From Amycolatopsis viridis (lineage in GTDB: Bacteria; Actinomycetota; Actinomycetes; Mycobacteriales; Pseudonocardiaceae): DNA of 64,000 nt. Numbering within the stretch: the first letter of the stretch is position 1; every line of letters begins with the position of its first letter. Shown here one piece after another: positions 1 to 64,000 of this stretch. Both the position numbers and the translations under genes were made by a program. The stretch covers positions 3,596,001 through 3,660,000 of the forward strand of contig NZ_JAANOU010000001.1 in the NCBI RefSeq assembly GCF_011758765.1. The letters run 5' to 3'. The notes beneath the pieces are model-generated. The model was given only the letters and a program-made list of their open reading frames with translations. It was not told where the DNA came from and searched no databases.

Positions 1-12
1 GATGCCCGCCCG

Positions 13-756
13 CTACAGGCCGACGCGCCGGTAGAGGCCGCCGACCTCGTCCCGGTTGAGCTTGCGGATCGTGCCCGGCTTGCCGTTGCCCAGCTGGACG
101 TCCCCGATCGCGGTGCGCACCAGTTTGCGCACCGGGAAGCCGACCTCGGCCAGCAGGCGCCGCACGATGTGCTTGCGGCCCTCGTGCAGCACGATCTCCA
201 GCAGGCTGCGGCCGCCCATGCTGTCCTTGACGCGGAACGCGTCGACGCGGACCGGGCCGTCCTCCAGTTCGATGCCGGCCTTGAGCTCCTTGCCCAGGCC
301 GCGCGGCACCTTGCCGTCGACCTCGGCCAGGTAGGTCTTGGGGACGTGGTACGACGGGTGCATCAGCCGGTGGGCGAGGTCGCCGTCGTTGGTGAGCAGC
401 AGCAGGCCCTCGGTGTCGGCGTCGAGGCGGCCGACGTGGAAGAGGCGTTCGCTGCGGTCGCGGACGTAGTCGCCCACACACGGGCGGCCCTGGTCGTCGT
501 ACATCGTGGTGTGCACGCCGCGGGGCTTGTTCAGCGCCAGGTGCACCAGGTCCTCGCGCAGGATGACGCGGGTGCCGTCGACGTGGATCACGGCGCGGTC
601 GGGGTCCACGCGGCGGCCCAGCTCGCGCACCACCTTGCCGTCCACGCTGACGCGGCCCTGCACGATCAGGTCTTCGGCGGCGCGGCGGGAGGCCACACCG
701 GCCTTGGCGAGCACCTTCTGCAGGCGCACGCCCTCGGCTTCGGGCTCAGATGTCAT
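13..756 (-). CDS. rluB: 23S rRNA pseudouridine synthase, RluB/RsuA family
   Basis: 247 aa, near the usual length for RluB-type enzymes, which isomerise a uridine in the peptidyl-transferase region of 23S rRNA. An N-terminal S4 RNA-binding domain covers about residues 11-60. The family signature GRLDADTEGLLLLTNDG follows at about 109-125, and D112 is the expected catalytic aspartate. The ATG at 756 lies inside the end of scpB (11-bp overlap), so the two are translationally linked. This is the last of a chain of overlapping minus-strand genes starting at parA. The parA-scpA-scpB-rluB order is conserved in actinobacteria. The stop codon lies at 13-15. Confidence 0.95.
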   Translation of the reverse strand: MTSEPEAEGVRLQKVLAKAGVASRRAAEDLIVQGRVSVDGKVVRELGRRVDPDRAVIHVDGTRVILREDLVHLALNKPRGVHTTMYDDQGRPCVGDYVRDRSERLFHVGRLDADTEGLLLLTNDGDLAHRLMHPSYHVPKTYLAEVDGKVPRGLGKELKAGIELEDGPVRVDAFRVKDSMGGRSLLEIVLHEGRKHIVRRLLAEVGFPVRKLVRTAIGDVQLGNGKPGTIRKLNRDEVGGLYRRVGL

Positions 757-1465
757 CGATGGAGTCCACTTCCGGCAACAGGGGGGCGATCGGGGGCAGG
801 TCGGTCAGCGACGACAGCCCGAGTCGCTCGAGGAACAGTTCGGTCGTCACGTACAGGGTGCCACCCGTCTCGGGGTCGGCGCCGCTCTCCGCGATGAGCC
901 CGCGGGCGACCAGGGTGCGGATCACACCGTCGACGTTGACACCGCGGACGGCCGCGACGCGCGAGCGGGTGACCGGCTGCCGGTAGGCGATGACCGCCAG
1001 GGTCTCCAGGGCGGCCCTGGTGAGCTTGGAGCGCTGCCCGTCCAGCAGGAGCTTCTCGACGAACGGCGCGTAGGTGTCGCGGGTGTAGAGGCGCCACCCC
1101 TCGCCGGCCCGCCGCAGGTCGATGCCGCTGCGGCGCTCGGCGAGCTCGGCCGACATGACCTGCAGCGTCTGGGCGACACGTGCCTCGGGCTGGTTCAGCG
1201 CACCGGCCAGCGCCTCCTCGCTCACCGGCGAGTCGACGACCAGCAGCAGGGCTTCCAGTGCCGCGGCCAGCGCGGAGTGCTCGGTGAGGTCCGGCAGCCC
1301 GTCCCCCACCGCGACGAGTTCGTCGTCCTCGTCGGGTTCGTCCGCCGGCTGCTCCTCGGCGGGAGGTTCCTCCGCGATGGGCACCTCCGGCGCGCGGGCA
1401 TCGTCAACCGCGGGTTCCGGCGTCGGCACCTCGGGCTCCTCCCCGGGCTCCTGTTCGGGATTCAC
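746..1465 (-). CDS. scpB: Segregation and condensation protein B
   Basis: 239 aa from a GTG whose bases overlap the TGA of scpA (GTGA, 4-bp overlap). The open frame runs further upstream, but that part is a shadow of scpA. The first 60 or so residues are a Glu/Pro-rich acidic linker. From about residue 62 (LTEHSALAAALEALLLVVDS) the tandem winged-helix ScpB fold begins, and the family-typical TRAALETLAVIAYRQPVTRSR follows. ScpB dimers bind ScpA and the SMC ATPase to form condensin, which compacts and segregates the chromosome. Its position between scpA and rluB supports the call. Confidence 0.95.
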   Translation of the reverse strand: MNPEQEPGEEPEVPTPEPAVDDARAPEVPIAEEPPAEEQPADEPDEDDELVAVGDGLPDLTEHSALAAALEALLLVVDSPVSEEALAGALNQPEARVAQTLQVMSAELAERRSGIDLRRAGEGWRLYTRDTYAPFVEKLLLDGQRSKLTRAALETLAVIAYRQPVTRSRVAAVRGVNVDGVIRTLVARGLIAESGADPETGGTLYVTTELFLERLGLSSLTDLPPIAPLLPEVDSIDDI

Positions 1466-2322
1466 CCGTACTCCTCTTCTTCGACGCGGGCGCGGTCCTG
1501 CTCGGCGGCGGCCGTCGCCTCCTCGACCGATCCGCCGGTCCACCGCACCCGCAGCATCGTCAACGGCTCGTCCTGCTCGAACTGCACGCTCGACTCGCGG
1601 TAGAGCTCCAGCAGCGCCAGGAACCGGGCCACCACCTCGACCGTGTGCTCGCAGTCCTCGACCAGCTCGGTGAACGTCGCGTCGCCACGCTCGGCCAGCT
1701 TCAGCCGCAGCAGCGCCGCGTGCTCGCGCACCGACACCCGGTGCGCGTGGATGTGGTCGAGCGACACCGTGGGCGGCGGCTTGGGCCGGAACACCGCCAG
1801 GGCGATCTCCGCGAACTTCCCGGCGTCCACCCCGAGCATCACCTCGGGCAGCAACCCGATGTAGCGCTCCTCCAGCGACACCGATCGCGGGTACCGCCGC
1901 AGCGCCCCGGCCTCCAGCTCGGCGAACAGCGCCGCGACCTGCTTGTACGCCCGGTACTGCAACACCCGGGCGAACAGCAGGTCCCGCGCCTCGAGCAGGG
2001 CCAGGTCGTCCTCGTCCTCGACCTCGGCCGCGGGCAGCAGCCGCGCCGCCTTGAGGTCCAGCAGGGTCGCCGCGATGACGAGGAACTCCGTCACCTCGTC
2101 CAGGTCCCACTCCGGCCCCAGCGCCTGGGTGTAGGCGATGAAGTCGTCGGTGACCTGGTGCAGCGCCACCTCGGTGACGTCGAGCTGGTGCTGCGAGATC
2201 AGCTGCAGCAACAGGTCGAACGGCCCCTCGAAGTTGTCCAGGCGGACCTTGAACTTCGGCGCGGCGGAGTCGTCGTCAGCGACGGGCTGGGCCCCGTCGA
2301 CCGGAGCCCCGTTCTCGCTCAC
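1462..2322 (-). CDS. scpA: Segregation and condensation protein A (kleisin)
   Basis: 286 aa from the ATG at 2322. The kleisin signature VRLDNFEGPFDLLLQLISQ lies at about residues 26-44 and is followed by the LDVTEVALHQVTDDFIAY helix that contacts SMC. A C-terminal winged helix covers the last 80 or so residues. ScpA bridges the SMC head domains and recruits ScpB. The start overlaps the stop of the upstream ribbon-helix-helix-like gene by 4 bp, and its own stop overlaps scpB by 4 bp. Expression as a unit with parA is likely. Confidence 0.95.
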   Translation of the reverse strand: MSENGAPVDGAQPVADDDSAAPKFKVRLDNFEGPFDLLLQLISQHQLDVTEVALHQVTDDFIAYTQALGPEWDLDEVTEFLVIAATLLDLKAARLLPAAEVEDEDDLALLEARDLLFARVLQYRAYKQVAALFAELEAGALRRYPRSVSLEERYIGLLPEVMLGVDAGKFAEIALAVFRPKPPPTVSLDHIHAHRVSVREHAALLRLKLAERGDATFTELVEDCEHTVEVVARFLALLELYRESSVQFEQDEPLTMLRVRWTGGSVEEATAAAEQDRARVEEEEYG

Positions 2323-2744
2323 GGCCCGGCGGCTTCCTCGGAGTCGAGGCCGCCCTCACGCAGGCGGCGCACCAGCACCGAGTCGGCACCGTGCGCGTCG
2401 AAGTCGGCCAGCAGCACCGCCACCGCTTCGCGGACCAGCCGGCCGCGGTCGATGGCCAGGCCGTGCTCGGCCCGCAGGCTCAGCCGGGTCTGCTCCATCG
2501 CGACCAGTTCCTCGCCGGAGACGTACACGGTGATCTTCGAGTCGTGCTTCTGCCGTCCGCTGCCGCGGCGCCCGGCGGCGCTGCGCTCCAGCTGTTCGCG
2601 GTGCGCCGGGTTGTGCCCGTGCCCCGGCCGCTGCGCCTCGGGGCGCTGCGGGGCGGGCGTGGGCGGCGCGGGCACGTCGAGGGCCGGGCTGCTGGTCAGG
2701 CGGAAGAGTTCCGAGGCCCCGGGGAGGGAGGCTCGCCTGCTCAC
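2319..2744 (-). CDS. Ribbon-helix-helix-like protein between parA and scpA
   Basis: 141 aa from a GTG overlapping the parA stop (GTGA). The open frame extends upstream only as a shadow of parA. Residues 1-65 are Pro/Arg-rich and look disordered. Residues 70-116 read as a short strand (KITVYVS), a helix (EELVAMEQTRLSLRAEHG) and a second helix (DRGRLVREAVAVLLADF), the layout of a ribbon-helix-helix DNA-binding fold. I recall that genes at this site in other actinobacteria are annotated only as hypothetical. Placement between an orphan ParA ATPase and ScpAB suggests a DNA-binding partner of the ParA protein (inference). The fold is read by eye. Confidence 0.75.
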   Translation of the reverse strand: MSRRASLPGASELFRLTSSPALDVPAPPTPAPQRPEAQRPGHGHNPAHREQLERSAAGRRGSGRQKHDSKITVYVSGEELVAMEQTRLSLRAEHGLAIDRGRLVREAVAVLLADFDAHGADSVLVRRLREGGLDSEEAAGP

Positions 2745-3715
2745 CGAGCGATCACCTCGCGGGCCAGCGCGCGGTAGGCCTGCGCACCGGCGGATTTGGG
2801 AGCCCAGCGGGTGATGGGCTCGCCGGCCACGGTGGTCTCCGGGAACCGGACCGTGCGGTTGATGACCGTGTCGAACACGGTGTCGCCGAAGGCCTCCACG
2901 ACCCGCGCCATGACCTCCCGGGAGTGGAGGGTGCGCGGGTCGAACATGGTGGCCAGGATGCCCGTGATGTCCAGTTTGGGGTTCAAGCGTTCGCGTACCT
3001 TCTCGATCGTGTCGATCAACAAAGCCACGCCCCGCAGGCTGAAGAACTCGCACTCCAGCGGGATGATCACGCCGTCGGCGGCCGTGAGCGCGTTCACCGT
3101 GAGCAACCCGAGCGATGGCTGGCAGTCGACCAGAACATAGTCGTACTCCGCGATGAGGGGTTGCACGACCCGGAGCAACGTGTGCTCGCGGCCCACCTCG
3201 GCGACCAGTTGCACCTCGGCGGCGGACAGGTCGATGTTGCTCGGCAGCAGGTCCATGCCCTCGACGCTGGTGTGCCGGAGGATGTCCTGGGCGGTCACCG
3301 ACCGCTCCATGATCGCGTTGTAGACCGTCTGGTCCAGCTCGTGCGGTTGCACGCCGAGCCCCACCGACAGCGCACCCTGCGGGTCGAAGTCCACCAGCAG
3401 CACCCGGCGCCCGTACTCGGCGAGCGCGGCGCCCAGGTTGATCGTGGACGTGGTCTTGCCGACGCCGCCCTTCTGGTTGCACATGGCCAGCACCGTGGCC
3501 GGGCCGTGCTTGTCCAGCAGGGGCGGTTCGGGGATCTCACGCAACGGTCTGCCGGTCGGGCCGAGCTTGGGCTGGCCGGTCACGGGCGCGGGGCCCACGG
3601 CCACGACAGAGTCCACGGTGTCGGGCTCCCCCTCTGTCGCGATGGTCAACTGGTCGAGGTTCGCGGCGGCCGATGCGGCCGAGACCGATCTGGTCGAGGG
3701 CTGCGGTGTCGACAT
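2741..3715 (-). CDS. parA: ParA/MinD-type partitioning ATPase
   Basis: 324 aa. A disordered N-terminal 60 residues precede the ATPase. The deviant Walker A motif QKGGVGKTTST is at 81-91, with K82 as signature lysine and K87 as P-loop lysine. VLLVDFDPQG is at 105-114, and the Walker B-like YVLVDCQPSLG lies further on. These identify a ParA/Soj-family ATPase that dimerises on DNA. It is probably not the oriC-linked ParA, because it sits next to scpAB rather than parB. It starts an overlapping operon running through the RHH-like gene, scpA, scpB and rluB. xerD lies 86 bp upstream on the same strand. Confidence 0.93.
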   Translation of the reverse strand: MSTPQPSTRSVSAASAAANLDQLTIATEGEPDTVDSVVAVGPAPVTGQPKLGPTGRPLREIPEPPLLDKHGPATVLAMCNQKGGVGKTTSTINLGAALAEYGRRVLLVDFDPQGALSVGLGVQPHELDQTVYNAIMERSVTAQDILRHTSVEGMDLLPSNIDLSAAEVQLVAEVGREHTLLRVVQPLIAEYDYVLVDCQPSLGLLTVNALTAADGVIIPLECEFFSLRGVALLIDTIEKVRERLNPKLDITGILATMFDPRTLHSREVMARVVEAFGDTVFDTVINRTVRFPETTVAGEPITRWAPKSAGAQAYRALAREVIAR

Positions 3716-3801
3716 GGCGCGAAACTCCTCGTTCGACGGGTTGGCCGCAGCCTATGCGGCGAGCCGTTTGTCGCCAAAGCAACTCGCCGGTGCCGATCAG
3801 G

Positions 3802-4728
3802 TCAACCCAACGCCCGAGGATGCGCCGTAGCATATACCTCACGGAGCGTGTTCATCGTGACCAGGGTGTAGACCTGCGTCGTGGTCACCGAAGCGTGGCC
3901 CAGCAGCTCTTGCACCACGCGGACGTCCGCCCCGCCCTCCAGCAGGTGGGTCGCGAAACTGTGACGCAGCGTGTGCGGCGAGACTCCGGTGGCGATCCCG
4001 GCGCGCTCCGCGGTGGTCTTGAGCACCTGCCACGCGCTCTGCCGGGACAGCCGGGAGCCACGGGCGTTGAGGAACAGCGCCGGCGTGCCGTGGCCGCGCC
4101 GCGCCAGCACCGGGCGGGCGCGCACCAGGTACGCCTCGAGCGCCTCGACCGCCGGACGGCCGATCGGCACGAGCCGCTGCTTGCCGCCCTTGCCGTCCAG
4201 CAGCACAGTGCGCTCGGTGCGGTCCACGTCGTCGACGTCGAGCCCGACCGCCTCGGAGATCCGGGCGCCGGTGGAGTACAGCAGCTCCAGCAGGGCCCGG
4301 TCGCGCAGCGGCCGCTCCCCCTCGGCGGCCGGCATCGCCAGCAGCCGCAGCACGTCGCCGACCGGCAGCGCCTTCGGCAGCCGCTTCGCCGGAGCGGGCG
4401 GCCGCACCTCGCGGGCCGGGTCGTCCTCGGTGAGCCCGTCGAGGTGGGCGAAGCGGTGCAGCCCGCGCACGGCCACCAGGGCCCGGGCCGCCGAGGAGGC
4501 GGCGAGGGGCGGGTGCCCCTCGCCGCCCTCGCGCAGCGCGGCGCCGAACCCGGTCACGTCCGCGGCGGTGATCCGCCGGAAGTCCCCGATCCCCGCCTGC
4601 TCCAGGTACCCCAGATACCGGCGCAGGTCCCGCGCGTAGCTGTCCAGCGTGTTGCGTGCCGTCCCGCGTTCGACGGCGAGGTGATCGAGATACGCCGTGA
4701 CCACCTCGGAAACCGGCAGAACATGCAC
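3802..4728 (-). CDS. xerD: Tyrosine recombinase XerD
   Basis: 308 aa, the usual length for XerC/XerD. An N-terminal SAM-like core-binding domain covers about residues 5-90. The catalytic domain shows R in [18 protein letters not shown] in [26 protein letters not shown] (HxxR), a later His in [14 protein letters not shown], and the nucleophilic Tyr of QVYT. Xer recombinases resolve chromosome dimers at dif. The NUDIX-xerD-parA order matches the conserved actinobacterial block, which favours XerD over a phage integrase. A start at the internal Val a few codons in cannot be excluded. Confidence 0.93.
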
Positions 4729-4750
4729 GCCGACACCCTAGAGGGTCGGT

Positions 4751-7143
<2,393 letters not shown>

Positions 7144-7171
7144 TCAGAAGTTCGCGCGTGAAAGAGGCACC

Positions 7172-8461
7172 GTGTCCCAGTCCACCGCTTCCCCGCCCAC
7201 CTGGACCGCGCCGGTCGCACCCGGACCGCTCGACGCGACGGTGCGCGTCCCCGGCTCGAAGTCGATCACCAACCGGGCGTTCGTGCTGGCCGCGCTGGCG
7301 GACGGGCCGACGCTGGTGCGCGCTCCGCTCGACTCGCGGGACGCCCGGCTCATGCTGGGCGCACTGGAGGCGCTCGGCGGCGGCTGGGAACGGCAGGGTG
7401 ACGACGTGCTGGTCCGCCCGCTGGGGGGTGGCCCGGCCGGGCCAGTTTCGGTCGCGCTGGGCAACGCGGGCACCGTCGCGCGGTTCACGCCCGCCCTGGC
7501 CGGGCTGGGGTCGGCGCCGGTGACGTTCGACGGCGACGAGGCGATCCGCCGGCGCCCGATCGCGCCGCTGCTCGGCGCGCTGCGTGAGGCGGGCGCGGAC
7601 ATCGACGACGGCGGCCGTGGCGCGCCTCCGTTCACCGTGCGCGGGCACGGCGGACTGCCGGGCGGCACGGTGGGCCTCGACTCGAGCGCCTCCAGCCAGT
7701 TCCTGTCGGCGCTGCTGCTGGCCGGCCCCGCGTTCGACGCGGGGGTGACGGTGCGGCTGAGCGGCGGGACCCCGCCGAGCGAGCCGCACATCGCGATGAC
7801 CCTGGACATGCTGCGCCGGTTCGGCGCGGCGCCGGAACGCGACGGTCAGGAGTTCCGCGTCGGCCCGGCGCGGCTGTCCTGCCCGGACTTCACGGTCGAG
7901 CCGGACCTGTCCACGGCGGCGCCGTTCGTGGTCGCCGCGGCGGCCGCCGGCGGCACGGTACGCGTCGCCGGCTGGCCGGAGTACTCCACCCAGCCGGGTG
8001 ACTGGCTGCGCAGCCTGCTGGTGGAACTGGGCCAGCGGGTGGAGCTGACCGCCGAGGGCCTGACGGTCACCGGTACGGGCGAGATCCCGGGCGCCCGGCT
8101 CGACCTGCACGAGGTGGGCGAGCTGACCCCGGTGATCGCCGCGTTGCTGTGCTTCGCCGACGGCCCCTCGGTGATCTCCGGGGTCGCGCACCTGCGCGGG
8201 CACGAGACCGACCGGCTGGCCGCGCTCGCGACCGAGCTGTCCGCGCTGGGCGCCGGGGTGACCGAGACCGCGGACGGCCTGGCGATCACCCCGGCCCCGC
8301 TGCACGGCGGTGTGTTCCACACCTACGAGGACCACCGGCTGGTGATGGCCGGTGCGGTGCTGGGGCTGCGGGTGCCCGGCGTGGAGGTGGAGGACCCGGC
8401 GACGGTCGGCAAGACCTTCCCCGGGTTCACCGCCGCCTGGACGGCGATGCTCAGCCGATGA
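7172..8461 (+). CDS. aroA: 3-phosphoshikimate 1-carboxyvinyltransferase (EPSP synthase)
   Basis: 429 aa from a GTG at 7172. PGSKSITNRAFVLAALADG (28-46, phosphate-binding K30), LGNAGTVARF (96-105), LDSSASSQFLSALLLAGP, GHETDRLAAL and TYEDHRLVMAGAVLGL are the expected class I EPSP synthase motifs. The enzyme performs the sixth step of the shikimate pathway. It lies divergent to pyrG and ends with an 11-bp overlap against the convergent LLM oxidoreductase. In the core gene order I recall, pyrG is next to mctB, so aroA and the two LLM genes are an insertion here. Whether a second aroA exists elsewhere cannot be judged. Confidence 0.93.
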   Translation: MSQSTASPPTWTAPVAPGPLDATVRVPGSKSITNRAFVLAALADGPTLVRAPLDSRDARLMLGALEALGGGWERQGDDVLVRPLGGGPAGPVSVALGNAGTVARFTPALAGLGSAPVTFDGDEAIRRRPIAPLLGALREAGADIDDGGRGAPPFTVRGHGGLPGGTVGLDSSASSQFLSALLLAGPAFDAGVTVRLSGGTPPSEPHIAMTLDMLRRFGAAPERDGQEFRVGPARLSCPDFTVEPDLSTAAPFVVAAAAAGGTVRVAGWPEYSTQPGDWLRSLLVELGQRVELTAEGLTVTGTGEIPGARLDLHEVGELTPVIAALLCFADGPSVISGVAHLRGHETDRLAALATELSALGAGVTETADGLAITPAPLHGGVFHTYEDHRLVMAGAVLGLRVPGVEVEDPATVGKTFPGFTAAWTAMLSR

Positions 8462-9278
8462 CGTCGGCCAGGCGGCCGGCCTGGTCCGGGTCGCTGCCCC
8501 AGCAGTAGAGCACCAGTTCGTCGGCGCCGAGGTCGGTGAACTGCTTCGCGGTCTCGCGGATCTGCTCCGGTGTGGTGAGCATGCGCTCGGCGGTCTTGTG
8601 GGCGTAGTCGCCGGTGAAGCCGTAGTACGCCAGGATCGCCTCGCGCGCCTCGTCCACACCGGACCCGAGCGCGACGTTGACCTGTGCGACCAGGCGCGGC
8701 CGGCCGTCGCGGCCCTCCCCCGCCCAGAACTGCTCGACCTTGGCGAACAACGATCCGGCCCACTGGACCGGGGCGGCGCACAGGAAACCGTCACCCCAGC
8801 GCGCGACGCGGCGCAGGGCGGGATCGGCGAACGCGCCGAACAGGACCTCGGGGCCGCCGTCGCGGGCGGGCGCGGGACCGATCCCCTCGGCGCCGGACCA
8901 GATCCGCCGCATGCGGGCCATCTGCTGGTCGAGGACGCGGCCGCGGCGACGCGGATCCGTGCCGGTGGCCTCGTGGTCGTCGTCGCGCCCGCCGACCCCG
9001 AGGCCGAGGGTGAACCGGCCGCCGGACAGGCGATCCAGGGTGGCGGCCTGCTTGGCGAGCACGGCGGGTTCGCGCAGCGGGGCCAGCAGGACCTCGGTCT
9101 GCAGGCGCACCCGCGTGGTGGCGCCCGCGAGCAGGGCGAGGGCGACCAGCGGCTCGGGGTTGTCGTAGACGACCCGGTCGAGCAGGCCGAGGGTCCGGAA
9201 CGGGCCGTCGTCGGCGCGGCGGGCCCAGTCGATGAGGGCTTCGGGCCTGCCGATGGGCAGGCCGAGACCGTAGTGCAC
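8451..9278 (-). CDS. LLM-class F420-dependent oxidoreductase
   Basis: 275 aa from a GTG at 9278, preceded by GAGGAA about 6 nt upstream. The protein begins with HYGLGLPIG and contains TRVRLQTEVLLAPLREPAVLAKQAATLDRLSGGRFTLGLGVGGRDDD, the TIM-barrel core of luciferase-like monooxygenases that usually use F420 or FMN. The C-terminal TPEQIRETAKQFTDLGADELVLYCWGSDP is the last strand-helix unit. The substrate is unknown. It is convergent with aroA and divergent from the broken LLM gene at 9432. The ORF continues upstream of the chosen GTG, but that part has no family similarity. Confidence 0.88.
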   Translation of the reverse strand: MHYGLGLPIGRPEALIDWARRADDGPFRTLGLLDRVVYDNPEPLVALALLAGATTRVRLQTEVLLAPLREPAVLAKQAATLDRLSGGRFTLGLGVGGRDDDHEATGTDPRRRGRVLDQQMARMRRIWSGAEGIGPAPARDGGPEVLFGAFADPALRRVARWGDGFLCAAPVQWAGSLFAKVEQFWAGEGRDGRPRLVAQVNVALGSGVDEAREAILAYYGFTGDYAHKTAERMLTTPEQIRETAKQFTDLGADELVLYCWGSDPDQAGRLADVIG

Positions 9279-9431
9279 GTGTTCCTCCGAATACGGGCGT
9301 GATGGGTGTGGTGTGCCGCCCGCTCCGGGCCGGTCGTGGTGCTGCCGCTGCGGCTGTCGTTCGGTGGCAGGCACGGCCCCGTGGAGTACGTTCGAGCCTA
9401 GCGGAAGATCGACTGGGGAGGGACGGCTTTC

Positions 9432-10837
9432 ATGAATGATCGGCGATTCCGGTTCGGGCTGCTGGTGCCTGACGCGGCCAGGACGCAGGCACCCGTGCCG
9501 TTGGCTGTCCAGCGCTGCGACGATCGGCTGCTTCTCTCCGTGGGACGCCAGAGCCCACCAGGCGAGACCGGAAGCGTGGCGTGAGATGCCTACGCAGGCC
9601 CCCCCCCCCGCGACCCCTGCGCTCAACCGAGTCCGTCCGCCAGCGCCGGGCAAGAAGAAAAAGAAAGAAATGATCACACACCAGGACATGGTCGATCTTT
9701 ATGGTCGCGACAACGTCATCACTTTGACCCACCAGGAAGTTGACGGACTCGGGGTAGCGCCCCGGGATTCAGAGGTTCTGACAACTGTCGGGCTTCCCCG
9801 CATGAGTGCACCATTTTTTACGACCGAAACACAAGGGGGACCCGAGTTCCTTCGAGTCATCGATGTGACCACCCGTGACGGAAAGAAGCATCGCGAGGTG
9901 ATTGTCGGCGGCCCTCCCGGCGATTCCGGAATGCGGTTCTCGCTCTCCGCCTACGAGAGGTTCGTGATGCTGGTGCAATTAGACGGAACGAAGCCCCGGG
10001 GTGAGGTGGTGAACAACAATCTCGGCGAATTCGTGGAGTTCCTCTACCGCATTGAGATGTTCACTCAGGACGTCGCCTCCGATCCGACCGTCAAGGAACA
10101 ACTATTTGATGACCTTGAGGGTGCATTGACGGGCATCGACCCGTTCTCCTTTGAGCTGCCGGAGAACTGGTGGGCCATGGCGCTTCGTCAACTCGGCGGA
10201 GGCGACCTGGGGATTTAGCCAGGCCCATCCGCTCCGGCCCCGCCCGCAGTGCCCCGGAGGCAGGTGCGAGCTCGGGCTCGACGCCGACGGGGCGAGCGCG
10301 GGCGGCACCGCGGAGTTGCTGGGTGTGCCCTTCGGCAGCCCCGGCGAGCGCGTGGCTCAGGTGGGTGAGGCGATCCGGACGGTGCGGAAGCTGTTCGCGG
10401 ACGGCACGTTCACGCCGGTGCAACGGCCCGCGCCACCGATCCTGGTCGCCGGTGCCGGTACCCGGCTGCTGCGCCTGGCGGCCGAGGAAGCCGACATCGT
10501 CGCCGTGCACGCGGGGCGGGACAACACCGAGGACGGTCTGCGTGCTCGCCTGCCGGTGCTCCGGGAGGCCGCCGGGTCGCGGTTCGACGAGCTCGAGCTG
10601 AGCGTGAACGTGTTCGCGATCGGCGACGGCCCGATCCCGGAGCGGCTGCGGCAGTTCGGCATCGACCCCGCGGCCGGCCGGGACAACTCGCACCTGTCCG
10701 TGCTGTCCGGCGACACGGCCACGGTGGTGGACCTGCTGCACCGGCGACGGGACGAGTTCGGCCTGTCCTACGTGACGATCAACGCCGGCGCGCTCGACGC
10801 GGCCGCCCCGGTCGTCGAAGCACTCGCCGGCACCTGA
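9432..10837 (+). pseudogene. LLM-class F420-dependent oxidoreductase, split by an inserted gene
   Basis: The 5' remnant starts at the ATG at 9432 behind a GGGAGG Shine-Dalgarno sequence and encodes MNDRRFRFGLLVPDAAR, a typical N-terminus of this family. It then loses similarity near 9480 and stops at about 9585. The 3' remnant runs from about 10256 to 10837 in another frame: ELGLDADGASAGG, TVRKLFADGTFTPVQRPAPPILVAGAGTRLLRLAAEEADIVAVHAG, and the normal C-terminus. About 80 codons between them (the part before the GRFELGLG-like strand) are missing and replaced by 0.75 kb carrying a SUKH-4-like gene. The neighbouring 8451-9278 gene is an intact member of the same broad family. Confidence 0.85.
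9586..10218 (+). CDS. SUKH-4-like immunity-family protein
   Basis: 210 aa from the ATG at 9586, or 182 aa from the ATG at 9670 (MITHQDMVDLYG). The shorter form starts after a Lys run and an AGAAAGAA weak ribosome site. From 9670 the protein reads like the SUKH-4 superfamily: LYGRDNVITL, SEVLTTVGLPRMSAPFFTTE, then a hydrophobic helix near LGEFVEFLYRIEMF and the DPFSFELPENWWAMALRQL tail. SUKH proteins are commonly immunity proteins against polymorphic toxins; no toxin gene is visible nearby. Base composition is clearly lower in GC than its neighbours, and the gene interrupts an LLM oxidoreductase gene, both signs of transfer. The longer start would include an 11-C tract at 9599-9609. Confidence 0.72.
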   Translation: MPTQAPPPATPALNRVRPPAPGKKKKKEMITHQDMVDLYGRDNVITLTHQEVDGLGVAPRDSEVLTTVGLPRMSAPFFTTETQGGPEFLRVIDVTTRDGKKHREVIVGGPPGDSGMRFSLSAYERFVMLVQLDGTKPRGEVVNNNLGEFVEFLYRIEMFTQDVASDPTVKEQLFDDLEGALTGIDPFSFELPENWWAMALRQLGGGDLGI

Positions 10838-10838
10838 G

Positions 10839-10866
10839 GGCTTGGTGCCTGGCCGGGCACCAAGCC
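10839..10866. terminator. Bidirectional terminator-like hairpin between convergent genes
   Basis: A perfect 11-bp stem, GGCTTGGTGCC (10839-10849) paired with GGCACCAAGCC (10856-10866), sits directly after the stop of the LLM remnant (10837) and 28 bp before the stop of the convergent steB/mctB gene. No T-run follows, which is common for actinobacterial terminators. Confidence 0.7.
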
Positions 10867-10894
10867 GCGCGGTATAGGTCGTTATACAGTCGGC

Positions 10895-11842
10895 TCAGCT
10901 GCCTGGCGGAGCCACGCCCGGCGCCGGCGACTGCGCGTTGCCCGCGATGCCGTACCGGCCGGTGCCACCGTCGAGCTGCTCCTTGAGCGCCAGCACCGTG
11001 CTGATGCGCCCGGCAGCCGTGTTCACGTTGTCCACCGTGGACAGGATCGAGGTCGCCGAGGTGTCCGCCCGCACGAACCCGATCGCGCCGGTTCCCCCGG
11101 CCGAAGCGGGGTCGCCGGCGAGCACCGCTCCGGCGCCGGACCGGTCCAGCTGCGTCGCGAACCGGGCCAGCGTCGCGGCCTTGTCCCCGGCACCGTCCCC
11201 GGTCGCCTGGCCACCGGTGAGCACCAGGGCCAGCTGGCCCGGCCCGATGCCCGGGCCGGCCTTGACGAACCCGCCGTCGGACAGGCCCGCGATCGCCGCG
11301 GCGAGCTCGTCCGGTGTGGACTGCGGCTTCGCGGTGTCCTTGTTGAGCAGCAGCACCGAACCCACCAGCGCCCCGGCCAGCGTGCCCGGGTCACCCGCGG
11401 TCGGGAAGGTCGACCCGGCGGGCTGCAGGCGGGTCACCACCTGACGCAGCTGGTCGGCCTTCACCGGGTCGGTGAAGGAGTCGGTCAGCTGCAGCTCCCC
11501 CGACACCCGCGCGCCGGAGGATTCGATGAGCTGCCGCACCGCGTCGCGGTCGGCCGGGCTCGCCTCCTGCGTGGTGATCAGCACGACCGAGCGGCGGTCC
11601 AGTGCACCGGCCACGACCTTCGGGCCGAGCGAACCGGCGAAGGCATCCGCATCAGCCAGCCGCGCGTTGAGCTCGTTGCGCTGGGCCTGCAGATCGGACA
11701 CCTGCGCGGCGAGCTTGCCCTTCTCGCCGGACAGCCCGGACAGCAGCGTGCCGTTCAGCGCCGTCGACCCGAGCACGACGCCCACGGCCAGCGCCAGGAA
11801 CACCGCCGCGATCGAGACGATGTGGTACCGCAGAGAAATCAC
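10895..11842 (-). CDS. mctB: SteB/MctB family protein (copper transport protein B; division protein SteB)
   Basis: 315 aa from a GTG that overlaps the steA stop (GTGA). An N-terminal membrane segment, IVSIAAVFLALAVGVVLGS (about residues 8-26), is followed by a coiled coil (about 40-65, GEKGKLAAQVSDLQAQRNEL) and a secreted domain. The M. tuberculosis homologue (Rv1698) has been described as copper transport protein MctB. The corynebacterial homologue SteB works with SteA in activating septal peptidoglycan hydrolase. The adjacent steA makes the division role plausible here. Both names refer to the same family, so function is not decided by sequence. Confidence 0.88.
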   Translation of the reverse strand: MISLRYHIVSIAAVFLALAVGVVLGSTALNGTLLSGLSGEKGKLAAQVSDLQAQRNELNARLADADAFAGSLGPKVVAGALDRRSVVLITTQEASPADRDAVRQLIESSGARVSGELQLTDSFTDPVKADQLRQVVTRLQPAGSTFPTAGDPGTLAGALVGSVLLLNKDTAKPQSTPDELAAAIAGLSDGGFVKAGPGIGPGQLALVLTGGQATGDGAGDKAATLARFATQLDRSGAGAVLAGDPASAGGTGAIGFVRADTSATSILSTVDNVNTAAGRISTVLALKEQLDGGTGRYGIAGNAQSPAPGVAPPGS

Positions 11843-13023
11843 GTGAAGAGCCCCTTGACCCAGCTTGCGAAGGAATCCCAGGTGGACCGCGCCCAGTCCA
11901 GGTAGGCGCCACCCACGTCGGAGACGAGCAGCGCGGCCGCGACGGCGACGAGCGCGGCGAGTACGAGCAGGACGACCGCTGCCAGGGACACCCGGCTGCG
12001 GTGCAGCGCGGCGACGGCCTTGCCGTCGACGAGTTTCGTGCCGAGCTTGAGCCGGGTCAGGAACGTCGACGGGTTCGACCCGGACCGGCCGTGGTCGAGG
12101 AACTCCCGCAGCGTCGCCTGGAACCCCACGGTCACCACGAGTCCGGCCTCGTGGGCGTCGGCGAGCAGCAGCGCCAGGTCCTCCGGGTTGCCGGACGCGG
12201 GGAAGGTGACCGCGCCGATACCCAGGTCCTGGATCCGCGCCACGCCCGGCGCGTGCCCGTCCGGCTGCGCCGGCACGACCACCTCGGCACCGCACTTGAG
12301 CGTCTCGGCGTCGATGCCGTAGGGGTCACCGACGATGATGTCGGGCTGGTGCCCCTGCGCCCGCAGCGTGTCCGCGCCACCGTCCACTCCGACCAGCACG
12401 GGCCGGTGCTCGGCGATGTACTTCTTGAGCGCCCGCAGGTCCTCGGCGTGGCCCTTGCCGGGCGCGACGACCAGCACGTGCCGGTCGCGCAGCGGCACGC
12501 GCACCTCGGGCACGCCGACCCCGTCGAGGATCAGCGTGCGCTCGCGGCGCAGGAATTCGATGGTGTTCGCCGAGAACGCCTCCAGCTGGGTGGACATCCC
12601 GGCCTTGGCCTCGATCATCTGGTCGGCGACGCTCTCCGGCGTCTGCTCGCTGCCGCTGGCCATCTGCCGGTCGCCGGCGTAGAGGACGCCTTCGTGCAGC
12701 CGGACGCGGGTGCCGTCCTTGACCCGGCGCAGCACCTCGCCACCGACGTTGTCCACCAGCGGGATGCCCGCGTTGACCAGGATCTCCGGCCCCAGGTTGG
12801 GGAACCGCCCGGAGATCGACGGCGAGGCGTTGATCACGGCCCCGACCTGCGCCTCGACAAGTGCATCGGCGGTCGCGCGGTCGAGGTCGATCTGGTCGAG
12901 GACCACGATGTCACCGGACCCGACACGCCGGATCAGGTCGCGCGTGCGCCGGTCCACCCGGGCGACGCCGATGATGCCGGGGAGGGCCTCGGTGTTGCGG
13001 TGGAGCAGACCGGGAAGCTTCAT
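11839..13023 (-). CDS. steA: Putative cytokinetic-ring protein SteA
   Basis: 394 aa from the ATG at 13023 (MKLPGLLHRN); an upstream in-frame start looks spurious. The N-terminal part contains GIIGVARVDRRTRDLIRRVGSGDIVVLDQIDLDR. A central thiamin-pyrophosphokinase-like fold follows (HVLVVAPGKGHAEDLRALKKYI, PDIIVGDPYGIDAETL). One C-terminal transmembrane helix lies at about 350-375 and a short tail after it. SteA localises at the septum in Corynebacterium with SteB and controls cell separation. The 4-bp overlap with the downstream SteB/MctB gene indicates co-translation. Confidence 0.9.
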   Translation of the reverse strand: MKLPGLLHRNTEALPGIIGVARVDRRTRDLIRRVGSGDIVVLDQIDLDRATADALVEAQVGAVINASPSISGRFPNLGPEILVNAGIPLVDNVGGEVLRRVKDGTRVRLHEGVLYAGDRQMASGSEQTPESVADQMIEAKAGMSTQLEAFSANTIEFLRRERTLILDGVGVPEVRVPLRDRHVLVVAPGKGHAEDLRALKKYIAEHRPVLVGVDGGADTLRAQGHQPDIIVGDPYGIDAETLKCGAEVVVPAQPDGHAPGVARIQDLGIGAVTFPASGNPEDLALLLADAHEAGLVVTVGFQATLREFLDHGRSGSNPSTFLTRLKLGTKLVDGKAVAALHRSRVSLAAVVLLVLAALVAVAAALLVSDVGGAYLDWARSTWDSFASWVKGLFT

Positions 13024-13126
13024 GTGTCCGATGGTGACAAACGAACACCGGATGTCCGTTCGCAACACGCCGTGCACGACCCGGTTTCTCGCCGTGATCT
13101 CCGCAGAGACCGGTGCGTGTGGACGG

Positions 13127-14917
13127 TCAGCGCCTGGCGCGTTTGCCCGCCTTCTTGCGTGGCGCGGCCGCCGCCTGCTTGTCCGCGTCGGCCACCGCGA
13201 GCAGTTCCTCCGCGTGCGCGCGGCCGGTCTCGGTGCTCTCCATCCCAGCGAGCATGCGGGCCAGCTCGACCACCCGCTCGGACTTCTGCAGCTTCTTCAC
13301 ACCGCTGCGCGTGACACCGCCGGTCGTGCCCTTGTCCACGACCAGGTGCCGGTCGGCGAACGCCGCCACCTGCGGCAGGTGGGTCACCACGAGCACCTGG
13401 TGGGTGCGGGCCAGGCGGGCCAGCCGCCGTCCGATCTCGATCGCGGCGCGGCCACCGACGCCGGCGTCGACCTCGTCGAACACCAGCGTCTGCACGGTGT
13501 CCGCGTCGGCCAGCACGACCTCGATCGCGAGCATCACCCGGGAGAGCTCCCCGCCGGAGGCGGCCTTGTGCACCGGCATCGCGGGCGCGGCCGGGTGCGC
13601 CTTGAGCATCAGCTCGACGTCGTCGACGCCGGAGCTGCCGGCGTGCACCAGCTCGCCGTCCACCCGCAGGGCCTGCGGATCGGCGGAGTCGGTGGCGCGC
13701 CGGCTGACGGTCACCTCGATCTGCGCCTGGCCCATCGCCAGGCCGGACAGCTCCTCGGTGACCGCGCCGGCCAGTTCGGCGGCCGCGGCGGACCGGGCCC
13801 GGGACACGGCGGCGGCGTGCCCGGCCAGCTGGACGGCGAGCTCGTCGCGGCGGGCAGCCAGCCCGGCGAGCGCTTCCTCGGAGGTGTCCATCGACGCCAG
13901 CCGCGCCCCGGCGTCCTCGGCCCACGCGAGCACACCGTCGATGTCGGCCGCGTACTTGCGGGTCAGGGTCTTCAGCTCGGCCTGCCGGGCGAGGATCTGC
14001 TCGAGCAGCCCCGGGTCGGCCTCGAGCCCGTCGAGGTAGCCGCCCAGCTCCGCGCCGACGTCGTTGAGCAGCATCTCGGCCTCGGCCAACCTCGGCTCGA
14101 GGTCGCGCAACGCGGAGTCGTCGGAGCTGCCCAGCCGCCGCCGGGCCTCACCGATCAGCCCGAGCGCGCCCGGCTGGTCCGGGTCGCCGTCGGCGGCACC
14201 GGAGACCGCGGCCTGCGCGGCGCTGGCCGCGGCGCGCAGCTCCTCGGTCGCGGTGAGCCGCTTGACCTGCTCGGCCAGCTCCGCGTCCTCACCGGGCTTG
14301 GGGCCGACCGCGGCGATCTCGTCCAGCCCGTGCTTGAGCAGGTCGGCCTGCTGGGCCATCTCACGCGACCGGCTGGTGCGCTCCGCCAGCTCGGCGGTCA
14401 CCGCGAGCCACTCGTCGCGGACCGCGCGGTACTCGCGCAGCGGCTCGGCCACGTCGTCCCCGGCGAACCGGTCGAGCACGTCCCGCTGCTCGGCCGGCCG
14501 CAGCAGCCGCAGCTGGTCGTTCTGCCCGTGCACGGCCAGCAGCCGGTCGGCCAGGTCGGACAGCACGCTCACCGGGACCGAACGCCCGCCCAGGTGGGCT
14601 CGGGAGCGCCCGTCGGCGCCCACCGAGCGCAGGGCGATGAGGCTGCCGTCCTCGTCGGTCTCGCCACCCGCGTCGGCCACGATCCGGGCGACGTGCTCGG
14701 CGAACACCCCTTCGAACCGTCCTTCGACGCTCGCCTTCCCGGAGCCGTTGCGGACCTTCGACGCCTCGGCGCGTCCCCCGGACAGCAGGTGCAGCCCGGT
14801 GACCACCATGGTCTTGCCTGCGCCGGTCTCGCCGGTGACCACGGTGAATCCCGGGTGCAGTTCGAGCAGGGCGTCCTCGATCACTCCGAGGCCCTGGATG
14901 CGCATCTCGGCCAGCAC
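13127..14917 (-). CDS. recN: DNA repair protein RecN
   Basis: 596 aa. The SMC-like N-terminal ATPase half starts MLAEMRIQGLGVIEDALLEL with Walker A GETGAGKT. A long coiled-coil middle region is rich in Ala/Glu/Arg. The C-terminal half carries the ABC signature region ASGGELSRVMLAIEVVL and Walker B LVFDEVDAGVGG. RecN holds DNA ends during double-strand-break repair. A start at the internal M5 is also possible. It sits between nadK and steA as in the conserved block. No LexA box was recognised upstream. Confidence 0.95.
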   Translation of the reverse strand: MLAEMRIQGLGVIEDALLELHPGFTVVTGETGAGKTMVVTGLHLLSGGRAEASKVRNGSGKASVEGRFEGVFAEHVARIVADAGGETDEDGSLIALRSVGADGRSRAHLGGRSVPVSVLSDLADRLLAVHGQNDQLRLLRPAEQRDVLDRFAGDDVAEPLREYRAVRDEWLAVTAELAERTSRSREMAQQADLLKHGLDEIAAVGPKPGEDAELAEQVKRLTATEELRAAASAAQAAVSGAADGDPDQPGALGLIGEARRRLGSSDDSALRDLEPRLAEAEMLLNDVGAELGGYLDGLEADPGLLEQILARQAELKTLTRKYAADIDGVLAWAEDAGARLASMDTSEEALAGLAARRDELAVQLAGHAAAVSRARSAAAAELAGAVTEELSGLAMGQAQIEVTVSRRATDSADPQALRVDGELVHAGSSGVDDVELMLKAHPAAPAMPVHKAASGGELSRVMLAIEVVLADADTVQTLVFDEVDAGVGGRAAIEIGRRLARLARTHQVLVVTHLPQVAAFADRHLVVDKGTTGGVTRSGVKKLQKSERVVELARMLAGMESTETGRAHAEELLAVADADKQAAAAPRKKAGKRARR

Positions 14918-14963
14918 GCAACCACCGTAGCGGTCCGCTCCGACAATCCGCGGCGGACTCGCC

Positions 14964-15875
14964 TCAGCGCGCGTGCCGCTCCCGCCAGCTCTTCACCGGC
15001 AGCGCGAACTTGTGCACCAGGCGGTCGGTGAACGGGCCGGGGTGCAGGCGGGCCAGCCGCACCGGGGTCTCCCCCGCCACGATCTCGACCCGCGCGCCGC
15101 GCGGCAGGGCGATGTGCCGCAGTCCGTCGCAGGTCAGGACGGCCGGGGAGCCGAACGGGTCGATGCCGACGGTGATCACCGAGTCCTTGGACACCACCAG
15201 CGGCCGGGAGAACATCGCGTGCGCGTTGCTGGGCACGACCAGCAGCGCCTCGACGTCCGGCCAGATGACCGGGCCACCCGCGGAGAACGCGTAAGCGGTG
15301 GACCCGGTCGGCGTGGCGCACAGCACACCGTCGCAGCCGAAGGCCGACACCGGCCTGCCGTCCACCTCGATCAGCGCGTCGAGGATCCGTTCGCGGGTGC
15401 TCTTCTCGACGCTGGCCTCGTTGAGCGCCCAGGTGCGCGCCACGACCCGGCCGTCGACGGACACCGTGACGTCGATGGTCATGCGCTCTTCGACGGTGTA
15501 CTCGCGAGACACCACCCGCTGCACGGTTTCGGTGAGCGCGTCGGAGTCGGCCTCGGTGAGGAACCCGACGCGGCCCAGGTTGACGCCCAGGACCGGCACC
15601 CCGGCGGGGCGGGCCAGCTCGGCCGCCCGCAGCAGCGTGCCGTCACCGCCGAGCACGAGCACCAGTTCGGCACCGCGCGCCGGGTCGTCGGTCGACGCGA
15701 CCAGGGTGCACAGCTCGGCCAGGGCGTCGTGCTCGATCAGCTCCTTGACCTCGGCGTCGATGACGCGCAGGCCGATACCGGCCTCGGCGAAGCGGGTGGC
15801 GACCTCGCGCGCCGCGTCCTTCGTCGTCTCACGGTCGGGGTGCATGACCAGCAGCACCTCGCGGCTCTCGCTCAC
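14964..15875 (-). CDS. nadK: NAD kinase
   Basis: 303 aa. The GGDG motif is present in LVLVLGGDGTLLRAAELA, and the second diagnostic motif in CATPTGSTAYAFSAGGPVIWP. These are the ATP/polyphosphate and NAD-binding signatures of NAD kinase, which phosphorylates NAD to NADP. The start overlaps the tlyA stop by 4 bp, so tlyA-nadK are coupled; recN follows after 46 bp. Confidence 0.95.
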   Translation of the reverse strand: MSESREVLLVMHPDRETTKDAAREVATRFAEAGIGLRVIDAEVKELIEHDALAELCTLVASTDDPARGAELVLVLGGDGTLLRAAELARPAGVPVLGVNLGRVGFLTEADSDALTETVQRVVSREYTVEERMTIDVTVSVDGRVVARTWALNEASVEKSTRERILDALIEVDGRPVSAFGCDGVLCATPTGSTAYAFSAGGPVIWPDVEALLVVPSNAHAMFSRPLVVSKDSVITVGIDPFGSPAVLTCDGLRHIALPRGARVEIVAGETPVRLARLHPGPFTDRLVHKFALPVKSWRERHAR

Positions 15876-16681
15876 TGGGGACCCTTCCCGACCGCGTCGC
15901 GGACCAGTTGCTCGATCTCGCCCAGCGGCGCCGGGTCACGGCGCAGCCAGGCGAAGTATTCGACGTTGCCCGACGGCCCGGGCAGCGGGCTCGCCACGAC
16001 GCCGTGCGGGTGCAGGCCCAGCGTGGCGGCGGCGGCCAGGACGTCCAGCACGGCCTGGACGCGCAGTTCCGGGTCACGCACCACGCCGCCGCTGCCGAGG
16101 CGGTCCTTGCCCACCTCGAACTGCGGTTTGACCATCGGCACCAGGTCGGCGCCGGCGGTGGCGCACGCCGCGAGCGCGGGCAGCACCAGGCGCAGCGAGA
16201 TGAACGACAGGTCACCCACGACCAGGTCGACCGGTCCGCCGCACTGCTCCGGGGTCAGGGTGCGGACGTTGGTCTTGTCGAGCACGACGACACGCTCGTC
16301 GGTCCGCAGGCGCCAGTCCAGCAGGCCGCGGCCGACGTCGGCGGCCACGACCTGGCGTGCACCGCGCCGCAGCAGCACGTCGGTGAAGCCGCCGGTGGAC
16401 GCGCCGGCATCCAGGCAGCGTCTGCCGGCCACGGACAGCCCGGCCGGTTCGAAGGCTTCGAGCGCACCGAGCAGTTTGTGGGCGCCGCGGGAGGCCCAGC
16501 CCGGGTCGTCGGCGTCCTTGACCACGATCGGCGCACCCGGTTCGACACCGGTGGCCGGTTTGGTGGCGACCATGCCGCGCACCGTCACCTTGCCCTCGCT
16601 GATCAGCGTGCTGGCGTGCTCGCGGGAGCGGGCGAGTCCGCGGCGCACCAGTTCGGCGTCGAGGCGGGCCCTGCGGGGCAT
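15872..16681 (-). CDS. tlyA: TlyA family rRNA 2'-O-methyltransferase
   Basis: 269 aa. An N-terminal S4-like domain (RARLDAELVRRGLARSREHASTLISEGKV) is followed by an FtsJ/RrmJ-type methyltransferase. The SAM loop is CLDAGASTGGFTDVLLRRGA, with later VDLVVGDLSFISLRLVLPAL and DLVPMVKPQFEVGKDR containing the catalytic Lys and Asp. TlyA methylates 16S and 23S rRNA and is associated with capreomycin sensitivity in mycobacteria. It is flanked by the small hypothetical gene and nadK as in the M. tuberculosis order. Confidence 0.94.
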   Translation of the reverse strand: MPRRARLDAELVRRGLARSREHASTLISEGKVTVRGMVATKPATGVEPGAPIVVKDADDPGWASRGAHKLLGALEAFEPAGLSVAGRRCLDAGASTGGFTDVLLRRGARQVVAADVGRGLLDWRLRTDERVVVLDKTNVRTLTPEQCGGPVDLVVGDLSFISLRLVLPALAACATAGADLVPMVKPQFEVGKDRLGSGGVVRDPELRVQAVLDVLAAAATLGLHPHGVVASPLPGPSGNVEYFAWLRRDPAPLGEIEQLVRDAVGKGPQ

Positions 16682-16685
16682 CGCC

Positions 16686-16904
16686 TCACACCTTGTCGAT
16701 GCTGGACAGGGCCGAGGTCAGCGCGAAGTGCACGGCGTCGAAGCGGTCCACGTGCTCGGCGAGCGGGACCCGGTCCAGGTCGTCGAGCGCGGCCATGGCC
16801 TCCTCGATGCCGGCGCTCGGGTCGGCCGGGACCGCGGGGGCCGGCGGCGGCCCGGGCACGGGGCGCGGCGGCTGCGGAATGGGTTGGTGCTGCACGGTCA
16901 CCAC
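16686..16904 (-). CDS. Small conserved protein upstream of tlyA
   Basis: 72 aa from a GTG just after the HAD phosphatase stop (1-bp gap). The N-terminal half is Pro-rich (PIPQPPRPVPGPPPAP). The C-terminal half is amphipathic helix (AGIEEAMAALDDLDRVPLAE then HVDRFDAVHFALTSALSSID). M. tuberculosis has a similarly small gene at the same position (Rv1693), which supports it being real. The function is unknown. Overall length and position suggest an accessory protein of the tlyA-nadK unit. Confidence 0.8.
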   Translation of the reverse strand: MVTVQHQPIPQPPRPVPGPPPAPAVPADPSAGIEEAMAALDDLDRVPLAEHVDRFDAVHFALTSALSSIDKV

Positions 16905-16905
16905 G

Positions 16906-17916
16906 CTAACGGATCAGCTCGCCGCCGGAGGGCAGCCCCAGCTCGGCGAGGGCGCGCCGGGCGGGCTCGCCCCCGGCCCGCACCGCGGTGACGCCGGTGT
17001 CCCAGGCGAGGGCGCACAGGGTGCGCAGCAGGGCCAGCGGGTCACCCTCGCCGGTGGCCACGAGGGCGTCGCCGTCCCGCTGGGCGTGCCAGCCGGGCTG
17101 CGGCGCGATGCGCAGCTCGTCGGCAGGCTCGGTGAGCGCGCCGAGGTCGGCACCCAGGTAGGTGGGACGCTCCGCGGGGACCGCCGTGAGCAGGGTGGCG
17201 GGGGTGGCGACCCCGGTGAGCACGCACAGCGAGTCCATGCCGGCGTTGACGGCACCGGCGATGTCGGTGTCCAGCCGGTCCCCGACCGTCAACGGCCGCG
17301 TGGCGCCCGCCGAGCCGGCGGCCGTGTGGAACAGCGGGGCCTCGGGTTTGCCCGCCACCTCCGGAGTGGCGCCGGTGGCCGTGCGCAGGGCGGCGACCAT
17401 CGAGCCGTTGCCGGGCAGCAGGCCGCGCTCGGTGGGGAGGGTGGTGTCGACGTTGCAGGCGACCCAGACTGCGCCCGCCCGGATGGCGACGCACGCCTCG
17501 GCCAGATCGGCCCAGCCGGTGGCCGGGTTGTGGCCCTGCACGACGGCGGCGACGTGGTCGCCGGCTTGGCGCACCGGAGCCAGCCCGGCGTCGGCGACCT
17601 CGGCTTCGAGCGCCGCGGTGCCGAGGACCAGGACCGCCGCGCCGCCGGGCAGCCGCTCGCCGAGCAGCTTCGCGGCGGCCTGGGCGCTGGTGCTGACCTC
17701 GCCGGGGGTCGCCTCGATGTCGAGCTCGCGCAGCTGGTCCGCGACGGCACCGGGCGCCTTGGATGCGTTGTTGGTGACGAAGCGGACCGGTGCACCCGCG
17801 TCGCGCAGCTGCCGGATCGCCGCCGCGGCCCCCGGGATCGCCCGGGGACCGTGGTAGACGGTTCCGTCGAGGTCGAACAGGAACGCGTCGTAGCCGGCTT
17901 GCAGGGCGTCAGCCAT
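16906..17916 (-). CDS. HAD-superfamily hydrolase (NagD/PGP-like phosphatase)
   Basis: 336 aa from the ATG at 17916; the open frame upstream is a shadow of the TPR gene. Motif I is DAFLFDLDGTVYHG near the N-terminus, motif II is VRFVTNNAS, and motif IV is RPLTVGDRLDTDIAGAVNAGMDSLCVLTGV. The C2-type cap between motifs II and III is typical of the NagD / 4-nitrophenylphosphatase / phosphoglycolate phosphatase subfamily. The substrate is unknown. The start overlaps the stop of the TPR gene by 8 bp, so the two are coupled. The last 70 or so residues are an extra domain beyond the HAD core. Confidence 0.9.
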   Translation of the reverse strand: MADALQAGYDAFLFDLDGTVYHGPRAIPGAAAAIRQLRDAGAPVRFVTNNASKAPGAVADQLRELDIEATPGEVSTSAQAAAKLLGERLPGGAAVLVLGTAALEAEVADAGLAPVRQAGDHVAAVVQGHNPATGWADLAEACVAIRAGAVWVACNVDTTLPTERGLLPGNGSMVAALRTATGATPEVAGKPEAPLFHTAAGSAGATRPLTVGDRLDTDIAGAVNAGMDSLCVLTGVATPATLLTAVPAERPTYLGADLGALTEPADELRIAPQPGWHAQRDGDALVATGEGDPLALLRTLCALAWDTGVTAVRAGGEPARRALAELGLPSGGELIR

Positions 17917-20170
17917 CGGCGAGCTCCGCGGCCCGCTCGGCGGCGTCGGTCTCCTCGTCCTCATCGGCGTCGGCGGCGTGCAGGAACCAGCGGATCGCCT
18001 CGTCCCGCCGGTCGGCAGCCAGCAGGTTGTCCGCGTACGCGTAGAACAGCCGGGCGCTCCACGGGTCGCGTTTGCGCGGGTCGAGGTCGTCGCCCTGGAG
18101 GGAGACGACGGCCGCGTCGACCTGGCCGAGGTCGCGCCGCGCACCGGCGGCGACGATCTTCAGCTCGATCTCCACGTCCCGCGGGAGCTCGCGGCCCTGC
18201 ATCTCCTTGGCGAGGTCGAGGGCACGCTCGGGGCGGCCCAGTGCGCGCTCGGCGTCGGCGATGACCGCCACGTGCTGGTCGGTGTGGGTCATCCTGCGGA
18301 CGGCCCGCAGCTCGGCGAGGGCTTCCTGCCAGCGTCCGGCGTGGTAGGCGACGAGCCCGAGCGCCTCGCGGACGATCGGCACCCGGGAGGCGCGCGTCTT
18401 GGCGAACTTGGCGTGCGCCAGGGCGGCCTCGGGGTCGGTGTCGATCAGGTTGCCCGCGGCGACGAGGTGTTTGCCCACGATCTCGGCGAGGGACTTCGGC
18501 AGGGTCCGCAGGTCGCGGCGGATCTCCGGGTCGAGGTCACTGAACTCGATGTCCTCGGGCAGCTCGGGCGCCTCGAGGAGCTCCCGCGCGAGGGCCGCGT
18601 CGTCGAGGTCGCGACCGCGCTTGCCGCGCCGGTCGTCGGCCCGGCGCTCCTCCCGGGGCGCGCGGCGGAACTCCGCGTCGGCGATGTCGACCTGCTCCTC
18701 GCGCGTCACGGGTTGCGCGGCGCGCTCGACCAGGGCGAGATCGTCGTCGTCCGGCGAGCCGGTCTCCTCGGCAGCGGCCGCGCCGAGCGGACCGGTTTCG
18801 TCGTCCGCCTCGGTCCCGGTCGTGCCGGTGGTGTCCGGTGTGGTCACCTCGTCCCGGGGCGACGCTTCCTGGTGGCGTTCCTCGGCGCTCTCGCGGATCG
18901 CCTCGTCCGCGATGGGCTGCTCCGTCCGGTCGTCGGGCGCCGGTACAGCACGGTCGACGCGCTCGTCGTCACGGCCGGACCGAGCCGGCCGGTCCGCGAA
19001 CTTGCCACCGGGACGGTCGACGGTGCCACGGTCACGGTCACCGAAGTTCCGGCCGGCCGACCGCGTGTCGTCCCGGGCCCCGCGGCGATCGTCGAAGGAC
19101 CGCCCGCCGCGCCGGTCGTCGTCTCGCTTGCCGTAGCCGCCACGCCGGTCGTCCGCCGACCGCCCGCCCCGGTTGCCGGAGGAGCGGTCGCGCTCGCCGA
19201 AACCAGGACGGCCGCCACGGTCGTAGGGCCGGTCGCCGCGACGATCGGCGGAACGGTCTCCGCCGTCACGACCGCGGCTGTCGAACGAGCCGCCGCGCTT
19301 GTCGGCGGAACGGTCGCGACCGCCGAAGGAGCCGCCACTGCGCTTGTCGAAGGAGCGCTCACCCCGGCGATCGTCGAACGAGCCCCCGCGCCGGTCGCTG
19401 CGCTCGCCCCGGCGGTTGTCGGAGGAGCCGGCGCGCCGGTCGTCGTAGCTGCGCTCGCCACGCCGTGCGTCGAAGGAACCACGCTTGTCGAACGAACTGC
19501 CGCGCCGCTCGCCGGAGGCGCGGTCGCCGCGCTCACCACCGCGGTTGTCGTAGGAACTGCTGCGCCGGTCACCGTAGGGCCGGTCGCCACGGGCGCCACC
19601 GCGACTGTCGTAGGAACCCCCGCGCCGATCACCGTAGGGCCGGTCACCACGGCGGTTGTCCGACGTGCGATCGCCGCGGTTGTCGTCACGCTTCCAGCCC
19701 GGACGGTCCCCGCCGCGGCGGTCGTCGTCGCGTTTCCAGTTGGGCCGGTCGCCACCGCCACGGCTGCCACCGCGGTTGTCGTCGCGGTTCCAGCCCGGAC
19801 GCTCGCCGCCGCGGCTCCCGCCCCGGCGGTCGTCGTCACGCTTCCAGTTCGACCGGTCACCGCCGCGGGTTCCGCCCCGGCGGTCGTCGTCGCGGTTCCA
19901 GTTCGTCCGGCCGGTCCCACCGCTGCGGCGGTCGCCGAAGTCGCGGCCTCCGCGGTCGTTGCTGTTTCCACCCCGGCGGCCGCCGAAGTCGCGACCGCTG
20001 GATCGGTTGTCGTCCTGCCGGCCATATCCGCCCGACCGGCCACCCTGTCCCGCCTTGCCGTGCGGGGTGCCTCGCTGTGCTCCCGATCGCCCTGCGCCGG
20101 GAGCCGAATCGCGGCGCCGGGGGCGATCGGACGCGGCGTCGTCGAAGTCGCGCCGTCCGAAGTCCGCCAC
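17909..20170 (-). CDS. TPR-type protein with a very long Arg/Gly/Asp-rich repeat region
   Basis: 753 aa from a GTG at 20170 preceded by GAGGAGG. The C-terminal 215 or so residues (from LARELLEAPELPEDIEFSDL) form helical TPR-like repeats, corresponding in place and length to Rv1691 of M. tuberculosis (about 250 aa). Ahead of it, residues about 15-430 are low-complexity repeats of the type DDRRGG, GERPGWNRDD, DRPYGDRRGG and SFDKRSGG, followed by an acidic linker. RGG/RDDR-rich segments are typical of RNA-binding or condensate-forming regions (inference). The gene lies 44 bp beyond the rRNA operon terminator and overlaps the HAD phosphatase. The long ORF on the opposite strand is a by-product of the repeat codons. 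Confidence 0.85.
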   Translation of the reverse strand: MADFGRRDFDDAASDRPRRRDSAPGAGRSGAQRGTPHGKAGQGGRSGGYGRQDDNRSSGRDFGGRRGGNSNDRGGRDFGDRRSGGTGRTNWNRDDDRRGGTRGGDRSNWKRDDDRRGGSRGGERPGWNRDDNRGGSRGGGDRPNWKRDDDRRGGDRPGWKRDDNRGDRTSDNRRGDRPYGDRRGGSYDSRGGARGDRPYGDRRSSSYDNRGGERGDRASGERRGSSFDKRGSFDARRGERSYDDRRAGSSDNRRGERSDRRGGSFDDRRGERSFDKRSGGSFGGRDRSADKRGGSFDSRGRDGGDRSADRRGDRPYDRGGRPGFGERDRSSGNRGGRSADDRRGGYGKRDDDRRGGRSFDDRRGARDDTRSAGRNFGDRDRGTVDRPGGKFADRPARSGRDDERVDRAVPAPDDRTEQPIADEAIRESAEERHQEASPRDEVTTPDTTGTTGTEADDETGPLGAAAAEETGSPDDDDLALVERAAQPVTREEQVDIADAEFRRAPREERRADDRRGKRGRDLDDAALARELLEAPELPEDIEFSDLDPEIRRDLRTLPKSLAEIVGKHLVAAGNLIDTDPEAALAHAKFAKTRASRVPIVREALGLVAYHAGRWQEALAELRAVRRMTHTDQHVAVIADAERALGRPERALDLAKEMQGRELPRDVEIELKIVAAGARRDLGQVDAAVVSLQGDDLDPRKRDPWSARLFYAYADNLLAADRRDEAIRWFLHAADADEDEETDAAERAAELADG

Positions 20171-20213
20171 CTGGGCCTCCTCTTTCTCGGTTGTGAAGAT
20201 CAGTAAACGCACC

Positions 20214-20260
20214 AAAGGCCCGTCAGGCGAGCCAAACGGCTATCCTAACGGGCCCTTGGG
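20214..20260 (-). terminator. rRNA operon terminator
   Basis: On the minus strand GGGCCCGTTAGG is followed, after a loop, by CCTGACGGGCC and TTT, giving a long GC-rich stem. It lies a few bases past the 3' end of 5S rRNA and is the expected intrinsic terminator of the rrn operon. The GTG of the TPR gene lies 44 bp further on, so a promoter for it would have to overlap the hairpin or follow it closely. Confidence 0.8.
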
Positions 20261-20267
20261 AAAGGGT

Positions 20268-20384
20268 GTTCGGCGGTGTCCTACTCTCCCACACCCGCGG
20301 GGGTGCAGTACCATCGGCGCTGGCAGGCTTAGCTTCCGGGTTCGGAATGGGACCGGGCGTTTCCCTACCGCCATGACCACCGAA
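20268..20384 (-). rRNA. rrf: 5S ribosomal RNA
   Basis: Reading the minus strand, the gene begins TTCGGTGGTCATGGCGGTAG and includes the universally conserved segment TCCCATTCCGAACCCGGAAG. It closes with a complementary end (ACCGCCGAA). The length of about 117 nt is normal. It follows 23S rRNA after about 80 nt. Ends are estimated to within a few bases. Confidence 0.95.
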
Positions 20385-20462
20385 ACTCTCCGAAACAACA
20401 CCAGAGCGTTTCCAGTCCGGTGTGGTGTCTCAGAGTTGCAGAGCGGATGCGTAGCAGCTTTG

Positions 20463-25387
<4,925 letters not shown>

Positions 25388-25700
25388 AATGCTAGAAAAT
25401 CGATCCGGCTATAATTCATAGCCTCAAAGGAACCCACAAAGGGTTCTAGCTAATCAAACTGGCTTTAGCTCATCAATACACTGTTGAGTTCTCAAACAAC
25501 ACGTCTTGTTGTGTCACCCGACCAAACCCGAAGCACAAAGCCCTACGACTTCGAACTCACTATGGTTTCGTCCAGCGGCGGCCACCCACTCTACCACCCA
25601 AGGTGGGAGCTTGGTTCGTGACCCCCCGCCCGGTACCCCGTACTCCTCGGCCTTTCGGCTCCGGCCCGGTCTCCCTGGCGACGAAGAGAAGATTACATGG
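25388..25700 (-). promoter_or_regulatory. rRNA operon leader and promoter region
   Basis: No protein gene is credible here. On the minus strand GTTGTTTGAGAACTCAACAG (complement of 25480-25500) is a boxA-like antitermination sequence, very similar to rRNA leaders of other actinobacteria. An adjacent inverted sequence (ACACAACAAG... near 25501-25514) can pair in the precursor, probably for processing of 16S. The rrn promoter(s) must lie between this and the tyrS terminator. I could not identify a convincing -35/-10 pair. Confidence 0.65.
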
Positions 25701-25702
25701 TC

Positions 25703-25732
25703 GGAAACCCCCCTCGAACAGGGGGGTCCCTT
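25703..25732 (-). terminator. Intrinsic terminator downstream of tyrS
   Basis: Minus strand: GACCCCCC, a short loop TGTTCGA, then GGGGGGT followed by TT, starting 18 bp after the tyrS stop. The near-perfect 7-bp GC stem ends the long arg-to-tyrS transcript ahead of the rRNA operon promoter region. Confidence 0.8.
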
Positions 25733-25749
25733 AACCGCGTTTGCGCTGG

Positions 25750-27024
25750 TCAGGCCAGCAATTTGACGCCAGCGACGTGCCGCTTGCCGCGGCGCACCAC
25801 GAGCCACGTCCCGTGCAGGGCGTCCGTCCGCTCCGGCCGCCACTCGTCGTCGGCGATCTTCGCGTTGTTCGCGTACGCACCGCCCTCCTTCACCGTCCGC
25901 CGGGCTGCGCCCTTGCTGTCGACGAGGCCGGTGGCGACGAGCAGGTCCACGATCGTGGGTTCGTCCGCCAGGCGCACCTCGCCGGTGGGCACCTCGCTCA
26001 TCACCGAGTCAAGAGTGCTCGCGTCCAGCTCGGTCAGCTCGCCCCGGCCGAACAGGGCCTGGCTGGCGTTGATCACCTGGTGCGTCTGCTCCGCGCCGTG
26101 CACCAGGGTGGTCAGCTCCTCGGCCAGCCGGCGCTGGCCGGCACGCAGGTGCGGCTTCTCCTCGGTGAGGTGCGCGATCTCGTCGATCTCCTCCCGCGGG
26201 ATGAACGTGAGCATGCGCAGGTAGGGCACGACCTCGGCGTCCGCGACGTTCACGAAGTACTGGAACCACGCATACGGCGAGGTCATCTCCGGGTCGAGCC
26301 AGAGGTTGCCGCCACCGGTGGACTTGCCGAACTTGCGGCCCTCGGAGTCGGTCACCAGCGGCGTGGTCAGCGCGTGCACGCTCGTTCCCTCGACCTTGCG
26401 GATGTAGTCCACCCCGCCGAGGATGTTGCCCCACTGGTCGGAACCGCCGATCTGCAGCTTCGTCCCGTACTGCCGGTGCAGCTGCAGGTAGTCGTAGGAC
26501 TGCAGGAGCAGGTAGCTGAACTCGGTGTAGGAGATGCCGTCGGTGGCCAGGCGCCGCTTCACCGTTTCGCGCGCCAGCATGACGTTGACCGAGAAGTGCT
26601 TGCCGACGTCGCGCAGGAAGTCGAGCGCGGAGACACCCCGGAACCAGTTCAGGTTGTTCTCGACGACCGCCCCGGTCGGCGAATCATCGAAGGCCACGAA
26701 CTTCTCGAGCTGGACCCGGATCTTCTCCAGCCGGGCCGCGGTGACCTCGGGGTCGACCAGCGACCGCTCCCCGACGTCCCGCGGGTCGCCGATCTGGCCG
26801 GTGGCCCCGCCGCCCAGCACGATCGGCCGGTGCCCGGCGCGCTGGAACCGGGCCAGCGTCAGCAGCTGGACGAGGTGCCCGGCGTGCAGGCTGTCCGCGG
26901 TCGGGTCGAAACCGCCGTAGAGGGTGAGCGGACCGGCGTCCAGATCCTTCCGCAGCGCATCGAGGTCGGTGGACTGCGCGATCAGTCCGCGCCAGGACAG
27001 TTCGTCGAGGATGTGTTCGCTCAC
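25750..27024 (-). CDS. tyrS: Tyrosyl-tRNA synthetase
   Basis: 424 aa, the standard bacterial TyrRS length, from a GTG at 27024. [20 protein letters not shown] contains the class I HIGH-type motif HAGH (47-50), and KFGKS (231-235) is the KMSKS equivalent. The tyrosine-recognition segment [11 protein letters not shown] is at 191-201. A C-terminal S4 domain (about 355-415) ends in [14 protein letters not shown]. It charges tRNA-Tyr. It lies 30 bp after mpg at the 3' end of the arg operon, with a terminator directly downstream. No T-box leader is visible. Confidence 0.97.
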
Positions 27025-27054
27025 GTCTCGATACTCTCCTACGAGGTCAACGAG

Positions 27055-27674
27055 TTATTTAGCGGGTCGGACCCGCCCGCCCCGGCGGTAGGCCGACACC
27101 GCGGGCGAGTCGGAGATCCAGAACCGCCACGGGGTCTCCATCGCCGCCGCCACCCCCACCCGGGGACCGGAGGAGATGCGGCCGTCAGGGATTTCCTCCC
27201 CCGTCAGCAGGCGCACCGGCGAGGCCGGATCCAGGAGATCGGCGCCGTTGTGCTGCGGGCCGATGCCCAGAGCCGAGGTCAACCGCGCCGGGCCGCGACC
27301 CAGTTCGACGTCCTTGCGTGCGGCCTTGCGCCGGGAGCGCGCCAGGTCCGTGCCCTCGATGACCTCGGCAGCGCGCAGCAGGACCGCGCCCGCTTCGCCG
27401 TCCTCCCGCCCCACCACGTTGGCGCAGAAGTGCATGCCGTAGACGAAGTACACGTACAGGTGACCCGCCGGCCCCCACATCACCGTGTTGCGCGCGGTGC
27501 GACCGCGGTAGCAGTGCGACGCCGGGTCGTCCTCGCCGCGGTAGGCCTCGACCTCGACCAGCCGCGCGCGGACGGTGCCCTCGGGCCCCGTGCCTTCCAG
27601 GACCGATCCGAGCAGCACGCGGGCCAGGTCGACCGGGTCGATGGCGAGTTCCTCGCGTTTGAACAGGCGGCCGG

Positions 27675-27678
<4 letters not shown>
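27055..27678 (-). CDS. mpg: 3-methyladenine DNA glycosylase (AAG/MPG family)
   Basis: 207 aa. The family core is RLVEVEAYRGEDDPASHCYRG (with the catalytic Glu) followed by RTARNTVMWGPAGHLYVYFVYGMHFCANVV, the hallmark of alkyladenine glycosylases that excise alkylated purines. The C-terminus keeps PRVGVAAAMETPWRFWISDSPAVS. The start overlaps the VOC gene by 4 bp and tyrS follows, matching the mpg-tyrS pair in M. tuberculosis. Confidence 0.93.
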
Positions 27679-32364
<4,686 letters not shown>

Positions 32365-32365
<1 letters not shown>

Positions 32366-33275
32366 CAGGACTCCTGTTCCGGGAGGACCATGGTGCCGAT
32401 CCCGCGGGAGGTGAAGACCTCGAGCAGGACCGAGTGGGCGATGCGGCCGTCGATGACGTGGGCGGTGCGTGCGCCACCGCGCACCGCACGCACGCAGGCC
32501 TCCATCTTCGGGATCATGCCGCTGGCCAGCGTGGGCAGCAGCTCCTCGAGCCGGTCGACGCGGATCCGGTCGATCAGCGACGAGCGGTCCGGCCAGTTCG
32601 CGTAGAGGCCCTCGACATCGGTGAGCACCACGAGCTTCTCCGCGTCGAGCGCGGCGGCGAGCGCGCCGGCCGCGGTGTCCGCGTTGACGTTGTGCACCAC
32701 GCCGTCCGCATCCGGGGCCACCGTGGACACCACCGGGATGCGGCCCGCGTTGACGATGTCCAGCACCGCGTCCGGGTTGACCGAGGCGACCTCGCCGACC
32801 AGGCCCACGTCGACGGACTCGCCGTCGACGGTGGCGTGTTTGCGCTCGGCGGTGAACAGCTGCGCGTCCTCACCGGAAATGCCGACCGCGTACGGGCCGT
32901 GCGCGTTGATCAAGCCGACCAGCTCGCGGCTGACCTGGCCGACCAGGACCATCCGGACGATGTCCATCGTCTCCGGAGTGGTGACCCGCAGGCCGCCCTT
33001 GAACTCGCCGACGAGCCCGACTCGTTCCAGCATCGCGGTGATCTGCGGGCCGCCGCCGTGCACGACGACCGGGCGCAGACCGGCCAGCCGCAGGAACACC
33101 ATGTCCTGCGCGAACGCGCGCTTGAGTTCGTCGTCGATCATCGCGTTGCCGCCGTACTTGACGACCACGGTGGCGCCGTGGAAGCGCTGCAGCCAGGGCA
33201 GAGCCTCGATCAGCACGCCGGCCTTCTCCGCCGCGGTGGACATCCGATCGTCGGCCGCGACCAGTTCGGGAGGAG

Positions 33276-33279
<4 letters not shown>
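32365..33279 (-). CDS. argB: Acetylglutamate kinase
   Basis: 304 aa from the ATG at 33279, with a second possible Met 12 codons on ([10 protein letters not shown]). [10 protein letters not shown] is the phosphate-binding Lys region. [13 protein letters not shown] and [26 protein letters not shown] are the substrate and nucleotide sites. It catalyses the second step of arginine synthesis and is normally inhibited by arginine. It is coupled to argJ by a 4-bp overlap. Confidence 0.96.
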
Positions 33280-35866
<2,587 letters not shown>

Positions 35867-36367
35867 TCAGGCCGCATCGCCGCTCCCCGGCGCCGTGGCC
35901 CGCATGCTGGGTGGATCGGGCAGGTACTCGCCGCGGCGTTCCGGGTCACAGCCCACCCGGGGCAGACGGGCGCGGATCCCGCCGGGGCTGCGCTCGAGCT
36001 CGCGGGCGATGTCGGCGACGCTCTCCCCCGCGATCCACCTGCGCTCGAGTTCCGCGTCGAGCTCCGCGGACCACGGGCGGCCCTGGCCGGCGGGACGGTC
36101 ACGGACTCTCCGGCCACCGGGATCGACGAGGGCCGCGTGGTGTCGCAGGGTCTCCGACAACACCGTGCCGACGGTGCCGGCCGCGCCCGCGGTCACCTCG
36201 ATCTGCCCATCGGCGACCGGTTCGCCGTCGGCTCCGGCAGCGCCGATCCGGATCAGCAGCCGGCCGTCGTGCCGGTCCCGGTGGCCGTCCGGCAGGGCCA
36301 CGACCTCGATGGAAATGGTGGTGTTGCCGGCGCGGAGCGTGCTCCGGTGCTCTTCGATGATGTTCAT
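35867..36367 (-). CDS. Myb/SANT-like helix-turn-helix protein
   Basis: 166 aa from the ATG at 36367; a TTG at 36397 gives ten more residues. Residues about 90-140 read GRPWSAELDAELERRWIAGE then SVADIARELERSPGGIRARL, a homeodomain-like helix-turn-helix of the type with Trp and the recognition helix RSxGxIRxRL. The N-terminal 80 residues have several beta-strand-like stretches and no recognised family. The gene is downstream of a secreted hydrolase on the same strand and is preceded by a perfect 14-bp inverted repeat (36391-36444) that could be its operator. The target is unknown. Confidence 0.7.
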   Translation of the reverse strand: MNIIEEHRSTLRAGNTTISIEVVALPDGHRDRHDGRLLIRIGAAGADGEPVADGQIEVTAGAAGTVGTVLSETLRHHAALVDPGGRRVRDRPAGQGRPWSAELDAELERRWIAGESVADIARELERSPGGIRARLPRVGCDPERRGEYLPDPPSMRATAPGSGDAA

Positions 36368-36390
36368 GCCCGGCACGCTAGCGACGGCCT

Positions 36391-36444
36391 CCGACAATTT
36401 CGGTCACGTGCCGTCGCCGGGCCATCGCGCACCGAAATTGTCGG
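36391..36444. promoter_or_regulatory. Perfect 14-bp inverted repeat upstream of the HTH gene
   Basis: CCGACAATTTCGGT (36391-36404) and ACCGAAATTGTCGG (36431-36444) are exact reverse complements separated by 26 bp. Each arm is itself close to a dyad (CCGA...TCGG). This fits two binding sites for a dimeric regulator, probably the Myb-like protein starting 24 bp away, better than a terminator, given the long spacer. Confidence 0.6.
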
Positions 36445-36568
36445 ACCCCCGGCCTAACGTGGTCCGCCTCACCACCGACCACTGGGGGCAGACATGGGGA
36501 GAGGGCAGGACCGCCGCGGCACGGACATCCACACCGCGCGGCCCCGAGCATCCGGCCGGAAGGTGCCG

Positions 36569-38146
36569 CTATCGCACCACGGCCCGCAGCACGTCGCGCA
36601 ACACGGCGGGCTGACCGGCCCTGGCACGATCCGCACGGGCGCCGGCCGCGCCGCCGGGCACCGGCTCCGGCAGCGGATCGCACAGGGCGTCCGGGCCGTC
36701 GCCCTTCTGACGCGGCGGCAGCGCACCGGTGGCGAGGTAGTCGGCGATCCGGTCGTCGACGCAGGCGTCACCGGACAGCGAGCCGGCGTGCGTGGTGCCG
36801 CCCGGCTCCCCGATCAGGCTCGAGCGCGGGAAGCGGCGGCGCACCTCCAGGTTGCCGGTGAACGGCGTGGCTGCGTCGAACTCCTCGCCGATGAGCAGGG
36901 CGCCCGCAACGCGACGACCGTCCACGTCCACCGCCTTGCCCGCGGGCACCGGCCAGGTGCGGCACGGCGCGTTGTACCAGGCGTTGCCCCAGGTCTCGAA
37001 CCGCGCCTTCGCGTAGGTGATCCAGTTGTCCACCTTCCAGGTGGTCCAGCTCCGCGGCCACGGCGCATCGGTGCACTGGACAGCGTTGTAGACGGCGAAC
37101 CCGTTGTCGTCCCCGGGCGAGCTCGTCCGGTCGTAGCGGGTCTTGAGCGTCTGCCAGTCGCGCTGGTGCACCCAGCCCGCGAAAGCCTTCGCCAGATCTT
37201 CCCAGGTGGACTGGTAGTAGCCGGCCTGCAGGAAGATGTCGGTCCACTCGTCCGGCCCGATCACGCCTCCGGCCGGCTCCTCGGACAGCTCACGCTGCTG
37301 GGCGTACCACAGGTCCTCGACCGCCTCGGCCGTCGTGCCCAGGTGATAGGCATCGTCGTGGCGGGCGAGCCAGTCGAAGTAAACCTTGATGTTGCGGTCG
37401 AAGGCGACGTCCTGGTCCAGATTTGCCTGGTAGAAGACCTTTCGCGGATCGACGTTGCTGTCCAGCACCATCCGTCGCACCCGCTCGGGATACCGGGTCG
37501 CGTACACCTGGCCGAGGTAGGTGCCGTAGGAGAACCCGTAGTAGTTGATCTGCTCGGCGCCCAGCGCCTGCCGCAAGCTGTCCAGGTCCCGCGCGACATC
37601 CGTGGTGCGCATGTGCTCGAGCAGCGGTCCGTTCTTCGCGCAGGCCGTGGCGTAGTCCCGGGAGGTGCCCAGCCAGGACTGTTCCAGCTGCGGGGTGGCC
37701 GGCACGTACGCGGGACGGTTGTAGCCGAAGTGCCCGGGATCGCAGGACAGCGCCGGCCGGCTCGACCCGACGCCCCGCGGGTCGAACCCGACCCAGTCGT
37801 AGGAGTTCCCGGCTCCCTTCGGCACGGCCCGGCCGAGCGCCGAGAGCTCCAGCCCGGAACCGCCTGGTCCGCCGGGGTTGACGAGCATGACGCCCTGGTA
37901 GTCGCTGTTCGTGTGCCGCACGCGCGAGACCGCGAGCGAGATCTTCGCGCCGGCCGGATCCTGGTAGTCCAGCGGCACGGCGAGGAAACCGCATTCCGCG
38001 CGGGCACGGGCCAGACCGTCCGACTCGCACGGTCCCCACTGGATCGGCGCGGGCACGAACTCCGGCGGTGCGGCGGCGGCAGGCGTGGCCACCAGGCAGC
38101 TCGCCAGCACACCGGCCGCGAGGATCCCGGGCACGAGCTTGCTCAC
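36569..38146 (-). CDS. Secreted alpha/beta hydrolase, tripeptidyl aminopeptidase family
   Basis: 525 aa from a GTG at 38146. A signal peptide (MSKLVPGILAAGVLASCLVA, cleavage probably after the Ala run near 26) precedes an alpha/beta-hydrolase fold. VNPGGPGGSG is the oxyanion region, GFSYG at 204-208 holds nucleophile S206, and the acid and His appear in EEFDAATPF and GGTTHAGSL. This is the pattern of Streptomyces Tap/SlpD/SlpE-type extracellular aminopeptidases. The C-terminal 30 residues are Ala/Arg-rich. Its substrate specificity is not visible. It is an accessory gene between argC and pheT. Confidence 0.88.
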   Translation of the reverse strand: MSKLVPGILAAGVLASCLVATPAAAAPPEFVPAPIQWGPCESDGLARARAECGFLAVPLDYQDPAGAKISLAVSRVRHTNSDYQGVMLVNPGGPGGSGLELSALGRAVPKGAGNSYDWVGFDPRGVGSSRPALSCDPGHFGYNRPAYVPATPQLEQSWLGTSRDYATACAKNGPLLEHMRTTDVARDLDSLRQALGAEQINYYGFSYGTYLGQVYATRYPERVRRMVLDSNVDPRKVFYQANLDQDVAFDRNIKVYFDWLARHDDAYHLGTTAEAVEDLWYAQQRELSEEPAGGVIGPDEWTDIFLQAGYYQSTWEDLAKAFAGWVHQRDWQTLKTRYDRTSSPGDDNGFAVYNAVQCTDAPWPRSWTTWKVDNWITYAKARFETWGNAWYNAPCRTWPVPAGKAVDVDGRRVAGALLIGEEFDAATPFTGNLEVRRRFPRSSLIGEPGGTTHAGSLSGDACVDDRIADYLATGALPPRQKGDGPDALCDPLPEPVPGGAAGARADRARAGQPAVLRDVLRAVVR

Positions 38147-38267
38147 AGTGCACCCTCTCGTCGACTGAGCGGTCAGAATCTCACCACAAGATCGCGGATT
38201 CCGGTCCGGTCCGCCAGCCGACGCGCGGCGGTGCCCTGGATCCCACCCGTCCGGAAAGGGAGGTCGG

Positions 38268-38960
38268 ATGAACGAAGTGGACGAACTGGTCCAGGCGGCG
38301 CGCGCGGGACTGGCTCACCTCGCCGATCCGGTGAAGGCGCCGGCGATGCGGCGGTACATGAAGTCCGAGATGGACTTCCGTGGCGTGCCCAAACCGGAGC
38401 GGTCGAGGCTGGCCCGGCGGGTGTTCGGCGAACATCCCCTGCCGGACCGGGAGTCCTTCGTGGCCGCGGTGCGGGAGCTGTGGCGGGACGCGGCGTTCCG
38501 GGAAGAGCGATACCTGGCGATCGACCTCACCGGGCACCGGGCCTACGCCCGCTGGCAGGACCACACGCTGATCCCGTTGTACGAGGAGATGATCGTCAGC
38601 GGGGCGTGGTGGGACTACGTCGACGAGATCGCCATCCGGCGGGTGGGTCCGCTCCTGCGCACCGACCGGGAGCGCGTGACACCGGTGGTGCGGCGCTGGG
38701 CGCGGGACGCGGACAGATGGCGGCGCCGGACCGCCGTGATCTGCCAGGTGGGCGCCCGGGACAACACCGACACCGGCCTGCTGACCTCGGTGATCGAGGC
38801 CAACGAGGGGGACGGCGACTTCTTCCTGCGCAAGGGGATCGGCTGGGCGCTGCGCGACTACGCCCGCACAGCGCCGGACTGGGTGCGCGCGTTCGTCGAG
38901 ACGCATCCCGCACTGTCGCCGTTGTCAGTGCGGGAGGCGCTCAAACACCTCGGGAGCTGA
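38268..38960 (+). CDS. DNA alkylation repair protein, AlkD-like HEAT repeats
   Basis: 230 aa from the ATG at 38268 behind GGGAGG. The protein starts with DELVQAARAGLAHLADPVKAPAMRRYMKSEMDFRGVP, the AlkC/AlkD N-terminus, and shows SGAWWDYVDEIA (112-122), which matches the Trp/Asp pair of AlkD that handles alkylated bases. FFLRKGIGWALRDYART in the last repeat is also family-typical. It excises N3/N7-alkylated purines. It is the only plus-strand gene between argC and infC. Confidence 0.88.
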   Translation: MNEVDELVQAARAGLAHLADPVKAPAMRRYMKSEMDFRGVPKPERSRLARRVFGEHPLPDRESFVAAVRELWRDAAFREERYLAIDLTGHRAYARWQDHTLIPLYEEMIVSGAWWDYVDEIAIRRVGPLLRTDRERVTPVVRRWARDADRWRRRTAVICQVGARDNTDTGLLTSVIEANEGDGDFFLRKGIGWALRDYARTAPDWVRAFVETHPALSPLSVREALKHLGS

Positions 38961-39028
38961 CCACCGGACCCTCCGTGTCTCCTCGACCGCGGACGAGTCC
39001 GCAGCAGAAGATGCGCTGGTCCGGACAG

Positions 39029-41551
39029 CTATGCGCGAAGTTCTGCGCCGTACCGCGAGCCGGCCTCGGCCACGGCGGCGTCGCGCGCCGCCGTCGCCTC
39101 GTCGACGGTGAGCGTGCGGTCCGCCGCGCGGAACCGCAGTTTGTAGGCCAGCGACCGCTTGCCCGCACCGACCTGGTCGCCGGTGTAGACGTCGAACAGC
39201 GCGGTGTCCTCGAGCAAATCACCACCACCGGCCGTCAGCGCCGCGGCCAGATCGGCGGCGGGCACCTGCGCGTCCACCACGAGCGCGACGTCGAGCAGCA
39301 CCGGCGGGTACGGCGAGATCACCGGGGCCGGCCTGTCCTCCCGCAACGGGATCGCGTCGAGGTCGAGCTCCATCGCGACGGTCCGCTTGGGCAGGCCCAG
39401 TGCCTCGATCACCTTGGGGTGCAGCTCGCCCGCGTGCCCGACCGGCCAGTCGCCGACGAGGAGTTCGGCACACCGCCCGGGGTGCCACGGCGCCAGCTCG
39501 GCGTTGCGCACCCGCAGCTCGACCCCCGCAGCCTGCCCGACAAGCCGGGCGGCCTGGACGGCGTCCGCCCAGCCGGCCTGCTCACCCTTGCCCCACCAGC
39601 CGGCGCGCACGCGCTGTCCGGCGAGCACCACGGCGACGTGCTGGGGCTGGGCGGGCACCGCCGCCTCCAGCTGCGCCAGCTCCGCGTCCGACGGACGCCC
39701 GGCGACGCCGAGCTCCGGCATCGGAACCGGGCTCGCGCCGGGCAGGACAACCTGTCCGATGTGGAACAGGGCGAGGTCCTTGAACCCGCGGGAGGCGTTG
39801 CGCTGCAGCGTCTCGAGCAGACCGGGCAGCAGTGTGGTGGCCAACCGGTCCTTGTCCGCCTCGAGCGGGTTCTGCACCTTCACCGTCTTGCGCCGCACGT
39901 CGTCGGCGGCCAGGCCGAACGCGTCCCACACGGACTCGCCGAGGAAGGGGAACGGCTGCACCTCGACGTACCCCGCCTCGGCGAGCGCACGCGACACGGT
40001 GCGGCGGCGCCGCTGGGCGGCGGTGAGACCGGTGCCCGCCGGAGCAGTGGGCAGCACCGACGGGATGCTGTCGTAGCCCTCGAGCCGCAGCACCTCCTCC
40101 ACGAGGTCGGCGGGCTGTTTGAGGTCGCCGCGCCAGCTCGGCGGGGTCGCGTTCACCAGGGCGGTGCCGTCGTCACCGGCGCCGACGGTGACCTTGCAGC
40201 CCACCTGGTTCAGCCGCCGGACGGTGACGCCGCGGTCGTAGCGGATGCCGGCGATCCGGTCGGGCAGGCTGATCGGCATGGTGATCGGCGCCGGCGGCTC
40301 GAACGTGCCCACATCGGTGCGGCCCGGCTGGATGCTGCCGTCGCCGTAGGTGCGCAGCAACCGGGCGGCCCGCTCCACGGCGGCCGCGCAGACCTGCGGG
40401 TCGGTGAACCGCTCGAACCGCTTGGCGGCCTCCGAGAACAGCTTGTGCCGCCGCGCGGTGCGGCTGATCGACGGCGGGTCCCAGTGGGCGCCCTCGATCA
40501 GGACGTCGGTGCTCTCGGTGCTGATCTCCGTGCTCGCCCCGCCCATCGTGCCGGCCAGCGACACGGCACCCCGCTCGTCGGCGATCACGACATCGTCGGC
40601 GTCGAGGGTCCGCTCCACGTCGTCGAGGGTGGTGAGCTTCTCCCCCGGCTTCGCCCGCCGGACGACCAGACCGCCCTGCAACGACGCGGTGTCCCAGGCG
40701 TGCAAGGGCTGCCCGAGCTCGAGCATGACGTAGTTGGTGACGTCCACGGCGAGCGAGATCGAGCGGATCCCGGCCAGCAGCAGGCGCCGGCGCATCCACC
40801 ACGGCGTCGGCGCGCCGGCGTCGAGGCTGGTGATGCGGCGCACCACGAACCGGTCGCAACCGCTCGGGTCGGCGATCTCGACCGGCCACGCCTCGCCCTC
40901 GGCGGCGGGCAGGTCGAGCACGGCCGGGTCGCCGAACGGCACGTCGAGCGCCGCGGCGAGCTCACGCGCCAGCCCGCGGACCGACAGGGCGTAGCCGCGG
41001 TCGGGAGTCGGGGTCAGATCCAGGACGGTGTCGTTCAGACCGAGGACCTCGTGCGCGCACTCGCCCGGGCTCGCCGTCGACGGCGGCAGCACGAGGATGC
41101 CGCTGTGGTCCTCGCCCAGGCCGAGCTCGCGGGCCGAGCAGATCATGCCGTCGCTGACCCGGCCGTAGGTCTTGCGGGAGGCGATCTCGAACGGCCCGGG
41201 CAGCACCGTGCCGGGCAGCGCCACGACCACCAGGTCGCCCTCGGCGAAGTTCGTGGCGCCGCAGACGATCCCGCGGGTGCGGATGCCGGCCGGGCCCTCG
41301 TGCTCGGCGGGCTCCTCGCCGGGAACGGCCACCTCGCCGACGTCGACGCGGCAGAACCGGATCGGCTTCTTGAAGCCGGTGAGCTCCTCGATATCGGCGA
41401 CCCGGCCGATCACGAGCGGCCCGGTGACCTGGTCCAGCGAGCGGACCTCGTCCACCTCGATGCCGATCCGGATGAACGCGTCGGCCAGCTCCCGCGGTCC
41501 GACCTCGCCGGCGTCCAGGTGCTCGAGCAGCCAGCTGACGGGGACTCGCAC
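39029..41551 (-). CDS. pheT: Phenylalanyl-tRNA synthetase beta subunit
   Basis: 840 aa from a GTG immediately after the pheS stop (no gap). It begins MRVPVSWLLEHLDAGEVGPRELADAFIRIG. An EMAP/OB-type tRNA-binding domain lies at about 40-160 (ICSARELGLGEDHSGILVLP), then the B3/4 editing domain, the B5 domain (RIAGIRYDRGVTVRRLNQVGC), the catalytic-like core and the C-terminal ferredoxin-fold anticodon-binding domain (PPVLLDVALVVDAQVPAADL). It pairs with PheS as an alpha2-beta2 enzyme. Confidence 0.97.
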   Translation of the reverse strand: MRVPVSWLLEHLDAGEVGPRELADAFIRIGIEVDEVRSLDQVTGPLVIGRVADIEELTGFKKPIRFCRVDVGEVAVPGEEPAEHEGPAGIRTRGIVCGATNFAEGDLVVVALPGTVLPGPFEIASRKTYGRVSDGMICSARELGLGEDHSGILVLPPSTASPGECAHEVLGLNDTVLDLTPTPDRGYALSVRGLARELAAALDVPFGDPAVLDLPAAEGEAWPVEIADPSGCDRFVVRRITSLDAGAPTPWWMRRRLLLAGIRSISLAVDVTNYVMLELGQPLHAWDTASLQGGLVVRRAKPGEKLTTLDDVERTLDADDVVIADERGAVSLAGTMGGASTEISTESTDVLIEGAHWDPPSISRTARRHKLFSEAAKRFERFTDPQVCAAAVERAARLLRTYGDGSIQPGRTDVGTFEPPAPITMPISLPDRIAGIRYDRGVTVRRLNQVGCKVTVGAGDDGTALVNATPPSWRGDLKQPADLVEEVLRLEGYDSIPSVLPTAPAGTGLTAAQRRRRTVSRALAEAGYVEVQPFPFLGESVWDAFGLAADDVRRKTVKVQNPLEADKDRLATTLLPGLLETLQRNASRGFKDLALFHIGQVVLPGASPVPMPELGVAGRPSDAELAQLEAAVPAQPQHVAVVLAGQRVRAGWWGKGEQAGWADAVQAARLVGQAAGVELRVRNAELAPWHPGRCAELLVGDWPVGHAGELHPKVIEALGLPKRTVAMELDLDAIPLREDRPAPVISPYPPVLLDVALVVDAQVPAADLAAALTAGGGDLLEDTALFDVYTGDQVGAGKRSLAYKLRFRAADRTLTVDEATAARDAAVAEAGSRYGAELRA

Positions 41552-43546
<1,995 letters not shown>

Positions 43547-43550
<4 letters not shown>

Positions 43551-43933
43551 GCCGACTTCTTCTCGTCGCTCGGCCCGGTCGTCACGTGCTGCTTGGCCAG
43601 CTCGGCCAGCGCGGTGAACGCCGCGGGGTCGTTGACGGCGAGGTCCGCGAGGATCTTGCGGTCGACCTCGACACCAGCGGCCTTGAGGCCCTGGATGAAG
43701 CGGTTGTAAGTCACACCGTTCTGCCGCGCGGCCGCGTTGATGCGGGTGATCCACAGCTGGCGGAAGTCACCCTTGCGGGCACGGCGGTCCCGGTAGGCGT
43801 AGTTGAGCGAGTGGAGCATCTGCTCCTTCGCCTTGCGGTACAGCCGCGAGCGCTGGCCGCGGTAACCGCTGGCCAGTTCAAGAGTTGCGCGACGCTTCTT
43901 CTGGGCGTTGACCGCCCGCTTGACGCGTGCCAC
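43547..43933 (-). CDS. rplT: 50S ribosomal protein L20
   Basis: 128 aa with the typical [20 protein letters not shown] start, [20 protein letters not shown] and [20 protein letters not shown]. It binds 23S rRNA early in assembly. It lies 78 bp after rpmI in the infC-rpmI-rplT operon. L20 often represses this operon through its leader, and a structured leader precedes infC here. Confidence 0.98.
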
Positions 43934-44011
43934 GGGTCCGTCCTGTCGATATCAGGGGGCGACGGCTGATGACCGGGCGCCCCGGGGGTTTACGGCGGAA
44001 GAGGAGAGGCT

Positions 44012-44206
44012 TCAGCGGCCGAGCAGCCGCTTGACCCGGCCGACGTCGTTCTTGGCGACCTCGCCGGTGCCCTCCAGACGGCGGGTGACGCGGCTCGACT
44101 TCTTCTCCATCAGGTGGCGGCGACCCGCCTTCTGACGACGGAGCTTGCCCGTGCCGGTGACCCGAATCCGCTTCGAGGTCCCGCTGTGCGTCTTCATCTT
44201 CGGCAT
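44012..44206 (-). CDS. rpmI: 50S ribosomal protein L35
   Basis: 64 aa from the ATG at 44206, the standard start [20 protein letters not shown]. An in-frame upstream start is rejected by family length. Highly basic, ending GRVKRLLGR. Middle gene of the infC-rpmI-rplT operon, 72 bp after infC. Confidence 0.98.
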
Positions 44207-44278
44207 TGAGTGCTCTCTTTCATGGTGCAGCACACCGGATTTCCGGTGTGCTGCGAACTGCGTCGGTCGCGGCGCCCG

Positions 44279-44833
44279 TCAGGAGTCGACGGGTTCCTTG
44301 GCGGCCTTCTGCTTGGGCTTGGCGTTCTTGTGCGGCGCCAGCACCATGATCATGTTGCGGCCGTCCTGCTTCGGGGACGCCTCCACGTAACCGAGCTCGG
44401 CCACGTCCTCGGAGAGCTTCTGCAGCAGCCGGAAACCCAGCTCCGGCCTCGACTGCTCACGACCGCGGAACATGATGGTCACCTTGACCTTGTTCCCCGC
44501 GGCGAGGAAGCGGGACACGTGCCCCTTCTTCGTCTCGTAGTCGTGCTGGTCGATCTTCGGGCGCAGCTTCTGCTCTTTGATGACGGTGAGCTGCTGGTTA
44601 CGGCGTGACTCGCGGGCCTTCTGCGCGCTCTCGTACTTGAACTTGCCGAAGTCCATGAGCTTGCAGACCGGCGGGCGCGCCTGCGGGGCGACCTCGACGA
44701 GGTCGAGATCCGCTTCCTGGGCGAGCCTGAGCGCATCCTCGATGCGGACGATGCCGACCTGTTCCCCGTTCGGTCCGACGAGCCGGACCTCGGGAACGCG
44801 GATGCGTTCGTTGATGCGTGTCTCGGAGCTGAT
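44279..44833 (-). CDS. infC: Translation initiation factor IF-3
   Basis: 184 aa. The ribosome site AAGGAGG is followed after 4 nt by ATC, and the protein then reads [20 protein letters not shown]. Non-AUG starts of this type are typical of infC, where IF-3 itself discriminates against them. The N-domain ([20 protein letters not shown]), the linker and the C-domain ([13 protein letters not shown]) are complete, with a Lys-rich tail. It prevents premature 50S joining. An ORF extending upstream of this start belongs to the leader. Confidence 0.95.
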
Positions 44834-45100
44834 GTGGCCTCCTTGGTCCGAGGTGTGTTGTCTAGCCTGCTCGACCTGGTGCCCACATACCACGGGCCCC
44901 GTCCCCGGCCGATGTGCCAGGATGCGGGGCCCTGCTTTCCGATCACGTCCGACAGCGATGCCGGACGTTCCGCCGTCACCGATCACGGCCGGTGACGGGA
45001 CCGGACCCGGCCGCCTTGTGCGGCGACTCGGGTGGGAGCGGGGCTCCACTTGCCGCCCCCGATTCCTCGGGGACTGGTCGCACGTGGAAGGGTACCAGAC
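44834..45100 (-). promoter_or_regulatory. Structured leader of the infC-rpmI-rplT operon
   Basis: About 265 bp between infC and the divergent DUF1844 gene. Three inverted repeats occur on the minus strand: GGGCCCCG with CGGGGCCC (44894-44901 and 44925-44932), CGTCACCG with CGGTGACG (near 44972-44995), and GTCCG with CGGAC. Such hairpins upstream of infC fit an L20-responsive leader or attenuator. The promoters for both directions must lie here as well. Confidence 0.5.
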
Positions 45101-45469
45101 GTGCTTGACGATGGTTCCAACGCGCCCGACCCGGGCGATATTTCCGCGCCGGTGCGCGACCTGCAGGACATCCCCAGCGTCGAGGTCATCAGCCGGGCGG
45201 CGGTGATGTTGCTGTCCGCCGCGGCCGAACGGCTCGGGCTCGCCGACGAGGACCCGGACACCAGCCCGCACCGGGACCTGGACGAGGCCCGGCGCCTGAT
45301 CACCGCGCTGGCCGGGCTGGTCACCGCCTCCGCCGAGTACCTCGGCGTGCACGCCGCTCCCCTGCGCGACGGTCTGCAATCGCTGCAGAAGGCGTTCCGG
45401 GAGGCGTCGGCGGTGCCCGATGCGCCCGGCGAGGGGCCCGGGGAGAAGTACACCGGTCCGGTGTACTGA
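45101..45469 (+). CDS. DUF1844 family protein
   Basis: 122 aa from the GTG at 45101 ([14 protein letters not shown]), with GGAAGGG 8 nt upstream. The longer frame upstream looks non-coding. The segment [24 protein letters not shown], then [22 protein letters not shown], is the two-helix DUF1844 pattern. The family has no known function and occurs next to infC in other actinobacteria. It is divergent from infC and shares its upstream region. Confidence 0.85.
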
Positions 45470-45563
45470 CGGTACCCGGCCAGCGGAAGTCGCGGCCCGG
45501 GTGCGGGGTGACGACCGCGGCGGTCGCCACCCCCACCGAGCCGGTCCCGGGCCGGTCCCGGGC

Positions 45564-45944
45564 TCAGTCCACGACCGCCAGCAGGTCGATCTCCACCAGC
45601 ACACCCTTCGGCAGCCCGACGTACACCGTGGTCCGCGCCGGGTACGGCTCGCGCACCAGCTCGTTGTACACCTCGTTGAACTCGCCGAAGTGGGCGGTGT
45701 CGGTGAGGTACGCGCGGACCATCATGACGTCCTGCCAGCCGGATCCGGCCTCGGTGAGCACCGCCTCCAGGTTCGCGAACACCTGACGCGTCTGCTCCGC
45801 GATCGTGCTGCCCACGATCTCGCCGGTTTCCGGGTCGAACGGGACCTGCCCGGCCAGCTGGAGGATGGGGCCCTTGCGCACGGCGGGCGAGTAGTTCGCC
45901 GCCGGTTTCGGAGCCTTCTCCGTGGTGATCGCGACCTTGGCCAT
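45564..45944 (-). CDS. ridA: RidA family enamine/imine deaminase
   Basis: 126 aa from the ATG at 45944. [27 protein letters not shown] and [20 protein letters not shown] are RidA hallmarks, with the active-site Arg in [23 protein letters not shown]. RidA hydrolyses 2-aminoacrylate and similar enamines released by PLP dehydratases. It lies 17 bp after the IclR regulator, and across the divergent promoter is a PLP-dependent D-amino-acid enzyme that could make such intermediates. That link is inference from context. Confidence 0.9.
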
Positions 45945-45961
45945 GTGAACCGGTTCCTCTC

Positions 45962-46705
45962 TCACGGGGTCCATCCGTTGTGGACGGACGCGTCCTCGGC
46001 GGCGGCCCGCAGGACCGGCAGCAGTGCCAGCAGGCCGTCGTGATCCAGCAACACCTTCGGCACCGACAGGGACACCGCCGCGAGGACGGCCCCGCCGGGA
46101 CCGCGCACCGGCGCGGCGATGCCGTGGACGAAGTCTTCGTGCTCGGCGTCGTCCACCGCGTACCCGCGTTCCGCGACGCGGGCCAGCTCGGCCAGGTACG
46201 CCTCGGGGGTGGTGATGGTGTTCGCGGTCAGGGGCGTGTAATCCAGGCCGCGCGCGATCGTCTCGCGCCGGGCCGGCGGCAGCGCAGCGACCAGGATCTT
46301 GCCGGCCGCGGTGCAGTGCAGCGGCACGCGTTCCCCGATGCGCGAATACATCCGGACGCTGTGCCGGCCTTCGTACTTGTCGACGTGGACGACCTCGCCG
46401 TCCTCGAAGGTGGCCAGGTGCACGGTGTGCCCGGTGCGGTCGTTGAGCGCGGCCAGCGCCGGCGCGGACTCGCGCCGCACGTCGCGGCCCTCCAGCGCGC
46501 GGCCGGCCAGGTCGAACAGGGCGCTGCCGAGCCGGTAGCTCCGGGACCCTGCGCGCTGCACGAAGTGCTGCGTCTCAAGGGTGCGCAGCAGCCGCAGCAC
46601 CGTCGATTTGTGCACGTCGAGCTCGGTTGCGAGCTCGCTCAGGGTGCTCGCGCCCCCGGCGAGCGCGTGGAGCAGGCGCAGCCCACGGTCAAGACTCTGG
46701 CTCAC
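45962..46705 (-). CDS. IclR family transcriptional regulator
   Basis: 247 aa from a GTG at 46705. The winged helix (LDRGLRLLHALAGGASTLSE, LDVHKSTVLRLLRTLETQHF) is followed by the IclR effector domain with RIGERVPLHCTAAGKILVAALP and the C-terminal GGAVLAAVSLSVPKVLL. It probably controls the divergent deaminase gene and itself with ridA. Candidate operator repeats lie at 46761-46787. Confidence 0.92.
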   Translation of the reverse strand: MSQSLDRGLRLLHALAGGASTLSELATELDVHKSTVLRLLRTLETQHFVQRAGSRSYRLGSALFDLAGRALEGRDVRRESAPALAALNDRTGHTVHLATFEDGEVVHVDKYEGRHSVRMYSRIGERVPLHCTAAGKILVAALPPARRETIARGLDYTPLTANTITTPEAYLAELARVAERGYAVDDAEHEDFVHGIAAPVRGPGGAVLAAVSLSVPKVLLDHDGLLALLPVLRAAAEDASVHNGWTP

Positions 46706-46760
46706 GCTCGCTCCGTTGACCGGTCACCCACGGGATGCTACACCTGACACGGTCACTTAA

Positions 46761-46787
46761 CGCAACAGACGTTGCACAACACGCAAC
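46761..46787. promoter_or_regulatory. Operator-like inverted repeats between iclR-type gene and deaminase gene
   Basis: GCAAC (46762-46766), GTTGC (46771-46775) and GCAAC (46783-46787) form two overlapping inverted repeats just upstream of the deaminase ATG. Their place in the 91-bp divergent region and the neighbouring IclR gene suggest the regulator's binding site. Confidence 0.5.
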
Positions 46788-46796
46788 GGAGCTCGC

Positions 46797-48092
46797 ATGG
46801 GCGGCTGTACCCTCGACCCCGCGGCGCTGGCGGCGATCGCCGGCGAACGGCTCGACTGGCGGTTCAAGTCCCTCCCCGCCCAGCTCTGGGGCCACACCCT
46901 CGCCGACGCCGCTGCCCTGCGGCCCGGGCTGTTCACCGACGGGTTCGTCGGCCCCGTCGTCGTGCTCGAAGCCGACGCGCTGGAGCACAACCTGCGCACG
47001 ATGGCGCAGTGGTGCGCGCGGGCCGGGGTGGAACTCGCACCGCACGGCAAGACCACGATGGCGCCGCAGCTGTTCGCCCGGCAGGCCGAGCACGGCGCGT
47101 GGGGCATCACCGCTGCCAACGCCGGCCAGCTGCGCGTCTACCGCGCCTTCGGCGTGTCGCGGATCCTGCTGGCCAACGAACTGGTCGACCCGGCGGCGCT
47201 GCGCTGGCTCGGCGCGGAGCTGGACGCGCATCCGGACTTCGAGTTCAGCTGCTGGGTCGACTCGGTCCGCTCGGTCGAGCTGATGACCGAGGCGCTGCGC
47301 GGTGCGGGCCGCCCGGTCGACGTGCTGGTGGAACTGGGTGCCGACGGCGGCCGGACCGGCGCGCGCGACCTCGACACCGCGCTGGCCATCGCCGCGGCCG
47401 CGCACGCCAGCCCGGCGCTGCGCCTGGCCGGCACCGGCGGGTACGAGGGCGCGCTGGCCCACGACCCGAGCCCGGCCTCGCGACAGGTCGTCGACACCTA
47501 CCTGCGGCGGCTGCGCGAACTCACCGTCGCCATCGGCCGCCGCGGGCTGTTCGCCGACGTGGACCAGGTGATCGTCACCGCCGGCGGCAGCGCCTACTTC
47601 GACCAGGTCGCCGCCACCCTCACCGGCGACTGGGCCGGCCTGCACGTGGTGCCGGTCCTGCGCAGCGGCGCGTACCTGACCCACGACGACGGCTTCTACC
47701 GCGGCATCTCCCCACTGGGCGAGCACCCGCGGATCGCCGGGACACCGCGATTCCGCTCTGCGCTGCGCGCCTGGGCCCAGGTCACCTCCCGCCCCGCCGA
47801 CGACCTGGCGCTGCTGACCCTGGGCAAGCGCGACGCCTCCTTCGACGAGGGCCTGCCCGTACCGCAGTGGCACCGGCGCCCCGGACAGGAACCCGTGGAG
47901 CTGACCGGGCACACCGTGACCGCGCTCAACGACCAGCACGCGTTCGTCGCGCTGCCCCCGGGCTCACCGGTGCGGGTCGGCGACTGGATCGGGCTGGGCC
48001 TGTCGCACCCGTGCACGGTGTTCGACAAATGGCCGCTGCTGCCCGTGGTCGACGGCGACACCGTCGTGGACTTCGTCCGCACCTACTTCTAG
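46797..48092 (+). CDS. PLP-dependent D-amino-acid deaminase / D-threonine aldolase family protein
   Basis: 431 aa from the ATG at 46797. The alanine-racemase-like barrel has the Schiff-base Lys in APHGKTTMAP (K85). The C-terminal D-serine-dehydratase-like domain contains LNDQHAFVAL and LSHPCTVFDKW, where His and Cys usually bind zinc. Members include D-serine/D-threo-3-hydroxyaspartate dehydratases and D-threonine aldolases. A role in D-amino-acid breakdown is likely, the exact substrate unknown. Regulated by the divergent IclR protein by inference. The RidA next door would deal with an enamine product. Confidence 0.85.
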   Translation: MGGCTLDPAALAAIAGERLDWRFKSLPAQLWGHTLADAAALRPGLFTDGFVGPVVVLEADALEHNLRTMAQWCARAGVELAPHGKTTMAPQLFARQAEHGAWGITAANAGQLRVYRAFGVSRILLANELVDPAALRWLGAELDAHPDFEFSCWVDSVRSVELMTEALRGAGRPVDVLVELGADGGRTGARDLDTALAIAAAAHASPALRLAGTGGYEGALAHDPSPASRQVVDTYLRRLRELTVAIGRRGLFADVDQVIVTAGGSAYFDQVAATLTGDWAGLHVVPVLRSGAYLTHDDGFYRGISPLGEHPRIAGTPRFRSALRAWAQVTSRPADDLALLTLGKRDASFDEGLPVPQWHRRPGQEPVELTGHTVTALNDQHAFVALPPGSPVRVGDWIGLGLSHPCTVFDKWPLLPVVDGDTVVDFVRTYF

Positions 48093-48607
48093 CGGTCCAC
48101 AGTGGACCTTATGCCGCGGGATGCGCGCGGCGCCGGGCGAGCTAGTCCGAAGTGGACCGGTGCGTACGCTGGCCGGCCGTGCGAGGTGGCCGGCACGCCG
48201 GGTGGCTGCCACAGCTCGCACCACCGCAGCTGCCTCGCCGGTGCGCCGGACGCGTTCGCGAAGAGGGTGGAGGTGTGTGGCACGGACCGCTGCGCGCCGA
48301 TCCGGCTGGTTCCTCCTGATGGGCGCGGTATGCGGTATTTCCGGCGACGCGCTGCCGAGTTCCTCGATGCCGCACCCTAGGGTCTTCGGTCAGTTTCCGG
48401 GCAGATGCGACAGCCATTCTCACCTCATGGTTGTGCTCTTGCACACACGGTGAGAACGACGCACCAGAACGGAATTCAACCGTCCACTACGGACCGGTTA
48501 GCGCCACTCCCGGTGGAAAACCTTCTATCTCAAGGGCCTTCAGTCGATGTTGCCCCGGCCGTAGCATTGGCCGGATCGCTGAGGGAGCAGCGGGGCGGGG
48601 AGGTCTC
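48093..48607 (+). other. Intergenic region upstream of the ABC-peptide-kinase operon
   Basis: About 515 bp without a convincing gene. A short plus-strand frame ending at 48380 contains a protein-like end (RCAPIRLVPPDGRGMRYFRR) but has no good start or ribosome site, so I do not call it. Near its 3' end, TTCTCACC (48417-48424) and GGTGAGAA (48449-48456) form a perfect inverted repeat, a possible operator or leader hairpin for the operon. The ABC gene starts at 48608 behind GGGAGG. Confidence 0.5.
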
Positions 48608-50458
48608 ATGGTCACCACCGGCAGACGAGCCGGGCACGTCGGTGCGGTACCGGGCGCGTCCGGCGACCGGCGTCGCCGCCGGATGCTACCGCAGGCGCTC
48701 GCCGTTGCCGCACCCGTGGTCCGCCCGCACCTGCCGGCTCTGGCCGCGACCTCCGTGCTGGAACTGTTCGGGGCCGGCGTGTCCCTGCTCCGCCCGTGGC
48801 CACTGGCCCTGGCCGTCGACCACGCGATCGGCGGCAGGCCCGCCTCGGGTTTGCTGGTACGGCTCAACGGGTTTTCGCCGGCCTCCGTCCTCCTGCTCGC
48901 GGGAGCGGCGACCGTGCTGCTCAGCGTGGTCGCGGGCGTGCTGAACCTCGCCTCCACGGTGTCCGCGGAGCGCGCCGCCGAAGGCGTCGGCGCCAGGCTG
49001 CGGGAATCGGTGTTCGAGCACACGATGGAACTGTCCCTGCGGTGGCACGACCGGATGCCCAGCGGCGAGTTGCTGTCCCGCCTGACCAGCGACGTGGCCC
49101 GGATGCTGGCCGCCGTGGTCGCGGTGGCGACGATCCTCATCCCGGACACGTTCGTCCTGGTGGTGGTCCTCGTCGTACTCGCCCTGTTCGACCCCGGGCT
49201 GGCACTGGTCGGCCTCGCGGTCCTGCCGCTGCTGGTCGTCCTCGCGGTGTGGCAACGGCGCCGGGTGCGGCGCGCGCAGAACGATGCCCGTGACGCCTGG
49301 GGAAACCTGAGTGCGGTCACGAACGACCTGCTGCGCAACGTCCGCGCCGTACAGGCGTTCGGCCGCGTCGACCGCGCCCGGGAACTGTTCGCCCGGCCCA
49401 ACCGGCGGTTGCGGGACGCCGAGGTCAAGGCGGCGACGGTCTCGGCGCGCTGGAGCCCAATCGCGGACATCGTCCTGTCCCTGGGCGCGGGCCTGGTGCT
49501 GGTGATCGGCGGGCGCGCGGTGCTGTCCGGATCGCTGAGCACCGGTGATCTCCTGGTGATCCTGGCCTACCTGGGCGACATGTACTCGCCCGTGCGCAGC
49601 CTGACCCGCCTGTCCTCGGTGCTGGCCAAGGCGGGTGCCAGCGGCAAGCGCGTGGACGAGGTGCTCACCGCGTCGGAATCGGTGGCCGACGCGGCGTGGG
49701 CGCAGCCGGCCCCGGAGCGCATCGGCGAGGTCCGCTTCGCGCACGTGGGCTTCGCCTACGAGCCCGGGCACCCGGTGCTGCGCGACTTCGACCTGGTCCT
49801 GCGCGCCGGCGAAACCGTGTGCCTGCTGGGACCCAGCGGCGCGGGCAAGAGCACGGTACTGCACCTGCTGCTGCGGCTCTACGACGTCGACAGCGGCCAC
49901 ATCTTGATCAACCGCACCGACATCCGCGATCTCCGGCGGCACAGTCTCCGGCAACGGATCGCGTTCGTGCCGCAGGACCCCTGGCTCCTCGACGCGACGG
50001 TGGCGGACAACATCGCGTTCGGCGTCACGGCGGCGGACCGGGCGGCGGTCGAGGAGGCCGGACGGCAGGCCCTGGTGGACGAGTTCGTGCACACCCTGCC
50101 CCACGGCTACGACACGACGCTCGGCGAAGGTGGCGTCCGCCTCTCCGGAGGTCAGCGGCGGCGGGTGGCGCTCGCCCGGGCCGCCGTGTCCGCCGCGCCG
50201 CTGGTGCTGCTGGACGAGCCGACGGCTTCGCTCGACCCGGTCTCGTCCGCGACGGTCGTCCAGGCGATCCGCGGCGCCACCGCCCACCGGACCGTTCTCA
50301 TCGTGACGCACGACCGGGACCTGGCGGCGATCGCCGACCGGGTCGTCGTGCTCGACCGGGACCCGCAACAACCGCACGGAAACGGGAGAGGAGGTGAACC
50401 TCATGCTGCTGATCAAAGGCCCGATGTCCTACCGCAAGCACGGGCACAAGCACGGTAA
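48608..50458 (+). CDS. ABC transporter, fused permease and ATPase (exporter type)
   Basis: 616 aa from the ATG at 48608 with GGGAGG 8 nt upstream. Six membrane helices lie in residues about 40-310. The nucleotide-binding domain has Walker A GPSGAGKST (408-416), signature RLSGGQRRRVALARA, Walker B PLVLLDEPTASLD and the H-loop in LIVTHDRDL. This is a type I half-exporter likely to work as a homodimer. There is no N-terminal C39 peptidase domain. Its last 19 codons overlap, in another frame, a 35-codon ORF (50403-50510). A Ser/Thr kinase follows. The likely cargo is that peptide (inference). Confidence 0.93.
   Translation: MVTTGRRAGHVGAVPGASGDRRRRRMLPQALAVAAPVVRPHLPALAATSVLELFGAGVSLLRPWPLALAVDHAIGGRPASGLLVRLNGFSPASVLLLAGAATVLLSVVAGVLNLASTVSAERAAEGVGARLRESVFEHTMELSLRWHDRMPSGELLSRLTSDVARMLAAVVAVATILIPDTFVLVVVLVVLALFDPGLALVGLAVLPLLVVLAVWQRRRVRRAQNDARDAWGNLSAVTNDLLRNVRAVQAFGRVDRARELFARPNRRLRDAEVKAATVSARWSPIADIVLSLGAGLVLVIGGRAVLSGSLSTGDLLVILAYLGDMYSPVRSLTRLSSVLAKAGASGKRVDEVLTASESVADAAWAQPAPERIGEVRFAHVGFAYEPGHPVLRDFDLVLRAGETVCLLGPSGAGKSTVLHLLLRLYDVDSGHILINRTDIRDLRRHSLRQRIAFVPQDPWLLDATVADNIAFGVTAADRAAVEEAGRQALVDEFVHTLPHGYDTTLGEGGVRLSGGQRRRVALARAAVSAAPLVLLDEPTASLDPVSSATVVQAIRGATAHRTVLIVTHDRDLAAIADRVVVLDRDPQQPHGNGRGGEPHAADQRPDVLPQARAQAR
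50390..50397 (+). promoter_or_regulatory. Perfect Shine-Dalgarno site for the 35-aa peptide
   Basis: GGAGGTGA lies inside the ABC coding region, 5 nt before the ATG at 50403. It is an eight-base exact complement to the 3' end (TCACCTCC) of the 16S rRNA in this window, making translation of the small frame very likely. Confidence 0.85.
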
Positions 50459-50510
50459 GCACACCGGCAAGACCACTCGCACGACCCGGACCAGCCGTTC
50501 GCGTTGCTGA
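50403..50510 (+). CDS. 35-residue cationic His/Thr-rich peptide
   Basis: 35 codons, starting MLLIKGPMSYRKHGHKHG and ending with a tail made of Lys, Thr, Arg and Ser with Cys35 as last residue. It has ten Lys/Arg, four His, six Thr (positions 21, 24, 25, 27, 28, 30), three Ser (9, 31, 33) and no acidic residue. The hydrophobic start is only five residues, so it is not a signal peptide. It overlaps the end of the ABC exporter gene and precedes the kinase by 69 bp. The strong Shine-Dalgarno sequence and operon position argue for a real product. It may be an exported or kinase-modified peptide; I recognise no known family. Confidence 0.75.
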   Translation: MLLIKGPMSYRKHGHKHGKHTGKTTRTTRTSRSRC

Positions 50511-50579
50511 TACCGGTATCGATGACCTGGCGGCCCGCGCTCCGGCGCGGGTCGCCGGGCTCCGGTCGGAAGGACAGGC

Positions 50580-51407
50580 ATGAGCGAAGCCGCGCTCGAC
50601 GACGACGGCGAACCGGTGTGGGACATGGCGGAGGGCGCCGAGTGCCCCGGCCGGACCCGCGCGGTGCGCCGGCTCGGGGTGGGCTGGCGCTGCGAGACCT
50701 GGCTCGTGTGGTCGGTCCCGCTGTGGTGCCCGATGGTGCTGAAACTTCCGCGCCCGCACATGCGCGAGCACCCGCGCGCGGTACGTGCGTTGCGGCGGGA
50801 GGTGGCGGCGCTTTCCGGGCCACCGCACCCGGGGCTGCCGAGGCTGATCACGGACGGTACCGCCGAACCCTTGCCCCACCTGCTCTTCGAGTACCTCGAT
50901 GGTCCCGACCTCGACGACGTCCTCGACGAGGTCGGCCCGCTGGCCGGTGCCGAGGCGGCATTGCTGGGGGTGCAGCTGCTGTCGGCGGTGGCGGCGGTGC
51001 ACCGGGAAGGCCTGGCGCACCTGGACGTCAAGCCAGGCAACGTCGTCCTGCGCGACGGCAAACCGGTCCTCATCGACTTCGGCAGCGCACGCGCGCTCGG
51101 ATCGCCCCAACCACCGGGACATCCGATCGGGACCCGTGGCTACACATCCCCCGAGCAGGAGGCGTGCCTGACGGTGTCACCGGGGATGGACGTCTACGGG
51201 GTCGGGGCGACCCTGCACGCGGTCGTGACCGGGCACCGGCCGGGAACGGGCGGCCAGCCCTGCCCGCCGATGCTGGCGGGACTGCTCGCGACCGATCCGG
51301 CGCGGCGCCTGGACGTCAGCGACGCGATCGCCGCGCTCCTCGAGTGGATTCCGGCCGAGTTCCGGCCGTGGCCGGAGTGGGCCGACGCCTACCTCGGTGG
51401 AGCGTGA
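50580..51407 (+). CDS. Stand-alone eukaryotic-like Ser/Thr protein kinase
   Basis: 275 aa from the ATG at 50580 with GGAAGGAC upstream. The kinase core is complete: glycine loop RLGVGWRCETWLV, K55 in MVLKLP, E74, catalytic HLDVKPGNVVL (147-157, D149), DFG at 166-168, and activation/APE region GTRGYTSPEQ. No transmembrane helix, PASTA, lyase or LanC-like cyclase domain follows, unlike cell-wall PknB-type kinases or class III/IV lanthipeptide synthetases. Same operon as the exporter and the Thr-rich peptide, which is the obvious candidate substrate (inference). Confidence 0.88.
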   Translation: MSEAALDDDGEPVWDMAEGAECPGRTRAVRRLGVGWRCETWLVWSVPLWCPMVLKLPRPHMREHPRAVRALRREVAALSGPPHPGLPRLITDGTAEPLPHLLFEYLDGPDLDDVLDEVGPLAGAEAALLGVQLLSAVAAVHREGLAHLDVKPGNVVLRDGKPVLIDFGSARALGSPQPPGHPIGTRGYTSPEQEACLTVSPGMDVYGVGATLHAVVTGHRPGTGGQPCPPMLAGLLATDPARRLDVSDAIAALLEWIPAEFRPWPEWADAYLGGA

Positions 51408-51428
51408 CTACCGCGCCCGGCGGCGTCG

Positions 51429-51941
51429 TCAGATCCGGCGGGCGTTGTGGAAGGGCATGCCGGCCATCGAGGAGATCTTCACCGGCTGACCGGCGGTGCT
51501 GGCGTGCACGATCTTGCCGTCGCCGACGTAGATGCCGACGTGGCTGACCGGCGTGTAGAAGAACACCAGGTCACCGGGCCGCAGCTGGGACAGCGCGACC
51601 GGGGTGCCCATCGTGGACTGAGCGCGGGAGCTGTGCGGGAGGTTCACCCCGGCCTGCTTGAAGGCCCACTGGACGAGGCCGGAGCAGTCGTAGGCGTTGG
51701 GACCCGCGGCACCCCAGACGTAGGGCTTGCCCAGCTGGGTGAGCGCGTCGCGCAGGGCGGTCGCGCCGACGCTGGTGCCGCTGATCGAGGCCGGCGCGAC
51801 GGCCGGTGCGGTGTCGGTCGGGGCGGCCGTGCTGGCGAACGCCGGGCCGGCAGCACCGGCGAGCGCGGCCGCCAGCACGGCGCTGGTGACACCGGCGCGC
51901 AGGAGTGTGCGGCCGGACTTCGGCTGCGAGGACTGTCGCAT
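51429..51941 (-). CDS. Secreted NlpC/P60 cell-wall hydrolase
   Basis: 170 aa. Signal peptide (LLRAGVTSAVLAAALAGAAG, cleavage near 37) and a short linker precede one NlpC/P60 domain: YVWGAAGPNAYDCSGLVQWA (nucleophile C86), SHVGIYVGDGKIVHAS (H134 and H146 region). It would cut stem peptides of peptidoglycan (D-Glu/mDAP bond). There is no SH3 or coiled-coil domain. Convergent with the kinase gene. A Crp/GlxR-like site lies at 52094-52109 in its upstream region. Confidence 0.92.
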   Translation of the reverse strand: MRQSSQPKSGRTLLRAGVTSAVLAAALAGAAGPAFASTAAPTDTAPAVAPASISGTSVGATALRDALTQLGKPYVWGAAGPNAYDCSGLVQWAFKQAGVNLPHSSRAQSTMGTPVALSQLRPGDLVFFYTPVSHVGIYVGDGKIVHASTAGQPVKISSMAGMPFHNARRI

Positions 51942-52093
51942 GTCGAGTGTTTCCTTTCGCTTTCCACCACCCGTGGCGGGGGATCCACGAAATCGCGGTG
52001 GTGGCTTGCGACCGTGATCTTTCGGGGCAGATCACTGGTTGCCGCAAGAGCGCTGGAAACGTTACGAAGCGAGCCCGGCAATTGTGAAGACCG

Positions 52094-52109
52094 GGTGCGA
52101 TATCACACA
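52094..52109. promoter_or_regulatory. Crp/GlxR-like binding site upstream of the NlpC/P60 gene
   Basis: The minus strand reads TGTGTGATATCGCACC, close to the actinobacterial Crp/GlxR consensus TGTGA-N6-TCACA (outer TGTG and CAC and central TA match). It lies about 155 bp upstream of the NlpC/P60 start, within the 253-bp gap to the next gene. Other actinobacterial wall hydrolases (rpfA) are Crp-controlled. Confidence 0.45.
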
Positions 52110-52194
52110 GATCAAAATCATTACCGGTAATGGATCTTTCGCTGCTCGTGACAATTGATTTTGTCCCGGCGCGCGCAGCGCCGGGACAGTGACG

Positions 52195-52635
52195 TCACTG
52201 CTGCTGCGGGTGACCTTGCTGGAACTGACCCTGCTGCTGGTACTGCTGCTGCGCGCCGGTGTCGGTACCATCGGGCACCACGTACACCGCCGTGCCGTAG
52301 GCGGCGATCTCGCTCGCGGTCTGGGCAATTTCGTTGCAGTCGAACCGCATGCCCAGCACGGCGTTGGCGCCGAAAGCCATCGCTTCCTGGCAGAGCCGCC
52401 CGAGCGCCTCGTGCCGCGAGTCGGACAGCAGCTTGGACAGGCCCTTCAGCTCGCCACCCGCCATCGCTTTCAGCCCGGCGCCGAAGTTGGAGAACATGTT
52501 CCGGCTGCGCACCGTCAGCCCGAACACCTCGCCGTACACGCGCACGACCCGGTACCCGGGCAGATCATTCATGGTGGACAGCAGGATCGGAAACCGCGGC
52601 TGCGGCTGCTGCTGTTGTGGGTAAGGCTGGTTCAT
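52195..52635 (-). CDS. YbjQ/UPF0145-type heavy-metal-binding-like protein
   Basis: 146 aa from the ATG at 52635. The core LPGYRVVRVYGEVFGLTVRS, EALGRLCQEAMAFGANAVLGMRFDCNEIAQTASEIAAYGTAVYV matches the YbjQ family, which forms pentameric beta-rich rings of unknown function. Both ends are Gln/Pro-rich (PQQQQPQPRF and QQQYQQQGQFQQGHPQQQ), an odd low-complexity extension. Same strand as the NlpC/P60 gene, 253 bp upstream of it. Confidence 0.88.
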   Translation of the reverse strand: MNQPYPQQQQPQPRFPILLSTMNDLPGYRVVRVYGEVFGLTVRSRNMFSNFGAGLKAMAGGELKGLSKLLSDSRHEALGRLCQEAMAFGANAVLGMRFDCNEIAQTASEIAAYGTAVYVVPDGTDTGAQQQYQQQGQFQQGHPQQQ

Positions 52636-52917
52636 GCCGCGGATCGTAGCGCCCGGCACGTGACGGCCCGGTGCCAAACCTCCGGACGCCCGAGGTGCCC
52701 GTACCGTCGTGCCCGCCGCGCGAGCCCGCTGTCAGCCGGGTACTCCGGGTGCCGCCGGGCGGTCACCCGAGCACCCCACGGTGAACGGCTGTCCAGCTCG
52801 GACCGTTCCGGTATCTCACCCGCTTCGCCGAAGCCGTCCCGGAAGTCCGTCCCGCCACGACGTGAACGGCTCGACGAGGTACGGCACGATCCGCCAACCG
52901 GGACGTGGCTGCTTCGC

Positions 52918-53370
52918 TCACCGGGCGATCGTGGCCAGGTGGCTCTGGAGCCCGCGCCGGCCGCGCCGCATCATCAGCGCGTGGTTGACCTGGAACAGCG
53001 GCCGGGCCAGCGGGGACAGTGCACGCAGCAGCCGTTTGGTGGCGATCACGTGCTGGGTGATCTCCAGCCGGGTGCCGCCCGGGCGCCGTAGGACGACCGC
53101 GGCGAGCACACCCTCGAGGTCGCCGGTCAGGTGCACCCGCAACCGGCCGCGGTGCACGTCCTGTTCGTCCCGCCGCATGCGGATGACCAGCGCGTAAGGT
53201 AGTGCAGCCCGGCACACGAGCTCCGCCGTGTCGTCGTCCACCCGGCTCACCGTTCGGACATCCGGCCACCACCGGGGGTAGCCCGCGACGTCGGTGACCG
53301 CGTCGAACACCTGAGGCACCGGCGCGGAGAGCAGCCAGGTGTCCCGGAACTGGTAGGCGTTGACCCGCAT
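52918..53370 (-). CDS. SRPBCC family protein (polyketide cyclase/START-like)
   Basis: 150 aa from the ATG at 53370 (MRVNAYQFRDTW). The segment LSAPVPQVFDAVTDVAGYPRWWPDVRTVSRVD is the diagnostic start of SRPBCC hydrophobic-ligand-binding folds, and the C-terminal long helix (LFQVNHALMMRRGRRGLQSHL) is present. The ligand is unknown. Upstream lies 0.8 kb without clear genes. The 280-bp gap to the YbjQ gene holds nothing I recognise. Confidence 0.82.
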   Translation of the reverse strand: MRVNAYQFRDTWLLSAPVPQVFDAVTDVAGYPRWWPDVRTVSRVDDDTAELVCRAALPYALVIRMRRDEQDVHRGRLRVHLTGDLEGVLAAVVLRRPGGTRLEITQHVIATKRLLRALSPLARPLFQVNHALMMRRGRRGLQSHLATIAR

Positions 53371-54199
53371 GAACCGATTATCCGCCGAGATCGCCGGCAG
53401 CGGCCGGATCCGGCGATCTGGTGCTCGCGTTCGCCCGGACGGGCTGACGGCGACCAGGTGCCGGCGACGCCGCACCGTCGGCTCGTCCCGGTACAATTGG
53501 TGAGCTGCGGGCCGTCCACGCGGGCGTGGACGCCGGTGACCACGACCTCGTGACTACGGCCGGCCTTCGGTCCGCGCAGGTGGCCGCGCGGCGCTCGTCC
53601 GGGGTGACGCGCCGTCCCGCGCGAACGGGTGACGCGTGCGTCCCTCGGCGCGGTGCTCAGGGCGACCGCTGCGCCACCGGGCCACCCGCGTCGAGCAGCG
53701 CCATCGATCGGCGGGCCGAGCTGGCGAATCCCGCAGCGGAGCCCCAGTGGCCGGGCCCGGCCCCGCTGCCGGCACGTGCCGGTTCACCAGCGTAGGGCGA
53801 GCTCGCAGCACCGCCCCCGGTGACGGCGACCGAGACGCCGTTCTGGACGGATTCGGCGTTGCCCGGTGGCACCGGGCAACGCCGGATCGTGCCGCACCAG
53901 TATCGGCCGGGGCCTGCGGACTACCGACCACACCGACGGCACCAGCGGCGCGGGCACGCCGTCAACCGCGCAGAACACCGGCGACCGGGCGCCCTCGAGC
54001 GGTGCCCGCGGTCAGCCCAGGGCCGGGGCACGGGCGACGGCCGGTTGCCCGCCGATCGCTCGGAGGCGAGCAGCGTGATCGGCCAGCGGGCGCACCCGCC
54101 ACGGCCGTCCGTCCGCGGCGGGATGACGCCAGCCGCTGCTGGCACCGCCCGGGACGGAGCACCGGCATCCGGAGTGCACCGAAGTGCAGAAGGGGCTAG
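53371..54199. other. Gene-poor 0.8-kb region with a perfect palindrome
   Basis: Many open frames occur on both strands because of high GC, but none has a good ribosome site and protein-like composition together. The clearest element is a perfect hairpin at 53855-53883, arms GGCGTTGCCCGGTG and CACCGGGCAACGCC around one base. It could end transcription from either side. No repeats, tRNA or mobile-element remains recognised. Confidence 0.5.
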
Positions 54200-57055
<2,856 letters not shown>

Positions 57056-57109
57056 GGATGAGGTCCCTTCCCTGGAATGTGACGGCCGGATCAGCCAGCC
57101 GCATCCATG

Positions 57110-58369
57110 CTAGGACGACCCACCGACAGAAACCGGAGCCGGACCGTTCGGCTCCTCGCCGACGAGGTCGTCCGGAGCCGTCCGGGGTGGCGGTGCGGTG
57201 ACGCGCGGCGTGGTCAGCCAGCGGTGGGCCGGCCGTTCGACGAGCTTGGTGAGCAGCCATCCGGCACCGATCGCCGCCCCCAGCACGAGCGGCAGCCGCG
57301 CCCAGCCCGGCACGCCCGCAAGCTGCAGCGCCTTGGCCAGGATGTAGCCCAGCTCCTGGTGCAACAGGTACACACCGTAGGAAATTCCGGCCAGCCACCC
57401 GATGGCCGGCGCGGCCGGCCGCAGGAACGTCCAGTCCGGGCCCTTCGCCGCCGCGCACACCAGCACCAGCGCCACGGCGAACCCGATGTCGGAGGGCAGC
57501 CGCGCCGGGTCGGTGGGCAGCGCCACGTGGAACGGGTAGAGGTGCAGGTCCTGGGCGGCGACCGCAGCGGCCAGCAGCAGGGCCAGGTGCGGCGTGGACA
57601 TCCGGTCCCGCGACCACAGCCACACCGCGATACCCGCGGCGAACGCGTGCAGCCGGTGCAGCCCGAACCCGAACACGAGCGAGAACGCCCACGGCGACGG
57701 GTTGTTCACCCCCACCACCCAGAACCGCAGCACCAGCGGCACCAGCGTCATCGCCCAGAGCAGCAGCTTCGCGTGCCGGGCGGCGTGCGGCGAGCGGAAC
57801 CAGCGGGTGCGCGACCACAGCAGCGCGGCGCCGGCGAAGACCATGAGCTGCACCGGCAACGTCCAGTAGGAGCCGTCGAGCCAGATGAAGCCCGCGTGCC
57901 AGCCCTGGATCATGGTCAGGTTGACGAGCAGATCCCAGCCGACCGGGACGTACCACGAGCTCGCCCACGCGACGCCGTCGCGGGTGGGGCCGAACAGCGT
58001 GTCCCACCAGCCGCCGCCGAACCCCTGGCCGTTGAACGCGGCGTCCGCCCCGCGCATCACGAAGTAGGTGACGACCACCGCGACCAGGTACGGCGGGAGC
58101 AGCCGCGCGGTCTTCTTCCACATCCACCTGCCGGTGCCGCCGCGCCGGATCGTCTGGCAGACGAAGAACGCCGAGACGACCATCAGGATCGCCGCGCCGA
58201 ACTGGGCGGTGATCCGGACCGGGTAGTCGTTCAGCTCGGGGTGGGCCAGCGGACCCTGGTGCGTGATGTGCCCGAGCACCACGGACAGAACGGCGAGGAC
58301 GCGCACCGCGTCCCAGCTGATGCGTCGGGTGCTCCTGCGCTGGGGGGGTTCGGGGAGGGAACTCGGCAC
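57110..58369 (-). CDS. Membrane acyltransferase (acyltransferase 3 family)
   Basis: 419 aa from the GTG at 58369 (PSSLPEPPQRRSTRRISWDA). The ORF beyond is a shadow. About ten membrane helices are visible. The N-terminal WDAVRVLAVLSVVLGHITHQG carries the family His, and RRGGTGRWMWKKTARLLPPYLVAVVV the second motif. Late helices include GISYGVYLLHQELGYILAKAL. Members add acyl groups to exopolysaccharides, glycopeptides or lipids outside the membrane. Divergent from the MBL gene across 114 bp. The acceptor is unknown. Confidence 0.85.
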   Translation of the reverse strand: MPSSLPEPPQRRSTRRISWDAVRVLAVLSVVLGHITHQGPLAHPELNDYPVRITAQFGAAILMVVSAFFVCQTIRRGGTGRWMWKKTARLLPPYLVAVVVTYFVMRGADAAFNGQGFGGGWWDTLFGPTRDGVAWASSWYVPVGWDLLVNLTMIQGWHAGFIWLDGSYWTLPVQLMVFAGAALLWSRTRWFRSPHAARHAKLLLWAMTLVPLVLRFWVVGVNNPSPWAFSLVFGFGLHRLHAFAAGIAVWLWSRDRMSTPHLALLLAAAVAAQDLHLYPFHVALPTDPARLPSDIGFAVALVLVCAAAKGPDWTFLRPAAPAIGWLAGISYGVYLLHQELGYILAKALQLAGVPGWARLPLVLGAAIGAGWLLTKLVERPAHRWLTTPRVTAPPPRTAPDDLVGEEPNGPAPVSVGGSS

Positions 58370-58483
58370 TGTTTCGGGCGTCTCACAAGATCGGGTCGGG
58401 GACGCAGCGGAGCCTACGTTACCTTTCTGAGACCAACCTGAACGGGTGGAACGGGCTGTCGCGCGGCGACTACCGTTGGCGCC

Positions 58484-59161
58484 GTGAACGTCGTAGAGGA
58501 CTACACCGGCCACGTCGAGCCGGGCGGGGACGCGGCCCGGCGGGTGCTGGACGCCCTGACCATCACCAAACTGTCGGTCGGGCCCATGGACAACAACGCC
58601 TACCTGCTGGTTTGCCGCCGGCAGAACGAGGCGCTGCTGATCGACGCCGCGGCGGACCCGGAGCGGATCTCCGATCTGGTGGGCCACGGCCCGGACCGCC
58701 CGGCGCTGCGCACGATCGTCACCACCCACCAGCACGCCGATCACTGGCAGGCGCTGGGCGCCGTGGCCGGGGCATACGGTGCGAACACGGCGGCTCACCC
58801 GTTGGACGCATCCGTGTTGCCGGTGCCGCCGGATTTCCTGGTCGAACATGGCGACACGCTGACTGTGGGTGACTGCACTCTTGAGGTGATTCACCTCCGC
58901 GGGCACACCCCCGGCTCGATCGCGTTGTTGTACCGCGACGCGGACGGCAGCACGCACCTGTTCACCGGAGATTCGCTCTTCCCCGGCGGCGTGGGGAAGA
59001 CGGCCACCCCGGCGGACTTCGAGTCCCTGATCGGCGACGTGGAGTCCCGGGTGTTCGACCGGCTCCCGGACGAGACCTGGTTCTACCCGGGGCACGGGGA
59101 CGACTCGACGCTCGGTGCGGAGCGGCCGAAGCTGGCCGAGTGGCGGCAGCGGGGCTGGTGA
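58484..59161 (+). CDS. MBL-fold metallo-hydrolase
   Basis: 225 aa from a GTG at 58484. Zinc motif TTHQHADHWQAL (H82, H84, D86, H87), then IHLRGHTPGSIALLY, TGDSLFPGGVGKT and the final FYPGHGDDSTLG. This glyoxalase II-like pattern suggests a thioester or related hydrolase. M. tuberculosis has an MBL gene next to uvrA (Rv1637c), which supports orthology. Its 3' end overlaps the decayed PIN gene on the other strand. Confidence 0.92.
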   Translation: MNVVEDYTGHVEPGGDAARRVLDALTITKLSVGPMDNNAYLLVCRRQNEALLIDAAADPERISDLVGHGPDRPALRTIVTTHQHADHWQALGAVAGAYGANTAAHPLDASVLPVPPDFLVEHGDTLTVGDCTLEVIHLRGHTPGSIALLYRDADGSTHLFTGDSLFPGGVGKTATPADFESLIGDVESRVFDRLPDETWFYPGHGDDSTLGAERPKLAEWRQRGW

Positions 59162-59588
59162 ACACCGGACGGTGGAGATCGTTCCTGGACCGGAACGATC
59201 TCCACCGTGCTGTCCAGTCCGGCGAAGTCGCCCGGATTCCTGGTGTGGCGCGGCAGCCCGCGGACGGAGGCGATCGCGGCGATCATGAGGTCCAGCTTCC
59301 GCGGCCGCGGGTCGCGGTTGGCAGCGCGCACGGGGACGGCCAGCGTGCCGTAGCGGGCGGAGGCTTCGGCGGCGACGGGCAGCGGATCGAAGTCCAGCAT
59401 CGCAGCACCCACCTGCTCGGTCCGCGTTGCCCGGACAACCGGGTTCTTCGACAGGGCAACTCCCTGGTGCAGCTCCGCCATGGTCACCGCGGTGAGTTCC
59501 GGTACGACCGGCAAGACGGCCGGGTCGGGCGTCGCCAGGCGAGGTAGCCGCCAGTGCCGAGGACCCCGGCCTCCTGCCTCTCAGTCAC
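59083..59588 (-). pseudogene. Decayed PIN-domain (VapC-like) toxin
   Basis: The 5' part from a GTG at 59588 reads VTERQEAGVLGTGGYLAW, where the catalytic first Asp of the usual VLDTS is Gly. A frameshift near 59540 is needed to continue into LPVVPELTAVTMAELHQGVAL, and then KLDLMIAAIASVRGLPRHTRNPGDFAGL, a normal PIN C-terminus. The natural end after VEIVPV is lost and the frame runs on into the end of the MBL gene. It overlaps the antitoxin remnant by 8 bp, as intact modules do. Confidence 0.75.
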
Positions 59589-59798
59589 GGACGAGGCCGT
59601 CGATACCGTCATCGCCGACGGGATCCCCGGTGCCGAAGAACCCCTCGGCTTCCCGCCTGAGCTCGGCCGCGTTCACCTGGGGCAACCGCTGCTTCTCGAC
59701 GAGTTCCTCGGTGCGCGTCAGGTGGTAGGTCTCGCCCGCTTCCGCAGCATCCATCACGGCCGCAGCGTTGTTGCGGAACTCACGCTGATCACTCTCAT
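59581..59798 (-). pseudogene. Decayed Phd/YefM-type antitoxin
   Basis: The ATG at 59798 gives MRVISV, then a frameshift (a 4-nt CGTG repeat unit seems lost) leads into EFRNNAAAVMDAAEAGETYH, the Phd/YefM core. About 17 codons after LTR are missing before EELVEKQRLPQVNAAELRRE and FFGTGDPVGDDGIDGLVRD, the toxin-binding tail. Together with the PIN remnant this is a dead toxin-antitoxin pair. Confidence 0.72.
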
Positions 59799-60053
59799 GG
59801 CGGCGACGCTACGGCAGGCGTAGCCAGCCGTTGCGCAACGCGCTACACCTGGGGGGGAGCAGTGCAGCGTTCGGGTTGCCCGCAGGGGCCGCGCTGACGC
59901 ACCGGCACGGCAGGCCGCTCACAAGCCGCTGACCAGCGCCGGGCGGCCTCGCCGAAACCGGGCAGCACGGGTAAGCTCGGATCCACGGTTGAGCAAGTAG
60001 CCGTTCGGAGCTAACCCGACAGGCGCTTGCCGCGCAGTGTGGAGGCCGTGCTC

Positions 60054-60512
60054 ATGGCTCCTCCGGAAACCCGCCCCGCACCGGTCCAGCGGGGCATCCC
60101 CGTTCCGCGGGCGCAGGACGTCCCGGAAGCGACGCCGTTCAGGATCGACGTGTCCCAGCCCGGACGGCACACGCTGCTCGTCGAGGTCGGCGGCGACGTG
60201 GACCTGGCCAGCGCACCGCAGCTCGCGGACGTGCTCAGCCGGCGTTTCCGCGGCCCGGTGACACTCCTCGTGCTGGACCTGTCCGAGGTCAGCTTCTTCG
60301 GCACGGCCGGCCTGAGCGTGCTGGTCGAGACGCAGTACGCCGCCGCGCGGCGCGGTGTCGCGCTGCGGGTCACCGGCACCGGCTGCCGCCCGGTCGAGCG
60401 CGCGCTGTGGGCGGCCGGCATGCTGTACAGCCTGCCGCACTCGGACGAGCCCGCCGAGGACGTCGTCCTCCGGCACGTTGCCGAGCAGAGCGTGGGCCGG
60501 GCGCCCTGGTGA
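60054..60512 (+). CDS. STAS-domain protein (anti-sigma factor antagonist type)
   Basis: 152 aa from the ATG at 60054 with GGAGG 9 nt upstream. RHTLLVEVGGDVDLASAPQLADVL and LLVLDLSEVSFFGTAGLSVLVE are the STAS fold. The usual D-S-S-G phospho-acceptor loop is G-T-A-G here, so Thr rather than Ser would be the phosphorylated residue, or regulation is lost. No anti-sigma kinase is adjacent. The first 40 residues are Pro/Arg-rich. rnhA follows 54 bp later. Confidence 0.85.
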   Translation: MAPPETRPAPVQRGIPVPRAQDVPEATPFRIDVSQPGRHTLLVEVGGDVDLASAPQLADVLSRRFRGPVTLLVLDLSEVSFFGTAGLSVLVETQYAAARRGVALRVTGTGCRPVERALWAAGMLYSLPHSDEPAEDVVLRHVAEQSVGRAPW

Positions 60513-60566
60513 CTCCCGCTCATCCGTGACCGAGCCGGTGGTGCGGGCGCTGCTACGCTCTCGCGC

Positions 60567-61025
60567 GTGCAGGAGGACGGGCCGGTCGTGGACATCTACA
60601 CGGACGGCGCGTGCAGTGGAAACCCCGGCCCCGGCGGGTGGGGCGCGGTACTGCGGTACGGGCAGCACGAGAAGGAGCTGTACGGGGCCGAGCCGGGCAC
60701 GACGACGAACAACCGCATGGAGCTGATGGCGCCGATCCGCGCGCTGGAGGCGCTGACGCGGCCGTCGGTGGTGCGCGTGTACACCGACTCGAGTTACGTC
60801 CGCAACGGTGTACTGCAGTGGATGCCGCGGTGGAAGACCAACGGCTGGCAGACCGCGGCCCGGGAGCCGGTGAAGAACGCGGACCTGTGGCAGCGCCTCG
60901 ACGCGGCGATCGGCCGGCACGAGGTCCAGTGGCACTGGGTCAAGGGTCACGCGGGCCATCCCGACAACGAACGCGCCGACCGGCTGGCGGTGCGCGGAGC
61001 GCAGGAGGCCGGCGGGCGAGCGTGA
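60567..61025 (+). CDS. rnhA: Ribonuclease HI
   Basis: 152 aa from a GTG at 60567. [20 protein letters not shown] (D13), [19 protein letters not shown] (E52), [17 protein letters not shown] (D74) and [19 protein letters not shown] (D138) give the complete catalytic set of RNase HI, which removes RNA from RNA:DNA hybrids. No extra domain. Convergent with the geosmin synthase gene; the 249-bp gap between them shows nothing further. Confidence 0.96.
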
Positions 61026-61274
61026 CCGGGGCCCCCGCGCGGCACCGGCTGCCGGGTCGCCATTCGCCGGCCCGGGCCTCCCCGGTGCAGGAGCGGCAGT
61101 TCCGCCACGGAGTCCGCCACGCGACGGTCCTCCGCGCCACACCGAACGGATCGGCAGCACGCCACGAGCAGGCTGCGCTCGAGCTGGCAGCGCCGGCCCC
61201 GGGCGGGGATGGCCCGGACGGCGGTGCCGTCGAGTGGTCTGGTCGTCGTGCCCGGACGGCACTGTCCCAGTGCG

Positions 61275-63621
<2,347 letters not shown>

Positions 63622-63729
63622 GGGATACCGCGGGCATGCCACGGCGCGCGGCATGCGGCACTGGGCCGTTCGAGCGACTTCGTCCGGAACCACGGCACCA
63701 ATGGTGTGATCCGGCGAGGGCACCCCGCC

Positions 63730-64000
63730 CTAACGGCGCTGAAGGATGCCACGGACGAACGCGGCCTGGCCGGCGTGCTGCAGGTCGTCGGACAGGATGC
63801 TCACCAGCCGGACGCCCAGGGTCACCGGCGGGTCCCACGCCTCGTCGACCACCCGGTCCAGCTCCAGCTCGCCCAGCCCGCGCAGCCACGCCACCGTCGA
63901 GTCGTGCACCGCGTCGTGGTAGCCGGTGAGCAGTTTGGCTTCGGCGCGCACCGCGGCGACATCCTCCGACTGGTGGCCGTAGCCGGTCGCGCCCCGGCCG
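63730..64000 (-). CDS. DinB/mycothiol-dependent-type protein, cut by window end
   Basis: The last 89 residues of a protein whose N-terminus lies beyond 64000. The visible part reads YGHQSEDVAAVRAEAKLLTG, YHDAVHDSTVAWLRGLGELE, LDRVVDEAWDPPVTLGVRLV, SILSDDLQHAGQAAFVRGIL, the second half of a DinB-like four-helix protein with the last metal-type His in DLQHAGQ. Such proteins include mycothiol-dependent enzymes in actinobacteria. A GTG at 63951 is inside this frame but probably not the true start. Confidence 0.85.
   Translation of the reverse strand, partial: GRGATGYGHQSEDVAAVRAEAKLLTGYHDAVHDSTVAWLRGLGELELDRVVDEAWDPPVTLGVRLVSILSDDLQHAGQAAFVRGILQRR

Follow-up and report, generated by a model that had tools for sequence, protein, structure and literature searches.

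An operon of an ABC exporter, a small basic peptide and a single-domain kinase in Amycolatopsis viridis and distant relatives points to an exported, probably phosphorylated peptide

Organization of the locus

The window is the whole stretch of 64,000 nt from Amycolatopsis viridis that was analysed, and all coordinates are positions in it. Three genes lie on its + strand in the order ABC exporter, 35-aa peptide and single-domain kinase, with the following features:

48608..50458, + strand: half-size ABC exporter, transmembrane domain fused to ATPase (ORF; Pfam)
50389..50397, + strand: Shine-Dalgarno sequence AGGAGGTGA of the peptide gene, within the 3′ end of the ABC gene (sequence)
50403..50510, + strand: 35-aa basic peptide, C-terminal end TTRTTRTSRSRC (ORF; group A counterparts, see below)
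50526..50559, + strand: hairpin with a 15-bp stem, between the peptide stop and the kinase (RNA fold)
50580..51407, + strand: single-domain Ser/Thr protein kinase, HLDVKPGN loop (ORF; Pfam; alignment; fold)

An earlier note on this DNA, made from the sequence alone, had described the same exporter, peptide and kinase, and all three were confirmed at their positions. Rfam gave no matches within 48000-51500 at E values up to 1. The operon is accessory: of 19 genomes of the genus, four carry it, one of them being the genome of the window.

The exporter ORF begins with the ATG at 48608 and joins ABC_membrane (Pfam, 7e-43) and ABC_tran (1e-31) in one protein, as expected for the half-type exporter that had been proposed; Pfam found in it no C39 peptidase domain, which defines the peptidase-containing ABC transporters. 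The kinase (275 aa) has only kinase-type domains (Pfam Pkinase, E 2e-23), and Lys55, Glu74, His147, Asp149, Lys151, Asn154 and Asp166 are the same in all 10 kinases aligned, one of which carries Arg in place of Leu148. With its Pkinase match and intact catalytic residues, it is indeed a complete single-domain enzyme, as the earlier note had it. PknB is nearest to it by sequence as well as by fold, the closest solved folds to its AlphaFold2 model (mean pLDDT 88) being those of PknB. No PASTA domain was matched in the 275 aa, and the model NF033483 aligned with the kinase part alone, at 99 bits for a cut-off of 450.

The peptide ORF runs from the ATG at 50403 to a stop codon ending at 50510 and encodes 35 aa (MLLIKGPMSYRKHGHKHGKHTGKTTRTTRTSRSRC). 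It overlaps the 3′ end of the ABC gene by 56 nt and has a strong Shine-Dalgarno sequence (AGGAGGTGA) 5 nt upstream of its ATG, with comparable sequences upstream of the peptide in the other nine group A rows compared. A direct count of 10 Lys/Arg, 4 His, 9 Ser/Thr and 1 Cys agrees with the composition given before, and the sole Cys is the very C-terminus. The label Thr/His-rich, however, describes the window peptide only, since the trait that recurs among its counterparts is mostly Arg alternating with Ser/Thr, or runs of Arg; in the window peptide itself, [S/T][R/K] pairs are not above shuffled composition (P 0.23). Comparison with the peptide of genome G003 gave a pN of 0.063 and a pS of 0.27; the sites are few, but the bias is the one that a translated gene would show. 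The small ORF is more than a chance reading frame, since all 11 genomes that share this layout have such an ORF.

The 75 nt 3′ of the window peptide stop fold at -41.6 kcal/mol (z -3.0), and the stems of the window and G003 differ by one C-G to T-A exchange, as read by eye from the alignment. Among the group A rows, 9 of 10 have a predicted hairpin with z ≤ -2.0 (rounded) after the peptide, and so do 8 of the 15 copies of group B and L126; in the other one and seven, respectively, the stem is weak or absent (z > -2.0). A T run accompanies the hairpin in L087, L131 and L134. Where two peptide copies lie in tandem, a strong stem occurs only after the second copy in L133, and the stems are weak by z after both copies in L130. 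The hairpin might allow more peptide than kinase to be made, which would keep the enzyme below the peptide.

Recurrence of the three genes in other genomes

Genomes were gathered by kinase searches and not by the peptide. In a scan of the phylum, 256 of 396 genomes matched the kinase at E ≤ 1e-45 and up to 6 candidates were scored per genome; 29 new loci (L091-L119) were examined, 14 of them with an ABC gene within 1.5 kb, and the resulting family size is a lower bound. Several rows were merged (L120 and the contig of G112 with L007; G222:C244, L103 and L136 with L009; L142 (G920) with the L008 stretch), and two peptide copies each were retained in L130 and L133.

The exporter and the kinase are adjacent in 25 genomes; the earlier note had held that such loci should keep a small ORF, and a tiny basic peptide is also encoded in 23 of the 25. 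Exporter adjacency is part of the definition of both groups distinguished here. Group A, with the layout ABC-peptide-kinase, has the peptide in 11 of 11 genomes, frequently ending in RSRSRS or RTRTRT, and group B, with the layout peptide-ABC-kinase, has it in 12 of 14, usually made up of poly-Arg and Ser/Thr. At L128 there is no basic peptide and a small ORF of Trp/Asn/Gly repeats is found instead, and L129, on a contig devoid of the 5′ part of the ABC gene, was counted as a miss as no small peptide was found there. L126 has the kinase and the peptide with no adjacent exporter.

The peptides measure about 25-48 aa across groups A and B. In group A, the C-terminus reads RSRSRSRSRSYSRSRSRY in Microlunatus flavus and SRSRSRSRSRSRD or RTRTRTRTRTRG in others, and one peptide of 25 aa consists chiefly of RT/RS repeats. 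Most group B copies share a Ser/Thr tail and, at the N-terminus, a segment resembling MAxFSxxxPA. Ser is coded by TCN and AGC alike in the L006 and L141 peptides, and the repeat is therefore kept at the protein level there. The 1.72 Mb of loci compared contain 1,634 small-ORF starts with a Shine-Dalgarno sequence; of the 17 distinct ORFs of this kind that carry (S/T-R)4 or R7 repeats, 16 are operon peptides. Of the 10 group A rows, only 5 have more [S/T][R/K] pairs than shuffled composition at P < 0.05, and spaced Ser/Thr is likewise in excess in 4 of the 15 copies of group B and L126. The L087 peptide has three Ser, no Thr and two Cys, and that of L122 is Arg-poor and Cys/Ser-rich, with three Cys. 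As to conservation, on which the earlier note had staked its proposal, a basic and mostly Arg-repeat composition holds across families, whereas the sequence itself is conserved only among close relatives. Gene maps of 11 loci, inspected by eye, showed no further recurring neighbour (protease, cyclase or immunity gene); they were drawn by a crude codon-composition caller that misses certain true genes, the ABC gene of L006 among them.

In the kinase tree, groups A and B cluster together with a third group, C, separate from the control kinases, with support of 100/97; the 20 controls were chosen by us from 71 other kinase loci (70 and L119). In the exporter tree, eight group A exporters group together (98/98), apart from those of group B and from seven other ABC proteins of the loci; the group B exporters likewise form a clade, and the main branching of group A is similar to that in the kinase tree. 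L141 and L129 were left out of this tree, L121 was entered but yielded no row that could be used, and some outgroups sit on very long branches. Acidity of the kinase was considered as a sign of polycation binding and dropped: 10 group A/B kinases and 12 exporter-less relatives cover overlapping ranges of net charge and pI.

Related kinases without an exporter

Group C comprises 16 kinase loci that have no exporter and belong to the same supported clade as groups A and B. By our own reading of the translations, a low-complexity Ser/Thr-rich polypeptide adjoins the kinase in 13 of the 16, and an automatic partner detector found one at 6 of the 16 and, for comparison, at 1 of 70 loci of ordinary kinases. 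These partners reach a length of about 280 aa, are Ser/Thr-Arg/Asp/Gly-rich and often Asp-rich, and mostly carry a signal or membrane segment. The translation of the L106 partner showed no signal segment, and the reading frame of the L114 partner is interrupted in the assembly. At the L013 locus, basal to group B, neither a peptide nor a secreted partner was found. Group C partners presumably leave the cell via Sec, and their phosphorylation in the cytosol would then be less straightforward.

Comparison with known systems

Class III/IV lanthipeptide systems (LanKC, LanL), which include an exporter, likewise bring together a ribosomal peptide and a Ser/Thr kinase domain. This domain acts on Ser/Thr of the ribosomal precursor, according to PMC10604976. 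The window kinase, however, stands alone, with no lyase or cyclase domain; the operon peptides mostly lack Cys and have cores mainly of Arg repeats, and the group A peptide gene overlaps the exporter gene. The LanL and LanKC models match the kinase part only, at 77/650 and 41/575 bits, far under their cut-offs, and the kinase matches the class IV LanL kinase domain at E 9e-22. Of the 10 group A peptide rows, six have no Cys and two a single one, unlike precursors of thioether rings. We therefore reject a class III/IV identity, as the earlier note had done: no lyase or cyclase is fused to the kinase or present in the three genes, no extra gene recurs in the 11 mapped loci, and most peptides have no Cys. 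In class V systems, the kinase (RosK), the lyase (RosY) and the kinase-fold cyclase (RosX) are proteins of their own (PMC12291118), and these systems resemble the operon in that separate kinase or kinase-fold proteins serve a ribosomal peptide. Beside the window operon, however, no lyase gene was seen, the catalytic residues of the kinase are intact, and most peptides have no ring-forming Cys. In the broad sense, the genes have the layout of a RiPP set, with a small putative precursor gene, a putative modifying enzyme and an exporter as a unit in 23 of 25 genomes.

PknB-type kinases and the PD-T4-6 defence kinase have their kinase domain family in common with the window kinase, which differs from them by the lack of a PASTA match, by its clade apart from the 20 controls, and by its linkage to a small-peptide gene and an exporter. 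A role in defence was rejected, as the matches to the PD-T4-6 and MAD6 models are those that kinase-domain models would give, and the exporter and the peptide do not fit it.

Silaffins are polycationic peptides of diatoms, exported, Ser-rich and bearing many phosphates, which the operon peptide would resemble as an exported basic Ser-rich phosphopeptide; silaffins, however, are eukaryotic and mineral-forming. Arg-Ser repeats also occur alongside a kinase in eukaryotic SR proteins and their kinases, whereas the operon encodes free peptides of 25-46 aa in bacteria, with an exporter. The likeness to SR kinases would be convergent at most, since the window kinase appears PknB-like by fold search. 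Phosphorylation by SRPK2 is reported to lower the oligomerisation of the Arg-rich SRSF2, so that phosphate works against the aggregation of Arg-rich proteins (PMC8569591). We found no account of an exporter-peptide-kinase operon among titles and abstract openings of the best matches in the open-licence PMC literature, preprints being outside this scope.

Proposed function and alternative explanations

We propose, with moderate confidence, that the operon makes a basic peptide that the kinase phosphorylates and the ABC protein exports. The product would be a short, strongly basic, low-complexity peptide, to whose Ser/Thr the kinase would add phosphates in the cytosol, before the ABC protein carries the phosphorylated peptide out. 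Phosphates between the arginines could yield a charge-balanced peptide that can be stored and exported, given that an unmasked polycation could stick to RNA, DNA and membranes; SR-protein kinases likewise mask the charge of Arg/Ser-repeat proteins in eukaryotes. Outside the cell, the peptide may be a charge-patterned binder of surfaces or polymers, or an active cation after dephosphorylation. To judge from sequence comparison, the trio in distant relatives suggests an exported, probably phosphorylated peptide of a kind not described before, and its recurrence supports the new kinase-modified, exported peptide system that the earlier note had suggested. More tentatively, and with doubt slightly outweighing confidence, the whole kinase clade may be dedicated to exported low-complexity Ser/Thr polypeptides encoded next to it, with one long-protein branch and two small-peptide/ABC branches, whose products would be extracellular, hyperphosphorylated and of alternating charge, in convergence with SR domains, protamines and silaffins.

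The small ORF could instead be a cis-acting leader peptide, the progress of the ribosome over its Arg codons setting the hairpin and hence downstream expression. Many loci do have a hairpin 3′ of the ORF, with a T run in the three named above, and the poly-Arg codons of group B lie upstream of the ABC and kinase genes, like an attenuator. In group A, however, the ORF sits 3′ of the ABC gene and the hairpin precedes the kinase alone, and the N-terminal segment and Ser/Thr tail of group B would be superfluous for attenuation. The Ser residues from two codon families that alternate with Arg (L006, L141), the stems of the tandem copies (L133, L130) and the length of the group C partners also argue against a leader, which we consider quite unlikely. 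We give as little credence to a kinase that regulates the exporter or other cell proteins, with the peptide as a transporter accessory or coupling factor. Such a kinase would accord with the closeness to PknB, itself regulatory, and with the exporter adjoining the kinase in groups A and B, which is so by group definition, yet group C kinases have no exporter and mostly lie beside low-complexity Ser/Thr-rich polypeptides, and L126 retains the peptide and kinase with no adjacent exporter.

That the peptide is a cationic antimicrobial, with a kinase that shields its own cell, either inactivating the peptide or modifying the target that the cell itself carries, and does not mature the peptide, is unlikely: no separate immunity gene recurs in the 11 mapped loci, and the long, often Asp-rich group C partners would make improbable bacteriocins, even though a highly cationic small peptide beside an exporter suits a bacteriocin and the accessory distribution (4 of 19 genomes) fits. 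Least probable, and to a degree that we would call very slight, is a lanthipeptide-like path in which a lyase encoded elsewhere converts phospho-Ser/Thr to dehydro-residues, with or without rings; the LanL kinase-domain match and the two and three Cys of the L087 and L122 peptides speak for it, and the lack of a lyase or cyclase in the three genes, of an extra recurring gene in the 11 mapped loci and of Cys in most group A rows speaks against it.

Significance

If the operon does yield an exported phosphopeptide, bacteria would make and export Arg-Ser repeat phosphopeptides by a dedicated three-gene set, a type of chemistry for which eukaryotic splicing factors, protamines and diatom silaffins are the best-known examples. 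The size of the system, with only three genes, makes it directly testable, and a lone kinase beside a repetitive Ser/Thr polypeptide would provide a genome-mining rule independent of cysteines and cyclases. It would also give bacterial eukaryotic-like kinases a new role, in the modification of exported products and not in signalling.

The window operon and its genes

The earlier note had proposed a kinase-modified, exported peptide system from three genes, all of which were found on the forward strand where it had placed them:

48608-50458, + strand: ABC gene, by ORF reading, with transmembrane and ATPase domains
50403-50510, + strand: peptide gene, starting within the ABC 3′ end and preceded by AGGAGGTGA
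50580-51407, + strand: kinase gene, single domain

The composition it gave for the peptide also matches the 35 residues. A family search found no peptidase domain in the window ABC protein, and the peptides of the window, L006, L008, L017 and L063 (n = 5; L numbers are loci carrying related kinases) had no Pfam or NCBIfam match at E 0.01. The window kinase was modelled confidently (mean pLDDT 88.2), M. tuberculosis PknB being the nearest PDB fold. The operon is flanked by 51429-51941 (- strand), presumably a secreted NlpC/P60-type protein, and 46797-48092 (+ strand), which we take to be an amino-acid racemase or aldolase-like enzyme, both seemingly outside the unit.

Distribution of related loci

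Relatives were collected via the kinase in every scan, which makes the presence of a peptide gene independent evidence. The window kinase matched 5 of 100 genomes at E <= 1e-30 and 4 of 19 genomes of the genus at E <= 1e-40, the window's own counted in each, and the operon is thus accessory. By our sorting, 70 of the best 80 of 280 loci from a genome-contig scan were ordinary kinases; a kinase-profile scan of 396 genomes of the phylum gave further loci. The class scan matched 2/394 genomes (the window's own and the new G746), the scan of G746's family 2/245 (G746 and G920, whose stretch is identical to that of L008), and the scan of G125's class 11/39, every one already in the phylum scan. In a tree of 61 kinase domains, loci with the window's ABC-peptide-kinase order (group A, 96/92), those with a peptide-ABC-kinase order (group B, 100/95) and related kinases lacking such an exporter (group C) are united at 100/97, apart from 20 ordinary control kinases. 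The group A (98/98) and group B (93/99) exporters each form their own clade, and the main branching inside group A agrees between the exporter and kinase trees. What the earlier note found is real, and it reaches further than described there.

The peptides and their neighbours

An ORF of 25-46 aa lies at the ABC 3′ end in all 11 group A genomes (window, G001, G003, G015, G083, Microlunatus flavus L006, the uncultured actinobacterium L007, G127, G140, Marmoricola L008 and G746), with a Shine-Dalgarno-like site in all 10 peptide rows tabulated and endings that include RSRSRSRSRSYSRSRSRY, SRSRSRSRSRSRD, RTRTRTRTRTRG and RTRTRSRSRSRSRSHG. Ser/Thr-Arg pairing exceeds composition in five of these 10 rows, the window's not among them. 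Two peptides are unusual, that of L087 being Arg/Trp/Tyr-rich with three Ser and two Cys, and that of L122 Ser/Thr/Cys-rich with a net charge of +4. Between the window and G003, the peptide codons show 6 silent differences and 4 replacements (K/R twice, G/S, T/S; pN 0.063, pS 0.27), a pattern that, over few sites, favours translation of the peptide.

Group B comprises 14 genomes, including two Solirubrobacter species and Streptomyces mashuensis, and in 12 of them the ABC gene is preceded by a single peptide gene or by two, each encoding 35-48 aa. Typical of these peptides are a MAxFSxxxPA-like N-terminus, Ser/Thr close to Asp/Asn, a stretch of 6-14 Arg/Lys and a tail of Ser/Thr. The remaining two genomes are L128 and L129. 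At L128 (reverse strand, 60-269) a 69-aa Trp/Asn/Gly-repeat ORF (WNGNWGGNWGGNWNWGG) replaces the Arg-rich peptide upstream of the ABC and kinase genes, and a GC-rich stem with a T run was spotted by eye after it. No peptide was found at L129, where the ABC 5′ part is missing. L126 (7711-8669) has peptide and kinase without an adjacent exporter; its congener L127 carries all three. Diverged tandem copies of a poly-Arg peptide gene occur at L130 (5740-6082) and L133 (reverse strand, 5866-6130). In S. mashuensis (L063) a small ORF at 11490-11600, which we presume to be akin to a lasso-peptide precursor, lies roughly 0.7 kb beyond the kinase, and a second ABC gene comes farther on.

In group C, translations were read by eye at 16 distinct loci, and in 13 of them (L010, L011, L102, L103, L106, L109, L111-L117) a low-complexity polypeptide gene adjoins the kinase. 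These partners are Ser/Thr-rich with Arg, Asp, Asn, Gly or Ala, and most have an Asp-rich stretch and either a signal or a membrane segment. L107, counted among the three loci without a partner, reaches the contig end; the L108 neighbour is acidic yet Ser/Thr-poor, and no Ser/Thr-rich partner was found beside the L013 kinase. The automatic detector alone gave 6/16 against 1/70 control loci, many of them from other phyla and unmatched in base composition. Long Ser/Thr-Arg/Asp-rich partners were seen at several group C loci, including L010 (9362-9946), L135 (7051-7575), L111 and L112.

As a control for small ORFs, 113 non-nested loci (1.72 Mb, from 154 sequences) were scanned. They contain 25,529 starts for ORFs of 20-60 aa; a Shine-Dalgarno of 5 nt or more precedes 1,634 of these starts, and the ORFs of 41 carry (S/T-R)4, (R-S/T)4 or R7. 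Both features coincided at 19 starts (17 distinct ORFs), and 16 of the 17 were operon peptides, under a strict rule that several operon peptides escape, the window's among them.

Hairpins and alternative explanations

RNA folding of the 75 nt downstream of the peptide stop gave z <= -2.0 (rounded) for 9/10 rows of group A, the window standing at -41.6 kcal/mol and z -3.0. Among the 15 remaining peptide copies, which come from group B and L126, 8 reached that value. Nothing notable followed the peptide in the two Solirubrobacter rows or the first L133 copy, the strong L133 hairpin standing after the second copy only. A small ORF with a hairpin could also be a leader-peptide attenuator; the predicted stem lies before the kinase in group A and mostly before the ABC gene in group B, and we read it as favouring the peptide message.

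According to PMC10604976, the kinase domain of LanKC-type enzymes phosphorylates Ser/Thr of a small peptide, lyase and cyclase steps following. Membership in the lanthipeptides was rejected, because lyase and cyclase domains are absent from the three genes and most operon peptides are without Cys. Kinase-fold cyclases also exist (PMC12291118), but the operon kinases retain intact catalytic residues in the alignment. Among the matches listed, the open-licence PMC literature held no description of such an operon.

Proposed function

The association of kinase, peptide and exporter genes is strong. Since the three layouts share a kinase next to a repetitive, usually Ser/Thr-rich polypeptide, with an exporter or export signal, the kinase is taken as the neighbour's putative modifying enzyme. 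The ABC protein, judging by family and adjacency, would export the small peptide versions. A kinase-modified exported peptide system is, from sequence, a reasonably probable reading, and the group C pairs possibly represent an unnamed kinase-partner family. The benefit of the phosphate would likely be charge masking, by analogy with the Arg-rich protein SRSF2, which reportedly oligomerises less once phosphorylated by SRPK2 (PMC8569591).
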